Positions 1 to 64,000 of a stretch of 64,000 nucleotides of DNA are shown piece by piece. Source of the DNA: Terriglobia bacterium (GTDB taxonomy: Bacteria; Acidobacteriota; Terriglobia; Terriglobales; Acidobacteriaceae); NCBI GenBank assembly GCA_020073385.1, contig JAIQFH010000002.1, positions 186,001 to 250,000 on the forward strand, given 5' to 3'. The notes under the pieces are model-generated. The model made no database searches. It saw only the letters and a program-made list of their open reading frames with translations, and was not told the DNA's origin. Within the stretch, counting starts at the first letter, position 1. Each line of letters begins with the position of its first letter. The translations under genes were made by a program, and so were the position numbers.

Positions 1-1418
1 ATCTCCGCTTCCGCCGGGGTCAGCTTTATCTGATCGAAGAATTTCATGGCATCTTCGACCGTCAGCGAGCAGACTTCGCAAAGGTTGCGGCCTTGAATCT
101 TCACTTGACGCGCTTCCATACGGAGGCGGCTTCCGTTGCACTCGGAGCAGGTGGAATATCCGCGATAGCGACTCAGGAAGACGCGAACGTGGAGCTTGTA
201 TTTCTTGCGCTCGAGGTGGTTGAAGAATCCGCGCACGCCAAGAAACTTGCCGTCGCCGCTGAGAATGAGATTGCGGTGCTCTTCGGCGAGATCGATCCAC
301 GCCATATCGAGCGGAATTCCGGCAGCCTTGGCGTAACGCTTCAGGTCGCTGAACAGCGGGCGGTACTTGGGTTTAGTCCAAGGCTCGATTGCGCCATCGC
401 CCAGGGACTTCAATTTGTCGGGAATGACGAGGTCGAGATCGAAGTCGATGGTGTTGCCGAATCCCTGGCACTTGGGGCAAGCGCCGTAGGGATTGTTGAA
501 GGAAAAGAGGCGAGGCTCGGGCTCCTCGTAACGGATGCTGCAGAACTTGCACTCGAAGCGCTGGGCGAAGCGAAGTTGTTTTGCGCTTGTACTCTCGTCG
601 CCGGGAATCTCGAAGATGACCTCTCCGGATTCGCGGTAGGCGGTCTCAATCGCATCGACGACACGCGAACGGGAGTTGGCCGAGACCACGAGGCGGTCGA
701 CTAGCATGAACACGGGTTGCGCGAAATTGATGTCGAGCAGGGACTCAGGGGTTGAGAACTCAAAGATCTGTCCACCCTGAACCAGGCGGTTGAAGCCCGC
801 CTTGCGTAAATCGAAGAGGCGAGTTTTCAATGCGTCGGAAAGCGGTTCGTTGCCGGCTTTGCCTGCGGATTTCTTCGATTTTGCTGAACGCGTCGCCTTT
901 TCGGTAGGCTGCGGAGAGGTCATTCCGGGGCGCTGCAGTGGAAAGACCACCTGCAATCGGGTGCCTGACTCTAACGCTTGAATGGCGTCGGCGACCTCAT
1001 CCACTGTGTCCTTCTTAACCTCGCGGCCACAGTTGATGCAGTAGGTGCGGCCCACGCGCGCAAACAGGAGGCGCAGATAGTCGTAGATCTCGGTGGCGGT
1101 GGCAACGGTGGAACGGGGATTCCTGGTGGTGTTCTTCTGGCGGATCGCAACCGCGGGGGCGATGCCGTCAATCGAGTCGGCGTCGGGCTTTTCAATGCGC
1201 TCCAGGAACTGGCGAGCGTAAGCCGAGAGCGACTCGACGTACCTCCGCTGGCCCTCGGCGTAGATAGTGTCGAAGGCGAGCGACGACTTGCCCGATCCCG
1301 ACACTCCCGTGACCACCGTCAGGGTGTTATGGAGAACCTCAATATCGACATTCTTGAGGTTGTGGACGCGGGCGCCGCGAACAACGATGCTATCTGTCTG
1401 CGTCGGATTAAAGGACAT
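1..1418 (-). CDS. uvrA: UvrABC excinuclease subunit A, N-terminal part (runs off the left edge)
   Basis: UvrA is the damage-recognition ATPase of nucleotide excision repair; it acts as a dimer and loads UvrB on DNA lesions. The minus strand is open from the ATG at 1418 to the window edge, giving 472 codons, about half of the usual 940-950. The protein opens [20 protein letters not shown]. It has a P-loop GVSGSGKSS near residue 38, the family signature [14 protein letters not shown] near 59, and a zinc finger with Cys at about 290, 293, 314 and 317. The second ATPase half lies outside the window. No operon partner is visible, and the next gene on this strand starts about 2 kb away. Confidence 0.97.
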
Positions 1419-1528
1419 CGAATCTGGGCCGAAACCACGCTGGAGCCAAAGGGCACGCGCTCAGAGGCGTCCAGAGGGACTACTGAATCTTTCTATTATA
1501 CGAGATAACTCGGAGGGCGTGGTCGCCT

Positions 1529-3568
1529 CTACTTGATACCAACGTACACATCCACTTGCAGATTTTGGGGATCGCGCGCGCGTTCGTCGTAGATCTCATA
1601 ATCCGCGCGATAGAGGCGATCTCCACCGACCGCATTTTGGGGCAGGGAGTTGATCTTCATCCAGGTTGCGGGCACGACTTGAGGCGCCGGGCCTTTGTCG
1701 GAAGTAAACACGGCGAACTTACCGCCAGGAATCTTCTTGGCCACCATCCCCTCTGGAACTTCCGCATCTGACGTCACGCGTGCTCCGAGCAGGTAGTTGT
1801 ATTCCCCATTGTGGTCGCTGGCGTAATCGGTATAGACCGCGATGATGGAGGCATCGGCTTTGTTCGGAATTTTGCCAATCAGACCTTCCTGAAAGATTCG
1901 CATCCACTGTTTGCCGATCACGCCATCCGGCGTCATTTCTTTCGCGTTCGAGGTCCGCGCCGCGATGCCGATCACCGTGAACCCATCCTGTGACACGACC
2001 TTCGGGTTCATCGCCTCACCCTTCAATTTCTTAAATTGCTCGACTGCGTTGTTGTTCTTCGGATCCATTTGCAGCGATTTCTCGTAGTTCTGGATCGCCA
2101 GATCCTTCTTGCCTACTTTCATGTAGGCCTCGCCGAGACTGTCATACACGTTCGACGACTGAGGATACTCGCGCACATTCTTCTGGAATACCTCGACCGC
2201 ATCCTGTTCTTTTCCACCATAGAGCAGCCGGTAACCCAAGCTGTTGAGGATTTGCTCATTTACCTTCGGACTGTTCCGGGCTTTCGAGGTGTCGTAATGT
2301 TGCAGCGCGGTGTCGCTTCCCCGGAGCTTTGCAAGCAAGAACAAGTCGCCACCGGTATCCTGTTCGGTCTTGTAGGTCCAGCCGTATTCCTTAGCCACAC
2401 GGCGCAGCACGTAGCCCATTACCGAGATCCCGTTATCGGAGTCCGCCATCAGCGCGATGCCGTTTCCCGTGTCGGCGTTCATCGTGAGCAGGGCCTGGAA
2501 GCCTTCATCCGCGCCGTTATGTCCGAACTGGCCTGGGTTGTCCTTTTCCATGAAGAGGCCGAGCCCGACTTCGTCCTTTACGGGAGTGAGCATTTCCTGG
2601 GTCATCTTCTTGGACAGGATGTGATTCGCCTTTCCTTGTTTCGACAGCGCGATCTCAATGGCGAACTTGGCGAGGTCGGTCGGCGTCGTCCACAATCCAG
2701 CCGCCGCCATCTCGGGATAGATGTGCCACTTTCCGTGGACGGGCTTTCCATCACCATAGGCTCCGCCAGCCGTCATGGCAGCACGCGCCGGAGGCAGTGA
2801 CTGTTCATAGCTGCTGTCGGTCATCCCGATCTTGTCGAGAACTAGATCGCGCATCAGGACGGGGAACGGCTTGCCCGTAACATCCATCATCATCAGTTGC
2901 TCGATAGTGACTCCGCCGCCCGAGTAGCGCGACTTGGTCCCGGGAACAATGTCGACGCGAATGGGCTCGGTGTTAGCGGGCCTCTCACCGTTCAGCACCT
3001 GTACGATCGAGGGCACTAAAGCGTCCACGTCGTAGCCGGGAAATCCGTGCACCGTGAGTCCCGCGGTATGCGACATGAGCCGCCGCAGGGTGACCTTTTC
3101 CGTTTGTGTGAACTCGTTTTCGGGAAGCTTCCACGTGGTCAGCTTGTTGTTCACGTTCTCGTCCAGAGATAACTTGCCTTGTTCGACCAAGGAGAGAGCG
3201 CCGGTAGCTGCCACGGGCTTGCTGATTGATCCTGCCTGGAAGAGCGTCTTCGTCGTCACTGGAGTGGAGGAGTCGGGCGCGATGACGCCGTAGCCCTTGG
3301 CATCAACAATCTTGTAGTTCTCAATGATGGCAATGCTGAGCGCGGGCACGTTGAAGGTCTTCATCAGTTCAGGCATGCTTAGCCGTAGTGATTCGTCAGC
3401 CCGATCGCCGGGCAATTCGACGGCGACCTGTTCCACGCGTTGCAGGCGCGCGGAAGGCTGGGCAGACTTCGCAGTGTCCTTGGCCAATATGCCGGCGCCT
3501 AGAAAACCGACGAGGATGAGCGACAGGCCAACCTGTTTCTTGAGGAGCGTTGCAGGAAGAGGTGACAT
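1529..3568 (-). CDS. Secreted serine hydrolase (beta-lactamase/penicillin-binding fold) with TPR and GyrI-like C-terminal domains
   Basis: This 679-residue protein begins with a hydrophobic export signal (about residues 10-30). The class C beta-lactamase/esterase fold follows: SxxK as SISK near residues 114-117, a Tyr motif YSG near 215, and HNG near 350, so the catalytic set looks intact. Two TPR-like helical repeats lie at about 437-510. From about 526 to the end the sequence resembles the GyrI/AraC effector-binding fold, ending in a typical beta-strand (VDVYVGIK). The likely role is a periplasmic peptidase or esterase; substrate unknown. Hydrolase plus TPR is common in soil bacteria, while the GyrI-like tail is less usual. 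It is divergent from nothing obvious and sits alone between uvrA and the thioredoxin-like gene. Confidence 0.88.
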
Positions 3569-3676
3569 GAAAGTTCCTTTCCGGACAGAAACTCTGGAAC
3601 GGACTCCCGCGCAAGGTGCGCAGCAAAACCTGATTCACGCATTACAGACGCAGTAACAGGTCATTGGTCAACCCGG

Positions 3677-4219
3677 TTACATCCTGCCGAGAAATTCTGT
3701 GATGTCGGGTGCAGTCCAATCGACTCCGCCAATGAACTTACGCCGCATCACGCCGTTGCGATCGATGATGTAGGTCTCGGGAAATTTGAAGGTACCGTAC
3801 AGCGCATTGCTCTTCTGGTCAGGGTCGCGAACGGTGAGCAGATTGACGTTGTGCTCTTTGAGGAACTGCAGGTAAGCACCCTGGTCGACGTCTACACTAA
3901 CAGCGACCACCGTGATGCCTTTCGCCTTCATCCGCCGCTGCATTTCTACCAGCGAGGGCATCTCTTCCACGCAGGGCGGACACCAGGTGGCCCAGAAGTT
4001 CAGGACGACTACTTGTCCGCGAAAGTCGCTGAGTTTTACGGAGCGGCCGGAGTCCTGGACCGTGAATTCGGGAGCAGTGGAGCCGATGCGTAGCGGCCGC
4101 GATCCGCTGTAACAGGCGGGAAGTGCGGCCAGAAGAATCAGGACCAGCGAGAGACGCGCGGAGCAGGAGAAAGGTCGCACCCGGATATAATAAAGGATTC
4201 CCACGCGGTGGAAGAGCAC
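3677..4219 (-). CDS. TlpA/ResA-like thioredoxin-fold lipoprotein
   Basis: The gene encodes a membrane-anchored periplasmic thiol-disulfide oxidoreductase of the TlpA/ResA/AhpC-TSA type. A hydrophobic segment ends in the lipobox LPAC with the lipidated Cys near residue 36. It is followed by the thioredoxin core with the active site WCPPC at about 79-83 and the downstream cis-Pro region (KFPETYIIDRNG). The length of 180 residues fits the family. The start used is GTG at 4219; the true start could be slightly internal, since about 20 residues precede the hydrophobic core. Such proteins reduce apocytochrome or other exported cysteines; the partner here cannot be told from the context. Confidence 0.88.
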   Translation of the reverse strand: MLFHRVGILYYIRVRPFSCSARLSLVLILLAALPACYSGSRPLRIGSTAPEFTVQDSGRSVKLSDFRGQVVVLNFWATWCPPCVEEMPSLVEMQRRMKAKGITVVAVSVDVDQGAYLQFLKEHNVNLLTVRDPDQKSNALYGTFKFPETYIIDRNGVMRRKFIGGVDWTAPDITEFLGRM

Positions 4220-4274
4220 AGCACTAGTTTCCGCGTTGAGTCCTCACGCTGCTGGATTGCGACCACGATCGACT

Positions 4275-5978
4275 ATGCCGGTAACTGAAGCATCTGGGAA
4301 GCCTGAAGTTTCGGTGCTTATCCCTGCGCGCAACGAGGAAGCGAGCCTTGGGGCGTGCCTGGAATCGCTGGTTTCGCAGGCGGGAGTGGAGTTCGAAATC
4401 ATCGTAGTCAATGATCATTCGACGGACCGCACAGGGGAGATCGCGGCGTCATTCCCAGGAACTCGATTGATCGAGGCCGGGGCTCTTCCACAAGGATGGA
4501 CGGGGAAGAACAATGCTGTCGCCTGCGGAGCACGGGAAGCGCGGGGCGAATGGCTGCTATTCACCGACGCCGATACGGTTCATTTGCCGGGCTCACTGGC
4601 GCGGGCAGTTGCAGAGGCCAAGGAGCACAAAGCCGAGATGCTCTCGTATTCGCCGGAGCAGATTGCGGTGACGTTCTGGGAGATGGCGATCTTGCCGGTT
4701 GTCTTTGCCGAGTTGGCTCGGCAGTTTCCGCCGGCGAAGGTGAGTGATCCGGCATCGCCGATTGCGGCTGCGAATGGACAGTTCATATTGATCCGGCAGG
4801 AAACATACGATGCGGTTGGCGGCCATGCCGCGATCGCGGGGGACATCCTTGAGGATGTAGCGCTGGCGCGGCGCGTGAAGACCTCAGCGCGGAAGATACG
4901 TTTTCGCTATGCTGCTGATGCGGTTCGCACGCGCATGTACCGGAATTTTGCCCAGCTTCGTGAGGGATGGACGAAGAATTTAGCACTATTGTTTCCGAAT
5001 CCAGGTAGCCTCGCGCTCAAAACACTATTTGTGTGGTTGCTGCCTTGGATGTTGGTCGCGGGGAAACTTGCGAAGATGCTCAACGATCCTGCGTGGAACG
5101 TGATCTTCACGTTGTGTTTAGTGCTGCTATTTCTGAAGCTGTTGCGTGCCAATTTTGGAACGGAGAAGACGGTCCTTGCTGTCTTAGTCGGTATGCCGCT
5201 ATTCGCCTATCTGTTACTCCGATCGAAAAGTATGCACGGGAAGGGAACTGTTGCCTGGAAAGGACGCTCTTATCGAAGCGCCGATGACAAGACTGATAAC
5301 TCGGCATCGAACCAAAGCTATAAGACTCTCATGAAGCCTCTCGTTTCGATTTTGGCAATCCTGTTCGCCATCACGTCTAGCCATCTTCCAGTGCAGGCTC
5401 AAATCGCGGAAGAACCGCGATTCACCAACACCATGATTGAACCCGGGCATAGCATGGGCCCGTTGAAACTCGGAGACTCCCTGGACCGCGCGCAGGAACT
5501 ATTTCCGAAGAAAGACATCGATCAGGAGTGGGACGACGCTTGCGGTTCGACCATTGATTGGACGGACTCCAACAATCCTGTGGGCCATGGCGAGGTGTTC
5601 ATCCGGTTGAAGAAGGGGAAGGTGTTTCAGATCGAGTCTTCGACAACACGGTTTCATACCGCCGAAGACATCACCACCTTCGATCCGCCGGAGAAGGTTG
5701 AGAAATCGTACAAGGACATGCGTGCGTGGGTGCTGTTGACGGCCCCTTCGCCGGCGCTGGGATCGCGTCCGCCCGTGTTCTGGATCGACAAGAAGAAAGG
5801 TATTGCTTTCGAACTCGCATACGATGCTCCGCATCGTAAGCGGTATGTTTACAAGGTCATTGTGTTCGAGCCGAACAAGACGTTCTGTCCCGAGCAGGAG
5901 ACGGTGAATTCTTTGAAGTGGCAATCCATTGATGCGTATCGCGTGGAGCCTCCCAGGGAATTGAGCCCTGAACCCTAA
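4275..5978 (+). CDS. Family 2 glycosyltransferase (HpnB-like) fused in frame to a secreted domain
   Basis: Residues 1 to about 340 form a membrane GT2: VSVLIPARNEE near the start, FTDADTVH (DxD), EDVALARR, the acceptor-site motif REGW, then hydrophobic helices and the ending KGTVAWKGRSYR. This pattern fits hopanoid-associated or carotenoid-type glycosyltransferases. The frame does not stop there. After about 20 polar residues it reaches Met-353 (base 5331), a new signal-peptide-like stretch (LVSILAILFAITSSHLPVQA) and about 190 residues of a secreted domain I do not recognise. Either this is a true fusion or the stop codon of the first gene was lost. ATG 4275 is preferred over the in-frame TTG at 4236 because the GT2 core begins directly after it. 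Confidence 0.8.
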   Translation: MPVTEASGKPEVSVLIPARNEEASLGACLESLVSQAGVEFEIIVVNDHSTDRTGEIAASFPGTRLIEAGALPQGWTGKNNAVACGAREARGEWLLFTDADTVHLPGSLARAVAEAKEHKAEMLSYSPEQIAVTFWEMAILPVVFAELARQFPPAKVSDPASPIAAANGQFILIRQETYDAVGGHAAIAGDILEDVALARRVKTSARKIRFRYAADAVRTRMYRNFAQLREGWTKNLALLFPNPGSLALKTLFVWLLPWMLVAGKLAKMLNDPAWNVIFTLCLVLLFLKLLRANFGTEKTVLAVLVGMPLFAYLLLRSKSMHGKGTVAWKGRSYRSADDKTDNSASNQSYKTLMKPLVSILAILFAITSSHLPVQAQIAEEPRFTNTMIEPGHSMGPLKLGDSLDRAQELFPKKDIDQEWDDACGSTIDWTDSNNPVGHGEVFIRLKKGKVFQIESSTTRFHTAEDITTFDPPEKVEKSYKDMRAWVLLTAPSPALGSRPPVFWIDKKKGIAFELAYDAPHRKRYVYKVIVFEPNKTFCPEQETVNSLKWQSIDAYRVEPPRELSPEP

Positions 5979-5980
5979 CG

Positions 5981-6013
5981 CAATTGTTGAATTTTGATTG
6001 TTGATTGTTGAAT
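5981..6013. repeat. Short T/G-rich tandem repeat upstream of the first PTPS gene
   Basis: The stretch repeats the unit TTGATTGTTGA two to three times directly before the PTPS start region. It belongs to a set of similar low-complexity intergenic tracts in this window (6478-6567, 14020-14133, 18623-18658, 38071-38105, 38211-38245, 49908-49940). Confidence 0.6.
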
Positions 6014-6062
6014 GAAAACCCTGGAAGACGCAATCAAGGATCAGGAATCAAGAATCTTGACT

Positions 6063-6473
6063 ATGGTCTATCTCACCCGCAAAGCCGAATTTTCCGCATC
6101 GCACTATTATCACAGCCCGGAATTCAGTCCGGAAGAGAACCGGCGCGTCTTCGGAAAATGCAACAACCCGAACGGGCACGGGCACAATTACACGCTGGAA
6201 GTCACAGTGAAGGGCGAGGTCGATCCGCGCTCGGGGTTTGTCGTGGATCTGAAACAATTGAAAGAGATCATGCACCGCGAAGTACTCGATGCCATGGATC
6301 ACAGGTTCTTAAACAAGGAAGTGCCGGAGTTTGCGACGAAGATTCCGACAACGGAGAACATTGCGATTGCCGTGTGGCTGCGGCTCCAGCCGAAATTGCA
6401 ACGCGCACAACTACACCGAGTACGCGTGTACGAGACGCCGGATTTATTTGTGGATTTCTACGGGGAGGAGTAG
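6063..6473 (+). CDS. 6-pyruvoyl-tetrahydropterin synthase / QueD family protein 1
   Basis: The family converts 7,8-dihydroneopterin triphosphate to 6-pyruvoyl-tetrahydropterin (biopterin route) or to 6-carboxy-tetrahydropterin (QueD, queuosine route). The 136-residue protein shows the N-terminal zinc histidine (FSASHYYHS), the catalytic Cys and zinc ligands in GKCNNPNGHGHNY, then DHRFLN, PTTENIA and RVRVYET, all in the canonical order. The spacing CNNPNGHGHNY is closer to animal-type PTPS than to short bacterial QueD. ATG 6063 is chosen because the family's N-terminus follows directly; an in-frame ATG at 6012 would add 17 unrelated residues from the upstream repeat. It heads a same-strand run with a paralogue and folE. 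Confidence 0.9.
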   Translation: MVYLTRKAEFSASHYYHSPEFSPEENRRVFGKCNNPNGHGHNYTLEVTVKGEVDPRSGFVVDLKQLKEIMHREVLDAMDHRFLNKEVPEFATKIPTTENIAIAVWLRLQPKLQRAQLHRVRVYETPDLFVDFYGEE

Positions 6474-6477
6474 GGAC

Positions 6478-6567
6478 GAATTGCCGATTGTCGATTTGCG
6501 ATTGCCGATTGGATAGATGTTCCGGACCCAGTTTTTTATTCGGCAATCGGCAATCAACCAATCGAAC
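6478..6567. repeat. Inverted low-complexity repeat between the two PTPS genes
   Basis: The left arm (6480-6512) is built of repeats of ATTGCCGATTG/TCGATTTGCG, and the right arm (6537-6565) is its approximate reverse complement, built of CGGCAATCGGCAATC. A transcript could fold into a long hairpin between the two coding regions. It is the same kind of repeat as at 5981-6013 and 14020-14133. Confidence 0.65.
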
Positions 6568-6572
6568 ATTCT

Positions 6573-6995
6573 ATGAAAGCTCACCTCACACGCCGCTATC
6601 TCTTTTCCGCCTCCCACCGGCTCCACAGTGCTGAAATGTCGGCGGAAGAAAACCTCGCGACGTACGGAAAATGCAACAACCCACACGGGCATGGTCATAA
6701 CTATGGGCTCGAAGTTACCGTGAGCGGGCCGGTTGACGTGACTACCGGGATGGTCTGCAATCTGGTCGATCTTGACGAGTGCGTGGAAAGGGAAGTGCTC
6801 GCCCGCTACCACCTGGAGAATTTGAATACCAGGAAAGAATTTGTTGTAACCGTTCCTACTACGGAAAATCTATGTATAGAGATATTCGAAATATTGGAGC
6901 GGGCCTTCCGGAAAGCTCATCTGGAACGTGTGAGACTGGAAGAGACGATGATGAACTCGTTCGAATATACGGGCAATAACGGAGCGCTGCGGTAA
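6573..6995 (+). CDS. 6-pyruvoyl-tetrahydropterin synthase / QueD family protein 2
   Basis: This is a second paralogue of 140 residues. It carries the zinc histidine in FSASHRLHS, the catalytic Cys and ligand histidines in GKCNNPHGHGHNY, the PTTENL motif and a C-terminal RVRLEET, so all key residues are present. It differs clearly from the first copy outside these motifs, so the two may have different substrates or products. folE follows after 13 bp on the same strand, which suggests co-transcription and places the pair on the GTP to dihydroneopterin triphosphate branch. Whether this copy serves queuosine, tetrahydropterin or folate-like chemistry cannot be decided from sequence alone. Confidence 0.9.
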   Translation: MKAHLTRRYLFSASHRLHSAEMSAEENLATYGKCNNPHGHGHNYGLEVTVSGPVDVTTGMVCNLVDLDECVEREVLARYHLENLNTRKEFVVTVPTTENLCIEIFEILERAFRKAHLERVRLEETMMNSFEYTGNNGALR

Positions 6996-7008
6996 AGGCT
7001 AGAACCTG

Positions 7009-7623
7009 ATGAAGACTATCCCAGCCGAGAAGTCGAAAGAAGCACCAACTCTGACCAGTGCCAGTTATGAAGAACTGATGCGCGAGATTCTTGTGCGCCT
7101 TGGGGAAGACCCGGCGCGCGAAGGCCTCGCGGCCACACCTGAGCGTGTGCACAAGGCGATGACGTTTCTGACCAAGGGCTATCAGGAAGATCCCGAAGCC
7201 CTGTTGAAAGGCGCGCTCTTCACAGTCACCTACGATGAGATGGTCATCGTCAAAGACATCGAGATGTTCAGTCTGTGCGAGCATCACATGCTGCCGTTCT
7301 TCGGGAAAGTACACGTGGCGTATATCCCGAACGGCCGCGTGATTGGGCTGAGCAAGATTCCGCGTCTGGTGGAGTTGTTTTCGCGCCGTCTGCAGATTCA
7401 AGAGCGCCTGACTACGCAGATCGCGGAGACGATTCAGAAGGTGATCGAACCGCAGGGAGTGGGTGTGGTGATCGAGGCTCGACATCTCTGCATGATGATG
7501 CGCGGCGTCGAGAAGCAGCACTCGGCGGCGGTGACCAGTTCGATGCTGGGGTGCTTCCGGAATGAGGAAGAGACACGCAGCGAATTTCTGTCACTGATCC
7601 GCCAGCGGGCGAACGGAGTGTAG
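7009..7623 (+). CDS. folE: GTP cyclohydrolase I
   Basis: FolE turns GTP into 7,8-dihydroneopterin triphosphate, the substrate of the PTPS-type enzymes encoded just upstream. The 204-residue length is normal. Family marks are [17 protein letters not shown], the zinc/active-site stretch [50 protein letters not shown] with the second zinc Cys, and TSSMLGCF. The ATG lies 13 bp behind the second PTPS gene. The gene order PTPS-PTPS-folE argues for a dedicated supply of reduced pterins rather than only folate, since no other folate gene is nearby. Confidence 0.96.
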
Positions 7624-7676
7624 CGCCATAGGGCGCGCACTATTGGCCCCCCATTCGGTTCGTGCCACACTTTGAT

Positions 7677-8179
7677 ATGCAACTCCGCCGGGCCGAACCC
7701 GATGATGCCATGGCTGTGGCTCGCGTGCACGTCCGGTCATGGCAGGTAGCCTACCGCAGGCTCCTTCCTGATGACTATCTCGAGCAACTTCGTCCGGAGG
7801 ATCGGGCAAAAACGTATGATTTCGCGAGTCTCGATCCCTTAAAGCCGCGGACGATCGTGGCGACGGAAGAAGGGATAATCCTTGGTTTTGCCACAACGAT
7901 GCCGTCGCGCGACGCGGATCTGCCGGAACACGGAGAACTCTGCGCGATTTACGTGGATCCGGACAGGTGGGGCCAGGGTATCGGATGGCCCTTCTGTCAG
8001 CCGCGCGTGCTAACCTCTTCGCGCTCGGATATCGAAAGGCCCTTTTGTGGGTCCTGGCGGGCAACGTGCGGGCGGAGCGCTTTTATCGAATCGATCAGTG
8101 GGTAGCCGACGGCTGCCGCCGAACAGACTCGGTGTGGGGCGTAACGGTGAATGAAGTCCGCTACCAGCGTGGACTTTGA
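7677..8179 (+). pseudogene. GNAT N-acetyltransferase split by a frameshift
   Basis: The frame from ATG 7677 encodes a GNAT start (MQLRRAEPDDAMAVARVHVRSW) and runs through IYVDPDRWGQGIG, the beginning of the acetyl-CoA pyrophosphate loop. At about 7983-7990 it then leaves the family sequence. The continuation (ALLSAARANLFALGYRKALLWVL, then NVRAERFYR and VNEVRYQ) lies in another frame that ends at 8179. One added base in the GGATGGCCC stretch would restore a normal GNAT of about 167 residues. This is either a recent pseudogene or a sequencing/assembly error. The acceptor substrate is unknown. Confidence 0.75.
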
Positions 8180-8223
8180 GGCAGCAGTATCCAGAATTGA
8201 CGGGAACTGAGAAAGCGACGATC

Positions 8224-8757
8224 ATGCCCACCACGATTGCCACGGTCTTTGTTGGCACCAGCGTTGATGGATTCATCGCTCGACTGAACGGCTCCTTCGA
8301 CTTCCTTCCCGAGGGCGGTGGTGAGCCACACGGCTACAACGAATTCTTCGCCAGCGTCGATGCAATGGTCATCGGCCGGAAGACGTTTGAAATCGTGCTC
8401 GCGCTTCCGGAGTGGCCTTACGGGGACAAGCGAGTCATCGTTCTAAGCAGTCAGAAATTGGATTTGTCAAAGGTTCCTGCGGGAAGAGTTGAGCAAATGC
8501 AGGGATCTCCGCGCGAAATTGTTTCTAAACTTGAAAGCCGGGGCATTCGCCATATCTATGTTGATGGTGGAGTCACCGTTCAGCGCTTTCTGCGAGAGGG
8601 GCTGATTCAGCGGCTGATTATCACGCACGTGCCGGTTCTGATCGGCGAAGGGATTCCGTTGTTTGGGTCGTTGCCGAAGGATGTCCGGCTGGAGCATGTG
8701 CAGACGCAGCATTATCGTAGCGGGCTGGTGAAGACGGAATACCTCGTATTACCGTGA
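8224..8757 (+). CDS. Dihydrofolate reductase-fold protein (RibD C-terminal family)
   Basis: The 177-residue protein belongs to the RibD C-terminal/DHFR-like reductases. It shows the N-terminal strand and loop VFVGTSVDGFIAR, AMVIGRKTFE, the NADPH-binding region IRHIYVDGGVTVQRFLREGLIQ and LIGEGIPLFG. These are small cytoplasmic NAD(P)H-dependent reductases of pteridine- or pyrimidine-like substrates. ATG 8224 fits the family start; an upstream in-frame start at 8176 would add 16 unrelated residues. It lies downstream of folE and the broken GNAT gene, so a reductive step on pterins is conceivable, but that role is inference. Confidence 0.85.
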   Translation: MPTTIATVFVGTSVDGFIARLNGSFDFLPEGGGEPHGYNEFFASVDAMVIGRKTFEIVLALPEWPYGDKRVIVLSSQKLDLSKVPAGRVEQMQGSPREIVSKLESRGIRHIYVDGGVTVQRFLREGLIQRLIITHVPVLIGEGIPLFGSLPKDVRLEHVQTQHYRSGLVKTEYLVLP

Positions 8758-8791
8758 TGCTGCGGGTAGCTGCACGCTCGCTTCGCTTGCT

Positions 8792-8818
8792 GGACGGCCG
8801 AAGGCGGCCGTCCCCACA
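8792..8818. repeat. Dispersed palindromic repeat, family A copy 1
   Basis: A stem GGACGGCCG/CGGCCGTCC with loop AAGG is followed by CCACATA and preceded by a CGCTCGCTTCGCTTGC motif. The same layout (GC stem-loop, then CYMCAYA) occurs at 9670, 30064, 41580 and, decayed, at 49868. Confidence 0.7.
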
Positions 8819-8838
8819 TAAAACCGGTGCGATTCACT

Positions 8839-9573
8839 ATGACTCCTGCTCGAACAACTCGTCGGCTTCGCGGGCAAACGGCGCTGATCAGTGGGGCTAG
8901 CCGTGGGATCGGCCTTGCGATCGCACGGGCACTGGCTGGCGAAGGCTGCAACCTGATTTTGACGAGCCGCGATGAAAAGGCCCTCAAGAAAATTGGTAGG
9001 GAACTGTCGCGTAAAGACGTGAGGGTCCTCACACATACCTGTGATGTGCGCGATCCGTACTCTGTGGATGATCTCTTCCGCTCGGTTCGACGTGAGTTTC
9101 GACGGCTGGACATCCTGATCAACAATGCGGGAGTCGCTCACGCGAATCTCACAGTGTACAAACTTCCATATCCAGTGTGGAAGGATGTATTCGCCACAAA
9201 CCTGGACGGCACATTCCTGATAACTCAAGCTGCGCTCGCTTTGATTCCACGGGGCGGGACGATTGTGAACAATCTTTCGATCGCCGCCACGCGAGTCTTC
9301 GCGGGGTCCGCCGCTTATAACGCCTCCAAGCACGGTGCTCTTGGCTTCACGAACACGCTGCGGGAGGAACTTCGTCCCCGGGGAATTCGTGTGATCGGAC
9401 TTTTCCCTGGCGCGACCGACACTGATATCTGGAAGACGCTCTGGCCCGAGGCACCGCGCAGGAAGATGATGTCGAGCGTGACAGTGGCAAGGGCTGTTGT
9501 CAACGCGGTCGTTTTGCCAGCGAACGCGACCGTGGAAACTTTGGAGATTCTGCCTAGCAGCGGCGCCCTTTAG
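8839..9573 (+). CDS. Short-chain dehydrogenase/reductase (SDR)
   Basis: A classical SDR of 244 residues and Rossmann fold. It has the cofactor motif ISGASRGIGLAIA near residue 21, CDVRDP, LINNAGVAH (NNAG) and the catalytic pair of Ser in NNLSIAA with Tyr-Lys in AAYNASKHG, so it should be an active NAD(P)-dependent oxidoreductase. TSRDEKA after the second strand favours NADP(H). The substrate is not evident. Because GTP cyclohydrolase and PTPS genes lie 1-2 kb upstream, a sepiapterin-reductase-like role is possible but unproven. ATG 8839 is preferred over GTG 8827 because it is close to the core and the upstream DNA is repeat-derived. Confidence 0.88.
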   Translation: MTPARTTRRLRGQTALISGASRGIGLAIARALAGEGCNLILTSRDEKALKKIGRELSRKDVRVLTHTCDVRDPYSVDDLFRSVRREFRRLDILINNAGVAHANLTVYKLPYPVWKDVFATNLDGTFLITQAALALIPRGGTIVNNLSIAATRVFAGSAAYNASKHGALGFTNTLREELRPRGIRVIGLFPGATDTDIWKTLWPEAPRRKMMSSVTVARAVVNAVVLPANATVETLEILPSSGAL

Positions 9574-9669
9574 TCAACGCATAGGAGGGCGGGGGCACAC
9601 CAATCAGTGCTTTCAGAACGCGAGCGCGGTTGAGAGGGCACGGCTCCCCTTCACTGCGTTCAGGGTCGC

Positions 9670-9697
9670 GGGGCGGACGAAGGCGTCCGCCCCTACA
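9670..9697. repeat. Dispersed palindromic repeat, family A copy 2
   Basis: A stem GGGGCGGACG/CGTCCGCCCC with a short AAGG-type loop is followed by CTACAC. It is the same family as 8792 and lies in the leader region of miaB. Confidence 0.7.
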
Positions 9698-9764
9698 CAA
9701 ACCTTACGCCCCGAGCGGCTTGGCTGCTGGCAGCGGGAGGCTTCCACCGCTATACTGGCTGTAT

Positions 9765-11129
9765 ATGTGTGGGGTTGGGGAACAAAGCGCGCAAAAAACG
9801 TTTTACCTCGAGACCTTCGGCTGCCAGATGAACGTCCATGACTCCGAAAAGGTCGTGGGGACGCTGGTGCAGGAAGGATATCGGCAGGTGGAGACGGTCG
9901 AGCAGGCCGATCTCATCCTCTACAACACATGTTCGATCCGCGATAAGGCGGAGCAGAAAGTCTTCCATCGGCTGGCGGATTTCAAGAAGCTGCAGGCGCA
10001 AGGGAAGAAATTCGGCGTGCTCGGCTGCGTGGCGCAGCAGGAAGGCGAGAAGATTTTTGAGCGCGCGCCGCATGTGTCGTTGGTGTGCGGTTCTGCGTCT
10101 TATCGAAACCTGCCCAGCATGCTGGTGCAACTGGAAGCAGGGAAGTCCCCTGCCGCGGCCACGACTCCGGTTCGCATCACGGGACTCGATGACCGCCAGA
10201 CTGAGGAGTGTTTCGAGACGGAGTTCACCGCCCGGACTAATCCGCATCGCGGGTACATCACGATCATTGAAGGATGCGACAAGTTTTGCGCCTACTGCGT
10301 GGTGCCGTTTACGCGGGGAAGAGAACGCAGCCGGACATCGGAATCGGTGTTGGTCGAGGCGCGGCAGATGGCCGAGATGGGATATACGGAGATCCAACTG
10401 CTCGGGCAGAATGTGAATTCTTATCGCGATCCTACTGGAAAAAAGTCATTTGCGGAGTTGCTGGCTGCAGTGGGCGAGGTTTGCGGCATCAGGCGGGTGC
10501 GGTTCACCACTTCGCATCCCCGCGACTTTGGGCGTGACATTATCGAAGCCATCGACGCTGTTCCCACGCTTTGCGACCATGTGCATCTGCCCGTCCAGAG
10601 CGGCTCTACGCGTATTCTCGAGGCCATGCAGCGGTTGTACGCGCGCGACGAGTACATGGAGCGGATTGCCTGGATAAAGGCTGCGAAACGGGAAATCAGC
10701 ATCACAACCGATGTCATCGTGGGCTTTCCGGGAGAGACGGAGTCTGATTTTTCTGAAACTCTGAATTTGCTCGACGAGGTGGGCTACGACGGCGTGTTCT
10801 CGTTCAAGTATTCGGCGCGGCCGAATACTCCGGCGTTGAATCTGGACGATGCTATCCCGGAGGAGGAGAAATCGCGCCGTCTGGAAGTTCTGATGGCGAA
10901 GCAGCGGGAGATTCAGATATCGCGCTACAAAAAATATGTCGGGCAGCGATGTGAAGTAATGGTTGAAGGTAAGAATCCGGCGCGCGGGCAGTGGATTGGC
11001 CGTACCTCGCAGAACAAAACGCTGAACTTCACGGCGGGAGGATCACAACAGCCCACGGTAGGAAGCTACGCGCCGGTGCTGGTTACCGCAAGTTTTCCCA
11101 ATAGCCTGGTCGGCGAACTGGTAATGTAG
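9765..11129 (+). CDS. miaB: tRNA-2-methylthio-N6-dimethylallyladenosine synthase
   Basis: MiaB is a radical-SAM methylthiotransferase that adds the 2-methylthio group to i6A37 of tRNAs reading U-starting codons. The 454-residue protein has the N-terminal UPF0004 domain with its three cluster cysteines (TFGCQMN, NTCSIRD, GCVAQQ). It then has the radical-SAM CxxxCxxC as EGCDKFCAYCVVPFTRGRERS, and a C-terminal TRAM domain (GQRCEVMVEGKN to VGELVM). ATG 9765 places the start just before QKTFYLETFGCQMN, as usual for MiaB; the longer frame upstream runs through repeat DNA. The motif DKFCAYCVVPFTRG favours MiaB over RimO or MtaB. The BFN gene follows after 18 bp, so the two are probably co-transcribed. 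Confidence 0.95.
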   Translation: MCGVGEQSAQKTFYLETFGCQMNVHDSEKVVGTLVQEGYRQVETVEQADLILYNTCSIRDKAEQKVFHRLADFKKLQAQGKKFGVLGCVAQQEGEKIFERAPHVSLVCGSASYRNLPSMLVQLEAGKSPAAATTPVRITGLDDRQTEECFETEFTARTNPHRGYITIIEGCDKFCAYCVVPFTRGRERSRTSESVLVEARQMAEMGYTEIQLLGQNVNSYRDPTGKKSFAELLAAVGEVCGIRRVRFTTSHPRDFGRDIIEAIDAVPTLCDHVHLPVQSGSTRILEAMQRLYARDEYMERIAWIKAAKREISITTDVIVGFPGETESDFSETLNLLDEVGYDGVFSFKYSARPNTPALNLDDAIPEEEKSRRLEVLMAKQREIQISRYKKYVGQRCEVMVEGKNPARGQWIGRTSQNKTLNFTAGGSQQPTVGSYAPVLVTASFPNSLVGELVM

Positions 11130-11147
11130 TCGCAATCGGAGGTCACG

Positions 11148-11633
11148 ATGGAAGTGGAGATGACAATTCGCGGTCTGATGATGGATCCAGTGAGCAATAT
11201 GCCCATCGTGATCTTGAAGGATGTTGGGGGCGAGACCGTACTGCCGATCTGGGTCGGAGTTTACGAAGCAAATGCCATCGCGCTGGAGATGGAGAAGGTA
11301 TCGACGCCGCGGCCGATGACCCACGACCTCATCAAAAACGTGCTGACGGGCTTGGAGACGCTGGTGCACAAGGTGGTGGTCACCGAATTGAAGGAAGACA
11401 CGTTTTACGCGGTCATCTGGCTGGAGCGCAGCGGCGAAGTGATCAGCATCGATTCGCGCCCATCCGATGCGCTCGCGCTGGCGCTGCGAGTCGATTGCCC
11501 AATCTTCGTCGAAGAGACGGTACTGAAGACCTCAAAGTTGGCGGCCAATATGTCGGACCGGGTGACCAGCGATGAGCTTCGCAAATGGCTCGAGGGGCTG
11601 AACGACGAGGATCTGGGGAAGTACAAGATGTAG
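11148..11633 (+). CDS. Bifunctional nuclease (BFN/DUF151) domain protein
   Basis: The 161-residue protein has the BFN domain in its usual arrangement: RGLMMDPVSNMPIVILKD, LPIWVGVYEANAIALEME, TPRPMTHDLIKNVL and the conserved IDSRPSDALALALRVDCPIFVEE. Plant members show DNase/RNase activity; the bacterial role is poorly known. After the domain the sequence ends in a short acidic helix (LEGLNDEDLGKY). The start ATG lies 18 bp behind miaB with a GGAGGTC ribosome-binding site directly upstream, consistent with an operon. In several phyla the gene accompanies tRNA or RNA modification genes, which matches this neighbourhood. Confidence 0.9.
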   Translation: MEVEMTIRGLMMDPVSNMPIVILKDVGGETVLPIWVGVYEANAIALEMEKVSTPRPMTHDLIKNVLTGLETLVHKVVVTELKEDTFYAVIWLERSGEVISIDSRPSDALALALRVDCPIFVEETVLKTSKLAANMSDRVTSDELRKWLEGLNDEDLGKYKM

Positions 11634-11800
11634 AGGGCGCCCCTCCGGAATCATCAAATTCTTCCACCTGGAAGTTAAGACGGTCAATGCCGGGTGCTCA
11701 TCCCACTCGTTTTACATAATACCTGTTATCGGACATTGCATCGGGTTCCAAGCCATCCCAACCCTTATCCGATATGTCGAAGGAATCACACTTGCGCACA

Positions 11801-12832
11801 TTACTTCGTTGGCGCGGTGTCCAGCCTCAGGAAGCGGGCGGCATTGTTGTACAGGATGTCGCGTTTTTGCTGAGGCGTCAGGTAGTCAGCGTTCTGGATG
11901 ATGCTGATCGAGTACGCCATCAACTTGGGCCAGAGCAGTTGGTCAGTTCCGAACATGACGCGGTCTTCGAAACCGGCATCGACCAGACGCTCGATGTAGC
12001 GATTCACTTCCTTGATCGGATAACTCCAGATTAGGCCGGCGACGTCGACATAGACGTGAGAGTTTGCCTGCAGCAGCGTGAGCATGTTGTCGATCATGGG
12101 ATAGCCGGCGTGCATCACTTGCACCCGCAGCCTCGGGTGGCGGGCCAGGAGTTCCTCCAACAACAGCGGATTCCCCATCGAGCCTCGAAATTTCGGCATG
12201 ATCACGTTGGCGCGTCCGGAGCCGCCGGTTCCCATGTGGATCGCGACGGGGATGTCGAGTTCCTCGGCCAGGGCGAAGTACTGATCCACGGAGGGATCGC
12301 TTGGCGAGAGCCCCTCGTATTGCAGGCCGATTTCACCCATCACTTTGAAACCATCAGTGGTGAAGCTCCTGCGGAGTTCTTCCATAGGGACTCGCTGACC
12401 AGGTGTAAGTCCGTTGGAGAATGCTGTGCCCGGTATGACGCGGCTGGGAGCGGCGTCTTTCCATTTCTGAACGCTCTTGGGGTCACCGAAAACGACCGCG
12501 GTCACGTTGAGGCGCTCCATCTCGGCGAGCACGTCTTTCATATACTCACCCGGAGCCGACGGATACAGCGCGGGAGTGCATGGTTCCTTCACCCAGCCGA
12601 AAGGCTCTTCCTTCCCTTTTGGATCGGAGGCAGTGAATTTTGAGGTGTTCGGACACATAGGAGCCAGCCCGGGAAAAGATGCGTCCATGGCGTGCACGTG
12701 GACATCGAGTACCGGCGGAAGCTTGGCTACGTCGGCGTTCTGCGCGTTGCAGATTGCCGAAGCGAAGCCCAGGAGAACGATGAGGCGTATGAGGCTCTGC
12801 CGCGAGATGCGTGGGGAAAGCTGGGAGAGCAT
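11801..12832 (-). CDS. Exported amidohydrolase_2-type TIM-barrel hydrolase
   Basis: This 343-residue protein has an N-terminal signal sequence (LIRLIVLLGFASAICNAQ). A metal-dependent hydrolase of the amidohydrolase_2 (ACMSD-like) type follows: the first-strand metal site DVHVHAMD, IAIHMG-like PVAIHMGTGGSG, RVQVMHAGYP and the last-strand Asp in MFGTDQLLWP. Ligands are in the expected order, so it is probably active. The substrate is unknown; related proteins decarboxylate or hydrolyse aromatic or lactone compounds. Export is unusual for the cytoplasmic branch but common in soil bacteria. It is a single gene on the minus strand between two plus-strand and minus-strand tRNA-modification genes. 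Confidence 0.82.
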   Translation of the reverse strand: MLSQLSPRISRQSLIRLIVLLGFASAICNAQNADVAKLPPVLDVHVHAMDASFPGLAPMCPNTSKFTASDPKGKEEPFGWVKEPCTPALYPSAPGEYMKDVLAEMERLNVTAVVFGDPKSVQKWKDAAPSRVIPGTAFSNGLTPGQRVPMEELRRSFTTDGFKVMGEIGLQYEGLSPSDPSVDQYFALAEELDIPVAIHMGTGGSGRANVIMPKFRGSMGNPLLLEELLARHPRLRVQVMHAGYPMIDNMLTLLQANSHVYVDVAGLIWSYPIKEVNRYIERLVDAGFEDRVMFGTDQLLWPKLMAYSISIIQNADYLTPQQKRDILYNNAARFLRLDTAPTK

Positions 12833-13027
12833 GAGGAATCTCCTTAAAGGTGAGGATTAAGTCGACGCCATGGTATATCAACGGCGGATTTCGACCTGTG
12901 ATGGGGACGGCATGATGAGCGCTGCTCGCTCGTTAAGAAACGCTGCGAGCGTCTTCAGACAATCAGAGAGCCTCCTCCTTCGACGGTTCGTCGAGAAATT
13001 TGCGAGAACATGAAAGAACCCTAAGGT

Positions 13028-13083
13028 CAAAATCCCCACCCTGCCTCCTCGCAAAAGGCGCGAGACAAGGGTGGGGCACCCGG
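13028..13083. repeat. Dispersed palindromic repeat, family E copy 1
   Basis: The arms CCCCACCCT (13034-13042) and AGGGTGGGG (13068-13076) enclose a CGCAAAAGGCGCG core, with GTCAAAAT before and CACCCGG after. A close copy lies at 27632-27684. The unit sits just downstream of truB on the minus strand and could fold as a hairpin. Confidence 0.75.
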
Positions 13084-13111
13084 AGATGTTCATCGGCTCT
13101 GCGGCGATTGT

Positions 13112-14014
13112 TCATCCGGCGCAGAGGACAATCTTGGGGTGGAAGAGCGTGCCGGCGATTCGTGTGGCGATGGCGATGAGGTCACGCTGTCCGGAGAACA
13201 CCTTGATCTGGCGAGCGCGGGAGAGTTCGGGCAGATTCACTGGGCGTCCGCTGCGGATGTGCGCTGTTGCCAATTCGTCGGCTGTCACCGACGGAAACGC
13301 CGGAAGCAGTTTGCGAGGATGGACGAAGAGGCTCTCCAGGGATTCTGAAATTCCGAAACTGCCGTCGAGGTTTGACGGTGCAGCAATCTCTTCCAGCGTA
13401 TGGGCATCGGCCAGCGTGAATTCGGCGACGCTGGTGCGGCGGAGAGATTCCAGATGGGCGCCGCATCCGAGCGCCTGGCCCATGTCGTGAGCGATGGACC
13501 TCATGTAAGTGCCGGAGCCAACCCGGGCGCGGAATTGGGCGCGACCGGCATCGACGGACAGAATCTCGAACTCTTTGACCTCGACCTGCACCGGTTCAAG
13601 CCGAACCTCCTTTTGTTGGCGCGCGAGCTTATAGGCGGGAACTCCTTTGATTTTCTTGGCGGAGAAGGGGGGTGGAGTCTGCGGAATGCATCCGCGAAAC
13701 TTGGCGGCTGCGGTTTCGACCTCTTCCCTGCTCAGTGCTGGGTTCACGAGTTCACTGGTGGGCTTGCCTTCAGCGTCGTACGTATCCGTAGAAAACCCGA
13801 AGCGGATGGTACCCTCATAGGTTTTTTCCGAACTGAGATAAAACTGCGCCAGGCGCGTGAAACTACCTATGACCAGCGGAAGGACGCCGGTTGCCATGGG
13901 GTCAAGAGTGCCCAGGTGTCCGACCGAACGCTGGCCAAGAATGCGTCGGGCACGGTGGACCACATCGTGTGACGTCAAACCGGCAGATTTGTCGATAATG
14001 AGTACGCCGTTCAC
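13112..14014 (-). CDS. truB: tRNA pseudouridine(55) synthase
   Basis: TruB makes the universal pseudouridine 55 in the T-loop of tRNAs. The 300-residue protein begins MNGVLIIDKSAGLTSHDVVHRAR and has the catalytic-Asp motif GHLGTLDPMATGVLPL, then KTYEGTIRFGFSTDTYDAEG, the KIKGVPAYKLAR segment and RVGSGTYMRSIAHDMG. The C-terminal PUA-like part is present (SGRPVNLPE to KIVLCAG). The start is GTG at 14014, fixed by the conserved N-terminus. In many bacteria truB follows rbfA; here it is isolated. Its upstream DNA is an AT-rich repeat separating it from the divergent rhomboid gene. Confidence 0.95.
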   Translation of the reverse strand: MNGVLIIDKSAGLTSHDVVHRARRILGQRSVGHLGTLDPMATGVLPLVIGSFTRLAQFYLSSEKTYEGTIRFGFSTDTYDAEGKPTSELVNPALSREEVETAAAKFRGCIPQTPPPFSAKKIKGVPAYKLARQQKEVRLEPVQVEVKEFEILSVDAGRAQFRARVGSGTYMRSIAHDMGQALGCGAHLESLRRTSVAEFTLADAHTLEEIAAPSNLDGSFGISESLESLFVHPRKLLPAFPSVTADELATAHIRSGRPVNLPELSRARQIKVFSGQRDLIAIATRIAGTLFHPKIVLCAG

Positions 14015-14019
14015 GAGGA

Positions 14020-14133
14020 TTTGGTAATTTTGTAATTGAGTAATTTGGTAATTGAACGCTGGACAGCATCCTCTTCCGGTGACCTCAACATCGAGGTCCT
14101 CAATTTCCCGATTACAAGATTACCAAGTTACTG
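14020..14133. repeat. Inverted AT-rich repeat between truB and the rhomboid gene
   Basis: The left arm 14020-14055 repeats TTGGTAATTTTGTAATTGAG-like units; the right arm 14098-14133 holds the complement (GATTACAAGATTACCAAGTTAC). It lies between divergent genes, so both promoters must lie in or beside it. Confidence 0.6.
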
Positions 14134-14143
14134 AATCTCCGCC

Positions 14144-14842
14144 ATGTTTCCGATCAAAGACGATCAGCCGCGCTACAGCACGCCCTATGTGAATACGTTT
14201 TTGATCGTGCTGAATATTCTGATCTATTTCTATCAATGGACTTTGGGACCTCGCGGGGGCGAAGCATTTGCCCAAATTTATGGGGAAGTGCCCGCGCATC
14301 TGGCGGCCTTTCTGGGGGGATCGCCACGCTATACGCTGCCCGACGTCATACTTCCCTTCTTCACCTCCATGTTCCTGCACGGCGGCTGGATGCATGTGCT
14401 GGGCAACATGTGGTTCCTGTACATCTTCGGCGACAACATTGAGGACTACCTCGGGCATTTCAAATATCTCATCTTTTACCTGCTCTCCGGATTGCTGGCG
14501 ATGTCGACCCAGATAGCCATTTATCCGCATTCGAATATTCCGACCGTAGGAGCAAGCGGGGCGATTGCAGGCGTGCTGGGAGCGTATTTCCTTCTGTATC
14601 CGCGAGCGCGCGTCCTGACGTGGTTCTTTGTTTTTGTGCTCTATTTACCGGCCTGGATCGTGCTGGGTGAATGGTTCGTGCTTCAGTTCGCGGCGGGGAC
14701 AGCTTCGTTGGCGTCCGCGCAACCGGGGCGCGATCTGGGCGGCGTAGCGGTTTGGGCGCACGTTGGTGGGTTTGTCGCAGGAATGGTGATGATCAAGCTG
14801 TTTCCGGAACGCGCACAGAGACATCCGTATGCATACCGGTAA
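14144..14842 (+). CDS. Rhomboid-family intramembrane serine protease
   Basis: The 232-residue polytopic protein has about six hydrophobic segments. It carries the rhomboid signatures: HGGWMHVLGNMWFLYIFGDNIED in the second helix (the L1/oxyanion region), the catalytic Ser in VGASGAIAGVLGAYF (GASG), and the catalytic His in VWAHVGGFVAGM. Rhomboids cleave single-pass membrane proteins within the bilayer. Substrates are unknown. The large loop 3 region (PRGGEAFAQIYGEVP) and the 60-residue gap between the catalytic residues are typical of PF01694 members. ATG 14144 is supported by the conserved MFPIKDD start common to this subgroup. Confidence 0.93.
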   Translation: MFPIKDDQPRYSTPYVNTFLIVLNILIYFYQWTLGPRGGEAFAQIYGEVPAHLAAFLGGSPRYTLPDVILPFFTSMFLHGGWMHVLGNMWFLYIFGDNIEDYLGHFKYLIFYLLSGLLAMSTQIAIYPHSNIPTVGASGAIAGVLGAYFLLYPRARVLTWFFVFVLYLPAWIVLGEWFVLQFAAGTASLASAQPGRDLGGVAVWAHVGGFVAGMVMIKLFPERAQRHPYAYR

Positions 14843-14920
14843 CTGTGGAGAACAGCCGCATCAGCCGCGCATCGGGATGGAAATAGCCTTACCGGCGGGT
14901 CCCAATAGCCCTCAACCTTT

Positions 14921-15023
14921 TGTCATTCCGAAACGGCGTTAGCCGTTGAGGAATCTGCTCTTCTGCCGGCAGCACTGCCGCTGTCGGCAAGTAGCAGATT
15001 CCTCGCTGCACTTCGGAATGACA
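14921..15023. repeat. 103-bp nearly palindromic element (family B)
   Basis: The element begins TGTCATTCCGAA and ends TTCGGAATGACA, a 12-bp perfect terminal inverted repeat. Inside, GAGGAATCTGCT and AGCAGATTCCTC form a second arm, with a CTGCCGGCAG-type core. It lies between the convergent ends of the rhomboid and DinB genes. It resembles the unit at 48886-48993 in layout and may be a small non-autonomous element or a bidirectional terminator. Confidence 0.8.
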
Positions 15024-15044
15024 AGGTCATGGGATCAAGTTCGA

Positions 15045-15617
15045 TTACTTCTTGGGGCGTGATTCTGGCGGGACCAATCCGGCCAGGCGGTAGTAGACCA
15101 CCAATTGTCCGTAGTGTTCGCCGCAGTGCTCGATGAATCCGTAGGCGTAGTCGAGGACGCGCACCTGCTGGTGTGCGAACGGGTCGACAATCGCGGCGTT
15201 CAGTCCTTTTTCTCCCTTGGATTGAATCGCAGCGGCGCCATCGGCGAAGGCTTTCTTGACGAAGGCAACTATGTCGGCCTTGGTCTTGTATTTATCGCGC
15301 TTCATGTCTTCTTCGGCGGGGGGCTGCTTACCCATCACCGGATTGATGAAGTAGTAGTTTGCCCCTGCAGCGTGCAGCAACTGCTCGGCAAAGCTGCGCT
15401 GGGCGGGAGTAGCTTTGAAGTCGTATTTGTCTTCGGGGAAATCCTCAGCCATAGCGATGAGCTTGCGTCCGATGTCGTTCCAGGAATCGACCACGACTTT
15501 CAATTCAGGATCGGCGGGTTTGACGGCCGCGTCTTTCTTGGGTGCGTCTTGAGCATGACTGGGGATCGCAAGGGCAATGGCAAACAGAGCAGCAGCTAGA
15601 AACGGAGATTTGCTCAT
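15045..15617 (-). CDS. Exported DinB-like protein
   Basis: DinB-like proteins are four-helix-bundle metal-binding proteins related to mycothiol/bacillithiol transferases. This 190-residue copy has an N-terminal signal peptide (SPFLAAALFAIALAIPSHAQ), so it is probably periplasmic. The candidate metal histidines are in QLLHAAGANYY and FIEHCGEHYGQLVVYYR. Start ATG 15617 has a GGAG site 8 bp upstream; the longer frame to 15725 has no support. It is the last gene of a minus-strand run behind two SRPBCC genes and an ArsR regulator, a common association. Activity is unknown. Confidence 0.85.
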   Translation of the reverse strand: MSKSPFLAAALFAIALAIPSHAQDAPKKDAAVKPADPELKVVVDSWNDIGRKLIAMAEDFPEDKYDFKATPAQRSFAEQLLHAAGANYYFINPVMGKQPPAEEDMKRDKYKTKADIVAFVKKAFADGAAAIQSKGEKGLNAAIVDPFAHQQVRVLDYAYGFIEHCGEHYGQLVVYYRLAGLVPPESRPKK

Positions 15618-15800
15618 AGATTTTTTCTCCACGGAGTGAGTTGCGGTGGACATTGTACTTGGACGGCAACACAGAAGAAAGGCGAGCACTCGGACGCGCG
15701 GTCCGCTTGCGCTGGACCATCGCAAGAAATCGTGGTCCGTTCCTCAGAAATAGAGCTGAGAAATGGACCACGATGAGCTGACGTTCTGCGGATTCGACTG

Positions 15801-16301
15801 CTACTCCGTTTTTGTGGCGAAGCTTTCCAGCCAGCCGAGCACTCGCTTCCAGCCATCTCCGTGAGCTTTGGCTTGGTCGAGACTGCCAGCGAATCCTTCC
15901 TGCGTAACTCGTACCAGCGTGCCCGTGCCTGATTTCCTCGGACCACTGGGGTGCAGAGCGTTCACGGTTAGCGGCTCAAGTTCCCAGCGGACGATCGTTT
16001 GCTGCTTGCCCGTGTAGCTACCAATCCAGGTGTGGACTAACTTGCGGGGAGGATCGACTTCCAGATATTCGCCTTCCACGTAGAATTCCGTGCCGTCGGC
16101 GCCTAGTCCATCGCTACGCCATTTACCTCCGGGGCGCAGGTCCATGGTGGATTTTGTGACGCGGTATAGGCCATCTTGTCCCCACCAGCGCGGGAGTTGG
16201 GTTGGATCGCTGATCGCCTGAAAAACGCGTGCCGGCGGCGCAGCGATGAAGATCTCAGCGACTACGGCGTTTTGATCCGGCGTAATTGTGGCAGTGGCCA
16301 T
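15801..16301 (-). CDS. AHSA1/SRPBCC-domain protein 1
   Basis: The 166-residue protein is a START-like (SRPBCC, AHSA1/Aha1 C-terminal type) hydrophobic-ligand-binding protein. Hallmarks are IFIAAPPARVFQAISDPTQLPRWWGQ, DLRPGGKWRS, VEGEYLEVDPPRKLVHTWIG, VRWELEP and the C-terminal helix HGDGWKRVLGWLESF. The ATG at 16301 has GAGAGAAAG upstream. It is paralogous to the next gene (16422-16895) and follows it in a likely operon led by an ArsR-type regulator. Such ArsR-SRPBCC pairs are widespread; the ligand is unknown. Confidence 0.9.
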   Translation of the reverse strand: MATATITPDQNAVVAEIFIAAPPARVFQAISDPTQLPRWWGQDGLYRVTKSTMDLRPGGKWRSDGLGADGTEFYVEGEYLEVDPPRKLVHTWIGSYTGKQQTIVRWELEPLTVNALHPSGPRKSGTGTLVRVTQEGFAGSLDQAKAHGDGWKRVLGWLESFATKTE

Positions 16302-16421
16302 GGTCTTTCTCTCCTTAGTTTTTCGTACGTCTCGTGCTCCCGCGCAAAGAAATATGGGCCGAGAAACCAGCACCAGGCGTGGCGGCCAGACGCTGCCACC
16401 TCAGCCGCCGGGACGGCGGCG

Positions 16422-16895
16422 CTACCCTTCTACAAATTTCTTCAACATCTCGACGACTCCGGGCCAGCCTCCCGTGTAGTCCTTGCGGGCGACGGGCAGA
16501 TTACTGAGGCCGCTGTGCGTGACTCTTACATGCGTGCCGCTTCCCTTTTGCGTGAGTTCCCAACGCACGACGGTGCTGCTCTTGGGATCGTCATGCCAGT
16601 TTGCGATCCAGGTGTAAACGAGCAAGCGCGGCGGGTCGCATTCGAGAATTTTTCCCCGGCATTCGAACTCACTGATTCCGTTCACTACGATCGATCCTTT
16701 CTGGGTCGCGTACGAATAGTGTCCTCCGACGCGGGCGTCCATCTTCCAGAACTTCACCGGGCATTCGGGGCCGGTGAACCAGCGCTGGAGTTCATCGGCG
16801 TCAGTGAGAGCTTTAAACACGCGTTCCGCAGGCGCAGCGATCTGAATCTCGCTGACAATCGCGTCTTGACTGGGCGTAATGATCGTTGTGGGCAT
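16422..16895 (-). CDS. AHSA1/SRPBCC-domain protein 2
   Basis: A paralogue of the neighbouring SRPBCC gene, 157 residues. It shows IQIAAPAERVFKALTDADELQRWF, KMDARVGGHYSYA, RGKILECDPPRLLVYTWIANW, TVVRWELTQKGSGTHVRVTHSGL and the end DYTGGWPGVVEMLKKFVE. The protein is cytoplasmic with no signal. It starts with ATG 16895 behind GGAGGAA, a strong ribosome-binding site. Upstream, between this gene and the secreted-protein gene, lies a short piece homologous to its own C-terminus (16911-16999), showing that a third copy was lost from this operon. Confidence 0.9.
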   Translation of the reverse strand: MPTTIITPSQDAIVSEIQIAAPAERVFKALTDADELQRWFTGPECPVKFWKMDARVGGHYSYATQKGSIVVNGISEFECRGKILECDPPRLLVYTWIANWHDDPKSSTVVRWELTQKGSGTHVRVTHSGLSNLPVARKDYTGGWPGVVEMLKKFVEG

Positions 16896-16910
16896 GAATA
16901 TTCCTCCGGG

Positions 16911-16999
16911 CTATTTCTCGGAAAATGTCTTTTAGTTCCTGCAGCACACCGGACCATCCGCCCGCGTACTCTTTGCAGGCTGGCGAGCCGGTAAGATGC
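16911..16999 (-). pseudogene. C-terminal remnant of a third AHSA1/SRPBCC gene
   Basis: Read on the minus strand this stretch encodes HLTGSPACKEYAGGWSGVLQ followed by ELKDIFREIA. It matches the tails of the two SRPBCC neighbours (for example ARKDYTGGWPGVVEMLKKF). No start or N-terminal domain is present. It fills the gap between the secreted-protein gene and the intact SRPBCC gene and is best read as a deletion scar of a tandem paralogue. Confidence 0.7.
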
Positions 17000-17005
17000 C
17001 GGGCG

Positions 17006-17518
17006 CTACGATTTGCGATGCAAGTCGAAGACTTCCTTGTGCTCTTTGCCGTGGTCAACGAACGTCCATTCTTCCGAGTGATGGCTGTCATCGATCATGG
17101 TCAGCACCATTTTCTGCATGTGCCCGGCGTCGGGACTTGCCAGATTGGTCGCGTCCACGTACGTGAAGGTAATCACTTTACCGTCGGGCGAGAGGCTGGC
17201 CTGCATGCGGGGTTGGTTCCCCGCGGCACAATAGTGCGTCAGCAGCAGGCGGTTCGGTCCGTCGAGATGGAACATGGAAATCATGTCCTCGTTCGGTACG
17301 AGGATTTCGCTCTGCACGGCCGATCCTCCGGCGGTGACTTTGAATGTGACCTGGAAGGCGTGCCCGTCGGGGCCTTTGCCTTCCCAGGTACCCGGCATGT
17401 TCTTGATTGCGTTGAATGCTTTTTGAGCGTCGGTCTGAGCATAGGCCGCGGCGGCCAGTGCCGCAAAGGCGATCAGGATGCGGGTTGAGGTACGAGTGCG
17501 GTTCGTCAGTTTCGTCAT
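17006..17518 (-). CDS. Exported protein of unknown function, lipocalin-like beta protein
   Basis: This 170-residue protein starts at ATG 17518 with a GGAAAACTC site upstream. It has a signal peptide (ILIAFAALAAAAYAQ) and a mature domain with alternating beta-strands (MPGTWEGKGPDGHAFQVTFK, RLLLTHYCAAG, KVITFTYVDATNL, HHSEEWTFVDHGKE). The pattern W-G-G plus repeated strands recalls DUF1579/lipocalin-like proteins, but I do not assign a family with certainty. It is the second gene of the ArsR-led operon. Expression is therefore probably controlled with the SRPBCC genes. Function unknown. Confidence 0.8.
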   Translation of the reverse strand: MTKLTNRTRTSTRILIAFAALAAAAYAQTDAQKAFNAIKNMPGTWEGKGPDGHAFQVTFKVTAGGSAVQSEILVPNEDMISMFHLDGPNRLLLTHYCAAGNQPRMQASLSPDGKVITFTYVDATNLASPDAGHMQKMVLTMIDDSHHSEEWTFVDHGKEHKEVFDLHRKS

Positions 17519-17561
17519 AGGAGTTTTCCTTTCTATGGACGGAAATATCCGTCGCGAATTC

Positions 17562-17942
17562 TCATTTGGGCTTGCGGGAGTCAACTTCCAGTTCCCGTGC
17601 GTACTCGGATTCCACAAAAGATTTCAGATTGTTCAGGCTCGCGGTCCAGAATTGGCGGTACTGCTCGATCCAGGAGTCGACGGCGCGCAGAGGTTCCGGA
17701 TTGAGTTGATACACACGATGGCGGCCTTCCCTGTGCTCGCGCACCAGGTGAGCACGGCGCAGCAAACGCAAGTGCTTCGAGATGGCCGGGCGGGAAACCG
17801 GAAATGCGCTGGCGATCTGTCCCGCAGGCTGCGCGCCACGTCTCAGGAGATCGAGAACGGCGCGGCGGGTCGGATCGGCGAGAGCTTGAAAGGTGGCTTC
17901 GTTATGCCGGGCCGGCGAATATGTAACCGAACGGTGACGCAT
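17562..17942 (-). CDS. ArsR/SmtB-family transcriptional regulator
   Basis: A 126-residue winged-helix repressor: FQALADPTRRAVLDLLRRGAQPAGQIAS, then the recognition helix VSRPAISKHLRLLRRAHLVREHREGRHRVYQL and a helical tail. The metal-box cysteines of ArsR/SmtB (CxC in helix 3) are missing, so it belongs to the non-metal SRPBCC-linked subgroup that senses other signals. It heads the minus-strand operon with the secreted, SRPBCC and DinB genes. Palindromes at 17923-17938 and 17946-17965 flank its start codon, suggesting autorepression. Confidence 0.93.
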   Translation of the reverse strand: MRHRSVTYSPARHNEATFQALADPTRRAVLDLLRRGAQPAGQIASAFPVSRPAISKHLRLLRRAHLVREHREGRHRVYQLNPEPLRAVDSWIEQYRQFWTASLNNLKSFVESEYARELEVDSRKPK

Positions 17943-17945
17943 AAT

Positions 17946-17965
17946 GCGTAACTGTACGGTTACGC
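17946..17965. promoter_or_regulatory. Candidate ArsR-type operator
   Basis: The 20-bp site has arms GCGTAAC and GTTACGC around TGTACG; 18 of 20 positions are symmetric. It lies 4 bp upstream of the regulator's ATG. A related near-palindrome GTAACCG-AA-CGGTGAC is at 17923-17938, inside the first codons, and a weaker one is at 17997-18014. The spacing suggests one face of the helix and autoregulation. Confidence 0.6.
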
Positions 17966-18008
17966 GAATCGCGAGTCAAGAGATTTTTTCTGACTACGTA
18001 ACGGTTCG

Positions 18009-18620
18009 TTAGCGCTTGCCGTCTGAGACCAAATCCAGGAATACCTGGTGGACGCGGGGATCGTCGCTGAGCTCGGGATGAAAAGTTGCAGCCATGGCTC
18101 TTCCCTGCCGGACAGCCACGGGATCACTGCCCTCGGTAGCGAGCACTTCGACTCCATGGCCAACGTGCACGATCTTGGGGGCACGGATGAAGACCATCTC
18201 GAGCGCGGAGTGATCAAGCGAGGAATTGGTGTCGCTCTTCAGCGCATGGTGAAGGTCGGTCACAAACTTCCCTTCCCGGATGGAACTGTCGATCTGGCGT
18301 CCGTAGGCGTTGCGGCGGATGCGGATATTGAGGGCACCGAGTCCAGCCTGCGGAGGGTTCTCGACTTCGGAGGCCAGCAGAATTGCGCCGGCGCACGTGC
18401 CGAACGTAGGCTTGGCCTTAACAAATTGCTTTAACTTTTCAAATCCGGCGTCGCCAAGGAGTTTGAGGAACGTGCCAGACTCTCCACCCGGGATGATCAG
18501 ACCGTCGATCTGATCGAGTTGTTCGGGTTTTTTGACGAGCATAACTTCGGCGCCCAGCTCTTCGAGCCGGCGGCGGTGAGCGTCAAAATCGCCCTGCAGG
18601 GCTAGGACTCCGATGATCAT
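18009..18620 (-). CDS. pdxT: Pyridoxal 5'-phosphate synthase glutaminase subunit
   Basis: PdxT hydrolyses glutamine and channels ammonia to PdxS for PLP synthesis in the DXP-independent route. The 203-residue protein shows IGVLALQGDFDAHRRRLEELG, IDGLIIPGGESGTFLKLL, the nucleophile Cys in FGTCAGAILLA and the catalytic His-Glu in ATFHPELSDD. An unusual point is S/L variation: the loop reads PGGESGTFLKL instead of the common PGGESTT. Start ATG 18620 matches the conserved MxIGVLALQG; the upstream 54 bases are repeat DNA. Its partner pdxS lies upstream on the same strand but is separated by a RAYT unit (18868-19602), so co-transcription is probably disturbed. Confidence 0.94.
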   Translation of the reverse strand: MIIGVLALQGDFDAHRRRLEELGAEVMLVKKPEQLDQIDGLIIPGGESGTFLKLLGDAGFEKLKQFVKAKPTFGTCAGAILLASEVENPPQAGLGALNIRIRRNAYGRQIDSSIREGKFVTDLHHALKSDTNSSLDHSALEMVFIRAPKIVHVGHGVEVLATEGSDPVAVRQGRAMAATFHPELSDDPRVHQVFLDLVSDGKR

Positions 18621-18938
18621 TACGAGGTCGTTGGTCGTTCGTCGTTGGCCCTTCGCCACGACGACATCCACCATTGATTTTAGCGGATATTGCGGCGCAG
18701 GCTAGAGATGGCCATCCGCGTAGGCCAAACTTCAAGGGACACGATCATTTGGCCCACAACCGCACGACCCAGGGTGAACGATCGTGAGTGATCGGCAGGA
18801 CGATGGTCAGCGCAATGCTGGGCTAGCGATTTCCAGAATGGGAAATTCAGAGGAGATATTTCGACTTGGGTGGCGCCGCGCTTTCAGCGCTGCGATGAGG
18901 TTGGGAGTGGTTGGCGGCTTCAGCCGCTGAGGTGCATC
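18621..18938. other. Gene-free stretch between pdxT and the RAYT gene
   Basis: These 318 bases hold the GTCGTT repeat at the pdxT side and unremarkable sequence to about 18860. From 18868 a REP-like palindrome follows (GGGTGGCGCCGCGC...GCGCTGCGAT), then a second motif GGCGGCTTCAGCCGCTGAGG that ends right before the transposase ATG. No gene is visible. Confidence 0.7.
18623..18658. repeat. GTCGTTG-type short tandem repeat
   Basis: Repeats of TCGTTGGTCGTTCGTCGTTGG sit directly upstream of the pdxT start. Similar GTCGTT/AACGAC tracts occur at 38071-38105, 38211-38245 and 49908-49940. Confidence 0.6.
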
Positions 18939-18940
18939 AT
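18868..18940. repeat. Left REP-like end of the RAYT unit
   Basis: It contains GGGTGGCGCCGCGCTTTCAG and the stem GCGCTTTCAGCGC, followed by a second stem GCGGCTTCAGCCGC. The outer part is matched in inverted orientation at 19573-19602 at the other end of the unit. Confidence 0.75.
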
Positions 18941-19415
18941 GGCTGCTCCTCCTCGCGGAAACACCGGACACGGTTGTTATTTCATCACGGCTTCCACATT
19001 TCAAAAGCGACAACTGCTGCAGTCGGATCGAATGAGGCACCTCTTTCTCAATGTTCTCTTTCATTATCGGGAGCAACAGAAATATCTGCTGCATGATTTT
19101 GTGCTGATGCCGGACCACTTCCATCTGCTGATCACCCCCATTGCGACTTTGGAGAGAGCCATGCAGTTTATTAAAGGCGGATTCTCATTTCGTGCGAAGC
19201 GAGAACTCGGATTCGTGCATGAGATCTGGCAGCCCAGCTACTATGACCGGCGAGTGAGAGATGCGGAGGAGTTCTTCGCTTTCCGTGAATATACTCGGCA
19301 GAACCCGGTGAAGAAGGGACTGGTGCGGGTTGCTGAAGACTATCAGTATGGTTCCGCGTGGCCTGAGTATCAGTTGGATGCTGTTTTGGAAAAGGTCGCT
19401 GAGGTTGGCGCCTGA
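18939..19415 (+). CDS. REP-associated tyrosine transposase (RAYT, IS200/Y1 family)
   Basis: RAYTs are single-copy Y1 HUH transposases associated with REP palindromes. The 158-residue protein has CYFITASTFQKRQLLQ, the HUH motif in LMPDHFHLLITP, the tyrosine helix region EIWQPSYYDRRVRDAEEF and the C-terminal REYTRQNPVKKGLV. All catalytic elements are present. ATG 18939 follows the REP motif at once. Palindromes lie on both sides (18868-18940 and 19440-19602), the outer ones in inverted orientation. The unit sits between pdxS and pdxT, on the opposite strand. Confidence 0.92.
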   Translation: MAAPPRGNTGHGCYFITASTFQKRQLLQSDRMRHLFLNVLFHYREQQKYLLHDFVLMPDHFHLLITPIATLERAMQFIKGGFSFRAKRELGFVHEIWQPSYYDRRVRDAEEFFAFREYTRQNPVKKGLVRVAEDYQYGSAWPEYQLDAVLEKVAEVGA

Positions 19416-19439
19416 ATGAAAGTTTCGCAAGGGTGAATG

Positions 19440-19602
19440 GGTTTGGGTGGCGCAGCGCTTAAGCGCTGCGATCTGGGTCTGGAAAAGAGTAGGGCTTCAG
19501 CCCCTGAGGTTTGGCGGAAAGGTGGAGTGCACCTCACCGGCTAAAGCCGTCTGAATGTGTGGGTGCGTGAATCGCAGCGCTGGAAGCGCTGCGCCACCCA
19601 AT
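19440..19602. repeat. REP/BIME-like palindromes downstream of the RAYT gene
   Basis: Four stem-loops follow: GGCGCAGCGC-TTAA-GCGCTGCG (19446-19470), a GGGCTTCAGCCCCTGAGG motif near 19490, its inverted counterpart CCTCACCGGCTAAAGCCG near 19530, and CGCAGCGCTGGAAGCGCTGCG plus CCACCC at 19573-19602. Paired REPs in opposite orientation are the BIME layout known from RAYT systems. Confidence 0.78.
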
Positions 19603-19610
19603 GGCCTCTT

Positions 19611-20534
19611 CTACCAGCCTCGGGTCTGCAGCATATGCGCTTCGTCTAAGCCGCTCACGGCGAGGCCTTTCATCGCGCCCTCCAGGTTTTCACTGACTTC
19701 AAGTAATACTTTAGGGTCTTGGTAATGGGTGGCGGCCTGAACGATGGCGCGAGCTCTCTTCTCGGCTTCGGCGGGATCGGCGAACGTCGTCGAATCCTTC
19801 ATGAAGATACCTGAGCCCACGAAGACGGCTTCGGCTCCGAGTTGCATCACCAGACTTGCGTCCGCCGGCGTGGCGATTCCTCCCGCGCTGAAATTCGGGA
19901 CGGGGAGCTTCCCTGCTTTCGCGACCATCTTGATCAGTTCGTAGGGGGCCTGGTGCTCTTTGGCCTTGGCGTAGAGTTCTTCCTCGCCTAGCACTGTGAG
20001 GATTTTCATCTCCTGCACGATCTGGCGGATGTGCTTGACGGCGTGGACCACGTCTCCGGTGCCGGCTTCGCCTTTGGTGCGGATCATGGCGGCGCCTTCG
20101 GCGATGCGGCGCAGGGCTTCTCCGAGATTGCGCGCGCCACAGACGAACGGCGTCTTGAAGGCGTGCTTGTCGACGTGATGAGCTTCGTCGGCGGGGGTAA
20201 GCACTTCGGATTCGTCGATGTAGTCGACGCCGAGTTCCTGCAGGATCTGGGCTTCGGCGAAGTGTCCGATGCGGCACTTGGCCATGACCGGGATCGACAC
20301 GGCAGCCATAATCTCGCGAATCTTTTTGGGGCTCGCCATGCGGGCGACGCCGCCTTCGGCGCGGATCTGCGCGGGCACGCGCTCGAGGGCCATCACGGAG
20401 ACGGCTCCCGCTTTTTCAGCGATGACGGCCTGCTCGGCGTTGGTGACGTCCATGATGACGCCGCCCTTGAGCATCTCGGCGAGGCCGGTCTTGAGGCGGA
20501 GAGAAGTGGTGTTGTTGCCGTTGTTCTGCGACAT
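19611..20534 (-). CDS. pdxS: Pyridoxal 5'-phosphate synthase lyase subunit
   Basis: PdxS condenses ribose 5-phosphate, glyceraldehyde 3-phosphate and ammonia to PLP. The 307-residue protein is very conserved: [70 protein letters not shown], the second active-site Lys in [11 protein letters not shown], and [17 protein letters not shown] with [17 protein letters not shown] 20534 is chosen because a short variable N-terminal tail precedes [13 protein letters not shown] as in relatives. The glutaminase gene pdxT follows on the same strand almost 1 kb later, with a transposase unit between them. Confidence 0.97.
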
Positions 20535-20724
20535 GTGAGGAACCCTGTGGATACCTTTTCGCAATCGCGAAGAATGAGCCGTCAGCTTTCAGCCCCTTCG
20601 CCTTTCGACTCAGGGCAGGCTAGAAGCAGCTCTCAGCTAACCCTAACTTTGATGATTCTGGGAGGGGTTTCGCCGCTGATTCATTCTAACGCCCGGAGAG
20701 GATTTGCGGAACCCCGATCCGGCT

Positions 20725-20796
20725 CACCACGGAGACACAGAGTCACCTAGAAAACAAAAGGAATAGTTTCCCTGTGTCTCCGTACCTCCGTGGTGA
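20725..20796. repeat. Dispersed CACCAC-GGAG repeat, family D copy 1 (paired arms)
   Basis: CACCACGGAGACACAGAG (20725-20742) faces CTGTGTCTCCGTACCTCCGTGGTG (20772-20795), making a hairpin between pdxS and the thioesterase. Single-arm copies are at 21290, 24876 and 29408, and a paired copy is at 52773-52841. Confidence 0.75.
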
Positions 20797-21261
20797 TTAT
20801 CGCTCCACGAACTTCCCAAACATCTTCTCGGGATCAATCGCGATGAAGACGCCACGGCTGCGGGCCAGAACTTCCCCGTTCTCATTCAGGATCTCGGCGG
20901 CGTTGATGTGCTGGCGGCCGTGGACGCTGACTTCCCTGCCCTCGACGTGCAGCGGTTTGTGCAGCGGGACGGGTTTCAGGTATTCAACCGTCATTTCTTT
21001 GGTGAGGGCGATAACGTGGTGGAGTTTGTTCACCTTGCCCATGGCATCGTCGAGGATCGTGGCGATGATGCCGCCGTGGCAGTGGCCGGGAGGTCCGGTA
21101 TAGCGCTTTGAGAGGCGGAAGCGGCAGACGAAGGTCTGACGTTCTTCGTCGAGGATGAATTTCAGGCGCATGCCATCCGGATTGTCCTGTCCGCAGACGA
21201 AGCAATAGTTCTTCTGGAGTTTATGGTAGAGGGTTTCGTGTCCGTGGATCTTGCGGGGCAT
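20797..21261 (-). CDS. PaaI-like hotdog-fold thioesterase
   Basis: A 154-residue single hotdog domain, probably a cytoplasmic acyl-CoA thioesterase of the PaaI/4HBT family. It shows YCFVCGQDNPDGMRLKF, then the active-site helix segment GPPGHCHGGIIATILDDAMG and TVEYLKPVPLHKPLHVEGREVS, with the end GVFIAIDPEKMFG. The Asp in ILDDAMG is the likely catalytic residue. ATG 21261 is preferred; longer in-frame starts lie in repeat DNA. The substrate is unknown. The neighbouring genes give no pathway hint. Confidence 0.87.
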   Translation of the reverse strand: MPRKIHGHETLYHKLQKNYCFVCGQDNPDGMRLKFILDEERQTFVCRFRLSKRYTGPPGHCHGGIIATILDDAMGKVNKLHHVIALTKEMTVEYLKPVPLHKPLHVEGREVSVHGRQHINAAEILNENGEVLARSRGVFIAIDPEKMFGKFVER

Positions 21262-21288
21262 GGAACGTAATTCTAGCGCGGAAGAGCG

Positions 21289-21322
21289 TTCACCACAGAG
21301 GGCACAGAGGGACACAGAGACT
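21289..21322. repeat. CACCACAGAGG repeat, family D copy 2
   Basis: Units CACAGAGG-GCACAGAGG-GACACAGAG occur in tandem with a 9-11 bp period. Confidence 0.7.
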
Positions 21323-21392
21323 AGGCGTGAAAGTTCTTGGCGATTCCTGTATACATATCGGTTTCTATCTGTCGGGTCGGCCCGCGGCAAAT

Positions 21393-21433
21393 TGCACAGG
21401 TCCTTCGGCGCAACGAACGCGCCTCAGGATGAC
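21393..21433. repeat. Half copy of family C element
   Basis: In reverse complement this stretch reads TGTCATCCTGAGGCGCG and continues through GCGCCGAAGGACCT. It matches the left end of the element at 48886-48993 over about 38 bases with one mismatch, in the opposite orientation. Confidence 0.75.
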
Positions 21434-21455
21434 AATTCTTGATTTGGAGTCTTCC

Positions 21456-24400
21456 ATGAAAACACTCGCCACCTTCGTCGTTGCTCTCGCTCTTACATCC
21501 TTGCTTTTTGCGCAATCCGCTCCTGAACAGAAGGCGTCCGACAAAGATGCTGACAAGAAACAGGCGGCAGCTTCGGCGTCGGGTGGCAAGAAAGATCAGA
21601 AGAAGAGTTCGAAAGAAGAGAAGAAGGAAGAGCCCAAGAAAGAAGAAGAGAAGAAGCCGGGAATGAATGCGGATACGTTCGCCGGGCTGAAGTTTCGCTC
21701 GATCGGGCCGGGCGTGGAATCGGGGCGGGTGATGTCGATTGCGGTGAATCCGAAAAAGATTTCGGAGTTCTATGTGGGTGTGGCGTCGGGTGGGGTGTGG
21801 AAGACCGTGAATGACGGCACGACATGGTCTCCGCTGTTCGACGGCGAGGGATCGTATTCGATCGGGTGGGCGGCGCTCGATCCGAACGATCCGTCGGTGG
21901 TGTGGGTGGGCGCGGGCGAATCGAATTCTCAGCGCAGCGTCGCGTATGGCGACGGCATTTACCGGTCGGATGATGGCGGGAAGAGTTGGAAGAATCTAGG
22001 GTTGAAGAAGTCCGAACACATCGGGCGGGTGGTGATCGACCCGCGGGATTCGAAGGTCGTGTATGTGGCGGCCGCGGGGCCGCTCTGGGGACCGGGCGGA
22101 GATCGCGGGCTCTACAAGACGACCGACGGCGGAAAGACATGGAAGGCAGTCCTGACGATCAGCGAAAACACCGGCGTGAATGACGTGTTGATGGACCCAT
22201 CGAATCCCGACATCCTCTACGCATCGGCATATCAGCGGCGGCGGCATGTATTCACCTTCATCGATGGAGGCCCCGAAAGCGCGATTTACAAGTCAACCGA
22301 TGCCGGCGCGACCTGGAACAAAGTCACATCGGGGCTGCCCTCGGTTGATATGGGACGCATCGGGCTGGCAATTTCGCCGGCCGATCCGAATGTGGTGTAT
22401 GCCGCGGTGGAAGCGGCCGATGGCAAGGGCGGAATTTTCCGCTCGAGCGACAAGGGAGCGAACTGGGAGCGGCGGAACGAGTTCGATGCGGGGGCGATGT
22501 ACTACGCGCGGATTGTGCCGGACCCGAAGAATGTCGACCGCATCTTCGTCATGAACGTCGAACTGCGTGAGTCGACCGATGGCGGCAAGACGTTGCACAA
22601 GATAAACGAGATCAACCATCACGGCGACAATCACGCCATGTGGATCGATCCGAATGACACCCGGCACTGGCTGCTCGGATCCGATGGTGGGATGTACGAA
22701 ACATGGGACGATGCGAAATCGTGGCAGTTCAAGGCGAATCTTCCGACCATGCAGTTCTATGACGTCGCGGTCGACAATTCCCTGCCCTTTTACAACGTGT
22801 GCGGCGGCACGCAGGATTACTTCTCGTGGTGCGGGCCGACGCGGACGACGAACATTAGCGGCATCGTGAATAGCGATTGGTTCGTGACCACTGGCGGCGA
22901 CGGATTCCGGTCTGCCGTCGATCCGGTGGACCCGAACACGATTTATTCGGAATCGCAATATGGTGTGTTGATTCGCTATGACAAGCCGACCGGGCAGGAA
23001 TTGTTGTTGCAGCCGAAGGAAGGCAAGGGCGAGCCTCCGCTGCGCTGGAATTGGGATTCGCCGATTATTATCAGTCCGCACTCTCACACCAGGCTGTATT
23101 TTGCCGCGAACAAATTGTTTCGTAGCGATGATCGCGGAGACACGTGGAAGGCGATCTCCGGAGATTTGACGCGCCAGATCGATCGCAACAAACTGCCGGT
23201 CATGGGAAAGATTTGGGGGCCGGACGCGGTGGCGAAGAGTGCGTCGACTTCGTTCTATGGAAACATCGTTTCCCTCGCAGAATCCCCAAAGAGAGAGGGA
23301 CTGATCTACGTTGGAACTGATGATGGATTGATCCAGGTCACCAGTGATGGTGGCGGAACGTGGACGAAGTACGACAAATTCCCTGGCGTGCCGGATATGA
23401 CCTATGTGAGCCGGCTGGCGGCATCTTCGCATGACGTCAGCACTGTCTTCGCGGCGTTCGAGAATCACAAGAACGAGGACTTCAAGCCCTACCTGCTTAA
23501 GTCTGCCGACAGCGGGAAGACTTGGACTTCCATTGCTGGCGATCTGCCGGAGAACGGTCCGGTGCTGGCGTTTGCGGAAGATCTGGTGAACGCCAATCTC
23601 CTTTTTGCGGGCACGGAGTTCGGCGCGTTCTTCACCACCGACGGCGGCGCGCACTGGGTGCGACTGAAGGGCGGCCTGCCGACGATTGCCGTGCGCGACA
23701 TGCTGATTCATCCACGGGAAGGCGATCTGGTGATTGCGACGTTCGGCCGCGGCTTTTATGTGCTGGACGACATCACGCCTTTGCGGCAGATGAAGGCCGA
23801 GACGACTCAGCAGGCCGCGGCGCTGTATCCGGTGAAGGACGCATTGATGTATGTCGAGCGGCATCCGCTGGGCGGTCCGCATAAGGGATTCCAGGGGGAT
23901 TCGTACTTCGCGGCGGACAATCCTCCGTATGGCGCGGTATTCACCGCGTATCTGAAAGAGAAGATCAAGACCAGAAAAGAGAAGCGGCAGGAGGCAGAGA
24001 AAGAGGCGGCGAAGAAGAACGAGACGGTGCCCTACCCGTCGAATGACGAACTGCGCGCCGAGGCGGAGGAGGCGAAGCCGGAAGTTTACTTCGTGGTTTA
24101 CGACGAGAGCGGGGCGCCGATCCGGCGAGTGGAAGGCTCGGTCGAGGCGGGCTTCCACCGGATCGCATGGGATCTGCGCTATCCGGCGGCGAAGGTGGTC
24201 AAGCAGGAGGAGGATACCGCGGGATTTTTTCACGATGCGTCTGATCAGGGTCCGCTGGTGCTGGCGGGCAGCTACTCGGTACGAATGTTCGAGAAAATCG
24301 GAGGAACTGTCAGTGAAGTAGCCGGGCCGCAGTCTTTCAAAGTGACGACGGAACAGTCGTCTTCCATGACGCCCGCTGATCGCTCCGCGCAAGAAGAGTT

Positions 24401-24854
24401 CTTGCGCAAAGTGTCGCGGCTCTACCGCGCTGCTTACGGCGCAACCCGCACGGCGGAGGACGCAAAGGAGCGATTGAAGCAGATTCGTGAAGCCTTGCAT
24501 GAAACTCCTGTGGCGGAGAAGCAGTTGGGAGCTGTGGCGGATTCGCTCGAGCAACGGGATCGTGAAATCCTGCGCGCTTTGCAGGGGGATATTGAGATCG
24601 CCAAGCGGAATGAGCCGATCGCTTCTTCGATCGGCGACCGCGTGGGTACGATCATCGAGGGAGAGAGATTCTCCATGGCGAAGCCGACGCAGTCGGATGT
24701 GGAGTCGTACGGGATTGCGGCGGCTGAGTTTGCGGATCAGTTGGCGAAATTGCGAACACTGGTCGACGTCGATCTGGCGAAGCTTGAAAAGGACATGGAG
24801 GCCGCCGGAGCGCCATGGACTCCGGGGCGGGTGCCGGAGTGGTCGGAGAAATAG
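21456..24854 (+). CDS. Exported BNR/VPS10-type beta-propeller protein (sortilin-like glycosyl hydrolase family)
   Basis: This 1132-residue secreted protein starts with a signal peptide (TLATFVVALALTSLLFAQ) and a Lys/Glu-rich linker to about residue 75. A long propeller region follows, with at least eight Asp-box/BNR motifs such as RSDDGGKSWKN, KTTDGGKTWKA, KSTDAGATWNK, RSSDKGANWER, RSDDRGDTWKA and KSADSGKTWTS. A beta-sandwich-like segment and a helical C-terminal part (EDAKERLKQIREAL) close the protein. ATG 21456 fits the signal peptide. Similar proteins are usual in Acidobacteria; the binding partner or substrate is unknown. A transport or peptidase partner is not adjacent. Confidence 0.88.
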   Translation: MKTLATFVVALALTSLLFAQSAPEQKASDKDADKKQAAASASGGKKDQKKSSKEEKKEEPKKEEEKKPGMNADTFAGLKFRSIGPGVESGRVMSIAVNPKKISEFYVGVASGGVWKTVNDGTTWSPLFDGEGSYSIGWAALDPNDPSVVWVGAGESNSQRSVAYGDGIYRSDDGGKSWKNLGLKKSEHIGRVVIDPRDSKVVYVAAAGPLWGPGGDRGLYKTTDGGKTWKAVLTISENTGVNDVLMDPSNPDILYASAYQRRRHVFTFIDGGPESAIYKSTDAGATWNKVTSGLPSVDMGRIGLAISPADPNVVYAAVEAADGKGGIFRSSDKGANWERRNEFDAGAMYYARIVPDPKNVDRIFVMNVELRESTDGGKTLHKINEINHHGDNHAMWIDPNDTRHWLLGSDGGMYETWDDAKSWQFKANLPTMQFYDVAVDNSLPFYNVCGGTQDYFSWCGPTRTTNISGIVNSDWFVTTGGDGFRSAVDPVDPNTIYSESQYGVLIRYDKPTGQELLLQPKEGKGEPPLRWNWDSPIIISPHSHTRLYFAANKLFRSDDRGDTWKAISGDLTRQIDRNKLPVMGKIWGPDAVAKSASTSFYGNIVSLAESPKREGLIYVGTDDGLIQVTSDGGGTWTKYDKFPGVPDMTYVSRLAASSHDVSTVFAAFENHKNEDFKPYLLKSADSGKTWTSIAGDLPENGPVLAFAEDLVNANLLFAGTEFGAFFTTDGGAHWVRLKGGLPTIAVRDMLIHPREGDLVIATFGRGFYVLDDITPLRQMKAETTQQAAALYPVKDALMYVERHPLGGPHKGFQGDSYFAADNPPYGAVFTAYLKEKIKTRKEKRQEAEKEAAKKNETVPYPSNDELRAEAEEAKPEVYFVVYDESGAPIRRVEGSVEAGFHRIAWDLRYPAAKVVKQEEDTAGFFHDASDQGPLVLAGSYSVRMFEKIGGTVSEVAGPQSFKVTTEQSSSMTPADRSAQEEFLRKVSRLYRAAYGATRTAEDAKERLKQIREALHETPVAEKQLGAVADSLEQRDREILRALQGDIEIAKRNEPIASSIGDRVGTIIEGERFSMAKPTQSDVESYGIAAAEFADQLAKLRTLVDVDLAKLEKDMEAAGAPWTPGRVPEWSEK

Positions 24855-24875
24855 ATTTTTGCTCACGAAAACATT

Positions 24876-24908
24876 CACCACAGAGGGCACCGAGGAACAC
24901 CGAGGAAA
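24876..24908. repeat. CACCACAGAGG repeat, family D copy 3
   Basis: Units CACAGAGGGCACCGAGGAACACCGAGG start about 20 bp after the BNR gene stop. Same family as 21289. Confidence 0.7.
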
Positions 24909-25091
24909 ACCTATGTCACGTTGATTCATCTCTCTCGGGCGTACTTCTGAAGATTTTGTTCCTCAACTCGCTTGCATTCTGGGCGAGTGGCTGTGTTACA
25001 CTCGCCGCCGACTGATGCTCGCGTTGTGGGACGCGACACAGCCGTGGGGAGAGATTCTTTTGTGTCGTCCTAAGGCTAGGGGGACTGGGGA

Positions 25092-25898
25092 ATGGGCCTC
25101 GCGTTAATGGTTTTGATCTGGCTGATCACCTTGATCAGCACGTACTTTTTTGTCGCCAAAACCTGGTGGCTGCCGGTGGGCGCTTCCGCCGCTACGGGTT
25201 TCATTGACAGACAATTCACCATCACGTTCATCCTCATGGGGATTATTTTCCTGGCGGCGCAGCTCGGGCTGGGCTACATCGTTTGGCGATACCGACAAAC
25301 GCCGACAGCTCCGCCCGTCTTGTATTCGCACGGGAACACCAGACTCGAAATCATCTGGACCGCTTTGACCGCCGTACTGTTCATCGGACTGAACCTGATG
25401 GGCAAGCCCGTCTGGGCAAGCGAACGGTTCGATCCGGCCGAGGCGGGAGCGGTGCAAGTGGAGGCCACTGGCATGCAATTTGCCTGGTACTTCCGCTATC
25501 CCGGGGCGGATGGCACCTACGCGAAGACGAAGGTGAGTTTGATGGATCCCTCGGCCGGAGGCGAAGCGGCCGTGGGACTGGACACGTCCGATCCGGCGTC
25601 GAAGGACGACGTGGTGACAGGCACTATGTATCTGCCAGTCAATCGCGAGGTCGATCTCAGCCTGCGTTCGGTGGATGTGATTCATGACCTCTTCGTGCCC
25701 TCCTTGCGTTTCAAGCAAGATGCGGTGCCGGGCTTAAACATCCACATGCATTTCAAGCCCACCGCGATCGGCGAATATGAGATTGCGTGCGCCGAACTGT
25801 GCGGGCTGGGGCACTACAAGATGCACGGTATGGTCCACGTCGTCAGCCAGGAGGATTTTGACAAGTGGCTGGCGGCACGGGAGGCTGAGAAACAGTAA
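25092..25898 (+). CDS. coxB: Cytochrome c oxidase subunit II
   Basis: CoxB holds the CuA centre that accepts electrons from cytochrome c. The 268-residue protein has two N-terminal transmembrane helices (GLALMVLIWLITLISTYFF and FILMGIIFLAAQLGLGYIVW) and a periplasmic cupredoxin domain. The CuA ligands are visible: His in DVIHDLFVP and the cluster CAELCGLGHYKMHG. No haem-binding CxxCH is fused. A GGGGACTGGGG sequence precedes ATG 25092. The gene opens a tight operon: coxA begins at the last base of its stop codon. The loop DPSAGGEAAVGLDTSDPASKDDV is longer than in model proteins. Confidence 0.95.
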   Translation: MGLALMVLIWLITLISTYFFVAKTWWLPVGASAATGFIDRQFTITFILMGIIFLAAQLGLGYIVWRYRQTPTAPPVLYSHGNTRLEIIWTALTAVLFIGLNLMGKPVWASERFDPAEAGAVQVEATGMQFAWYFRYPGADGTYAKTKVSLMDPSAGGEAAVGLDTSDPASKDDVVTGTMYLPVNREVDLSLRSVDVIHDLFVPSLRFKQDAVPGLNIHMHFKPTAIGEYEIACAELCGLGHYKMHGMVHVVSQEDFDKWLAAREAEKQ

Positions 25899-27628
25899 TG
25901 GCAACGGCAGCTACGGTCCACTCGCACGCTCCTCAGGGGTTTATTCGGAAATACATCTTCAGCCTCGATCACAAGGTTATTGGGATCCAGTATTTCTTCC
26001 TGGCGCTCACAGCGGTGTTCGTCGGAATGTTTCTGTCGCTGCTGATGCGCGTTCACATGATCTGGCCGACGGCGAATTGGCCGCTGGTGGGGGAGATCAA
26101 GCCGGAAACGTATCTGGCATTCCTGACCATGCACGGCACCATCATGGTGTTCTTCGTGCTGACCACGGCGCCACAAGGCGGTTTCGGCAACTACGTTCTT
26201 CCGATTCAGATAGGTGCCCCCGACATGGCGTTCCCCGTCTTGAACATGCTTTCGTTCTGGACGACGTTCGTAGGGTTCATCGTGCTTTTGTGCGCTTTCT
26301 TTGTGCCGGGCGGAGCGCCACTGCATGGGTGGACGGGATACCCGCCGCTGAGTGCAGTTCCGTCGGCGGGACCTGGGGAAGCGCTCGGCGCGGATCTGTG
26401 GATCACGGCGATCGCAATCTTCTGCGTGGCTTCGCTGATGGGCGCCTTGAACTTCATCACCACGACGCTCGACCTGCGCGCCAAGGGCATGACGCTGATG
26501 CGCATGCCGCTGACCGTGTGGTCCTGGTTCATTACGGCAATTCTTGGGCTGCTCGCGTTCGGCGTGCTGCTTTCCGCGGGAATTTTGCTGCTGATGGACC
26601 GCAATCTGGGAACCAGCTTTTATGTGCCGCTTATCGTGGTGAACGGTCAGGTTCTGGGACACAAAGGCGGTTCACCGCTCCTGTGGCAACACCTGTTCTG
26701 GTTCTTCGGGCATCCTGAAGTCTATATCGCGATCTTGCCCGGTATGGGTGTGGCCTCGCAAGTTCTGTCGACATTTTCGCGAAAACCAATCTTCGGCTAT
26801 CGCGCCATGGTGTACGCCATGCTGTCCATCGGATTCTTCGGATTCATGGTCTGGGGCCATCACATGTTCATGAGCGGGATGAGCCCTTACTCGGCGCTTT
26901 CGTTTTCGATCTTGACCATGTGCATCGGCGTGCCGTCGGCGATCAAGACATTCAACTGGCTGGGCACGATGTGGAAGGGGCGCATTCGTTTCGACACGCC
27001 GATGCTGTATGCCATCGGCTTCGTTTCGTTGTTTGTGTCGGGCGGGCTGAGCGGGCCGTTCCTGGCGCAGCCAGTGCTCGACATACAACTGCACGACACC
27101 TATTTCGTGGTGGGACACTTCCACTTGATCATGGGTGTGGCTGCAATCTTCGGCATCTTCGCGGCGACGCACTACTGGTTCCCGAAGATGTTTGGCCGGA
27201 TGATGAATGAGAGTTTGGGCAGAATCCACTTCTTCATCACGCTGGCCGGCACCTACGCCATCTTCATGCCGATGCACTACCTCGGCATGGCGGGACAGAC
27301 GCGGCGCTATTCGCAATTCACGGAAGTCGCCTACCAACAGAAGCTGCTGCCGTTGCAGACGTTCATGACGTATGCGGCGTTCGTCACCATTGCGGTGCAG
27401 TTCCTCTTCGTGATCAATCTGTTCTGGAGCATGTTTAAAGGGCCGAAGGCCAGCGACAATCCTTGGGATGCGACGACGCTGGAGTGGACAACTGCCACTC
27501 CTCCGCCGCACGACAACTTCGGTGGGAAAACTCCGGTTGTGAACAATGGGCCGTATGAGTACGGAGTGCCGGGGGCGCCGAAGGACTTTGTGATGCAGAC
27601 GGATCCGCCGACTGAGCCGACACATTGA
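25898..27628 (+). CDS. coxA: Cytochrome c oxidase subunit I
   Basis: The catalytic haem-copper subunit reduces oxygen and pumps protons. The 576-residue protein has the canonical A-type features: TMHGTIMVFFV, FWFFGHPEVYIAILPGMG (CuB His, cross-linked Tyr, D-channel Glu), VWGHHMFMSGM with the two CuB histidines, and the haem-ligand pair in LHDTYFVVGHFHLIMG. About 12 transmembrane segments are present. Its ATG overlaps the coxB stop by one base, suggesting translational coupling. A hydrophilic tail (PPTEPTH) ends the protein. The HPEVYI motif with Glu supports an A1-type aa3 enzyme. Confidence 0.97.
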   Translation: MATAATVHSHAPQGFIRKYIFSLDHKVIGIQYFFLALTAVFVGMFLSLLMRVHMIWPTANWPLVGEIKPETYLAFLTMHGTIMVFFVLTTAPQGGFGNYVLPIQIGAPDMAFPVLNMLSFWTTFVGFIVLLCAFFVPGGAPLHGWTGYPPLSAVPSAGPGEALGADLWITAIAIFCVASLMGALNFITTTLDLRAKGMTLMRMPLTVWSWFITAILGLLAFGVLLSAGILLLMDRNLGTSFYVPLIVVNGQVLGHKGGSPLLWQHLFWFFGHPEVYIAILPGMGVASQVLSTFSRKPIFGYRAMVYAMLSIGFFGFMVWGHHMFMSGMSPYSALSFSILTMCIGVPSAIKTFNWLGTMWKGRIRFDTPMLYAIGFVSLFVSGGLSGPFLAQPVLDIQLHDTYFVVGHFHLIMGVAAIFGIFAATHYWFPKMFGRMMNESLGRIHFFITLAGTYAIFMPMHYLGMAGQTRRYSQFTEVAYQQKLLPLQTFMTYAAFVTIAVQFLFVINLFWSMFKGPKASDNPWDATTLEWTTATPPPHDNFGGKTPVVNNGPYEYGVPGAPKDFVMQTDPPTEPTH

Positions 27629-27631
27629 GAA

Positions 27632-27684
27632 TCAAAATCCCCACCTCTTTCGCAAAAGACGCGAAGGAAGGATGGGGCACCCGG
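27632..27684. repeat. Dispersed palindromic repeat, family E copy 2
   Basis: ATCAAAATCCCCACCT...CGCAAAAGACGCG...GGATGGGGCACCCGG lies just after the coxA stop and matches 13028-13083. It may attenuate read-through into the downstream subunit III gene. Confidence 0.75.
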
Positions 27685-27743
27685 TATTTGCAGGCGGATA
27701 CAGATTCGGCAACCAGTTGGACGCAGTGGCGCACTAAGTAGTT

Positions 27744-28475
27744 ATGGCGACGTATACCCCAAGCACTCCGATCGATGATATCGGCCACAAACCTCCTGCG
27801 CCTCCGGTTACGGGCGGAGGAGACGATGGACGCAGCGGCGATGTTCCGGATTATGGCGCACGGCTGCGGCGGGCCCGGCTGGGACTGATTTGCGGGATCG
27901 CGACGGTCGGGATGGTTTTCATCTCGCTGACCAGCGCGTATATCTTCCGCCGCGGGCTGCCGACATTTCAGGGCGAATCGAACAGCTATGTCCGCGACTG
28001 GGGCAGCGTGGATTTGCCTTGGGTGCTGCTGGGGATCAATACCGCGATCCTGCTGTTCAGCAGCATCACGATGGAACTGGCGCGACGGAAGGCGGCGCGG
28101 CAAGCGGCTCTGGCTCCGGTAAGTTCGATTCCCGGGATTTCGCTGGGCGATGAGCAGAACTTTCCCTGGCTGGGCGTCACGGTTGTGCTGGGCTTCGCCT
28201 TTCTGATTGGGCAATGGCTCGCATGGTCGGCGATGCACACGCGGGGATTCTTCGTATATACGAATCCGAGCAGTTCGTTTGCGTTTCTGCTGACGATTGC
28301 GCACGCGGTGCACCTTGGCGGAGGGATGATCGCCTTGATTTGGGCGGCCAGCGCTTCCCTGCTCCGCAAGCCGGTTGAGTCGCGTCGGATTGCAGTGGAT
28401 ATCACCGCCTGGTATTGGCACTTTATGGCGGCGTTGTGGATTTACATTTTCTTGCTTCTGGGGTTGGCTCGATAG
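27744..28475 (+). CDS. coxC: Cytochrome c oxidase subunit III (first of two paralogues)
   Basis: The 243-residue protein has five hydrophobic helices: LGLICGIATVGMVFISLTSAY, WVLLGINTAILLFSS, WLGVTVVLGFAFLIGQW, FAFLLTIAHAVHLGGGMIAL and WYWHFMAALWIYIFLLLG. The segment HAVHLGGGMIAL and the ending WYWHF are signatures of the heme-copper oxidase subunit III family. It has fewer helices than the seven-helix type. A Pro/Gly-rich soluble N-terminus of about 45 residues precedes it. The second subunit III gene follows after about 100 bp, so the complex may contain both. Confidence 0.9.
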   Translation: MATYTPSTPIDDIGHKPPAPPVTGGGDDGRSGDVPDYGARLRRARLGLICGIATVGMVFISLTSAYIFRRGLPTFQGESNSYVRDWGSVDLPWVLLGINTAILLFSSITMELARRKAARQAALAPVSSIPGISLGDEQNFPWLGVTVVLGFAFLIGQWLAWSAMHTRGFFVYTNPSSSFAFLLTIAHAVHLGGGMIALIWAASASLLRKPVESRRIAVDITAWYWHFMAALWIYIFLLLGLAR

Positions 28476-28578
28476 ATGCAAAGGCAATAAGCACTAAGGA
28501 CAGGAAGGAATTCCTTAGTGTTACTGCGTGACCTTTGTGGTTGACGATTTTCCGGCAGGCAGAAAGGGGAACTGGGGA

Positions 28579-29400
28579 ATGGCGGAAGCTACGATCGAGC
28601 ATGATGCGGTCCAGCATGGAGTGCCCGGAGCCTACGAGGCGCCGCTGTTCGGGGCGTACTCCAAAAAAGTCGGGATGTGGCTCTTCCTGGCCTCGGACTC
28701 GCTGACGTTTGGCGCTCTGCTGTTCGCCTTCAGCTACAACCGGATCTACACCTATCCCTGGCCGACACCGTTTCACGCCGAGAGCATCGCGAATGCGACG
28801 ATCATGACGGCGTGCCTGCTGTCGAGTTCTCTGACCATGGTGTTGGCTGTGTTTGCGGCGCAGCGCGGCGACCGTCCGTGGATGCGCAACTGGCTGCTGG
28901 CCACGATGATTTTCGGTACGGCGTTCATCGTGCTGCACGCCATGGAATGGAGCAAGCTGATCGGTGAGGGATTGACACTTTCAGGGTTCCAGACCATTCT
29001 CGGAGTCTCCAAGTCCGCGACTTCGGGAGAACTGGCGGATATCTCGAAAAATATCCCGCAATTTCCGCAGGCTTTTTTCGGGCTCACGGCGATGCACATG
29101 CTGCACGTGACGATCGGCGTGATCTACCTGGGCGTAATCGCGTTTCGCAAATGGTTTCTGCCGACGCTGGCGGTCATCTGGATTGCCGGCGCGTTCATGA
29201 TTCCGTCCGGCAACGTATTTCACTATCCGGTACACGCACTTGGTATCGGACTGCTCGTCGCTGCGATCATCGTGCTTCTCAAGCCGAAGGACTACGATGC
29301 GCACGATGTTGAAGTCTGCGGGCTGTATTGGCACTTTGTCGATCTGGTGTGGATGTTCATCTTCCCGCTGGTTTATTTGATGTCGACGAAAGTTTCGTAA
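28579..29400 (+). CDS. Cytochrome c oxidase subunit III (second paralogue)
   Basis: This 273-residue membrane protein has seven helices. It contains KKVGMWLFLASDSLTFGALLFAF, ATIMTACLLSSSLTMVLAVF, LATMIFGTAFIVLHAMEWSKL, GLTAMHMLHVTIGVIYLGVIAF and the ending CGLYWHFVDLVWMFIFPLVYL. The motif WLFLASD and the HFVDLVW end are typical of subunit III of caa3/aa3 oxidases. The ATG at 28579 follows a GGGGA site; an upstream start at 28528 would add repeat-derived residues. It forms one operon with coxB, coxA, the first subunit III and subunit IV. Confidence 0.92.
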   Translation: MAEATIEHDAVQHGVPGAYEAPLFGAYSKKVGMWLFLASDSLTFGALLFAFSYNRIYTYPWPTPFHAESIANATIMTACLLSSSLTMVLAVFAAQRGDRPWMRNWLLATMIFGTAFIVLHAMEWSKLIGEGLTLSGFQTILGVSKSATSGELADISKNIPQFPQAFFGLTAMHMLHVTIGVIYLGVIAFRKWFLPTLAVIWIAGAFMIPSGNVFHYPVHALGIGLLVAAIIVLLKPKDYDAHDVEVCGLYWHFVDLVWMFIFPLVYLMSTKVS

Positions 29401-29407
29401 GAGCATT

Positions 29408-29439
29408 CACCACAGAGGGCACAGAGGTACACAGAGGAT
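29408..29439. repeat. CACCACAGAGG repeat, family D copy 4
   Basis: CACCACAGAGGGCACAGAGG with a further ACACAGAGGA unit is embedded in the short gap between two cox genes, 8 bp before the ATG of subunit IV. Confidence 0.7.
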
Positions 29440-29446
29440 TCGGACT

Positions 29447-29755
29447 ATGCACGATACGGCAACACATGACACTAAGGGGCAGTATTTCTGGGTATGGGCG
29501 GCGCTGCTGGTACTCACTGCCATTGAAGTCGTATTGGGATACAGGCAGGTGTTCTCTCCGGTACGGATGCTTGAGGTGCTGCTGCTGTTGTCGGTGATCA
29601 AGTCGGCCCTGATCATTGGCTACTTCATGCACTTGAAATTTGAGACGGCGCTGATGCGCTGGCTGCTGGTGCTTTCTGTGGTGACGTGTTTCGTCATCAT
29701 GTATTTCTTCTTCTTCCCCGATGCGGACCGGATCCGGCAACTCGGAGTGCAGTAG
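29447..29755 (+). CDS. coxD: Prokaryotic cytochrome c oxidase subunit IV
   Basis: A small 102-residue protein with three hydrophobic helices: [45 protein letters not shown] and [20 protein letters not shown]. The motif [18 protein letters not shown] defines the bacterial COX4 family, an accessory subunit that stabilises the oxidase. It is the fifth gene of the operon. The next gene begins 11 bp downstream behind an AGGAGG site that overlaps the stop region. Confidence 0.93.
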
Positions 29756-29765
29756 GAGGCGCGTG

Positions 29766-30014
29766 GTGCGTAGGCCTTGGTTGGCGGCATTGCTTCTGGT
29801 GATGTTCTCGTGCGCTCCCGCGCTTGGGCAGGGGTGTGCGATGTGCAAGGCGAACGCCAAGGCTACTCCGAAGGAAGGTCAGCGGGCCATCAACCGGGCG
29901 ATTGTCATCATGCTCGTCCCGCCGCTCGGGATCATGTCGCTCGGAATTGGATTCGCCTTTCGTTATGGCAGGCGCCGCGATCAGGAAAACGAGCGCATAT
30001 CTGAGAAGCCCTAA
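29766..30014 (+). CDS. Small exported or membrane protein with CxxC, cox-operon associated
   Basis: An 82-residue protein. The start GTG 29766 is chosen because an exact AGGAGG lies six bases upstream (29754-29759); GTG 29763 is also possible. A signal-like segment ([17 protein letters not shown]) precedes [16 protein letters not shown], with two cysteines in a CxxC, and a transmembrane helix ([21 protein letters not shown]) with a basic tail. I do not recognise a named family. The end-of-operon position behind coxD and the CxxC hint at a role in oxidase or copper-centre assembly, but that is inference. Confidence 0.75.
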
Positions 30015-30063
30015 AGCGCGCAGTCTCCAAATACTTTCGGCCCTGTCATTGCGCTTCGCGCAA

Positions 30064-30090
30064 CCCCGAACGAGGCGTTCGGGGCTACAT
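30064..30090. repeat. Dispersed palindromic repeat, family A copy 3
   Basis: Stem CCCCGAACG/CGTTCGGGG with loop AGG is followed by CTACATC. It lies between the convergent ends of the cox operon and copA and could serve as terminator in both directions. Confidence 0.7.
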
Positions 30091-30098
30091 CTACTTCC

Positions 30099-32609
30099 TC
30101 ATAGCTTCACCTTGCGCAGCCGTAGCGCGTTGGTGATGACCGACACCGAACTGAAGCTCATGGCTGCGGCTGCGAGGATCGGGCTCAGCAGCACTCCAAA
30201 GAACGGATAGAGGATTCCTGCGGCGATAGGTACGCCGATCGCGTTGTAGATGAAAGCGAAGAACAGGTTCTGGCGGATGTTGCGCATTGTAGCCTGGCTG
30301 AGCTTGCGGGCGCGAAGAATTCCCGTCAGGTCTCCCTTGACCAGCGTGATGCCGCCACTCTCCATGGCGACATCGGTGCCGGTGCCCATGGCGATCCCGA
30401 CGTTGGCTTGAGCGAGCGCGGGTGCGTCGTTGATGCCGTCCCCGGCCATGGCGACGACTCTTCCCTGCTCCTGTAGTTTCTTGACGACTTCGGATTTTCG
30501 TTCGGGAAGGACTTCGGCTTCGAATTCATCGATGCCGAGTTTCTGAGCAATCGCTGCGGCGATGGGCTTGCTGTCTCCGGTGAGCATAACGATGCGAAGA
30601 CGCTGATTCCTGAGATCACGCAGAGTATCGGCTGTGGACTGCTTGGGTTGATCCGCCACCCGGATGTTGCCCACGTATTTTCCATCCACGGCGACCGAGA
30701 GCCTTCCGTCATCAAAGCGCGGAGCCGTATTGATTCCTGGCGCTTGTAAAGCTCCAAGCTGAACCATCAGCGCGGGATTTCCCACGGCGATCTGGTGTCC
30801 ATCGACGCTGCCGACGATGCCTTTTCCGGTGATGGACTGGACCTCGTGCGACTGGGAGAGCTTGAGCCCCTTCGCAACAGCCGCGTCTACGACAGCCTTT
30901 CCCAAAGGATGTTCGCTGGCACGCTCCAGGCTGGCAGCCAGGCGAAACAGTTCGGGATCCTTCTCCAAGGCGTCGGAAACGCCGACGAGCCTCGGCTTGC
31001 CTTCGGTGAGCGTGCCGGTTTTGTCGACGACCAGCGTGTCGACTTTCTCTAGCGTCTCGAGCGCTTCCGCATTCTTGATGAGCACGCCGGCGTGGGCTCC
31101 GCGACCGGTGCCTACCATGATAGCCATCGGAGTGGCGAGGCCGAGGGCACACGGGCAAGCGATGATCAAGACTGCGACGGCATTGACCAGGGCATTCGCG
31201 AGACGCGGCTGGGGGCCGAGAAGGAACCACACGAAGAATGTGATCACCGCAACAGCTACAACAGCCGGCACGAACCACGCCGCGACGCGGTCTGCTAGGC
31301 GTTGGATCGGAGCGCGGCTGCGCTGCGCTTGTCCCACCAACTGCACGATGCGCGCGAGCAAAGTCTCGGAGCCCACACGCTCGGCTCGCATGACGAATGA
31401 ACCGGTCGAGTTGATCGTCGCGCCAATGACTTTGCTGTTCATCTCTTTTTCCACCGGGATCGATTCGCCGGTGATCATGGATTCATCCACCGAACTGCTG
31501 CCTTCGAGCACTGTGCCGTCGACAGGAATCTTCTCTCCCGGACGAACGCGAAGTTTGTCGCCCGGCTTTACCTGATCGAGCGGAATATCTTTCTCGGTTC
31601 CGTCCACCGCTACCAGGCGCGCAGTTTTGGGGCTTAGATCCAGCAGCGCTCGAATGGCGGCGCTGGTCTGGCTGCGGGCGCGGAGTTCCATCACCTGCCC
31701 GAGCAGCACAAGCGTCGTGATCGCGGCGGCAGCCTCGAAGTAGACGTCGGGATATCCGCTCATGCGTCGAAGCGACGCCGGGAAAATCTGGGGAGCGATG
31801 GTGGCGACTACGCTGTAAAGATATGCGACTCCGGTGCCCAGCCCGATCAGCGTGAACATGTTGGGACTGCGGTTGACCAGCGAAGTCCAGAAGCGTTGAA
31901 AGAATGGCAGGCCGCACCACAGCACGACGGGTGATGCGAGCACCAGTTCCAGCCATGGCAAGCGCGGGCCCTCGAGCACCTGCATGAATTCGTGCGGCCA
32001 GATCATGCTGCCCATCGCGATGGCGAGGAGGGGCATGGTCAAGATCGCACCAATCCAGAAGCGCAGTGACATGTCCCGCAGTTCGGGACTCTCTTCCGGC
32101 GCTGCTGTGACCGTGCGTGGTTCAAGCGCCATACCGCAGATCGGGCACGAACCCGGCTCAGAGCGGACGATTTCGGGGTGCATCGGGCAGGTGTATTCCG
32201 TGCGCGTCGAGGCGATGGGCACTTCGGGCTCTAAAGCCATGCCGCACGAGGGACACGCCACCGGCTTCGACTCGCGCACTTCGGGGCACATCGGGCAAAC
32301 GTACGCCATGGGGGGAGGACTTGCTGGCTTCGGCATGGGCCGGTGCGCGACTCCGTGAGCGGCGGGCGCGGCTGCGGGCATCCCCAGCGAAACGAGACCG
32401 GATGAGGCGGGGCGGTTCAGGTATGGGCCAGGATTCGCAGAAAACTTTTCGAGGCAATGTCCACAGCAAAAGTAATACTTCTTACCCGCGTGCTCGTGAA
32501 CGTACTTGGCCGTAACGGGATTGACGTTCATCCCGCAAACCGGGTCCTTCTCTAGCTGTGCCGTAGACACGGCGCTGTTCGCTGGATGGCTGCGATCGTG
32601 GCTCATCAT
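30099..32609 (-). CDS. copA: Copper-translocating P1B-type ATPase with YHS and heavy-metal-binding domains
   Basis: This 836-residue ATPase exports or loads copper. The N-terminus has a YHS domain (DPVCGMNV ... [14 protein letters not shown], about 22-60) and two short heavy-metal-binding domains (YVCPMCPE...[10 protein letters not shown] near 103-128 and YTCPMHPEI...[10 protein letters not shown] near 139-164). A classical HMA domain is absent. The core shows TGES (380), the copper-site CPC in [13 protein letters not shown] (485-487), DKTGTLTEG (529), HPLGKAVV and [13 protein letters not shown]. The C-terminal helix holds [13 protein letters not shown]. It is convergent with the cox operon, fitting copper supply for the CuA/CuB centres. 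Confidence 0.95.
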
Positions 32610-32721
32610 CTTTGCCCAACAAGAATGGCTCTGTGCCGTTGGATTGGGAATGCTCTATATTGGATTCACCCGGCGCGCCAGGCCGGAATTCCAAATTCAT
32701 CATACAGAAGGGCTTGAAGGT

Positions 32722-32949
32722 ATGACCTACCTCGACGTGGTCTTCAGCTACGGTGCGTTGCCGGGAGAAAGCGAACTGCGCGCCATTGACAGCATGCGCG
32801 AGGTGTACGGCATCCGATCGGTGCGCTTCGATAACCAGCAGCGCACGGTGCGCGTGGAGTACGACGCGTCACGCATGAAGCAGGAGGCTGTGGCGAAGCT
32901 GTTGCGCAGTGCAGGGATCGACGTCAGGGAGCCGGTAGCGCTGGCCTGA
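32722..32949 (+). CDS. Small HMA-like ferredoxin-fold protein without CxxC
   Basis: A 75-residue protein that starts at ATG 32722 behind a GAAGG site. Its beta-alpha-beta pattern (MTYLDVVFSYG, LRAIDSMREVYGIRSVRFDNQQRTVRVEYD, EAVAKLLRSAGIDV) resembles heavy-metal-associated (HMA) domains. The usual metal motif GMTCxxC is replaced by YGALPGESE, so it should not bind copper in the normal manner. It is transcribed divergently from copA, and both may share the intergenic control region. A chaperone-like or regulatory function is possible; none is proven. Confidence 0.7.
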   Translation: MTYLDVVFSYGALPGESELRAIDSMREVYGIRSVRFDNQQRTVRVEYDASRMKQEAVAKLLRSAGIDVREPVALA

Positions 32950-33390
32950 TTTGGAATGCAGAAGCAGAACGAAATCCAGATGGCCTTTTAAACTCGTGTT
33001 CCTAAGAAAACGAGGGTTGGGGGAGGGCCATCCGAGGCGCGAGATAAAGCAAGGGGTGCTCACAGAAAACCTCTGGCCGAAGTTATTCTCTGAAGCACCC
33101 CGTTGCGCGCCACTTCGTCTGTTCTTGATTAGTGCAAGAATCCCGCCATTCCTAAGTGATTGAAAATGAATGCCGATCGAGATCGGACCGTTGTAGGAAT
33201 TGCTCTCACGCGGAAAGTTTTACTTCGCTGCCGGTGGGCAAAAAAGGCGCCATCCCGACGGTGACAAAGAAGGCTCGATTTTCCTTATCGCGGGAGTGCG
33301 AAAACTTCCAATCGTGCCCGCAGGGGTCGCGATTTCTGGAACAACATTCTTGCTATAATTCGGAAGGAATTTCACCCTCCATTTAGATCT
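32950..33390. other. Gene-free stretch before tRNA-Arg
   Basis: About 440 bases without a convincing gene. It contains an interrupted palindrome GGGGTGCT (33053-33060) / AGCACCCC (33094-33101) with a 33-base loop, and the tRNA promoter near 33351-33359. Short open frames here have no ribosome-binding site or homologous look. Confidence 0.6.
33351..33359 (+). promoter_or_regulatory. Extended -10 promoter of tRNA-Arg
   Basis: TGCTATAAT is an extended -10 element (TGnTATAAT) that ends 31 bp before the tRNA 5' end. No clear -35 hexamer is present, as is usual for extended -10 promoters. Confidence 0.6.
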
Positions 33391-33467
33391 GCGCCCTTAG
33401 CTCAGTTGGATAGAGCGTCTGGCTACGAACCAGAAGGTCGGGAGTTCGAATCTCTCAGGGCGCACCA
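33391..33467 (+). tRNA. tRNA-Arg (anticodon ACG)
   Basis: The cloverleaf is complete: acceptor GCGCCCT/AGGGCGC, D-stem GCTC/GAGC, anticodon stem TCTGG/CCAGA with loop CTACGAA, T-stem GGGAG/CTCTC with TTCGAAT, discriminator A and an encoded CCA. The anticodon ACG reads CGU/C/A after deamination to inosine. Confidence 0.97.
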
Positions 33468-33502
33468 TCTTCCCCATTAAAATGAGCGTTCCAACCTCCC
33501 GG

Positions 33503-33844
33503 CTAGGCCCTGCCTGCGCTCGCGCAGTCGGTGGCGATCTCGACGAGCAGCAAACTGATCGCATCCAGAAAGCATTGTCCAAGGAAATTCAGCCTGCCGT
33601 GAGCGTCTGTGAGTTCTCGAACCCGGCGCGACGCTGGGCCGGCGAATACTGCCTGTTTCGCGAGGGTCAAGGACACGAATTCTTCCTGCGTTAATCCGAA
33701 GACGTCCAGCACGATCTCGACTTCGTCCGCGGGCAAGTTGAAGAACACTGACGAAGGGGCAGCTATAAATGGACGTGATGACTCAGCGAGAGTTGGTTGA
33801 AGGGTATTTTCGGGATCAGCCACGTTTAAATCCTTCTCCGGCAT
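33503..33844 (-). CDS. Hypothetical protein
   Basis: The frame gives 113 residues from ATG 33844. The central part looks protein-like (FNLPADEVEIVLDVFGLTQE, then SLTLAKQAVFAGPASRRVREL and a hydrophobic stretch FLDAISLLLVEIA), while the first 30 residues are of low complexity. No family is recognised and no strong ribosome-binding site is seen. It is convergent to the tRNA-Arg gene, ending 36 bp from it. It could be a real small gene of local accessory DNA or a spurious frame. Confidence 0.4.
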   Translation of the reverse strand: MPEKDLNVADPENTLQPTLAESSRPFIAAPSSVFFNLPADEVEIVLDVFGLTQEEFVSLTLAKQAVFAGPASRRVRELTDAHGRLNFLGQCFLDAISLLLVEIATDCASAGRA

Positions 33845-34233
33845 TCCTGATTCGCGCCATGCGCCGCGTGCGTCGACACTCGCACTAGCCGCGTAGCAAA
33901 AGATACTTCCCTTCCTCGCGACCATAGAGGTCCGCAATCACTCGCCTCAGTGATTTCAGTCACGCAGGGAGCAAAACAGTTGCGCTCCTGCGTTATAGCC
34001 TGCTGTTATCTGTTGTGACGGGCGCAAATCGCGCTACGAACAGAGATCGAGAGTTGGAATTCTTCACGGGCGCGCCCTTCAATTTCGGAATCGAAGAAAT
34101 ATCGATCCGGATTTCTTGACTACCATGGTTCGAGTCACATTCCGTTGAACCTCGGCTTCTGTTAATCTCCTTCCAGCCCTGGTTGTTCTGTAAAACCGTC
34201 GCCGGACGTCTCCGGTCATCGAGCTAGCGTGCC
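33845..34233. other. Gene-free stretch upstream of the cNMP-binding gene
   Basis: It holds a hairpin ACGCAGGGAGC / GCTCCTGCGT (33963-33995) without T-run and a second inverted repeat AAGAAAT/ATTTCTT near 34094-34118. No gene or convincing promoter could be assigned. Confidence 0.5.
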
Positions 34234-34701
34234 ATGTCGAAGGACAATCAGCAGCAGGATGTCGCTGTATTGTTGTCAGCCAAGAATGGATTGGCATATC
34301 TCACCCCGAACGATTGGGCTCTGATCTCCGACAAGGCTGCGCGCATGCAGTTCAAGGCTGGGGAGCAGTTCGTACATCGCGGCAAAAGGACGCACGGCGT
34401 TTACCTGCTGGTCAAAGGGACTGCATCCGTGCAGATTGCCGGGCACGGCAAAGCGCGGGAGATTGGACCGGGGGAAGTTTGCGGAGAGATTTCATTTCTG
34501 GACGAGTTGCCCGCCACCGCGGATGTTTTGGCCATTGAGCCCGTTTGGGCTTACTATCTCGATCGTCCGACTTTGCAGTCGTTGTTCGAACTTTTCCCTC
34601 ATTTGGGATCCCGTTTCTATCGCTCGCTGGCTTCCATTCTTTCGCGACGGCTGCGTGAGTTGATCGATCGACCAGTGACATCCAAGAAAGACCACTCGTA
34701 G
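34234..34701 (+). CDS. Cyclic nucleotide-binding domain protein without HTH
   Basis: The 155-residue protein has one Crp-like cNMP-binding beta-roll: FKAGEQFVHRGKRTHGVYLLVKGTASVQ, GPGEVCGEISFLDELPATADVLAIEP (the phosphate-binding cassette with Gly-Glu and Arg replaced) and the C-terminal helix SLFELFPHLGSRFYRSLASILSRRLREL. The normal R-A in the cassette reads P-A-T-A, so binding of cAMP may be lost. There is no DNA-binding domain, so it is a stand-alone sensor or scaffold rather than a Crp regulator. The transporter gene downstream is 134 bp away. Confidence 0.85.
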   Translation: MSKDNQQQDVAVLLSAKNGLAYLTPNDWALISDKAARMQFKAGEQFVHRGKRTHGVYLLVKGTASVQIAGHGKAREIGPGEVCGEISFLDELPATADVLAIEPVWAYYLDRPTLQSLFELFPHLGSRFYRSLASILSRRLRELIDRPVTSKKDHS

Positions 34702-34835
34702 CGGGCGACGACATCGCACACTTGTGCTAGCCTAGGAGTCCGGTCAGCCCGCGAATTTCTTACGGCGATGCTGAGGCTGGAGCCATCCGGCAAGAAGTCG
34801 GCGGAGGGCGCCGCGTCCTGGATGCTCAATCTCGA

Positions 34836-35591
34836 ATGGCTGACGTTGTTAATCTGCGACTCGCGCTAGGTTCCGCCGCCCTTTTAGGGTTCCGGCACGG
34901 CCTGGACTACGACCACATCGCAGCCATCACCGATATCAGCAGCGTACAGGCCCGCCCCCGCGATGCCATGCGCTACGGCTTGCTCTATGTGGCTGGGCAT
35001 GCCGCCACTGTAGCCGTGCTGGGGAGTGCGGCGGTGATATTCCGCATCTCGTTGCCTCCGGCCAGCGACCGCTGGGCGGAACGTCTGGTTGGCATCACTT
35101 TGCTGCTCCTGGGACTGTACGTTCTGGGGACGTTCTTCCGTCCCTGGGCACACAGTCATGCGCCTCGTACGCGGATCACAATCCTGGTGAACGGGGCGTT
35201 GTGGGTCTACTGGCGATTAAGCCGCTTATTCGGCGGCACGCGTGTGCAACCGCCTCAGGTTTTCAAAGACGGATACGGAACCACGTCCACTTTCGTGGTC
35301 GGAGCGGTTCACGGCCTGGGCGCGGAAACCCCCACCCAGATCCTGCTCTTTCTTATGGCCGCGAACCTGGGCGGAACGGGAGTAGGGCTGCTCGGGCTTC
35401 TGATGTTCATCATAGGCCTCGTGTTCATGAATACGTTGCTCTGCGCTTCTGCGGCCGGGATGTTTTCAGCGACTTTGGCCCGCCCATATGCCTTGCGGGC
35501 GCTGACGTTAGCCACCTCCGCCTATAGCATCATCGTCGGAGCCATCTTCCTGCTGGGTTCGGCGGATCGGCTGCCTTCCCTGACCGGTTAA
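34836..35591 (+). CDS. NiCoT-like nickel/cobalt transport protein
   Basis: A 251-residue inner-membrane protein with about seven hydrophobic segments. The first helix has the NiCoT signature RHGLDYDHIAAITD (HX4DH), the motif essential for Ni2+/Co2+ uptake. Other features are YVAGHAATVAVLGS and FVVGAVHGLGAETPTQILLF, with the HGLGAETP motif of this family. It is smaller than classical HoxN/NixA (about 330) and closer to the short bacterial variant. The ATG at 34836 has no strong ribosome-binding site; no longer in-frame start fits. No nickel enzyme or cobalamin gene is nearby. Confidence 0.85.
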   Translation: MADVVNLRLALGSAALLGFRHGLDYDHIAAITDISSVQARPRDAMRYGLLYVAGHAATVAVLGSAAVIFRISLPPASDRWAERLVGITLLLLGLYVLGTFFRPWAHSHAPRTRITILVNGALWVYWRLSRLFGGTRVQPPQVFKDGYGTTSTFVVGAVHGLGAETPTQILLFLMAANLGGTGVGLLGLLMFIIGLVFMNTLLCASAAGMFSATLARPYALRALTLATSAYSIIVGAIFLLGSADRLPSLTG

Positions 35592-35855
35592 ACCGCGGCT
35601 GGCACCCGCCAACTACCGGTCTCCAAGTCGCAAGAAAGTTGATTCAGTGTGCAGCACTTTGCACTCAGGTGTTGGCTCGGGACATGGCATTATCGTCTAT
35701 GTTATTGATACAAAATAGTTTACTGGATTGATGAATTTGGCAGTCCGTGTGCACGTTGGAGATGGGATAGTTTCGCTCTACCTATGTTTCAGACTTGCGG
35801 TGATGGGACCGCAAGAACAATAAAATAAAAGCGGTTGATGTGGGAGGAAGTACAC

Positions 35856-36455
35856 ATGAAGCGGATGATATTGCTGTTCTTGCTAGCTTTAGCGCTGCCG
35901 ATGGCGGCGTTCGCAAATAACTCGGTGGACTTCACGAACGCGGGCGGCACGTTGAGCGGCAGCAGCGCGGGGTTGAGTCTGACCGGTTCCACGCTGATCG
36001 CGATGGGAACCGGCGGCGGGATTATTACCGGGAATCTGGGCACACTCGACTTCTCGACGGCCGGATTGACCGGTGGGAACCTGCAGACGGGCGCGACCTT
36101 TGCGGCCGGCGGAAGCTTCACCATTACCGGCAACGGCACGAACGGGATTTCAAACGGCGTGATCTTTACGGGCACGTTCTCCGGGCCGGTTACCTGGACT
36201 ATGGTTACCCTCGCCAATGGCACCCACAACTACACGCTGAGCGGAGCCTTGACTGGGACATGGATGGGCGGTGGGACGGTGAACGGCGCAACCGTGCAAC
36301 TGACCATTAACACGGGCAAGGGCTTCTTTAACGGATCCACGACCATCTCCAGCGGAGACACCAACATCGTGGTTCCTGAGCCTGGCTCTCTCACCCTGCT
36401 GGGTACCGGACTGGTCGGCCTGGCCGGCGTCATCCGGCGTAAGCTGAAAGCGTAA
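35856..36455 (+). CDS. PEP-CTERM sorting-domain protein
   Basis: The 199-residue exported protein has a signal peptide (ILLFLLALALPMAAFA). The middle is a Gly/Thr/Ser/Asn-rich beta-type region. The C-terminal sorting signal is VPEPGSLTLLGTGLVGLAG followed by a basic tail RRKLKA. PEP-CTERM proteins are anchored and cleaved by an exosortase and often belong to biofilm exopolysaccharide systems. The start ATG 35856 has GGAGGAAG six bases upstream. A strong terminator follows at 36482. No exosortase gene is in the window, so it acts in trans. Confidence 0.92.
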   Translation: MKRMILLFLLALALPMAAFANNSVDFTNAGGTLSGSSAGLSLTGSTLIAMGTGGGIITGNLGTLDFSTAGLTGGNLQTGATFAAGGSFTITGNGTNGISNGVIFTGTFSGPVTWTMVTLANGTHNYTLSGALTGTWMGGGTVNGATVQLTINTGKGFFNGSTTISSGDTNIVVPEPGSLTLLGTGLVGLAGVIRRKLKA

Positions 36456-36481
36456 GCTAAACTAACTCCCATCGAAATCTA

Positions 36482-36509
36482 GCCCCGCCCTACTTGGGCG
36501 GGGTTTTTC
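36482..36509 (+). terminator. Rho-independent terminator of the PEP-CTERM gene
   Basis: The stem CCCCGCCC/GGGCGGGG with a TACTT loop is followed by TTTTT. It begins 27 bp after the stop codon. Confidence 0.9.
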
Positions 36510-36633
36510 CTTTCTGGAGCTTTTCCTGAGCTAGTTTTCCTTGATCGGCTACCCATTACCCCGGTAATCGAAGCCGGGGGATAACCGTTGACCGGCGTGC
36601 CACCGGCTTCTTACAGTGCCAACAGGGGGTGGT

Positions 36634-36897
36634 ATGAAGGACATTCATGAGGTCCTGCGACAAAAGCAGGCAAAATACGCCCAACTTGGCAAACAGATTG
36701 AAATGCTCCAGCAAGCGGCGGAGAAACTCCGTGAAGTAGCACCGCTTCTTGCCGAGAGCGACGAAGAAGATAACGTAGTGCTAGCAGAAGTGGATGACGC
36801 CGGCTCTGCCGACGCACTCGCAGCGAAAGCGGGCGCCAGTGGCGGCGGTTCGACAGGGTCCAAAGCGGCGCGGCCCACAGCGCCTCGTTGGCCGTAA
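36634..36897 (+). CDS. Small coiled-coil protein
   Basis: An 87-residue protein from ATG 36634 behind AGGGGGT. The first half is a heptad-type helix (VLRQKQAKYAQLGKQIEMLQ, then QAAEKLREVAPLLAE); an acidic patch (ESDEEDNVVLAEVDD) and a Gly/Ser-rich tail follow. No known family. The receiver/PilZ gene begins 33 bp later, so both are probably co-transcribed, and the protein may be a small partner of the c-di-GMP effector. Confidence 0.75.
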   Translation: MKDIHEVLRQKQAKYAQLGKQIEMLQQAAEKLREVAPLLAESDEEDNVVLAEVDDAGSADALAAKAGASGGGSTGSKAARPTAPRWP

Positions 36898-36930
36898 AGC
36901 TGAGGGCGAGAGCCCATCCCGATCGAAGCT

Positions 36931-38070
36931 ATGAATCTTCAGGCATTACTGGTCTCGAGCGACGACTCCGCTGCGGACGTGCTGGGCAGAGTTCTGTCCG
37001 GCTTCGGCATCGCCACGGACCGGTCCAGCGATCCGGAAACTACTCTGGCGCGTATCCACCAGCAGAAGTTCGACGCCTTGGTCGTTGATTTCGATGATCA
37101 GAAGCTGGCGGAAGAGGTCCTGCTCCAGGCCAAGAAACTGGGAACGGGGCCGCTCAGCGTGGCGCTGGTGGCCGACACCGCAAAAGTACGCCATATCCTT
37201 AGCGGTGGCGCGCACTTCGTCCTCTACAAACCGATTTCCGAGGAAGCGGCGCGAGCTGGATTGCGCGCAGCTGCGGCACTGTTGACGCGCGAGCGGCGCA
37301 GGGCATTCCGAGTTCCAGTGCAGGCGGCGGTCGAAATCACGCTGCCTGACACCCGGAAAGTCGACGGCATTCTCCTGGATCTCTCTGAGACTGGAATGGA
37401 TGTCCTCACCGCCGAAGCCCAAACCGTAGGTTCTTTGCTGGCTTTCCACTTCCAACTGCCCGATGGAGCGGTAGAAGTCGAGGGTCACGGGCAGGTGGTA
37501 TGGGCCAACCCGAACGGTCAGACCGGCGTCCACTTCGTGGATGTGCCGGACATCGTAAAAGAAAAACTGAAGGCATGGCTCAAAGGTGCGGCGGTGGCCG
37601 CTGGCGCCGAGGATGATGAAATCGTTCCGCACTGCAAGCTGACCGATCTGAGTTTGGGTGGCTGCTATGTGCAGACAGACGCGCCTTTTCCCGAAAGCTC
37701 ACTCGTCGATTTGTGCTTCAAGGCCAACGAGCTCGAAGTTCACACCGAAGGTATGGTTCGCGTGGCCCATCCCGGACAGGGCATGGGACTCGAGTTCCCT
37801 TCTCGCACGTCTGAACAGCGAGCGCAGGTAGCGACCCTGATCACTTTCCTGCGAAACAATTCCAATGCTTTGCCTGAGTTAAGCATCTCTCCGAAGGCTC
37901 TGGTCGCCGACCTCACACAATTTGAGGCTGTCGACAAAAGCGCTCAAGGTGCCGAGGACATGGAAGATCCATTGCTTGAACTCTTGCGTCGCGGGACTTC
38001 CCTGCAGCAGGAAGAGTTCCTCGGCGAACTCCAGCACCAGCGCAATCCCCAGGACGTTGCCACGGCGTAA
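36931..38070 (+). CDS. Receiver-like domain fused to two PilZ domains
   Basis: The 379-residue cytoplasmic protein starts with a degenerate response-regulator fold (LLVSSDDSAADVLGRVLSGF, VVDFDDQ, YKPISEEAARAGLRAA); the phospho-acceptor Asp position is kept as DFDD, but neighbours vary. PilZ 1 (about 120-220) has RRRAFRVPVQ and DLSETGMDV, the RxxxR and DxSxxG needed for c-di-GMP. PilZ 2 (about 225-310) keeps LTDLSLGGCYVQT but lacks a clear RxxxR. A helical tail ends it. It is therefore a probable c-di-GMP effector with one good and one weak site. Confidence 0.88.
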   Translation: MNLQALLVSSDDSAADVLGRVLSGFGIATDRSSDPETTLARIHQQKFDALVVDFDDQKLAEEVLLQAKKLGTGPLSVALVADTAKVRHILSGGAHFVLYKPISEEAARAGLRAAAALLTRERRRAFRVPVQAAVEITLPDTRKVDGILLDLSETGMDVLTAEAQTVGSLLAFHFQLPDGAVEVEGHGQVVWANPNGQTGVHFVDVPDIVKEKLKAWLKGAAVAAGAEDDEIVPHCKLTDLSLGGCYVQTDAPFPESSLVDLCFKANELEVHTEGMVRVAHPGQGMGLEFPSRTSEQRAQVATLITFLRNNSNALPELSISPKALVADLTQFEAVDKSAQGAEDMEDPLLELLRRGTSLQQEEFLGELQHQRNPQDVATA

Positions 38071-38526
38071 ATCGTCGTTGGTCGTCCGTTCGTTAGTCGT
38101 TTGCCAAGTCTCGCAGCAAACAAGGCACATCCTCCGCACGACGCATTCAAACCCACAATTCCGGACTCCTCCCAAACTAAAAAGCCTCTCGCGCAACTGA
38201 GTTCACTTTTGCCAACGGCTAACGAGAAACGACTAACGACCACCGAAAAGCCTCTCGTTGGAGGTCATTATTCAGCGGAGATTGGGCAGGAAAGCAAGGC
38301 TGGACTGGGCAGTGCGGTGAGAGCGCGTGTGGAAAGAGAGGCTTTAGGCGGTGGTTCCGAAGAATTGAAGAACCCGAACCCCGTCTCTGGCGCGGATCCC
38401 TCAAATTCTTCGTGGTCTGTTCCACCCTAATGCCAGTAAGCTAGCGTCTCCGCGTTGCGCGGTGGTTTCAGCAGTATTAAATCTGGGTTAAATTGGAGCA
38501 ACCGAATTTTGGGTCACCGGTATTGA
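38071..38526. other. Gene-free stretch with GTCGTT-type inverted repeats
   Basis: GTCGTT-type tract 38071-38105 (ATCGTCGTTGGTCGTCCGTT and on) is answered by an AACGACTAACGACC tract at 38211-38245. A motif AAAGCCTCTCG occurs at 38179 and 38249. No gene is evident; the stretch may form a hairpin or hold the promoter of the following membrane-protein gene. Confidence 0.6.
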
Positions 38527-38721
38527 ATCTCTGGCCTGGAAGAGGACACTCTGGGAAACTCGGGCTCGACGGTTGCGCGGAACTCGCCAGAAACTTGCAG
38601 CCTTTGGTGGAAGCCACTGCTGGCGATCGCTACGGCGGTCCTCACGGCCGAGATTCCATTCTTTTTCTTCGGCACTCCTTCCGGGCACGACGTTGAGTTT
38701 CATCTGTACTCATGGCTGGAA

Positions 38722-40251
38722 GTGCTGGCGCAATGGAAGCACGGAATTCTTTATCCACGTTGGGGAGCGCTCGCGCACTTCGCCTACGGAGAGCCGCGTT
38801 TTGTGTTCTATCCGCCTGCTTCGTGGACCCTGGGCGGAACAATCGGCAGGATCTTTCCCTGGACAATTGTGTCTCCGGTCTACATCTGGATCGTGCTGGT
38901 GCTGGCGGGGATTTCCATGTTCGTGCTGGCGCGCCGCTGGCTCAATCAGCGCGACGCAATCTTCGCCGCCGTGTTGTATGCCGTCAATCCTTATCATCTG
39001 GTGATCGTTTACTGGCGCAGTGCCTTCGCGGAACTGCTGGCCAGTTGTCTGGTTCCGCTGCTGGTCTTGCTCGTCTCGAAGGCGGTCAACGGCGACCGGC
39101 ACGTCGTCGTGCCACTTGGATTGCTGCTCGCGGCGGCATGGCTGACGAACGCTCCGGCGGCGGTCATGATTCATTATTCTCTGGCGCTGTTGATAGTGTT
39201 CTTCGCATGGAAGAACAAATCGCCGAAGCTTCTGCTGATCGCTGCCGGCGCAGTCGCCCTGGGCGCGTGCCTCTCGGCTTTTTACCTGCTTCCGGCCATT
39301 TATGAGCAGAGGTGGATTGATATCGCGAATGCGGTCTCGGCAGGGTCGCGTCCGTCGGACAATTTCCTGTTCATTCACACCACAGATCCGGATCACGATG
39401 CCTTCAACCGAATTGTCTCGTGGCTTGCGGTTCTGGAAGTGGTGGTGATTCTGGCGGCAGCAATCGCGGGCAAACTGTGGCGAGACGCCAGACGCGAGGT
39501 GTGGAAAGCTTTGTCGGTGTGGGCCCTGGCCTGCTCTATCCTCATGCTTCCAATGTCTGCGTTGTTCTGGAAGGTCCTTCCCAAGCTGCAGTTCATGCAA
39601 TTTCCCTGGCGCTGGCTGCTCTGCATGAGCATGATCTTCACCCTCTTCGTAACCGTCGGACTCCGGCGCTGGTGGCAGCGTGGCGCAGTATGCGCATTGT
39701 CGCTGGTGGTCATTCTGGTGGGTTGGCGATTCGTACAGGCTCCGTGGTGGGATACCGCCGCCGACCTGCGCGAGATGCAAGACAATATGGCCACGAGTGC
39801 CGGCTATGAAGGCACGGATGAATACACACCGATCGGAGCCGATCCGTCCGCGATCGATAAGGATGCGCGCAAGGTTACGGTCGTTGGTCCGGCACATGCC
39901 GCCATCGATGTGCTGCACTGGGACGCTGAATCGAAGGTGTTCACCGCGCAAATGTCTGCGTCCGATCTGGTCGCGCTGCGGCTCTTCCGCTATCCCGCAT
40001 GGCGAGCGTTGGTCAATGGACGCGAGGTGGAGACGACGGCCCGCGAAGGCACAGGGCAGATGCTGGTCCCGGTCTCGGCAGGTATGAACCGGGTGGAACT
40101 CAGGTTCGGGCGAACGTGGGATCGCACCGCCGGAGGGTGGATATCCGTCGTCACAGCGGTTTCGACTCTAACACTTGTCCTTTTTTCGGCAAGACGGTCT
40201 CGGGCCTCTGCCCTCGGACCTCAAACTTCCCGGCTGAGGTCAGAGGTCTGA
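38722..40251 (+). CDS. Large membrane protein of the PTPS-related/GT-C type
   Basis: The 509-residue frame begins at GTG 38722 but is open in frame from 38527. The upstream codons encode a plausible first helix (KPLLAIATAVLTAEIPFFFF) and GTPSGHDVEFHLYSWLEVLA, the conserved first-loop motif of this family (HD.EFH). That part therefore belongs to the gene, but no ATG, GTG or TTG is available upstream. About ten hydrophobic helices follow, and a C-terminal periplasmic beta-type domain (VTVVGPAHAAIDVLHWDAES, YPAWRALVNGREV). The role resembles polyprenyl-phosphate-dependent glycosyltransferases or YfhO-like proteins. rdgB follows 15 bp later. Confidence 0.82.
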   Translation: MLAQWKHGILYPRWGALAHFAYGEPRFVFYPPASWTLGGTIGRIFPWTIVSPVYIWIVLVLAGISMFVLARRWLNQRDAIFAAVLYAVNPYHLVIVYWRSAFAELLASCLVPLLVLLVSKAVNGDRHVVVPLGLLLAAAWLTNAPAAVMIHYSLALLIVFFAWKNKSPKLLLIAAGAVALGACLSAFYLLPAIYEQRWIDIANAVSAGSRPSDNFLFIHTTDPDHDAFNRIVSWLAVLEVVVILAAAIAGKLWRDARREVWKALSVWALACSILMLPMSALFWKVLPKLQFMQFPWRWLLCMSMIFTLFVTVGLRRWWQRGAVCALSLVVILVGWRFVQAPWWDTAADLREMQDNMATSAGYEGTDEYTPIGADPSAIDKDARKVTVVGPAHAAIDVLHWDAESKVFTAQMSASDLVALRLFRYPAWRALVNGREVETTAREGTGQMLVPVSAGMNRVELRFGRTWDRTAGGWISVVTAVSTLTLVLFSARRSRASALGPQTSRLRSEV

Positions 40252-40266
40252 GGTCTAAGGTCCGCT

Positions 40267-40899
40267 ATGCGGCGAGTTCTCATCGCTACATCTAATCCCG
40301 GCAAGCTGCGCGACTTCGCGGGAGCGGCGGCTGTGCACGGAATCGAGATTGACGGAATCCCAAACTTCTCTTCCCTGCCGCTCGTTGTCGAAGATGGACA
40401 CACCTTCGAAGAGAACGCGCGCAAGAAAGCGGAGGAATACAGTCGCTACGTGCCCGGAGAGATTGTGGTGGCTGACGATTCTGGACTGGAAGTCGATGCA
40501 TTGAACGGCGCTCCCGGCGTGCATTCAGCGCGCTACGCCGCCGATGAACCGCATCTGGCCGACGCGAATACCGATGACGAAGCGAACAACGCCCGCGTGC
40601 TGCGGGAATTGAAGAGCATTCCTCCGGCGAAGCGGACGGGCCGGTTTGTCTGCGTGCTTGCCGCCGCCCGCAACGGCAAGACTCTCGCGACATTTCGCGG
40701 TGTCGCCGAAGGCGTCATTCTCGACGCGCCCCGCGGGACGAACGGCTTTGGCTACGATCCCCTCTTCTACTTTCCCCAAATCCGGAAGACGTTTGCGGAG
40801 CTCTCCGCCGAGGAAAAATCGAAATACAGCCATCGCGGAGCCGCGTTTCGCCAATTTCTTGACTGGTGTGAGAAGCGAATTTCCGAAAACGCAATCTAA
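40267..40899 (+). CDS. rdgB: Non-canonical purine NTP pyrophosphatase (RdgB/HAM1)
   Basis: RdgB removes dITP, XTP and dHAPTP from the nucleotide pool to avoid mutation. The 210-residue protein has the family marks IATSNPGKLRDF, VVADDSGLEVDALNGAPGVHSARYA, GRFVCVLA and GTNGFGYDPLFYFPQ, with FAELSAEEKSKYSHRGAAF near the end. All substrate-binding residues are present. It begins 15 bp after the membrane protein gene. The GTG of the HAD gene at 40907 is 8 bp past its stop codon, so the two are co-transcribed. Confidence 0.96.
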   Translation: MRRVLIATSNPGKLRDFAGAAAVHGIEIDGIPNFSSLPLVVEDGHTFEENARKKAEEYSRYVPGEIVVADDSGLEVDALNGAPGVHSARYAADEPHLADANTDDEANNARVLRELKSIPPAKRTGRFVCVLAAARNGKTLATFRGVAEGVILDAPRGTNGFGYDPLFYFPQIRKTFAELSAEEKSKYSHRGAAFRQFLDWCEKRISENAI

Positions 40900-40906
40900 A
40901 GAGCCT

Positions 40907-41563
40907 GTGACCATCCCAGCGCCTGCAGGACTGATTTTCGACATGGACGGAGTCCTGGTCGACTCCGAACCCTTGCATAAGAAAGCGAAAGAACTCGCCT
41001 TCGCCGAGGTCGGAATCATCGTCCCCGATTCTGTTTACGACAGCTACAAGGGACAACCGGACGCGACGATGCTCCCGGAGATCCTGACTGCTCGAGGATT
41101 CCACAAGGAAAGAATCGAGGAATTGTTGCGGCGCAAGAGGCAAATCTATGAAGGGATCGAGCATGGTCTGCAGACCGTCGACGGCGCCGCCGACTTCGTG
41201 ACGTGGGCCGCATCCCGCTACAAGATTGCTCTGGCCACCTCCGCCACGGCTCGAAATCGCGAAGCAACACTCAGACTTCTCGAAATCGGCCATCTGTTTC
41301 ACGCCGTAGTGGACGCGAGTGGCCATCAGCGGCCGAAGCCCGATCCGGAGGTGTTCTTGATCGCTCTGGAGCAACTAAGTCTGAAAGCTGCGGATTGCTG
41401 GATCATCGAAGATTCGGTGAACGGGCTGCGAGCGGCAAAAGCTGCTGGCTGCTTCTCTGCGGCGATCACAACCACTTTCGACACAAACACCCTTGTGACC
41501 GCCGGCGCAGACATCGTGGTGGATTCGTTCTCAGAACTACGTGCACTTCTGGAGAGCTTGTAG
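40907..41563 (+). CDS. HAD-superfamily phosphatase (beta-phosphoglucomutase/GS1 type)
   Basis: A 218-residue HAD hydrolase, subfamily IA. Motif I is FDMDGVLVDSEP, motif II ATSATARN, motif III KPDPEVF, motif IV IIEDSVNGLRAAKAAG. The small cap after motif I and the DGVLVDSEP signature fit phosphoglycolate/beta-phosphoglucomutase-like enzymes. The start GTG 40907 is chosen since the conserved core begins 12 residues later and the rdgB stop is 8 bp upstream; longer frames overlap rdgB. The metabolite is unknown. Confidence 0.88.
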   Translation: MTIPAPAGLIFDMDGVLVDSEPLHKKAKELAFAEVGIIVPDSVYDSYKGQPDATMLPEILTARGFHKERIEELLRRKRQIYEGIEHGLQTVDGAADFVTWAASRYKIALATSATARNREATLRLLEIGHLFHAVVDASGHQRPKPDPEVFLIALEQLSLKAADCWIIEDSVNGLRAAKAAGCFSAAITTTFDTNTLVTAGADIVVDSFSELRALLESL

Positions 41564-41607
41564 TCGAGCTTCGCTCGACGGACAGCCGATGGCGGCTGTC
41601 CCCACAT
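41563..41607. repeat. Dispersed palindromic repeat, family A copy 4
   Basis: Two stems: GTCGAGC/GCTCGAC (41563-41579) and GGACAGCC/GGCTGTCC (41580-41601), followed by CCACATTC. Same organisation as copy 1 at 8792. Confidence 0.7.
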
Positions 41608-41669
41608 TCAGTTGATCGATTCAATTCTTTGCTTTGTTCCGGCAATCACTGACCACTGGTCCCGGTTCC

Positions 41670-41699
41670 TTGACTTCCCTTCTCCGCACACAAGATAAT
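41670..41699 (+). promoter_or_regulatory. Promoter of the sdhCAB operon
   Basis: TTGACT (41670-41675) and GATAAT (41694-41699) with an 18-bp spacer fit a housekeeping sigma promoter, 42 bp before the sdhC start. AAGGAGC at 41731 is the ribosome-binding site. Confidence 0.6.
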
Positions 41700-41741
41700 C
41701 AAAGGTTATTTTGTCATCATTGGGGTTCATAAGGAGCTTCT

Positions 41742-42518
41742 GTGGCGTCAGCCAGTTCTTCTGCTCCCGTTTTAGAGCACGGTGTCGCTCCGTTGCGTGC
41801 TGGTCAGGGGATATCGTTTGTGCTTCGCAGGCTGCATTCCCTCACCGGCATCATTCCGGTGGGCGCGTTTCTCTTCGAACACATTCTGATCTCGAATTCG
41901 ACTGCCATCGGACAAAACGGGCCTTCCGCTTACGCCCGCCAGGTCAGCTTTCTGGCGAATCTGCCGCTGGTGTTCTTCCTGGAATTGTTTGGGATCTGGA
42001 TTCCGATCGCTTATCACGCGCTCTACGGCTTTTACATCTGGTATCGCGGAGAAGGCAACACCGTTTCATATCCTTGGACGGGCAACTGGATGTACACACT
42101 GCAGCGTTGGACAGGTGCCATCGCGTTCATCTACATCGTGTGGCATACGTACACCATGCGCTTCACGGGCATCGATTTGCATGACCACCCGCTAGCCTCC
42201 TTCGGCAAGGTGCAGGGAGAGGTCATACACACGCCGCTGTTTTTGTTCTACGTTGTCGGTCTCGTGGCCGCTTCCTGGCACTTCGCTTACGGCATCTGGC
42301 TGTTCTCGGCGAAATGGGGAATTGTTTCCGGCGATAAGGCGCAGAAGCGGTTGCTTCGAGCGTGCCTGGTGTTTTTCCTTCTGCTCTGCGGGGTGGGTTT
42401 GGCGAGTTTGTACTCGTTCCGCTCGCGGCCTATCGCAGACGACGATCAGAACCGTGCCATGATTCAGTCCCACGAAAAGCCAGGCGGCCAGGCGACCGAC
42501 AGAAAGGGGGCACAATAA
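41742..42518 (+). CDS. sdhC: Succinate dehydrogenase cytochrome b558 subunit
   Basis: The diheme b558 anchor of a Bacillus/Deltaproteobacteria-type menaquinone-reactive complex II. The 258-residue protein has five helices and haem-ligand histidines in FVLRRLHSLTGI, AFLFEHILIS, YHALYGFYIW, IVWHTYTMRF and WHFAYGIWLF. The GTG start at 41742 has AAGGAGC upstream. It is followed directly by sdhA. A single large anchor without a separate SdhD is the expected arrangement for this type. Confidence 0.94.
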   Translation: MASASSSAPVLEHGVAPLRAGQGISFVLRRLHSLTGIIPVGAFLFEHILISNSTAIGQNGPSAYARQVSFLANLPLVFFLELFGIWIPIAYHALYGFYIWYRGEGNTVSYPWTGNWMYTLQRWTGAIAFIYIVWHTYTMRFTGIDLHDHPLASFGKVQGEVIHTPLFLFYVVGLVAASWHFAYGIWLFSAKWGIVSGDKAQKRLLRACLVFFLLLCGVGLASLYSFRSRPIADDDQNRAMIQSHEKPGGQATDRKGAQ

Positions 42519-42519
42519 T

Positions 42520-44289
42520 ATGGCGGCTCCCAAGATCATTGTCGTGGGCGGCGGACTCGCAGGGCTAGCGGCGGTCATCAAGATCGCCGAGATGGGCGGC
42601 GAGTGCGACCTGTTTTCGATCGTTCCGGTGAAACGCTCGCATTCGGTGTGCGCCCAGGGCGGTATCAATGCAGCGAAGAATCTCAAGGGCGAGGGCGATT
42701 CCACCTGGAAGCACTTTGACGACACGGTGTATGGCGGCGACTTCCTCGGCAATCAGCCTCCGATTAAGGACATGTGCGAGGCCGCGCCCGGGATCATCGA
42801 CTTGCTTGACCGCATGGGCGTGCCCTTCAACCGCACTCCCGAAGGACTCCTCGATTTCCGCCGTTTTGGCGGAACGTTGTACAACCGCACGGCTTTTGCC
42901 GGGGCGACCACTGGCCAGCAGTTGCTGTATGCGCTCGATGAGCAGGTGCGCCGCTATGAGTCCGAGGGTAAGGTAAAAAAGTACGAGCACTGGGAGTTCC
43001 TCTCGGCGGTTCTCGACGGGCAGAAAGTCTGCCGCGGCATCTGCGCGATGGACCTGCGGTCTATGGAGGTACGCACTTTCCCTGCCGACGCGATCATCAT
43101 CGCAACCGGCGGGATTGGCGCGATCTTCGGCAAATCGACCAACTCCGTGGTCTGCACCGGCTCCGCGCAGTCGGCTCTCTATCAGCAAGGCTGCTATTAC
43201 GCGAACGGTGAGTTCATACAGGTTCACCCGACATCGATTCCGGGCGAAGACAAGCTGCGGCTCATGTCGGAATCAGCCCGAGGGGAGGGTGGGCGCGTGT
43301 GGGTCCCGAAGACTCCGGGCGACAACCGCGATCCCAAATCGATTCCCCAGAGCGAGCGCTGGTACTTCCTCGAAGAATGGTATCCGAAGTACGGAAATCT
43401 CGTGCCGCGCGATGTGGCCACGCGGGCAATTTTCAAAGTCGTTTACGAGCATAACCTCGGCATCGACGGCAAGCCCATGGTGTATCTCGACCTGACGCAC
43501 ATCGATCGCAAGATTCTCGACCGCAAGCTGGAAGGCATTCTCGAAATCTACGAAAAGTTTGTGGGAGACGATCCACGCGACACGCCGATGAAGATTTTCC
43601 CCGGCATGCACTACACCATGGGCGGGATGTGGATCGACTACAAACAGGCAACGAACATCCCTGGAATTTTCGCGGCGGGCGAGTGTGAGTACCAGTATCA
43701 CGGTGCGAACCGCCTGGGCGCGAATTCACTCGTCTCCTGCATCTATGGCGGAGGCATTGCCGGACCAAACGCGGTGATCTACGCGCGCGGGCTGCAGGCG
43801 TCATCCGACGGCAACGGGCATTTTGCCGCCGAGCAGAAGAAGCAGGAAGAAAACAATGCCCTCCTGATGAAAAACGAGGGCACGGAAAACCCAGTGAAGT
43901 TGTGGCGCGAACTGGGTGAGCTGATGACCAAGGACTGCACGGTGATCCGCTATAACAAGAACCTGCAGCAGACCGACGGCAAGCTGGTCGAGATGCTGGA
44001 GCGCTATCGCAAGATCAACCTGAGCGACCGGACGCTGTGGGCGAATACGACGGTGGTGTTCGCGCGGCAACTCTACAACATGCTTCAACTGGCGCGTGTG
44101 ATCGCACAGGGCGCGCGCATGCGAGATGAGTCTCGCGGCGCGCACTACAAACCGGATTTCCCTGAGCGCGATGACAAGAACTGGATGAAGACAACCAAGG
44201 CGTACTTCGCCCCAGATGCGGATGAGCCGAAGTTCGAGTTCGAGCCGGTGGATGCGAGTTTAATTCCGCCGAGACCGAGGAAGTATTGA
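42520..44289 (+). CDS. sdhA: Succinate dehydrogenase flavoprotein subunit
   Basis: SdhA oxidises succinate with covalent FAD. The 589-residue protein shows IIVVGGGLAGLAAVIKIAEMG, the His-FAD region KRSHSVCAQGGINAAKN, HPTSIPGEDKLRLMSESARGEGGRVW with the active-site Arg region, GMHYTMGGMWIDYKQATNIPG and GANRLGANSLVSCIYGG. It matches the Bacillus SdhA type, working with menaquinone. The start ATG lies one base after the sdhC stop. Its stop overlaps the possible TTG start of a small membrane gene inserted before sdhB. Confidence 0.97.
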   Translation: MAAPKIIVVGGGLAGLAAVIKIAEMGGECDLFSIVPVKRSHSVCAQGGINAAKNLKGEGDSTWKHFDDTVYGGDFLGNQPPIKDMCEAAPGIIDLLDRMGVPFNRTPEGLLDFRRFGGTLYNRTAFAGATTGQQLLYALDEQVRRYESEGKVKKYEHWEFLSAVLDGQKVCRGICAMDLRSMEVRTFPADAIIIATGGIGAIFGKSTNSVVCTGSAQSALYQQGCYYANGEFIQVHPTSIPGEDKLRLMSESARGEGGRVWVPKTPGDNRDPKSIPQSERWYFLEEWYPKYGNLVPRDVATRAIFKVVYEHNLGIDGKPMVYLDLTHIDRKILDRKLEGILEIYEKFVGDDPRDTPMKIFPGMHYTMGGMWIDYKQATNIPGIFAAGECEYQYHGANRLGANSLVSCIYGGGIAGPNAVIYARGLQASSDGNGHFAAEQKKQEENNALLMKNEGTENPVKLWRELGELMTKDCTVIRYNKNLQQTDGKLVEMLERYRKINLSDRTLWANTTVVFARQLYNMLQLARVIAQGARMRDESRGAHYKPDFPERDDKNWMKTTKAYFAPDADEPKFEFEPVDASLIPPRPRKY

Positions 44290-44741
44290 GCACGCCGACT
44301 TCATCTCGCGGCGGTCGTTGGGGGCTGATCGGAACGGTGGCCTTTGTCGCCCTCTTTGTTTGGCTGCGCTGGTATAGCAGTTTCTGGCAGAATCGCTGGA
44401 TCGGCTTTATTCTTGGAGTCCTTTTCGTTTCGTCGGCGGCTTTCAAGCGGCGCGGCTTGCGTCAGTACCTTGAGATTGCGCATGACAATGACCTCCCTAA
44501 ACGAGTTACTGTTCTGACCGCAATCGTATTCACATGGATGGCCGTAAGCGCTCTGAAGAGCTTCTTCACGGGACCCCCCTTTTTCTTCTCCTCTGGCGTT
44601 CGGGCTGCAAGCGACAATGCGTTCTTTGGCGTGGTGCTGTGCGTTAACGCAGTTCAATGGCTGTTCGCGTCTTGGGCCATTCTGAGAAAAATTCCTGACC
44701 AAAGCTCACGAAATCCAGTGGTACACGCAAATCATGGCTGA
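44286..44741 (+). CDS. Four-helix membrane protein inserted between sdhA and sdhB
   Basis: The 151-residue frame starts with TTG 44286, overlapping the sdhA stop (TTGA), and its end overlaps the sdhB start at 44734. It has four hydrophobic segments: LIGTVAFVALFVWLRWY, WIGFILGVLFVSSAAF, TVLTAIVFTWMAVSALKSFF and FFGVVLCVNAVQWLFASWAIL. I know no family for it. The overlaps on both sides suggest translational coupling, and the protein may be an accessory membrane component of this complex II. A later start is also possible. Confidence 0.65.
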   Translation: MSTPTSSRGGRWGLIGTVAFVALFVWLRWYSSFWQNRWIGFILGVLFVSSAAFKRRGLRQYLEIAHDNDLPKRVTVLTAIVFTWMAVSALKSFFTGPPFFFSSGVRAASDNAFFGVVLCVNAVQWLFASWAILRKIPDQSSRNPVVHANHG

Positions 44742-45483
44742 TAAAACCGTCATCTTAAAAATCAAGCGTCAACTCACTCCCAACGGCAAATCCTACTGGG
44801 AAGAGTTCTCCGTTCCTTACCGGCCGAACATGAACGTGATCTCGGCGCTTATGGACATCGCCGCCGATCCCGTTACGCGCGACGGCAAGGCGACCACGCC
44901 CATCACCTACGACTCGAATTGTCTCGAAGAAGTCTGCGGGTCGTGCGCCATGCTGATCAACGGCAAGGCGCGGATGGCGTGCTCGGCGCTGATTGACCAG
45001 CTCGAGCAGCCGATCCGGCTTGAGCCCTTTTCAAAGTTCCCCGTCGTCCGCGATCTGGCGACCGACCGCAGCGTGATCTTCGAGAATCTCAAAGCCGTGA
45101 AGGCGTGGGTGCCGATCGACGGCACCTACGATCTCGGTGCCGGCCCGCGCATGACCGCCGAGGACCAGGAAGCGGCCTATCCACTCTCGCGCTGCATTTC
45201 CTGCTGCTGCTGCATGGAGGCTTGCCCGCAGTTTAACGAAGATACTGGATTTGTCGGAGCCGCTACCATCTCGCAAGTCCGGCTGTTCAACACGCATCCC
45301 ACGGGCAAGGCGCTCCAGCGCGAGCGTTTGGCAGCTTTGATGGGCGATGGCGGCATCCAGGAATGCGGCTATGCCCAGAACTGCGTCGAGGTTTGTCCCA
45401 AGGACATCCCGCTGACCAAGTCCATTTCCGAGGTTGGCGGCCAGGTCATGAAACAGGCGTTGGGTGACATGTTGCGGCGCTAA
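44734..45483 (+). CDS. sdhB: Succinate dehydrogenase iron-sulfur subunit
   Basis: SdhB carries the three Fe-S clusters of complex II. In 249 residues there are the 2Fe-2S motif DSNCLEEVCGSCAMLINGKARMAC, the 4Fe-4S part SRCISCCCCMEACPQF and the 3Fe-4S/4Fe part CGYAQNCVEVCPKDIPL. All cysteines are kept. The ATG at 44734 overlaps the inserted membrane ORF by 8 bp. The last 22 bases of the gene are repeated exactly at 45843-45864, beyond the next small gene. Confidence 0.97.
   Translation: MADKTVILKIKRQLTPNGKSYWEEFSVPYRPNMNVISALMDIAADPVTRDGKATTPITYDSNCLEEVCGSCAMLINGKARMACSALIDQLEQPIRLEPFSKFPVVRDLATDRSVIFENLKAVKAWVPIDGTYDLGAGPRMTAEDQEAAYPLSRCISCCCCMEACPQFNEDTGFVGAATISQVRLFNTHPTGKALQRERLAALMGDGGIQECGYAQNCVEVCPKDIPLTKSISEVGGQVMKQALGDMLRR
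45462..45483 (+). repeat. 22-bp direct repeat, copy 1 (end of sdhB)
   Basis: GGGTGACATGTTGCGGCG plus CTAA, the last codons and stop of sdhB, recurs without mismatch at 45843-45864. The bases outside the repeat differ on both sides. Confidence 0.95.
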
Positions 45484-45514
45484 GGATACTATTCTGTGAC
45501 CTTCGACACATCAT

Positions 45515-45829
45515 ATGAGAATTGATCTGAGCCAACTGACTGAAGCTGAACTCGTCGATCTTAACCGCCGAATTGTCGAACGTTTGCGGATGATTCGGCA
45601 GGTGCACGCGCACGTGAAAATGCTGGAGTTCACGATCGGGCAACGTGTTTGCTTTCAGACGGACGTGCGCAAGGTCGAAGGCGTGCTCGTGCGCTATAAC
45701 AAAAAGTCAGTGACCGTCGTTACCGATGACGGAGAGCGCTGGAACGTGGCCCCCGGTCTTCTGCAAAGAGGTACAGCCGCAGATTCGGCCCGGGCAAGCG
45801 GCAACGTCGTTCACATGCGGAAGGCGTAA
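45515..45829 (+). CDS. Small KOW/Tudor-like protein
   Basis: A 104-residue protein beginning MRIDLSQLTEAELVDLNRRI. A helix-rich N-terminal half precedes a beta-barrel-like part (IGQRVCFQTDVRKVEGVLVR, YNKKSVTVVTDDGERWNVAP) that resembles KOW/Tudor folds, which bind RNA or protein. I do not assign a family. It follows sdhB by 31 bp on the same strand and is bracketed by the 22-bp direct repeats (45462 and 45843), so it could have arrived with a duplication or insertion event. Confidence 0.75.
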   Translation: MRIDLSQLTEAELVDLNRRIVERLRMIRQVHAHVKMLEFTIGQRVCFQTDVRKVEGVLVRYNKKSVTVVTDDGERWNVAPGLLQRGTAADSARASGNVVHMRKA

Positions 45830-45842
45830 GCCTGAGTAGCTG

Positions 45843-45864
45843 GGGTGACATGTTGCGGCGCTAA
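45843..45864 (+). repeat. 22-bp direct repeat, copy 2
   Basis: An exact copy of the sdhB terminus lies 13 bp downstream of the small KOW-like gene, followed by unrelated ATTTTGTC. The two copies are 381 bp apart start to start. Confidence 0.95.
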
Positions 45865-46173
45865 ATTTTGTCACTCAATTGCAGCCGGGGCGCGGGAGCC
45901 TTGATCCAAATCGCGCCAAGTCGTAGCAGTGAGCCCACATAGAAAAGCGCAGAGATACTCATCATTGGCCCTTCACCTGCCGATAGACTCTGTGGATCTC
46001 TGCTTTGGGTCGCCCAGTAACCGGCAGTAATGAAATGAGGTAACTAGCCTCGCTGAGGTACCCAAGTAACGGTCCGCAGGTCGGACCGGGTTGGTAGGCT
46101 TGACAGCATGGCTTAAAATAGCCGCACTCGCGGACAGAGTCGAAAGACTCCAGTCCCTAACGGAAGCCACTTC
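45865..46173. other. Gene-free stretch before the M15-like gene
   Basis: About 310 bases with no convincing gene; short frames lack start signals. A palindrome GGTCCGCAGGTCGGACC lies at 46069-46085. No promoter with good spacing was found: TTGACA at 46099 is only nine bases from TAAAAT. Confidence 0.5.
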
Positions 46174-46941
46174 GTGAGACGAGTCTTTGGAATTCAATTC
46201 GCGGCTGTCGTTCTTCTCGCGCTCGTATGTGGCGGGATGTCAGGCACCGCCTTTGCGGTACGCCGTGCGACGCCGCAGCACACGCATCATCGACTCCGCT
46301 GGCTGCGCTGGCATCCGATGTTCCGGCCTTCGCACGAATCACTCCTGATTCAAAACGCTGAAATCGACCGGCTTGAACTGCCGCGCATTCAGGACGAGAC
46401 TGAACTCGAAGCCCTGAAGGCCGATGGCTCGTTGGTGCCGATCATTCCCAGCGAGACTTTGCGCATTGAACACTCGCTGGATCCATCGCGGCGTTATTGT
46501 CGTCCGTGGACGCTCAACTTCGTCAACGATCTCAGCCAGGCTTACTACCATCGCTTCCACGAACAGATTCAGGTGAACTCCGCGGTTCGCACAGTGAAAG
46601 TGCAAAAGAAACTTCGGCGGCACAATCGCAATGCTGCTCCGGCTGAGGGCGATACTGCTTCCTCTCATCTGGCGGGTGTGACGGTTGACCTGCAACGCCG
46701 TGGCCTGAGCAAGGAGCAAGTGCGTTGGATGGAGCACTACCTCTTCTACATGAAGTCGCTCGGCCTGGTGGAGCCTGAAGAAGAGCGGCGCCACTGGTGC
46801 TTCCACATCATGGTGGGCGGACGCTACGACGAGTGGCGCGAGACTCAGACCATCATTCCCATCGATCGCCCCGATCAGGATAAGCCGCAAACCCCGGCCC
46901 CCACGCAAACCGAAGTCGCGCTCGGTGGCGGAACCAAATAG
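46174..46941 (+). CDS. Exported M15-like (DUF5715-type) protein
   Basis: The 255-residue protein starts at GTG 46174 and has a signal peptide (FAAVVLLALVCGGMSGTAFA). The central part has features of M15 D-Ala-D-Ala carboxypeptidases: SSHLAGVTVDLQRRGLSKEQ (SxHxxGxAxD zinc motif, with V in place of A) and a later CFHIMVGG His that could be the third ligand. It thus may cleave or bind peptidoglycan. The N-terminal linker is rich in Arg/His. A disordered Pro/Gln-rich tail ends it. No neighbouring cell-wall gene is present. Confidence 0.75.
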   Translation: MRRVFGIQFAAVVLLALVCGGMSGTAFAVRRATPQHTHHRLRWLRWHPMFRPSHESLLIQNAEIDRLELPRIQDETELEALKADGSLVPIIPSETLRIEHSLDPSRRYCRPWTLNFVNDLSQAYYHRFHEQIQVNSAVRTVKVQKKLRRHNRNAAPAEGDTASSHLAGVTVDLQRRGLSKEQVRWMEHYLFYMKSLGLVEPEEERRHWCFHIMVGGRYDEWRETQTIIPIDRPDQDKPQTPAPTQTEVALGGGTK

Positions 46942-47001
46942 CTCCGGATTCAGCTTTCCTTCGCTAGCCTGCCTTGCAGACGTTCCTTTACGATTCCACT
47001 C

Positions 47002-47526
47002 ATGATCATTGTTATGGCCGGTCTGCCCGGCACCGGTAAGTCGACCCTTGCGCGCGAATTGGCCCGGCGGACCGCAGGCCGAGTCTTGAGCAAAGACGAA
47101 TTCCGTCACGCGCTCTTCGCCCCCGAAGAAATCGAATACTCCACTCGACAGGATGATTTTTGCCTGGAGTTGATGCTGCAGACCGCGGGCTACCTTCTGG
47201 GGCGGGATCCAGCACGGATGATCTTGCTTGACGGCCGCTCGTTTTCACGCCGCTACCAGATCACGAATGTGGTCACTGCAGCCACTTCTCTGCATCAGCC
47301 ATGGCGCATTCTCGAATGTGTTTGCTCCGATGAATCCGTCCGCCAGCGCCTCGAGGCCGACGCCCATCGAGGTGAACATCCTGCCGAAAACCGCGACTAT
47401 GCCCTTTACTCGGAAGTAAAGGCGCGGTTCGAGGAGATTCTCCATCCCAAGGCGATGATCAATACCGATGAGTCTCTCGATATCTGCGCTGAGGTCGCGA
47501 TGGCCGCACTGACAAACCCGGATTGA
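47002..47526 (+). CDS. P-loop kinase-like ATP-binding protein (AAA_33)
   Basis: This 174-residue protein starts IIVMAGLPGTGKSTLARELA, a perfect Walker A at residues 7-14. The rest shows KDEFRHALF, the Walker B-like MILLDGRSFSRR and RLEADAHRGEHPAENRDYALY with an Arg-rich lid. It belongs to the gluconate/adenylylsulfate-like kinases of unknown substrate. The ATG at 47002 is preceded by ATTCCACTC with no clear ribosome-binding site. The neighbouring genes give no clue. Confidence 0.85.
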   Translation: MIIVMAGLPGTGKSTLARELARRTAGRVLSKDEFRHALFAPEEIEYSTRQDDFCLELMLQTAGYLLGRDPARMILLDGRSFSRRYQITNVVTAATSLHQPWRILECVCSDESVRQRLEADAHRGEHPAENRDYALYSEVKARFEEILHPKAMINTDESLDICAEVAMAALTNPD

Positions 47527-47618
47527 GGTCTTTCCTTCGTGTACTTTAGTGTCCTTGATGGTTGATGCTTTTTGTCAGCCACGTAGAGAGCCTATACAAT
47601 CAAAATCCTCTTCAACCC

Positions 47619-48878
47619 ATGACAACAATGACAAAGCTATTCTTCGCGATCATTCTGATCGGCCCATTAGCCACCGCCCAAAATGCTCCAAAGCCCTCCG
47701 ACACGATCGTCAGCCCTCGTGCTCAAAAGATTCACGATTCGGCCCTCATCATCGACACCCACGCTGACACGCCGCAGCGCTTTCTCGACGAGGGCTTCGA
47801 CATCGGCTCAACCGATCCTAACGATATCGGCCACATCAGCCTCGATAAGGCGCGGCGCGGGAACCTGGGCGCGGAGTTTTTCTCGATATGGGTTGAGCCG
47901 GAAACGAATCAGGGACATTTCGCACGCCACACCTTCGACCTGATCGATTCCGTGTACGAACAAGCAGCCCACCATCCGGATCGCATGATGATGGCCTTCT
48001 CGACCGCCGATATCGATCGCGCCCACCGCGAGCACAAACTCGCAGCGTTGATGGGGATCGAGGGTGGCCACTCAATCGAGGCCGACATCCATCTCCTTCG
48101 CGACTACTACCGCCTCGGTGTCCGCTACATGACGCTCTCCTGGTCGAACACGAATGAGTGGGCCGACTCCTCCGGCGACATCAACAATCCCAAGGTTCAG
48201 CATCACAACGGGCTTACTGACTTCGGCAAACAAGTCGTACTGGAAATGAACCGGCTGGGCATGATGGTCGACATCTCGCACGTGGCCGACAAAACATTCT
48301 GGGATGCGATCGCCACGACCAAAGCGCCGGTGATCGCCTCGCACTCCTCAGCGCGCGCTCTGGTGGACGCTCCACGCAACATGACCGACGACATGCTGAA
48401 GGCCGTAGCGAAGAACGGCGGCGTGGTGCAGGTGAATTTCTTCAACGGCTTTATCGACGATAACTTCCGCAAGGCTGAGGAAGCCCAGCGTCCCGACCAG
48501 GAAGCTGCCAGGCAGAAACACCTCGCGCAAATGAAGAGCGAAGGTAAAGAGGTCAACTACATCGAACTGGACCGCATCGAGCGCCAGTGGACCGCGAAGA
48601 TTCCACGTCCTCCGCTTAAGTCGCTGATCGACCATATCGATCATATCGCCAAGGTGGCGGGAGTGGATCACGTTGGGCTGGGCTCCGATTTCGACGGAGT
48701 CAGCGGGGCAACGCCGCAAGGCATCGACTCGGCAGCCGACCTGCCCAAGATCACGCAGGCGCTGCTCGACCGAGGGTATAGCGCGGAAGACATTCACAAA
48801 ATTCTCGGTGGCAACCTGATGCGCGTCTTTCGCGAGGTCGAACACGTAAGTCACGAGTTGCAGCAAGGTTCGCAATAG
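47619..48878 (+). CDS. Exported membrane dipeptidase (peptidase M19)
   Basis: The M19 renal-dipeptidase family splits dipeptides, including D-amino-acid ones. The 419-residue protein has a signal peptide (KLFFAIILIGPLATAQ), the first zinc site LIIDTHADTPQR, the bridging Glu in LMGIEGGHSIE, MVDISHVADKTFWD and VIASHSSARAL, and the end DHVGLGSDFDGV with the active-site Asp. All metal ligands are present. An insertion near residues 300-330 (KAEEAQRPDQEAARQ) is common in exported forms. ATG 47619 is chosen since it directly precedes the signal peptide. Confidence 0.93.
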   Translation: MTTMTKLFFAIILIGPLATAQNAPKPSDTIVSPRAQKIHDSALIIDTHADTPQRFLDEGFDIGSTDPNDIGHISLDKARRGNLGAEFFSIWVEPETNQGHFARHTFDLIDSVYEQAAHHPDRMMMAFSTADIDRAHREHKLAALMGIEGGHSIEADIHLLRDYYRLGVRYMTLSWSNTNEWADSSGDINNPKVQHHNGLTDFGKQVVLEMNRLGMMVDISHVADKTFWDAIATTKAPVIASHSSARALVDAPRNMTDDMLKAVAKNGGVVQVNFFNGFIDDNFRKAEEAQRPDQEAARQKHLAQMKSEGKEVNYIELDRIERQWTAKIPRPPLKSLIDHIDHIAKVAGVDHVGLGSDFDGVSGATPQGIDSAADLPKITQALLDRGYSAEDIHKILGGNLMRVFREVEHVSHELQQGSQ

Positions 48879-48885
48879 ACACGCT

Positions 48886-48993
48886 TGTCATCCTGAGGCG
48901 CGTTCTTTGCGCCGAAGGACCTATGCATTTTGTCCGGCAATCAGCAAAACTGCATCGCTCCTTCGCGGCAAAAAGCCGCCGCTCAGGATGACA
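48886..48993. repeat. 108-bp nearly palindromic element (family C)
   Basis: The ends TGTCATCCTGAG and CTCAGGATGACA are perfect 12-bp inverted repeats; the inner part pairs AAGGACC/GCATTTTG with CAAAACTGCAT and GCTCCTT. A half copy is at 21393-21433. It looks like a small mobile or structural repeat in the gap between the dipeptidase and cyclophilin genes. Confidence 0.8.
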
Positions 48994-49085
48994 AACGCCA
49001 GTCCAGCCCAACTCTGCCGTCACTGTCGTACAATGCAACGTTGCGAATCATTCAACAATCCACGCTTCGTTTCCAAGGAGCATCC

Positions 49086-49838
49086 ATGCATAAAGCACTC
49101 GCAATTCTCGGAATGATGGTGATATCCGCATCCATGTCATTCAGCCAGGCGGCCGCTAGCAAGCCCGCCGCTCCTGCTAAGCCCAGCACAGCGGCCAAAC
49201 CGGTGGCGACCGAAGCAACAGCGACCAAGCCCACTGCCATCATCGACACGGCGGCGGGCAAGATGACCTGCACGCTTTTTCCTGATAAAGCCCCGATCGG
49301 CGTCGCCAACTTTATTGGGCTTGCGACCGGATCCAAGGATTGGAAGAGCCCGGTGAGCGGCGCTACGAAACCCGGCGTGCCTCTCTACGACGGCACGATT
49401 TTTCATCGGGTAATTCCGCAATTCATGATTCAGGGCGGAGATCCGGCCGGCACTGGTTCCGGTGCCGATCCGGTTGCCCCCTTCAAGAATGAAGTTTCGC
49501 CTGATTTGAAATTTGACCAACCCGGGCGCCTGGCCTATGCGAATGCCGGGCCCAACACCAACACTTCGCAATTTTTCATCACGGAAGTGGCGCTCACCGG
49601 GCAGCAGGGCGACATGCTCAACGGCAAGTACACGATCTTCGGACAGTGCGACGAAGCAACCGTCGCCTTGGTGAAGCAGATCGCCAGAATGAGTACGGAT
49701 ACGAATGATCGGCCATACCGGCCGGTCAAGATCAATCACATCACGATCCTGAAGGCGGGGGCGACAGCCAGACCGGCAACCCCGGCAAAGAAGCCGACTG
49801 CTGCCACAACCCCGAAGGCTGCTACGACACCGAAATAG
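49086..49838 (+). CDS. Exported cyclophilin-type peptidyl-prolyl isomerase
   Basis: The 250-residue protein has a signal peptide (ALAILGMMVISASMSFSQ), an Ala/Pro/Lys-rich linker, the cyclophilin domain and an Ala/Thr/Pro/Lys-rich tail. The core has IIDTAAGKMTCTLFPDKAPIGVANFIGLA, FHRVIPQFMIQGGDPAGTGSG, NTNTSQFFITE and KYTIFGQCDE; the catalytic Arg in HRVIP and Phe in QFFIT are kept. It likely folds proteins in the periplasm. A second, cytoplasmic cyclophilin follows 115 bp later, a tandem arrangement from duplication. Confidence 0.93.
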   Translation: MHKALAILGMMVISASMSFSQAAASKPAAPAKPSTAAKPVATEATATKPTAIIDTAAGKMTCTLFPDKAPIGVANFIGLATGSKDWKSPVSGATKPGVPLYDGTIFHRVIPQFMIQGGDPAGTGSGADPVAPFKNEVSPDLKFDQPGRLAYANAGPNTNTSQFFITEVALTGQQGDMLNGKYTIFGQCDEATVALVKQIARMSTDTNDRPYRPVKINHITILKAGATARPATPAKKPTAATTPKAATTPK

Positions 49839-49867
49839 TATCTGCGGCGCCGCTCGCCTCGCTTTGC

Positions 49868-49895
49868 GGGACAGCCGAGCCGACTGTCTCTCCAC
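49868..49895. repeat. Family A repeat, decayed copy 5
   Basis: GGGACAGCCGAGCCGACTGTC followed by TCTCCACAAG keeps the shape of family A but with mispairs in the stem. Confidence 0.5.
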
Positions 49896-49907
49896 AAGCT
49901 TGCTCAG

Positions 49908-49940
49908 CAACGACTGAAGACCAACGACTAACGACCGATT
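49908..49940. repeat. AACGAC-type short tandem repeat
   Basis: AACGACTGAAGACCAACGAC and CTAACGACC sit 14 bp before the ppiB start; reverse form of the GTCGTT tracts at 18623 and 38071. Confidence 0.6.
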
Positions 49941-49953
49941 TTGAAAGGATCCT

Positions 49954-50481
49954 ATGACTCGTCAACCGGGAATGTACGCTACGTTTGAAACCACCGAAGG
50001 CACCATCGTCTGCCGGCTGTTCGACAAGGACGCGCCCAAGACCGTCGCGAATTTCGTCGAACTCGCCGAGGGCAAACGCGAATGGAAGCATCCCGCGACC
50101 GGAAAGAAATCGAAGGACCATCTCTACGACGGCACCATCTTCCATCGCGTGATCCCGGACTTCATGCTTCAGGGCGGAGATCCGCAGGGCACCGGCACCG
50201 GCGGTCCGGGATATCAATTCGAAGACGAGACTAAAGGCTCACCGCACAAGTTCGACAAGCCCGGCAAACTGGCCATGGCCAACGCCGGCCCGAATACCAA
50301 TGGTTCACAGTTCTTCATCACGGTGGTTCCGACAGACTGGCTCACAGGCAAGCACACCATCTTCGGCGAGGTCATCGAGGGCCAGGATGTAGTCAACAAA
50401 ATCACCAAGGTGCCACGTGGCCGCAACGATCGTCCGAACAAGGATGTCGTGCTGAAGAAGGTGACGGTGGAAAAGGCGTAG
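49954..50481 (+). CDS. ppiB: Cyclophilin-type peptidyl-prolyl cis-trans isomerase
   Basis: A 175-residue single-domain cyclophilin without signal, so cytoplasmic. It shows [67 protein letters not shown] and [11 protein letters not shown], thus the full active site. ATG 49954 is preceded by GAAAGGA, a good ribosome-binding site. It is the paralogue of the exported cyclophilin upstream; both are on the same strand with a repeat-rich gap between them. The core lacks the insertions of eukaryotic CypA. Confidence 0.95.
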
Positions 50482-50497
50482 TCTGCCACAACAACGT

Positions 50498-50893
50498 TTA
50501 CAGATTCGGCAGAACCGAGATCCCCTTCGCACCGATGAGGTTTCGATCGGCAGTGACCAGGGTAAAGTTGAATGCCTTGGCGGATGCTGCAAGGAATAGA
50601 TCGGCCGGGTCTGAGTGCGGCAAAGTGACTGCCGTAAGGGTTCGTGCGACCTCAAATGTCAGAGGAGCTTCGCTCACAGGTAATGCAGCCAGTGCGCCAG
50701 TTAGCCAGCTGTCAAAATCACCGGCAATGTTGATGCGTCCCTTGCGAATGAGCAAGAGCGCCTCCCAAATGCTCACGGGCGACAGCCAAAGCTGATTGGC
50801 TCGGTTATCCAATTCCTTGCTTATGCGCCGGGACAACCTGTGAGGATCACCGATGCTCCACAGCCAGATGTGAGTATCCAAGAGGAGGTTCAT
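50498..50893 (-). CDS. vapC: VapC-like PIN-domain toxin
   Basis: The 131-residue protein has PIN-domain features: LLLDTHIWLWSIG with the first Asp, SPVSIWEALLLIRKG with Glu, and HSDPADLFLAASAKAFNFTLVTADRNL with the later Asp residues. PIN toxins are Mg2+-dependent RNases that cleave tRNA or rRNA. The LLLDTHIWLW motif indicates the YoeB-unrelated, Phd-linked VapC subgroup. Its ATG overlaps the end of the antitoxin gene by 4 bp, the standard arrangement. The four acidic residues are in place. Confidence 0.92.
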   Translation of the reverse strand: MNLLLDTHIWLWSIGDPHRLSRRISKELDNRANQLWLSPVSIWEALLLIRKGRINIAGDFDSWLTGALAALPVSEAPLTFEVARTLTAVTLPHSDPADLFLAASAKAFNFTLVTADRNLIGAKGISVLPNL

Positions 50894-51132
50894 TCCCGCC
50901 AAGCGTCCCAATCTTCAAAGCTACCGGTAGGACCAACGATGTCCCCGACAATCTTCATCGTCCCCGCCATGCCCCCTAGGTGCCTTCCCTTGCCTTTTTC
51001 CGGCGACGGCGGGACCACTTCGGCGACCGGCTTCCCAAATCGCGTAACGCGGATCGGCCGTCGCGTTTTGCGCACTTCCTCGAGGATACCGAGGCATTTG
51101 GCTTTGAATACCGAGATAGCAATTTCCTTCAT
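50890..51132 (-). CDS. Phd/YefM-type antitoxin
   Basis: An 80-residue antitoxin that begins MKEIAISVFKAKCLGILEEV, then RKTRRPIRVTRFGKPVAEVVP, the N-terminal DNA-binding fold of Phd/YefM/VapB. The C-terminal part (KIVGDIVGPTGSFEDWDAWRE) is acidic and would neutralise the toxin. ATG 51132 is used; the ATG at 51141 three codons earlier is also possible. The palindrome at 51147-51165 lies directly upstream and is its probable operator for autorepression. Confidence 0.92.
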   Translation of the reverse strand: MKEIAISVFKAKCLGILEEVRKTRRPIRVTRFGKPVAEVVPPSPEKGKGRHLGGMAGTMKIVGDIVGPTGSFEDWDAWRE

Positions 51133-51146
51133 AAGAAACATTTATA

Positions 51147-51165
51147 CCATGGTCAATGACCATGG
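51147..51165. promoter_or_regulatory. Operator palindrome of the toxin-antitoxin operon
   Basis: CCATGGTCA-A-TGACCATGG is a perfect 9-bp inverted repeat, centred about 24 bp upstream of the antitoxin ATG, with an extra TATACCATGG partial copy beside it. It fits the autoregulatory site of VapBC/Phd-Doc systems. Confidence 0.75.
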
Positions 51166-51210
51166 TCAAACTACGCTCGGGCTTCCGTCAAGTGCAGTTA
51201 CAATCTTCCG

Positions 51211-51786
51211 ATGTTGTCGGCGACTCTGGCAATCCCGATAGACGGATTGAAGTTCCTATTGCTGGTGTTTGTCGGCGGAGGACTCCTGGCTCTCGGCCGC
51301 CGGAGTTCGCGGCTAGGCCCGACCCCCTCCGGAGACGCCCCCGGCAATACGCTTACGCCTGACGCCGCGGAACTGTTGCCGGGTGAAGTGTCCAACCCGA
51401 CGGTTTGGCCTCCGTCGACGGAAGAAGTCGCGGCTTCCCTGCCCTTCGATCCAGCCCTCGGGAACCTCCGCATCCGTGAGTTTTATTTCAAAAAAGCCGA
51501 TGCGATTCCCGGGCCCGACGATCCCGAAGTCTTCGCCGACGAGCTGAACATCGAACTCTATGACCCGGACTCGGGGCACGCGTGGTGGCAGTCTTATTTC
51601 GTCGCCACTCCCCAGGGATTGGCTAGGCTGCTGCGCGAAAAGTCGTGGAGATATCTGCACGCGCCCGAGATTTTAGTTTTTCCTCGTTACAACCTCGAGG
51701 AGATCCGCCGCGCTGTCGTCAGCCGCATCAGGGCCGACCATGAGTTCTTCAAGGGCAAGGAGCAGGCGGATGAAGAATCGCTCTGA
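51211..51786 (+). CDS. Hypothetical membrane-anchored protein
   Basis: The 191-residue protein has one N-terminal transmembrane helix (GLKFLLLVFVGGGLLALG), a Pro/Thr-rich linker and a soluble domain (REFYFKKADAIPGPDDPEVF, DELNIELYDPDSGHAWWQSY, LREKSWRYLHAPEILVFPRY). I recognise no family. ATG 51211 is behind TTACAATCTTCCG, with no strong ribosome-binding site. It is divergent from the VapBC operon. Composition resembles neighbouring housekeeping genes, not imported DNA. Confidence 0.75.
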   Translation: MLSATLAIPIDGLKFLLLVFVGGGLLALGRRSSRLGPTPSGDAPGNTLTPDAAELLPGEVSNPTVWPPSTEEVAASLPFDPALGNLRIREFYFKKADAIPGPDDPEVFADELNIELYDPDSGHAWWQSYFVATPQGLARLLREKSWRYLHAPEILVFPRYNLEEIRRAVVSRIRADHEFFKGKEQADEESL

Positions 51787-51819
51787 CGCCTTGATCTGAC
51801 GTATAAGGCTACTCTATCG

Positions 51820-52767
<948 letters not shown>

Positions 52768-52772
52768 TCAAT

Positions 52773-52841
52773 AACCACAAAGGGCACTGAGGAACACGAA
52801 GGAAATCCATCTCACTCGTTACTTCGCGTCCTTCGTGGTTC
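52773..52841. repeat. CACAAAGGGCAC repeat, family D copy 5 (paired arms)
   Basis: ACCACAAAGGGCACTGAGGA (52773 on) faces TCGCGTCCTTCGTGGTTC (to 52841), a hairpin between icd and mdh. It is the CACCACAGAGG family in a diverged form. Confidence 0.6.
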
Positions 52842-52851
52842 AAGCAGTTCG

Positions 52852-54270
52852 TTACACCAGCACGCCTGCTCCCATATTCTCAATCATGCATCCTGCAAAC
52901 TCGCTGGTCTTCACTTTCGTTGCACCCGGCATCAGGCGCTCGAAATCGTAGGTGACTTTCTTCTGCTCGATGGTGCGTTCCATGCTCTGCTCAATCAAAT
53001 CGGCGGCCTCGTTCCAGCCGAGATGGCGGAACATCATCACACCCGACAGAATTACTGAGCCCGGATTGATCACGTCTTTGTCGGCGTATTTCGGCGCCGT
53101 GCCGTGCGTGGCTTCGAAAATCGCATAGCCGTCGCCGATATTCGCACCGGGAGCAATTCCGAGTCCGCCAACCTGCGCGGCGCATGCATCGGAGATATAG
53201 TCTCCATTCAGGTTCGGCGTGGCCAGCACCGAATACTCGTCGGCGCGCGTTACCACCTGCTGGAAGATCGAGTCCGCGATGCGGTCGTTGATCATGATCT
53301 TCTTCTTCCACGCTCCGTTGCCGTGAGTCGAATAGATCGCGTCCAGCACCTCTTTCACTTCTTTTTCCACCGACTGCCGGAACGCAGGCGGCGCGAATTC
53401 CATGCCGGGTTCGATCATCTCGGCGTTCTGCGCCACACTCAGATTCGGATTCTTGTCCCTGTTGTCCAGAATCCAGCTCTCGCGTTCGGTGACGACCTTG
53501 TCGCGAAATTCCTCGGTAGCAATCTCATAGCCCCACTTGCGGAAGGCGCCTTCGGTAAATTTCTGGATGTTGCCTTTATGCACGAGCGTCACCGTCTTGC
53601 GACCGCTCTCGATCGCATGCTGGATCGCCATGCGGACCAGGCGCTTGGTTCCAGTAACCGAGATCGGCTTGATCCCTACGCCTGAGTCGAGTCTGATCTG
53701 CTTCTTGCCGCCCTTCAGCATGTCCTTGTTCAGAAACTCGATCAACCTGGCGCAGTCGGCGGTTCCCTGCTCCCACTCGACGCCGGCATAGACGTCTTCT
53801 GTGTTCTCGCGGAAGATGACCACATCCATGCGCTCGGGATGCTTCACCGGCGAGGGCACACCGGTGTAGTACTTCACCGGACGCACGCAGCAATAGAGGT
53901 CAAGAATCTGGCGCAAGGCTACGTTGAGGGAGCGAATCCCGCCGCCTACGGGCGTCGTCAGCGGTCCCTTGATGGCTACCCGGAACTCGCGGATGGCCTC
54001 CACGGTATCGTCGGGCAGCCAGGTGTCGAACTTGGCCTTGGCCTTCTCCCCGGCAAATACTTCGTACCAGGCCACGCGGCGCTTCCCTTTGTAGGCCTTC
54101 TCCACCGCGGCATTGAAGACCCGAAGGGACGCTTTCCAGATGTCGCGGCCGGTTCCGTCGCCCTCGATGAACGGAATGATGGGATAGTCGGGAACGTTGT
54201 ACTTACCGTCGGCATAGCCAATCGTCTTTCCGTCTGCCGGTACCGCAACGCCGTTATAAGCGCCGGACAT
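52852..54270 (-). CDS. icd: NADP-dependent isocitrate dehydrogenase
   Basis: The 472-residue protein belongs to the isocitrate/isopropylmalate dehydrogenase family, long type. It has [31 protein letters not shown], the substrate loop [13 protein letters not shown], the Lys of [27 protein letters not shown] and [20 protein letters not shown] with [17 protein letters not shown]. The ending, the NADP-binding region and the length match E. coli-type enzymes with an added tail. ATG 54270 is chosen since the family begins a few residues on. mdh follows on the same strand, so both TCA genes are adjacent. Confidence 0.96.
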
Positions 54271-54553
54271 CGAAACCTCCGTGATCAGGAAATTCAGCCC
54301 CACGATGCAAAAACTGTCATTATATAGAGAATTTCGCGCAGGGCCCGCGGCCATTTTCCTCAGGCCGAAGTAGCGCACAGTTTGAGATTCGACAAATCCT
54401 CAGCACACTCTATGACGGCGTCCGGACAGCGGGCGTGATCCGAATCACTTCCTCGGGTGATTTCACGACAGCATGAAGACAATTCCAAGGTTTTACACCT
54501 TGTGGGATAATCTCCACCAGACGTTTTGGGGTATCCGCGTTCTCGGAGGATCT

Positions 54554-55060
54554 ATGGGGTTCTGTGCTTTGCGCTGGATGTGTTGCCTTTTGTTGGTGTC
54601 GGCCTTCGGAGTTCCTGCCTTTGCGGATGGTTCCCACGACCGAACTCAGTTCGGTCATGATGTCACCGTCGGAAGCGACGAGAAAGTCGCGGAAGTGACC
54701 TGCTTCGGTTGCAGCGTTCGGATTCGCGGACGCGTCGATGGCGACGTCACCACTTTTGGGGGTAGCGTTGTGGTAGAGCGCGACGCCGTTATCGGAGGCG
54801 ATACGACAACCTTTGGGGGAGACGTACGCCTCGACGGAGGCGCGACCGTCAAAGGCTTGACCGTGTTTGGCGGGCGCATCCGCCGCGATTCGGGAGCTAC
54901 CGTGGGCGGCGATGTCACCACCTTTGGCGGCGGCGCTGCCTTGTGGCTGTTTATCGTTTTCGGCTTGCCCTTCTTGGTTCTGGGAGCGTTCATCGCACTC
55001 ATCGTCTGGCTGGTCCGGCGCTTCACCCGGCCACCGCTACCGGTGGCAGCGCGAGTTTAG
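54554..55060 (+). CDS. Exported bactofilin/polymer-forming-like membrane protein
   Basis: The 168-residue protein has a signal or first TM (FCALRWMCCLLLVSAFGVPAFA), then a right-handed beta-helix-like stretch with repeated hydrophobic-Gly units (VRIRGRVDGDVTTFGGSVVV, VIGGDTTTFGGDVRLDGGAT, VGGDVTTFGG) and a C-terminal TM helix (LWLFIVFGLPFLVLGAFIALIVW). The repeat VxGDVTTFGG is typical of polymer-forming cytoskeletal proteins; with export it may build a surface or envelope scaffold. ATG 54554 has GGAGGA directly upstream. Confidence 0.78.
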   Translation: MGFCALRWMCCLLLVSAFGVPAFADGSHDRTQFGHDVTVGSDEKVAEVTCFGCSVRIRGRVDGDVTTFGGSVVVERDAVIGGDTTTFGGDVRLDGGATVKGLTVFGGRIRRDSGATVGGDVTTFGGGAALWLFIVFGLPFLVLGAFIALIVWLVRRFTRPPLPVAARV

Positions 55061-55064
55061 CTCG

Positions 55065-55685
55065 CTACCAGCGACGCGTGCCGAACGTTTTGCGGACGCC
55101 AACGCTCATGTAGCGTCCCCACGGGCCATTGTTTCCCAGGTCGGCCACCCCAAGATTTTTGTTCCTTGCGCCCAGTCGATCAAAGAGGAAATGCTGTGTG
55201 ACGCGGAATTCGAAGCCCCTTGTGAGATAGATCCCCGCTCCCCATGAATGTTCGATGCCGATCGCGTCTGGCGACCAGGTATAAAGCGTCTTAGGTACAT
55301 TCTTGCCGAAGAGAAATGCCGGCGCACCCCATACCATAAAACGCCGCAGCGGGCCGCGCCCAAAAGGGCGTACCTCCAGAATACCCGACAGCATGTAGCG
55401 GGCAAACATGTTGCAAGGCGCATTCGCGCCCCCATCGACATAAGAGTTGCCGGCGCACAGGTTCGGATCGATCTCGTTGTGTGGCGGCGACAAATCGAAC
55501 TGGGCCCATCCCCACAACATATCTTTTGGAAAAAACATCCGGTCGTTCGGACCGGCCTCATGCCAGATGCCTGAGCTAGCGGAGGAACCGCTTCCGTTGG
55601 TGCTGACGGATGTCGAGGTCTGCGTTTGCGCTACGGCTATGGAGATTAAAACCGGAACGGCCAGAATCCAAGCCCACTGTTTCAT
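55065..55685 (-). CDS. Small outer-membrane beta-barrel-like protein
   Basis: The 206-residue protein has a signal peptide (WAWILAVPVLISIAVAQ), then a Ser/Thr linker and a domain with alternating aromatic strands (MLWGWAQFDLSPPHN, FARYMLSGILEVRPFGRG, YTWSPDAIGIEHSWGAGIYL, EFRVTQHFLFDRLG). It ends VGVRKTFGTRRW. An aromatic end is typical of outer-membrane barrels. I do not recognise a named family; lipid-modifying barrels are similar in size. The gene is convergent with the bactofilin-like gene, with only 4 bp between the stops. Confidence 0.72.
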   Translation of the reverse strand: MKQWAWILAVPVLISIAVAQTQTSTSVSTNGSGSSASSGIWHEAGPNDRMFFPKDMLWGWAQFDLSPPHNEIDPNLCAGNSYVDGGANAPCNMFARYMLSGILEVRPFGRGPLRRFMVWGAPAFLFGKNVPKTLYTWSPDAIGIEHSWGAGIYLTRGFEFRVTQHFLFDRLGARNKNLGVADLGNNGPWGRYMSVGVRKTFGTRRW

Positions 55686-55977
55686 TTCGCCTCCCAAGTT
55701 GAATAGAGCGCCACATTGTAAACCTTCAGAAAAATGCGTCACGCCCACGGCTTCGTCTTGCTGCCTAGCGGGAACAGGAAGAGTAGTCGCTCTCGCGGAC
55801 CAAACGGAGGAACACTTGAGGGCGCCTTCTTCCAGAATTCATATCTCATACCGGAATTCTTCCATTCACCGTACGTTTAACGGTGTGGGAATCGTGCTAA
55901 CTCACATGAAACTAAAGGCATGCCGGTTTGGTGCGCCGATTGCACTATACGGAAGTACAGCAGAACCCAGGACCCCT

Positions 55978-56319
55978 ATGCCCCAAGAGATTTCCGTCTC
56001 GTATCAAGCCATCAAGAGTAAGGTTTATCGCCTGATCGACGCACTCGTGGTGGGAGAAAAGAGCGAAGCCGAAGTGCAGGAGTCTGTGCGGCGCTGGTGG
56101 TCCCTGATCCACCCCGCCGATCGCCCGATCGCCCAAAAGTATCTTCTGATGGTTTTGGGACGTTCCAACTCCGCGCTCGATGCTATGGGTACCGAACTAC
56201 TCTCTGTGAGCGGCTGCGAAACCGTGCAGCCACGAATGACCGAGCCCCTGCTTCCGACCAAGCGCATGCGTCTGGTCGAGCGCACGATGAAAGAAAACTC
56301 CGTGCGGACCGCCATCTAG
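55978..56319 (+). CDS. Hypothetical protein
   Basis: The 113-residue protein from ATG 55978 has a helical body (VSYQAIKSKVYRLIDALVVG, EAEVQESVRRWWSLIHPADR, PIAQKYLLMVLGRSNSALDA) and a basic tail. It has the appearance of a real cytoplasmic protein, but I know no family. An in-frame ATG at 55906 would add 24 residues. No ribosome-binding site distinguishes them. The gene lies alone, 131 bp before the glutathione peroxidase gene. Confidence 0.65.
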   Translation: MPQEISVSYQAIKSKVYRLIDALVVGEKSEAEVQESVRRWWSLIHPADRPIAQKYLLMVLGRSNSALDAMGTELLSVSGCETVQPRMTEPLLPTKRMRLVERTMKENSVRTAI

Positions 56320-56450
56320 CCAGCTTTCTGACCCTGAGACATAAAATTTACATTTCCCCGGTTGCGCGCTGCTTCCTCTGCCCGTATCTTCTATCTCATT
56401 CCGATTTTTTCTGTGGGCGTTAGAGAATCCGAATCCATCAGGAGCGGCAA

Positions 56451-57017
56451 ATGCAATCCCTTGTCTCCCGTACCTCGAAGTATCTTCTCGCTGGAGCAAT
56501 TCTAATTATGGCAACGTCTCTATTCGCAGGATCCAGTCTTTACACCTTCACCTTAAACTCGATCGACGGCAAACCGGCCCCATTGGCGGACTACAAAGGC
56601 AAGGTCGTACTCATCGTCAATGTCGCCAGCCAGTGCGGCTACACTCCCCAGTACAGCGCCCTGGAGGCCATCTACGAGAAGTACAAGGATCGAGGCTTTG
56701 TCATTGTGGGCTTCCCTGCCAATAACTTCGGCGCCCAGGAGCCAGGCACGAACGAGGAGATCAAGACGTTCTGCAGTCGCAAATACAACGTGACTTTCCC
56801 CATGTACGCCAAGATCTCTGTCAAAGGGGCGGACCAAGCTCCCCTGTATGCCTACCTGACAAAGGAAACGGGAAAAGGGATCGCCGGCGAGATCCAATGG
56901 AACTTCACCAAGTTTCTTGTGGATCGCAACGGGAACGTGGTGCAACGCTTCGAACCCGCCGTCACCCCGGACTCGACAGATGTGACCACCGCGATCGAGA
57001 AGCAACTGAAACCGTAG
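56451..57017 (+). CDS. Exported glutathione peroxidase-like protein
   Basis: GPx/BtuE-like thiol peroxidases reduce hydroperoxides, mostly with thioredoxin in bacteria. The 188-residue protein has a signal peptide (LLAGAILIMATSLFAGS), the peroxidatic Cys in VNVASQCGYTPQYSALE, GFPANNFGAQEPGTNEEIKTFC with the resolving-Cys region, and WNFTKFLVDRNGNVVQRF. The catalytic Gln and Trp are in place. Export is unusual for the family but common in Acidobacteria, and suggests protection of the envelope. The start ATG is certain. Confidence 0.93.
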   Translation: MQSLVSRTSKYLLAGAILIMATSLFAGSSLYTFTLNSIDGKPAPLADYKGKVVLIVNVASQCGYTPQYSALEAIYEKYKDRGFVIVGFPANNFGAQEPGTNEEIKTFCSRKYNVTFPMYAKISVKGADQAPLYAYLTKETGKGIAGEIQWNFTKFLVDRNGNVVQRFEPAVTPDSTDVTTAIEKQLKP

Positions 57018-57319
57018 CAGGAAAGCAGTTGTAGATGCGCCAATCTGGCCTTGATTGGGTTTCGGAGGCGCCTTCTCTCATAGATGGTTGGTTTTGAAAG
57101 GGCGCGGTTTCCAGCCGCGTCGTCGAGGGCGAGAAAAACACTCTGGCTTTAGCCGCTGGAGCGGAGTCGCTAAGCCGCCTCAGCGCCTGTTCATCATCGG
57201 GGAGTCGTTCACCCAAGCTCTCGGTCAACCGCAGGGTTCAGTGAGTGGTAATGCCTGTTTGCAGCAGTCGGGTTGCCGATGACTACCACTTAGGAAATAA
57301 TGCGGACGAGGCGTTCGGA
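57018..57319. other. Gene-free stretch with REP-like palindromes
   Basis: About 300 bases between the peroxidase and DoxX genes. It holds GGGCGCGGTTTCCAGCCGCG (57101 on), CTCTGGCTTTAGCCGCTGGAG (57140 on) and a GCTAAGCCGCCTCAGCG motif; these resemble the REP motifs beside the RAYT gene (18868-19602). No gene is seen. Confidence 0.6.
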
Positions 57320-57721
57320 ATGAAATCGGCTACAAAATCCGAACGGAATCGGGCTATCGTCTATTGGGTAACCACCGCGCTGCTCGCTTTCGAGCTCGGC
57401 CTCGGAGGAGTGTGGGACGTTTTGAAGGTGCCGCAGGTTCGCGGAGTTATGGACCGTCTAGGCTACCCCGCTTATTTCCTTGTCATTTTGGGGGTCTGGA
57501 AGCTCTTCGGTGCCATTGCGGTGATCATTCCGCGCTTTCCCCGGCTGAAGGAGTGGGCCTATGCAGGTGTAGTCTTCAACCTGACGGGCGCGCTCGCATC
57601 ACACATCGCATCGGGATTGATCGACTCCGGCACGCTGGTGTATCTGGTTGTGATGATGGGAGTCACCACTGCCTCTTGGGCTTTACGCTCACCGTCCCGC
57701 CGCAATTTCCCGGCTAACTGA
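57320..57721 (+). CDS. DoxX-like membrane protein
   Basis: The 133-residue protein has four hydrophobic helices: YWVTTALLAFELGLGGVWDV, YPAYFLVILGVWKLFGAIAVI, WAYAGVVFNLTGALASHIAS and LVYLVVMMGVTTASWAL. The pattern GGVWDVLKVP...LGYP and WKLFGAIAVI are typical of the DoxX-like_2 family. DoxX proteins belong to redox-related membrane complexes in several bacteria, but the role of this subgroup is open. Start ATG 57320 is preferred over longer frames through repeat DNA. Confidence 0.88.
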   Translation: MKSATKSERNRAIVYWVTTALLAFELGLGGVWDVLKVPQVRGVMDRLGYPAYFLVILGVWKLFGAIAVIIPRFPRLKEWAYAGVVFNLTGALASHIASGLIDSGTLVYLVVMMGVTTASWALRSPSRRNFPAN

Positions 57722-57881
57722 GCCGACGATTTAGTCGTGACGTGTTGCAATAGTTCGCACGGCTAAGGAGCCCGGCATTTTAAGTGTAACGGCTGATTTG
57801 AACAACCGACTTTGCGTGCTGGGGAGTGCTCCCGGCTTAACTGGATTTCACCTCGCACCCCACCGTCGGAGTCTAGAATCA

Positions 57882-58340
57882 ATGCGTATTGCCCACCCCA
57901 TGGCTAACAAATCTCCAGTGGTCGCGCCCAACATTCGCGCAAGACTTGAAGCAGCGCGGATTGCTCGTCTGGCCACACGGGACGCAGATCGCAGGCCGCA
58001 CGTGATTCCTATCTGCTTCGTCTGGGACGGCTCGGTCTTTTATTCTGCGATTGATCACAAGCCCAAGCGAGTATCTCGAACCCGGTTGACGCGGCTAAGA
58101 AACATTCAAGAGACACCACATGTTGCATTGCTCGTCGATCAATACGATGAAGATTGGACACGTCTGTGGTATGTGCTCGTGCGCGGAGAAGCGGAGCTGA
58201 TTTCTTCGCCCGCGGAACGCAGACGGGCTATTCAACTCTTGCGAGCGAAGTATCCGCAGTATGACGCGAGCATGCTCGACGACGACGCTCCGGTGCTGCG
58301 CATTACTCCGATGCGGGTCGTCGCATGGGGCAACATATAG
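57882..58340 (+). CDS. Pyridoxamine 5'-phosphate oxidase-like protein (F420/FMN type)
   Basis: A 152-residue split-barrel flavoprotein. It has RIARLATRDADRRPHVIPICFVWDG, FYSAIDHKPKRV, NIQETPHVALLVDQYDEDWTRLWYVLVRGEAELI and the ending ITPMRVVAWG. These features match the PPOX-class F420-dependent family (TIGR03668-like). ATG 57882 is used; ATG 57900 is a near alternative. It is convergent with an LLM-type oxidoreductase, the other main F420-using fold. Binding of FMN instead of F420 cannot be excluded; no F420 biosynthesis gene is in the window. Confidence 0.87.
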   Translation: MRIAHPMANKSPVVAPNIRARLEAARIARLATRDADRRPHVIPICFVWDGSVFYSAIDHKPKRVSRTRLTRLRNIQETPHVALLVDQYDEDWTRLWYVLVRGEAELISSPAERRRAIQLLRAKYPQYDASMLDDDAPVLRITPMRVVAWGNI

Positions 58341-58365
58341 TGCGCAACAGCCCGGTGGCTGCAAG

Positions 58366-59331
58366 CTACACATCCATCATTCCACGTAGTTGTTCCAGCA
58401 AAGACAGCCAGCGATCGAGCGATTGGCCTCCGGGAGAAAAGGCCGGATCAAAGAAGACTTCCTTTGCGCCGATCTTAGCGCAGCCCTTCACGTCTTCAGC
58501 GATCTGATCGCAAGAACCGCAGAAGATGTTTCGTTCCTTATCGATCGGCTTATCCGTGAGATCGAGAAGAGCGTGTACCACCATGCTGATGGAATCTGGG
58601 TCGCGTCCAGCTTCTTTTGCTGTTTGCTTGATGCTCTCGAACATCTGAGCCATGACCGGTACTGGAAGAAGGATGGGATTCCAACCGTCGGCCAGTCTTG
58701 CGAGGCGTTTGAGTGCTGCGGGAACGAATGCACCAATGTAGATCGGTGGATGTGGCTTCTGCACGGGCTTGAGATCGATATAGGACTTGGGCAAATCGAA
58801 AAACTTGCCGTGAAACTCAACTGGATTCGTGGTCCAAATAGCCTTTAGCAATGGCAGAAATTCATCCGCCCGAGCCCCTCGTTTCGTTATGTCAGCTCCG
58901 GTTGCATCCATTTCGTCTTTTGACCAGCCGAGACCCAAGCCGACGCACAGTCGACCGTTCGAGAGAACGTCAAGCGCGGTCAGTCGTCGTGCGAGCACTA
59001 CGGGGTTGTGATAAGGCATGTCGAGAACGCTCGTACCCAGTCGGATTTTTGTCGTCTGACCGGCGACGAAGGTGAGCGCGTCAAGCGGATCGAGCACGTG
59101 TCGGTACGCTTCAGGCAGCGATCCGTCCGGCGTTCCGGGATATGGGGTTTGTAGCTTAACTGGATACAGCAACCGCTCGATCGTCCACAAACTGCTGTAT
59201 CCGAGAGCCTCGGCGCGTTGCGCGACCTTCGTGACGGATTCTGTCGTGGCGACGGGGCCGATGTTTGGCAGGGAAAAAAACCAATTCTCATGGTACCCCC
59301 CCAGGCAAAGATGGCGGGTATTTAACCACAA
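58366..59331 (-). CDS. LLM-class F420-dependent oxidoreductase with disrupted N-terminus
   Basis: A luciferase-like TIM barrel of 321 residues. Family marks are SLPNIGPVATTESVTKVAQR, ALGYSSLWTIERL, TSVLDMPYHNPVVLARRLTALDVLSNGRLCVGLGLGW, PVQKPHPPIYIGAF and KEVFFDPAF. The proper start should read MRIGFF-xLPNIG: an ATG at 59291 begins MRIGFF, but the T7 run at 59274-59280 puts it out of frame; eight T would restore it. The frame shown therefore starts with a TTG and unrelated residues. This is a homopolymer error, a slippage site or a recent mutation. Confidence 0.8.
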   Translation of the reverse strand: MWLNTRHLCLGGYHENWFFSLPNIGPVATTESVTKVAQRAEALGYSSLWTIERLLYPVKLQTPYPGTPDGSLPEAYRHVLDPLDALTFVAGQTTKIRLGTSVLDMPYHNPVVLARRLTALDVLSNGRLCVGLGLGWSKDEMDATGADITKRGARADEFLPLLKAIWTTNPVEFHGKFFDLPKSYIDLKPVQKPHPPIYIGAFVPAALKRLARLADGWNPILLPVPVMAQMFESIKQTAKEAGRDPDSISMVVHALLDLTDKPIDKERNIFCGSCDQIAEDVKGCAKIGAKEVFFDPAFSPGGQSLDRWLSLLEQLRGMMDV

Positions 59332-59501
59332 ACATGCCGCCTCCGCAATTAGAACGGGTTGTTGTTGGAAGCGAGCTAGTCTCGTCGGGTAGAGTCGAGA
59401 AGAGGCGCAGTGACAGTAGCCTCCCGGTGGCGATTGGCGTGGCTTTCGCCCCGCCGCCTCAGTCCGGTTTGACGTAGTTCTGTTTCCTCTTCCCGCTCAT
59501 C
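59332..59501. other. Region between the LLM gene and intron domain V
   Basis: No coding region is supported. On the minus strand the part next to 59501 continues the 3' end of the group II intron; the rest is GC-rich and may be the left edge of the integrated element. Confidence 0.5.
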
Positions 59502-59534
59502 GAACTGGACAGGCACATTTCGTGCATCCAGCTC
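59502..59534 (-). ncRNA. Group II intron ribozyme domain V
   Basis: On the minus strand the sequence is GAGCTGGATGCAC-GAAA-TGTGC with the answering strand CTGTCCAGTTC. It has the 34-nt domain V form: the conserved AGC near the 5' end, a GAAA tetraloop, a two-base bulge and closing pairs. It lies 13 bases past the end of the RT frame, the expected place. Confidence 0.85.
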
Positions 59535-59546
59535 TCGGAGAAAGTT

Positions 59547-60704
59547 TCACGATGTTGCCCACGGAAAGCTGGCGGTTCGTTCCGCAAGCCGAACCAGTCC
59601 AAACCTGTCGTGCAGGAGCTGGTCGGAGTACCGCGTGGTACCGGCTCCCGTCCGTTGGTGTTTGGCGCACAGCCACTGGCGAAGCCTACGGCGAGTGTGT
59701 TCTTCCACTACGCGATAAGCTTTGCTGACCGGGCCCAGGCAGAAGTAGTTGGCCCAGCCGATGATTTGTCGGTTGAGTTGTGCCACCAACTGCTCTGCGG
59801 CCTGCTGGGTTTGGCTTCGTCGAGTCGCTGCGCTGATCGCCTGACAGATGCGTTGCACCCGTTTTTTGGAAGGCGTCGTGCCGATATAGGCGCGGCCCGT
59901 CTTCGGCGAATAGCAGCGTCCAAACGAGTATCCCAGAAAATCGAACTTTTCTTCCGGTAGCTTGCAGACCCGCGTCTTCGTTTCGTTCACCGTTAATTTC
60001 AGCTTCGTCATCATGTCCCGCATCTTGACTAAAGCCTCGTCGGCCTTGCCTCGACAGCAGATCACCAGATCGTCGGCGTAATTAACGGTGTACGCTTTCA
60101 GACGCTTCTCGTGCCCCAACTTCTTCCAGCCGAGCACGAACCGACGCATGTACAGATTACTCAGCAATGGACTGATCGGAGACCCTTGCGGCGTGCCTCG
60201 ACCTTCATCCCGATTGCGCGTACTTCGACGCTTGTTTCCCCTCTCGTCCGTTTCTTCGACCGGGGCTTCTAGCCACATCTTGATCAGATGAAGCATCGCT
60301 CCGTCTACGACGCGGCGAGCTACCGACTTTAGAAGCTCGGAATGTGGGAGAGTATCAAAGTAACTGCTGAGATCCGCATCAACAATTTCTCCATGGCCAG
60401 TGTTGACCAGCTTATGGACGTGTCTTACTGCGTCTAATGCGCTGCGGTCTTGCCGATAGGCGTATTGTTCCGACGGTAGATCTGCCTCGAAGATAGGTTC
60501 GAGAATCAGAACTGCCGCCACTTGCGCTACCCGATCTCTGATAGCGGGCACTCCTAGCGGCCGCTGTTTCCCGTCCGGCTTCGGTATAAATACTCGCCGC
60601 ACAGGAAGTGGTTGATAGGTTCGGCTTTTCAGCTCTTGCGCCAGTTCGTCCAGCCAACGCTCTGCTCCATATGCCTCGATGCCCTCGAACGTTTGGCCGT
60701 CCAC
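59547..60704 (-). CDS. Group II intron reverse transcriptase/maturase, 5'-truncated
   Basis: The 385-residue frame starts VDGQTFEGIEAYG (GTG 60704). Homology continues upstream in frame as SSECCKANGGAAG without a start codon. RT motifs are all visible: VFIPKPDGKQRPLGVPAIRDR, DADLSSYFDTLPH, RGTPQGSPISPLLSNLYM and the catalytic YADD in VNYADDLVICC; the maturase X-domain (NRQIIGWANYFCLG, RRRLRQWL) follows. The end has no endonuclease HNH. The N-terminal RT-0 part is lost at the junction with the helicase remnant near 60.75 kb, so it is probably immobile. Domain V lies just downstream. Confidence 0.88.
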   Translation of the reverse strand: MDGQTFEGIEAYGAERWLDELAQELKSRTYQPLPVRRVFIPKPDGKQRPLGVPAIRDRVAQVAAVLILEPIFEADLPSEQYAYRQDRSALDAVRHVHKLVNTGHGEIVDADLSSYFDTLPHSELLKSVARRVVDGAMLHLIKMWLEAPVEETDERGNKRRSTRNRDEGRGTPQGSPISPLLSNLYMRRFVLGWKKLGHEKRLKAYTVNYADDLVICCRGKADEALVKMRDMMTKLKLTVNETKTRVCKLPEEKFDFLGYSFGRCYSPKTGRAYIGTTPSKKRVQRICQAISAATRRSQTQQAAEQLVAQLNRQIIGWANYFCLGPVSKAYRVVEEHTRRRLRQWLCAKHQRTGAGTTRYSDQLLHDRFGLVRLAERTASFPWATS

Positions 60705-60748
60705 TCCTGCTGCTCCGCCGTTGGCTTTGCAGCACTCACTGGAGCTAC

Positions 60749-61672
60749 ATGGGCGATCGATTGGCTCACAGGGTCGTTTATATACCCGAACGAAACGAAG
60801 CAGTCGGGAATGTACATCCCTTGCGACTCCTCATAAGCGAAGACGAAATCATTCGCTACGTTACCAGCTGGAAGCATGGAAAGCTCTCGACGAAGAAATA
60901 CGAAGCTCACGGACCGGTAGCGGCGATCTCGACAGGCAAAAGGCAGCTCGACATCGACGACGCCACGAGACATATAACAATCTCGCTCGATGAGACTGCC
61001 GAGCAGACACGGAGAATTGCAAAATCCTACACCAGGCAGACCACGAGCCTTAATGAGAAGGAGCTACGGACTTGGCGTATGGTTCAACGGCTTTTGGAGA
61101 AAAAGATGGGAACCGAAATCGATCTCCCCGAATGGTTCGACGAAGTGACCAATCGCATTTTCGTTGGGGATCTGCGTGTTCGCCGCTACTACCCGGCCTT
61201 TAACGAGGCATGCCGAACCGTTTGCCTGATTCGATCTTTTCAAAGGCGGGAGCCGTCAAAGGAGAATCGGCTAATGGTAGATTTCGCAGATTTCGCCATC
61301 ACAGCCCTGATTTTTGATCGGGTCTTCGTTGAGAGTCTTCGTCTGCGCAAAGGCGTGAACGAGCCAACCCGGGACCTTGTTGACCGCCTTTCTGCCAAAA
61401 GGGGGAAGCCAGTGGAAGCGAAGGACGTTGCTCGCGCGCTTAGAGTCCCGAAAAATCGTGCGTATCGGATGCTAAGCAACGCGGCAAAGGCAGGTGTTAT
61501 TAAGCGCGTAAATGAACCTGAAAAAGGAAATCTCAAACTGTACCTAGCTGTGCCGCCGCCTCGCTTTGTACCCGACCCCCACCGTCTCTTTCGCAAATTG
61601 GATTTGAAAACGATGGTTCGAATTGTCCATCCGATTACGGGCGAGCAGATCGTCTATCGGCGGAAGAAATAG
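60749..61672 (+). pseudogene. C-terminal remnant of a helicase/primase-like protein of an integrated element
   Basis: The frame runs to 61672. From about 60815 it resembles the C-terminal half of element-encoded primase/helicase ATPases: LLISEDEIIRYVTSWKHGKL, GPVAAISTGKRQLDIDDATRHI and TISLDETAEQTRRIAKSYTRQ. It ends with a winged-helix part (VEAKDVARALRVPKNRAYRM, LSNAAKAGVIKRV). The Walker motifs and primase part are missing. The upstream part of the same frame is antisense to the RT, so the 5' half was lost when the intron fragment was joined. Family assignment is tentative. Confidence 0.6.
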
Positions 61673-61918
61673 GTTCTTTAGTTTCGTAGTTTTGCAAGTT
61701 TTGATGGCCAGTGTCCCATTTGCTCACTCTTCACGGATTGGCAAGCTACTCGAATCGAGGAGGTTTAGTGGTTTCGGTTAGCTGTTGTGAGGGAGTTTTT
61801 TTTGCTTATGAACACACAATTCAGTCGAAATCCCTTGTTCAGTGCGGCGGGACGCTCGATTGGGGCCGCCGTTTCTGGATTGTTAAAAGACGCCTAACTT
61901 GCACGTAAATGACCCGGT

Positions 61919-63172
61919 ATGGCTATACTTCCCATCGCGGAAACACAAGGCGAGCTAGCCCAGACAGGAGGCTGGCAAGAAATGGCTCGTCGTCGTTTTC
62001 AGAAGGGATCGTTACGCAAACGCGGCAAGAGAAATCCAGTGTGGGAGTTGCAATGGTGGGCGGACGTTATCAACCCGGATGGGACACTCGGGCGCAAGCG
62101 AGAATCCATGATTCTTGGAGCTGTGTCAGAGTTGACCCGCAAGCAGGCGTGGAAGCTCGCGCAAGAGCATTTGCGCCCGCTCAATCAGGGGAAAATTTCT
62201 CCGATGTCCGATGTCACGTTTGGCGAGTTTGTCGAACGTCACTTCGTTTCCAATTTCCTTCCCACGCTGAAGCTCTCAACCAAAAGAAAATATCTCTCAA
62301 CCATAAACACTCATTTGTTCCCCGCCTTCGGCTCAATTCGATTGTGCGAGATCGGCACGCTCGATTTGCAGCGGTTCGTGCTGGCCAAGATGCACAGTGG
62401 TCTTGGCTGGGAATCGTGCGATCTGCTCCGCAACCTCATGTCGAAGGTTTTCAATGTGGCGAAGACGTGGAATTTTTTCGCCGGCGAAAATCCAGCTTCC
62501 GGTGTGATACTGCCGGAAAAAAGGCCGGTGAGGGAGAAGCATGTTTTGGATCACGTGCAGATTCAGCGGTTGCTCGATGCGCTGCGCGAACCTTGCCGAA
62601 CGATGGTGCTGCTCGGCTTACTTACCGGAATGCGCGTCGGGGAGATTCTCGGTCTGCGTTGGCAGGACGTGGATCTGATGGCTTGCCAGATTCGTATCCG
62701 ACAGACCATCTGTCGCGGCACGATCAACACACCAAAAACGAAAGGCAGCTGGCGACTTCTGCCCCTGCCGCGCGCTGTCGTTCGGGCGCTCGTGATCATG
62801 CGACCCGATTCAACGCAAATAGGCGACACAACACTCGTGTTCTCGACTGCCCAGAAAACGCCTCTGAGCGATACCAACCTGCTGCATCGTCATTTAAAGC
62901 CAGCCGGCCGGAAAATCGGCACGCCCTGGCTCAGCTGGCATACGCTGCGGCGGACGCACGCTACACTGCTTCAGTTGGCGGGAGGAGCGCTCAAGGACGC
63001 CCAAGCACAGCTCGGACACACCAAACTATCTACAACCCTCGAAGTCTACACTCTGCCAGTACCGGATCATCAACGAGCGGCGGTCGAAAATCTTGCGCGA
63101 ATGGTGACCAATGGTGACGAGTCGGACCAGCGCTTGGACGAGCTGCCGCCAGCAACCCAGCAAATTCAATGA
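61919..63172 (+). CDS. Tyrosine recombinase/integrase
   Basis: A phage-type integrase of 417 residues. It has an N-terminal AP2-like and SAM-like part (KGSLRKRGKRNPVWELQWWA; FGEFVERHFVSNFLPTLKLS) and the catalytic domain with Arg in GLLTGMRVGEILGLRW, HxxR in SWHTLRRTHATLL, His in LGHTKLSTTLEVY and the Tyr in the same motif. All catalytic residues are present. It ends 6 bp from the 3' end of tRNA-Val, the typical attachment position. The ATG 61919 is used; ATG 61982 (MARRRFQKGS) is a plausible later start. Confidence 0.93.
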   Translation: MAILPIAETQGELAQTGGWQEMARRRFQKGSLRKRGKRNPVWELQWWADVINPDGTLGRKRESMILGAVSELTRKQAWKLAQEHLRPLNQGKISPMSDVTFGEFVERHFVSNFLPTLKLSTKRKYLSTINTHLFPAFGSIRLCEIGTLDLQRFVLAKMHSGLGWESCDLLRNLMSKVFNVAKTWNFFAGENPASGVILPEKRPVREKHVLDHVQIQRLLDALREPCRTMVLLGLLTGMRVGEILGLRWQDVDLMACQIRIRQTICRGTINTPKTKGSWRLLPLPRAVVRALVIMRPDSTQIGDTTLVFSTAQKTPLSDTNLLHRHLKPAGRKIGTPWLSWHTLRRTHATLLQLAGGALKDAQAQLGHTKLSTTLEVYTLPVPDHQRAAVENLARMVTNGDESDQRLDELPPATQQIQ

Positions 63173-63178
63173 GATGGA

Positions 63179-63256
63179 TGGTAGGCCCGAATGGATTCGA
63201 ACCATCGACCTCTTCCGTGTCAAGGAAGCGCTCTAGACCAACTGAGCTACGGGCCT
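63179..63256 (-). tRNA. tRNA-Val (anticodon GAC)
   Basis: On the minus strand: acceptor AGGCCCG/CGGGCCT, D-stem GCTC/GAGC, anticodon stem CTTCC/GGAAG with loop TTGACAC, T-stem GATGG/CCATT with TTCGAAT, discriminator A and encoded CCA. Anticodon GAC reads GUC/GUU. Its 3' end faces the integrase gene, so it is the probable att target. Confidence 0.96.
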
Positions 63257-63329
63257 GCTGAACCTACATCTGGACAACCGGGGTGGCGGGCGATTACCCG
63301 ACCTTAAGAAGTTTACCACGCGACCCGCT

Positions 63330-64000
63330 TTACTTCCTCACAGCCCAAGCCAGTCCGTCCGGTCCTTTGCCGGTTGAGATTCGGCCGGTTACTGAAAAAG
63401 TCTTCAAATCAATCACCGCAACTTGGCTGTCCGGACTCACCGCAACAAATGCACGGGAGCCATCGGGCACAATCAAGATCCCTGCCACTCCGTGTCCCAG
63501 ACTCAGACGTTTGATTTCTTTCCGCGCGGCGGCCTCGAGCACGACCAGATCTCCCGTCCCGAGATCAGAAATCAGAACGAGTTTTCCGTCAGGCGAGAAC
63601 TTGACCCGATTCGCAAACTTCGTATGCAGGTCGAGAGTCTGCACCACTTTCCGGCTTGCTAGATCGACAATCGAAAGCGTTCCATCATGTGAGTTCGCCG
63701 CCCAGACCTCTTTGCCGTCCGGAGAAACATCAAAACCCTCAGGTCCTTTACCGACGGAGATCGGCGTTTGAATCCATCCGGAGGCATCTCCATTCTTGTC
63801 GCGATCAAGAATACTGATGGTGTCGGAATTGACATTCGCAGTAAAGATTCGGCTTTCGTCTTGGCTCACCGCCAGCATGTGGGTCCGATTCTGCCCGATG
63901 CCCAACGTCCAGTCGATCTGGTGCGTGGAGGGATCGTAACGCCCGATCACCTTGCTTCCTTCCGCCGTGAAGTAAACTTTGCCGTTTACCATTTCCAATC
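63330..64000 (-). CDS. YVTN-type beta-propeller protein, C-terminal part (runs off the right edge)
   Basis: The visible 223 residues form repeated blades: GKVYFTAEGSKVIGRYDPST, HMLAVSQDESRIFTANVNSD, FDVSPDGKEVWAANSHDGTL, VKFSPDGKLVLISDLGTGDL and LIVPDGSRAFVAVSPDSQVA. Each has the P-DGk/SrvyV...n.ts motif of YVTN/NHL-type propellers. The frame continues beyond the window, so the start is unknown; the blade before the edge is cut. Such proteins are usually secreted and serve binding or as dehydrogenase-like enzymes. The stop is 74 bp from tRNA-Val. Confidence 0.85.
   Translation of the reverse strand, partial: LEMVNGKVYFTAEGSKVIGRYDPSTHQIDWTLGIGQNRTHMLAVSQDESRIFTANVNSDTISILDRDKNGDASGWIQTPISVGKGPEGFDVSPDGKEVWAANSHDGTLSIVDLASRKVVQTLDLHTKFANRVKFSPDGKLVLISDLGTGDLVVLEAAARKEIKRLSLGHGVAGILIVPDGSRAFVAVSPDSQVAVIDLKTFSVTGRISTGKGPDGLAWAVRK

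Follow-up and report, generated by a model that had tools for sequence, protein, structure and literature searches.

RAYTs are held to be transposases that copy REPs while being themselves immobile. They are described as single-copy, vertically inherited genes in the available text of PMC8049555, and that of PMC3686654, on Pseudomonas and Stenotrophomonas, traces their orthology by synteny, finds a few copies at novel sites and reports that REP abundance follows RAYT presence. According to the accessible portion of PMC8266576, GTAG guides the cleavage, and a variant with GTGG is cut at other dinucleotides. Within the Acidobacteria, the part of PMC3733652 at hand describes RAYT-like genes flanked by terminal inverted repeats (TIRYT/TIRtron) in Koribacter and Terriglobus. 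A search for literature on transposases in Candidatus Sulfotelmatobacter found no paper, and the matches listed for pdxS and pdxT appear, as far as their available text goes, to contain no report of a separation of the two genes in Acidobacteria.

Here we describe a REP-RAYT unit from this genus, found in a stretch of 64,000 nucleotides (the window). On the minus strand of the window lie pdxS, encoding the lyase subunit of pyridoxal 5'-phosphate synthase (19611-20534; above the cut-offs of NF003215 and of TIGR00343, the latter with 447 bits against 438), and pdxT, encoding the glutaminase subunit (18009-18620; TIGR03800, 200.5 bits against 105.55). We place the start of pdxT at ATG 18620, as relatives align from residue 1 in tblastn. 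The 990-bp gap between the two genes, which is the interval singled out by a first-pass annotation, holds one gene on the opposite strand. That annotation had read it as an intact Y1 transposase gene with REP-like palindromes on both sides, the outer ones inverted, and this anatomy is borne out. The frame (18939-19415, plus strand, 158 aa) begins at ATG 18939 and not at an upstream GTG, and its product passes NF047646, REP-associated tyrosine transposase (100.5 bits, cut-off 80), and Pfam Y1_Tnp (31.9 bits, cut-off 23). NF047646 is also passed by seven relatives from the same subfamily (88-104 bits) and by C101, a paralogue from the window's own genome (113 bits). The best match by sequence among solved structures is TnpA-REP (4er8, E 7e-7), and an alignment of 12 copies places the catalytic residues at H60-F61-H62 (the HUH motif), Tyr118 and Asn122; the copy in genome G014 has HFY at this place. 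An IS200/IS605 insertion sequence was considered and rejected, with NF033573 scoring 22.2 bits against a cut-off of 55 and the unit being single-copy: the one full-length match in this genome is the window itself. The genome has 7 Y1_Tnp genes in all.

The REP unit is about 74 nt long and consists of a TTGGGTGG foot, then hairpin 1 and hairpin 2 with a variable spacer between them, then GAGGT. One such unit precedes the gene (18863-18936, plus strand), with 2 nt between it and the RAYT ATG. Two follow it, one in direct orientation (19440-19513, plus strand) and one inverted (19528-19604, minus strand), which together form an inverted, REPIN-like doublet, and the last stops 6 bp short of the pdxS stop codon. 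The outer palindromes (18866-18896 and 19571-19601, 31 nt) are inverted relative to each other and 94% complementary, with a third, direct copy at 19443. The GTGG foot adjoins hairpin 1 in 13/13 aligned units from 11 genomes, and hairpin 1 pairs throughout these units except for one mismatch and one gap; 2 of its 13 pairs are altered on both sides with pairing kept. Outside the 5' REP unit lies a further block (18822-18862, plus strand; TTCC..GGAA, about 18 nt, T-rich end), defined by a profile of 11 units and also found with RAYT units at other addresses. This outer 5' block is weak in the window genome, where it scores 16.5 bits as a training member of the profile and 20 of 40 when left out. 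Rfam at gathering scores gave no match between 17500 and 21500.

REPs of this class are dispersed through the genome, as the first-pass annotation had proposed to check. A covariance model built from the REP units of 11 genomes, in which the window's three units are training members scoring 72-75 bits, finds 64 or more matches in the 8.2-Mb genome at E<=0.001, a lower bound with 108 of 8,422 candidate places scored. By blastn the repeats give 22 matches, and a pattern search allowing up to 3 mismatches reached only 5 places, as loop length varies, hence our use of the covariance model. All 45 genus genomes contain matches, again as lower bounds with 108 candidates scored per genome, and REP counts track RAYT counts with a Spearman coefficient of 0.70 (45 genomes, kinship ignored). 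Genomes with the window's RAYT subfamily hold 23-99 matches and those without it 4-91, so this RAYT is not the only one that serves the REP class; several RAYTs probably do. As a single-strand HUH/Tyr endonuclease, the RAYT may act on GTGG-tagged hairpins and thereby maintain the dispersed REPs. The next match of the model within the window is weak (57091-57165, 19.6 bits) and probably represents a REP that belongs to a different class of RAYT.

By every feature tested, the window unit is a REPtron: the family score, the HUH, Tyr and Asn residues, the inverted GT(A/G)G palindromes, the dispersal of REPs and the single-copy state of the gene were each found. Like the REPtrons of E. coli, Pseudomonas and Stenotrophomonas, it combines an NF047646 equivalog carrying HUH and Tyr with GT(A/G)G-tagged palindromes, the outer ones inverted, and with dispersed REPs, one subfamily copy per genome and purifying selection. 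Unlike those REPtrons, it has an acidobacterial host and a REP unit of about 74 nt with two dissimilar hairpins. It shares with the TIRYT/TIRtron elements its phylum, a Y1 tyrosine transposase, terminal inverted repeats and, for some of them, a dispersed family, as far as the available text of PMC3733652 describes them. However, that description sets its terminal repeats apart from REPs as unrelated, whereas the ends of the window unit are self-complementary, GTGG-tagged hairpins, and we reject TIRYT/TIRtron membership on these grounds. With the syntenic RAYT orthogroups of Pseudomonas and Stenotrophomonas it has in common that copies are shared by synteny, that a few lie at novel sites and that REPs follow the RAYT; the accessible part of PMC3686654 reads the novel sites as duplication or horizontal gain, whereas here another address also keeps relics. 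What is new from this locus is the occurrence of several RAYT addresses together with relics at aspS.

The position of the unit between two genes whose products form one complex led the first-pass annotation to see here an operon caught while being split by the unit. This does not agree with the junctions of other genomes. Of 45 genomes of Candidatus Sulfotelmatobacter, 26 have pdxS and pdxT on one contig, and in 25 of these 26 more than 600 bp, mostly filled by other genes, separates the pair, in most cases without this RAYT. The sole short junction is that of G011 (109 bp); the next shortest measures 661 bp, most span 1-11 kb and one reaches 61 kb. Outside the genus, 18 of 24 genomes have both genes on one contig, and the gap is below 200 bp in 17 of them, the exception being G053 with 4.2 kb. 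Of 80 pdxT loci in a named set that partly coincides with that of the genus, 50 have a same-strand pdxS upstream, and 16 of those gaps are below 200 bp. The genes within the junctions vary by genome with limited recurrence, and RAYT genes or pieces from several subfamilies occur in 12 of 55 distinct junctions. Eighteen of 19 such pieces are antisense to pdxS, a bias that rests on fewer independent cases since many of the pieces are related. In G064 (loci L186 and L176), pdxS and pdxT are adjacent but lie on different strands, as an inversion of the junction would have left them.

An intact gene, inverted outer REPs and the lack of a RAYT in the closest relative, G034 (pdxS 99% identical), are features expected of a recent insertion in which the RAYT unit landed between pdxS and pdxT and broke up a working operon. 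We regard so recent an event as very improbable. The sister comparison proposed in the first-pass annotation does reveal a genome lacking the RAYT, yet instead of an empty junction it has other genes there, over 3,040 bp. Moreover, the window genome has no second near-identical copy, and four further genomes carry the RAYT at the same place and on the same strand, with pS of 0.65-0.79 and pN/pS of 0.14-0.25 among pdx-address pairs (8 computed); across 14 RAYT pairs, pS spans 0.56-0.79 and pN/pS 0.14-0.25. With synonymous sites near saturation and pN/pS low, the unit is, judging from sequence divergence, old and constrained. It is also patchy. G034 lacks it despite near-identity in pdxS, so retention of the unit is not stable, and intact copies occupy the junction in 5 of 45 genomes, to which G015 adds a remnant. 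The first-pass annotation had named an old and fixed arrangement as the finding that would count against it; the arrangement is old without being fixed. The remnant in G015 is a C-terminal RAYT piece containing stops, accompanied by a REP unit, in a genome with a live copy at aspS. An 80-bp direct repeat around the G015 RAYT unit, noted in a self-comparison and considered as a target duplication, turned out to be one more copy of the REP.

Separation of the pair is associated with a promoter-like motif before pdxT. TA(A/G)AAT, usually inside TCC-nn-TAAAAT-CAA, is present in the 150 nt preceding pdxT at 47 of 63 separated loci (pdxS more than 202 bp away, or none seen upstream on the same strand) versus 1 of 17 close loci (Fisher 3e-7, kinship ignored). 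Control searches found it in 2/59 windows further upstream and 2/63 on the other strand, and shuffled sequences averaged 3.2, with 9 at most. In G011 the motif is present although the junction is closed (109 bp). No conserved -35 box accompanies the motif among the pdxT loci compared. In the window the motif reads TCCGCTAAAATCAA (18674-18687, minus strand), its TAAAAT beginning 62 nt before the pdxT ATG. The first-pass annotation had offered a promoter of its own as one way for pdxT to be expressed, and from the motif we think it very probable that pdxT has one. If pdxT is transcribed in this way, DNA behind pdxS would be tolerated and would turn over, with the RAYT unit as one among many occupants of the junction. 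We favor, with good though incomplete confidence, a domesticated REPtron that was acquired long ago at an intergenic insertion hotspot extending across the genus, with pdxT on its own promoter. The genomes form a natural series from a closed pair to genes kilobases apart, along which the promoter-like motif goes with separation, and the case is informative about how genes of a shared complex cope with leaving their operon. A TAGAAT (20683-20688, minus strand), which precedes the ATG of pdxS by about 149 nt, is a possible -10 of pdxS. The leader of pdxT (18621-18670) contains a small repeat, CAACGACGAACGACCAACGACC, of which 26 bp are identical in G014, with a similar stretch in G015.

The window's RAYT subfamily (58-75% identity) is present as one copy in each of 12 of the 45 genus genomes. 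Five copies are at the pdxS-pdxT address, all antisense (G000, G005, G014, G029 and G062), and five are convergent with aspS (G015, G020, G026, G036 and G067). Those of G001 and G030 lie beside dnaK and glmS, respectively; aspS, dnaK and glmS are what we take these neighbors to be, having named them by eye from their proteins. A single third address for G001 and G030 was considered in view of a common neighbor gene and rejected, as the neighbors are arranged differently, and we count them as separate sites whose surroundings are related. In the RAYT tree, the 12 copies form one clade (100/99), as do the five pdx-address copies (96/94), while G001 and G030 nest with three aspS-address copies (98/97). 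The AspS tree puts the five pdx hosts in three places (G000 with G034; G005 with G029; G014 with G062), so occupancy of the pdx address requires at least 4 changes, and a three-gene tree holding four of these hosts agrees with it.

One way to account for this distribution is that the genus ancestor had RAYTs at both pdxS and aspS, and that lineages later lost either copy or the two together. Each of the two addresses is found in distant lineages, G015 combines a live aspS copy with a decayed remnant between pdxS and pdxT, and the pdx RAYT subtree is in no clear conflict with the AspS tree. Many losses would be required, however, and the G001 and G030 copies, at neither site and nested with aspS ones, mean that some relocation is still needed. 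We judge such ancestral paralogy plausible at somewhat less than even chances, and hold in similarly guarded terms the associated proposal that the pdx copy arrived before the genus radiated rather than being gained within it. That none of the 45 genomes has two intact subfamily copies is uninformative on this point, given a chance expectation of about 0.6. A genus in which one RAYT subfamily occupies several addresses, one of them with relics, opens the immobility of RAYTs to tests by comparative genomics.

The relics lie behind aspS. In G035, this position holds no RAYT and instead a perfect fusion of two REP heads, in which GGGTGGCGCAGCGC is joined through a short loop to GCGCTGCGCCACCC; the exact fused form occurs in 2/45 genomes, G035 and G020, once each and both times behind aspS. 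Next to the G035 palindrome, on its outside, lie 40 nt that match the outer 5' block of RAYT units, with a score of 28 of 40. Across 46 REP heads outside the training set, taken from portions of the genomes and compared in a fixed register, the other high scores are 35 of 40 in G007 and 28 in G020, the latter belonging to its own displaced 5' REP, and the rest reach at most 21. A search with the outer-block profile was too insensitive to detect G035 at E<=1; comparison in the fixed register set it apart. In G007, another gene occupies the place of the RAYT behind aspS. The simplest reading is that G035 and G007 once had the RAYT unit after aspS and then lost it, in G035 by deletion between its inverted REP heads, for which either RAYT action or slippage at the inverted repeat may account. 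In G007 we also observe that the 3' end of aspS reads in frame into an unrelated frame (L306, 3200-4070; an 885-codon open frame), that the last few AspS residues differ, and that the RAYT 5' REP remains behind aspS.

At pdxS here and at aspS elsewhere, the unit has a core gene next to it whose stop codon is only a few bases from the inverted 3' REP. We propose, tentatively and with rather more doubt than conviction, that the unit may relocate whole on rare occasions, as a block bounded by inverted two-hairpin REPs that lands behind the stops of pdxS, aspS or glmS and is lost by deletion between its inverted REP heads. The unit would then point back at the core gene, and the fused palindrome of G035, adjoining the outer block of the unit, would be an excision scar from which the RAYT is gone.

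Displaced copies of the pdxS 3' end are found downstream within several junctions: 56 nt in G005 (L105, about 1635-1690), about 144 nt in G014 (L107, about 2201-2306) and 141 nt in G027 (L106, 8060-8209), those of G005 and G014 lying just outside the RAYT unit and that of G027 beyond other DNA. Another locus, L265, has 39 nt of pdxS tail. The tails in G005 and G027 are closest to the pdxS of their own host, and that of G014 ties with others. These copies may have arisen by integration of a circle through recombination in pdxS or by local duplication. Such tails are as expected from single-crossover integration of a circle with a pdxS tail, and with the highly variable junction content they raise the prospect that junction pieces including RAYTs pass between species by homologous recombination via the conserved flanking gene, without RAYT transposition. 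The displaced tails are, however, as near or nearer to the host pdxS as to any other, which also fits local duplication, and there is none in the window; we are inclined to doubt transfer by this route, while according it appreciable weight. A duplicated pdxS tail as a general mark of the RAYT was rejected, with none seen in G000 or G029 and one present in G027 where no RAYT of the subfamily lies.

Further features of these junctions are recorded here as side observations. In G062, a tandem array of units of about 128 bp, each a REP head plus spacer, lies between pdxS and the RAYT (L164, about 9394-9824). Pairs of genes that we presume, by eye, to encode an ArsR-type regulator and an SRPBCC/AHSA1-like protein adjoin pdxT in the window (16422-17942), and such pairs also occur within the pdxS-pdxT junctions of G015 (L103) and G033 (L111).
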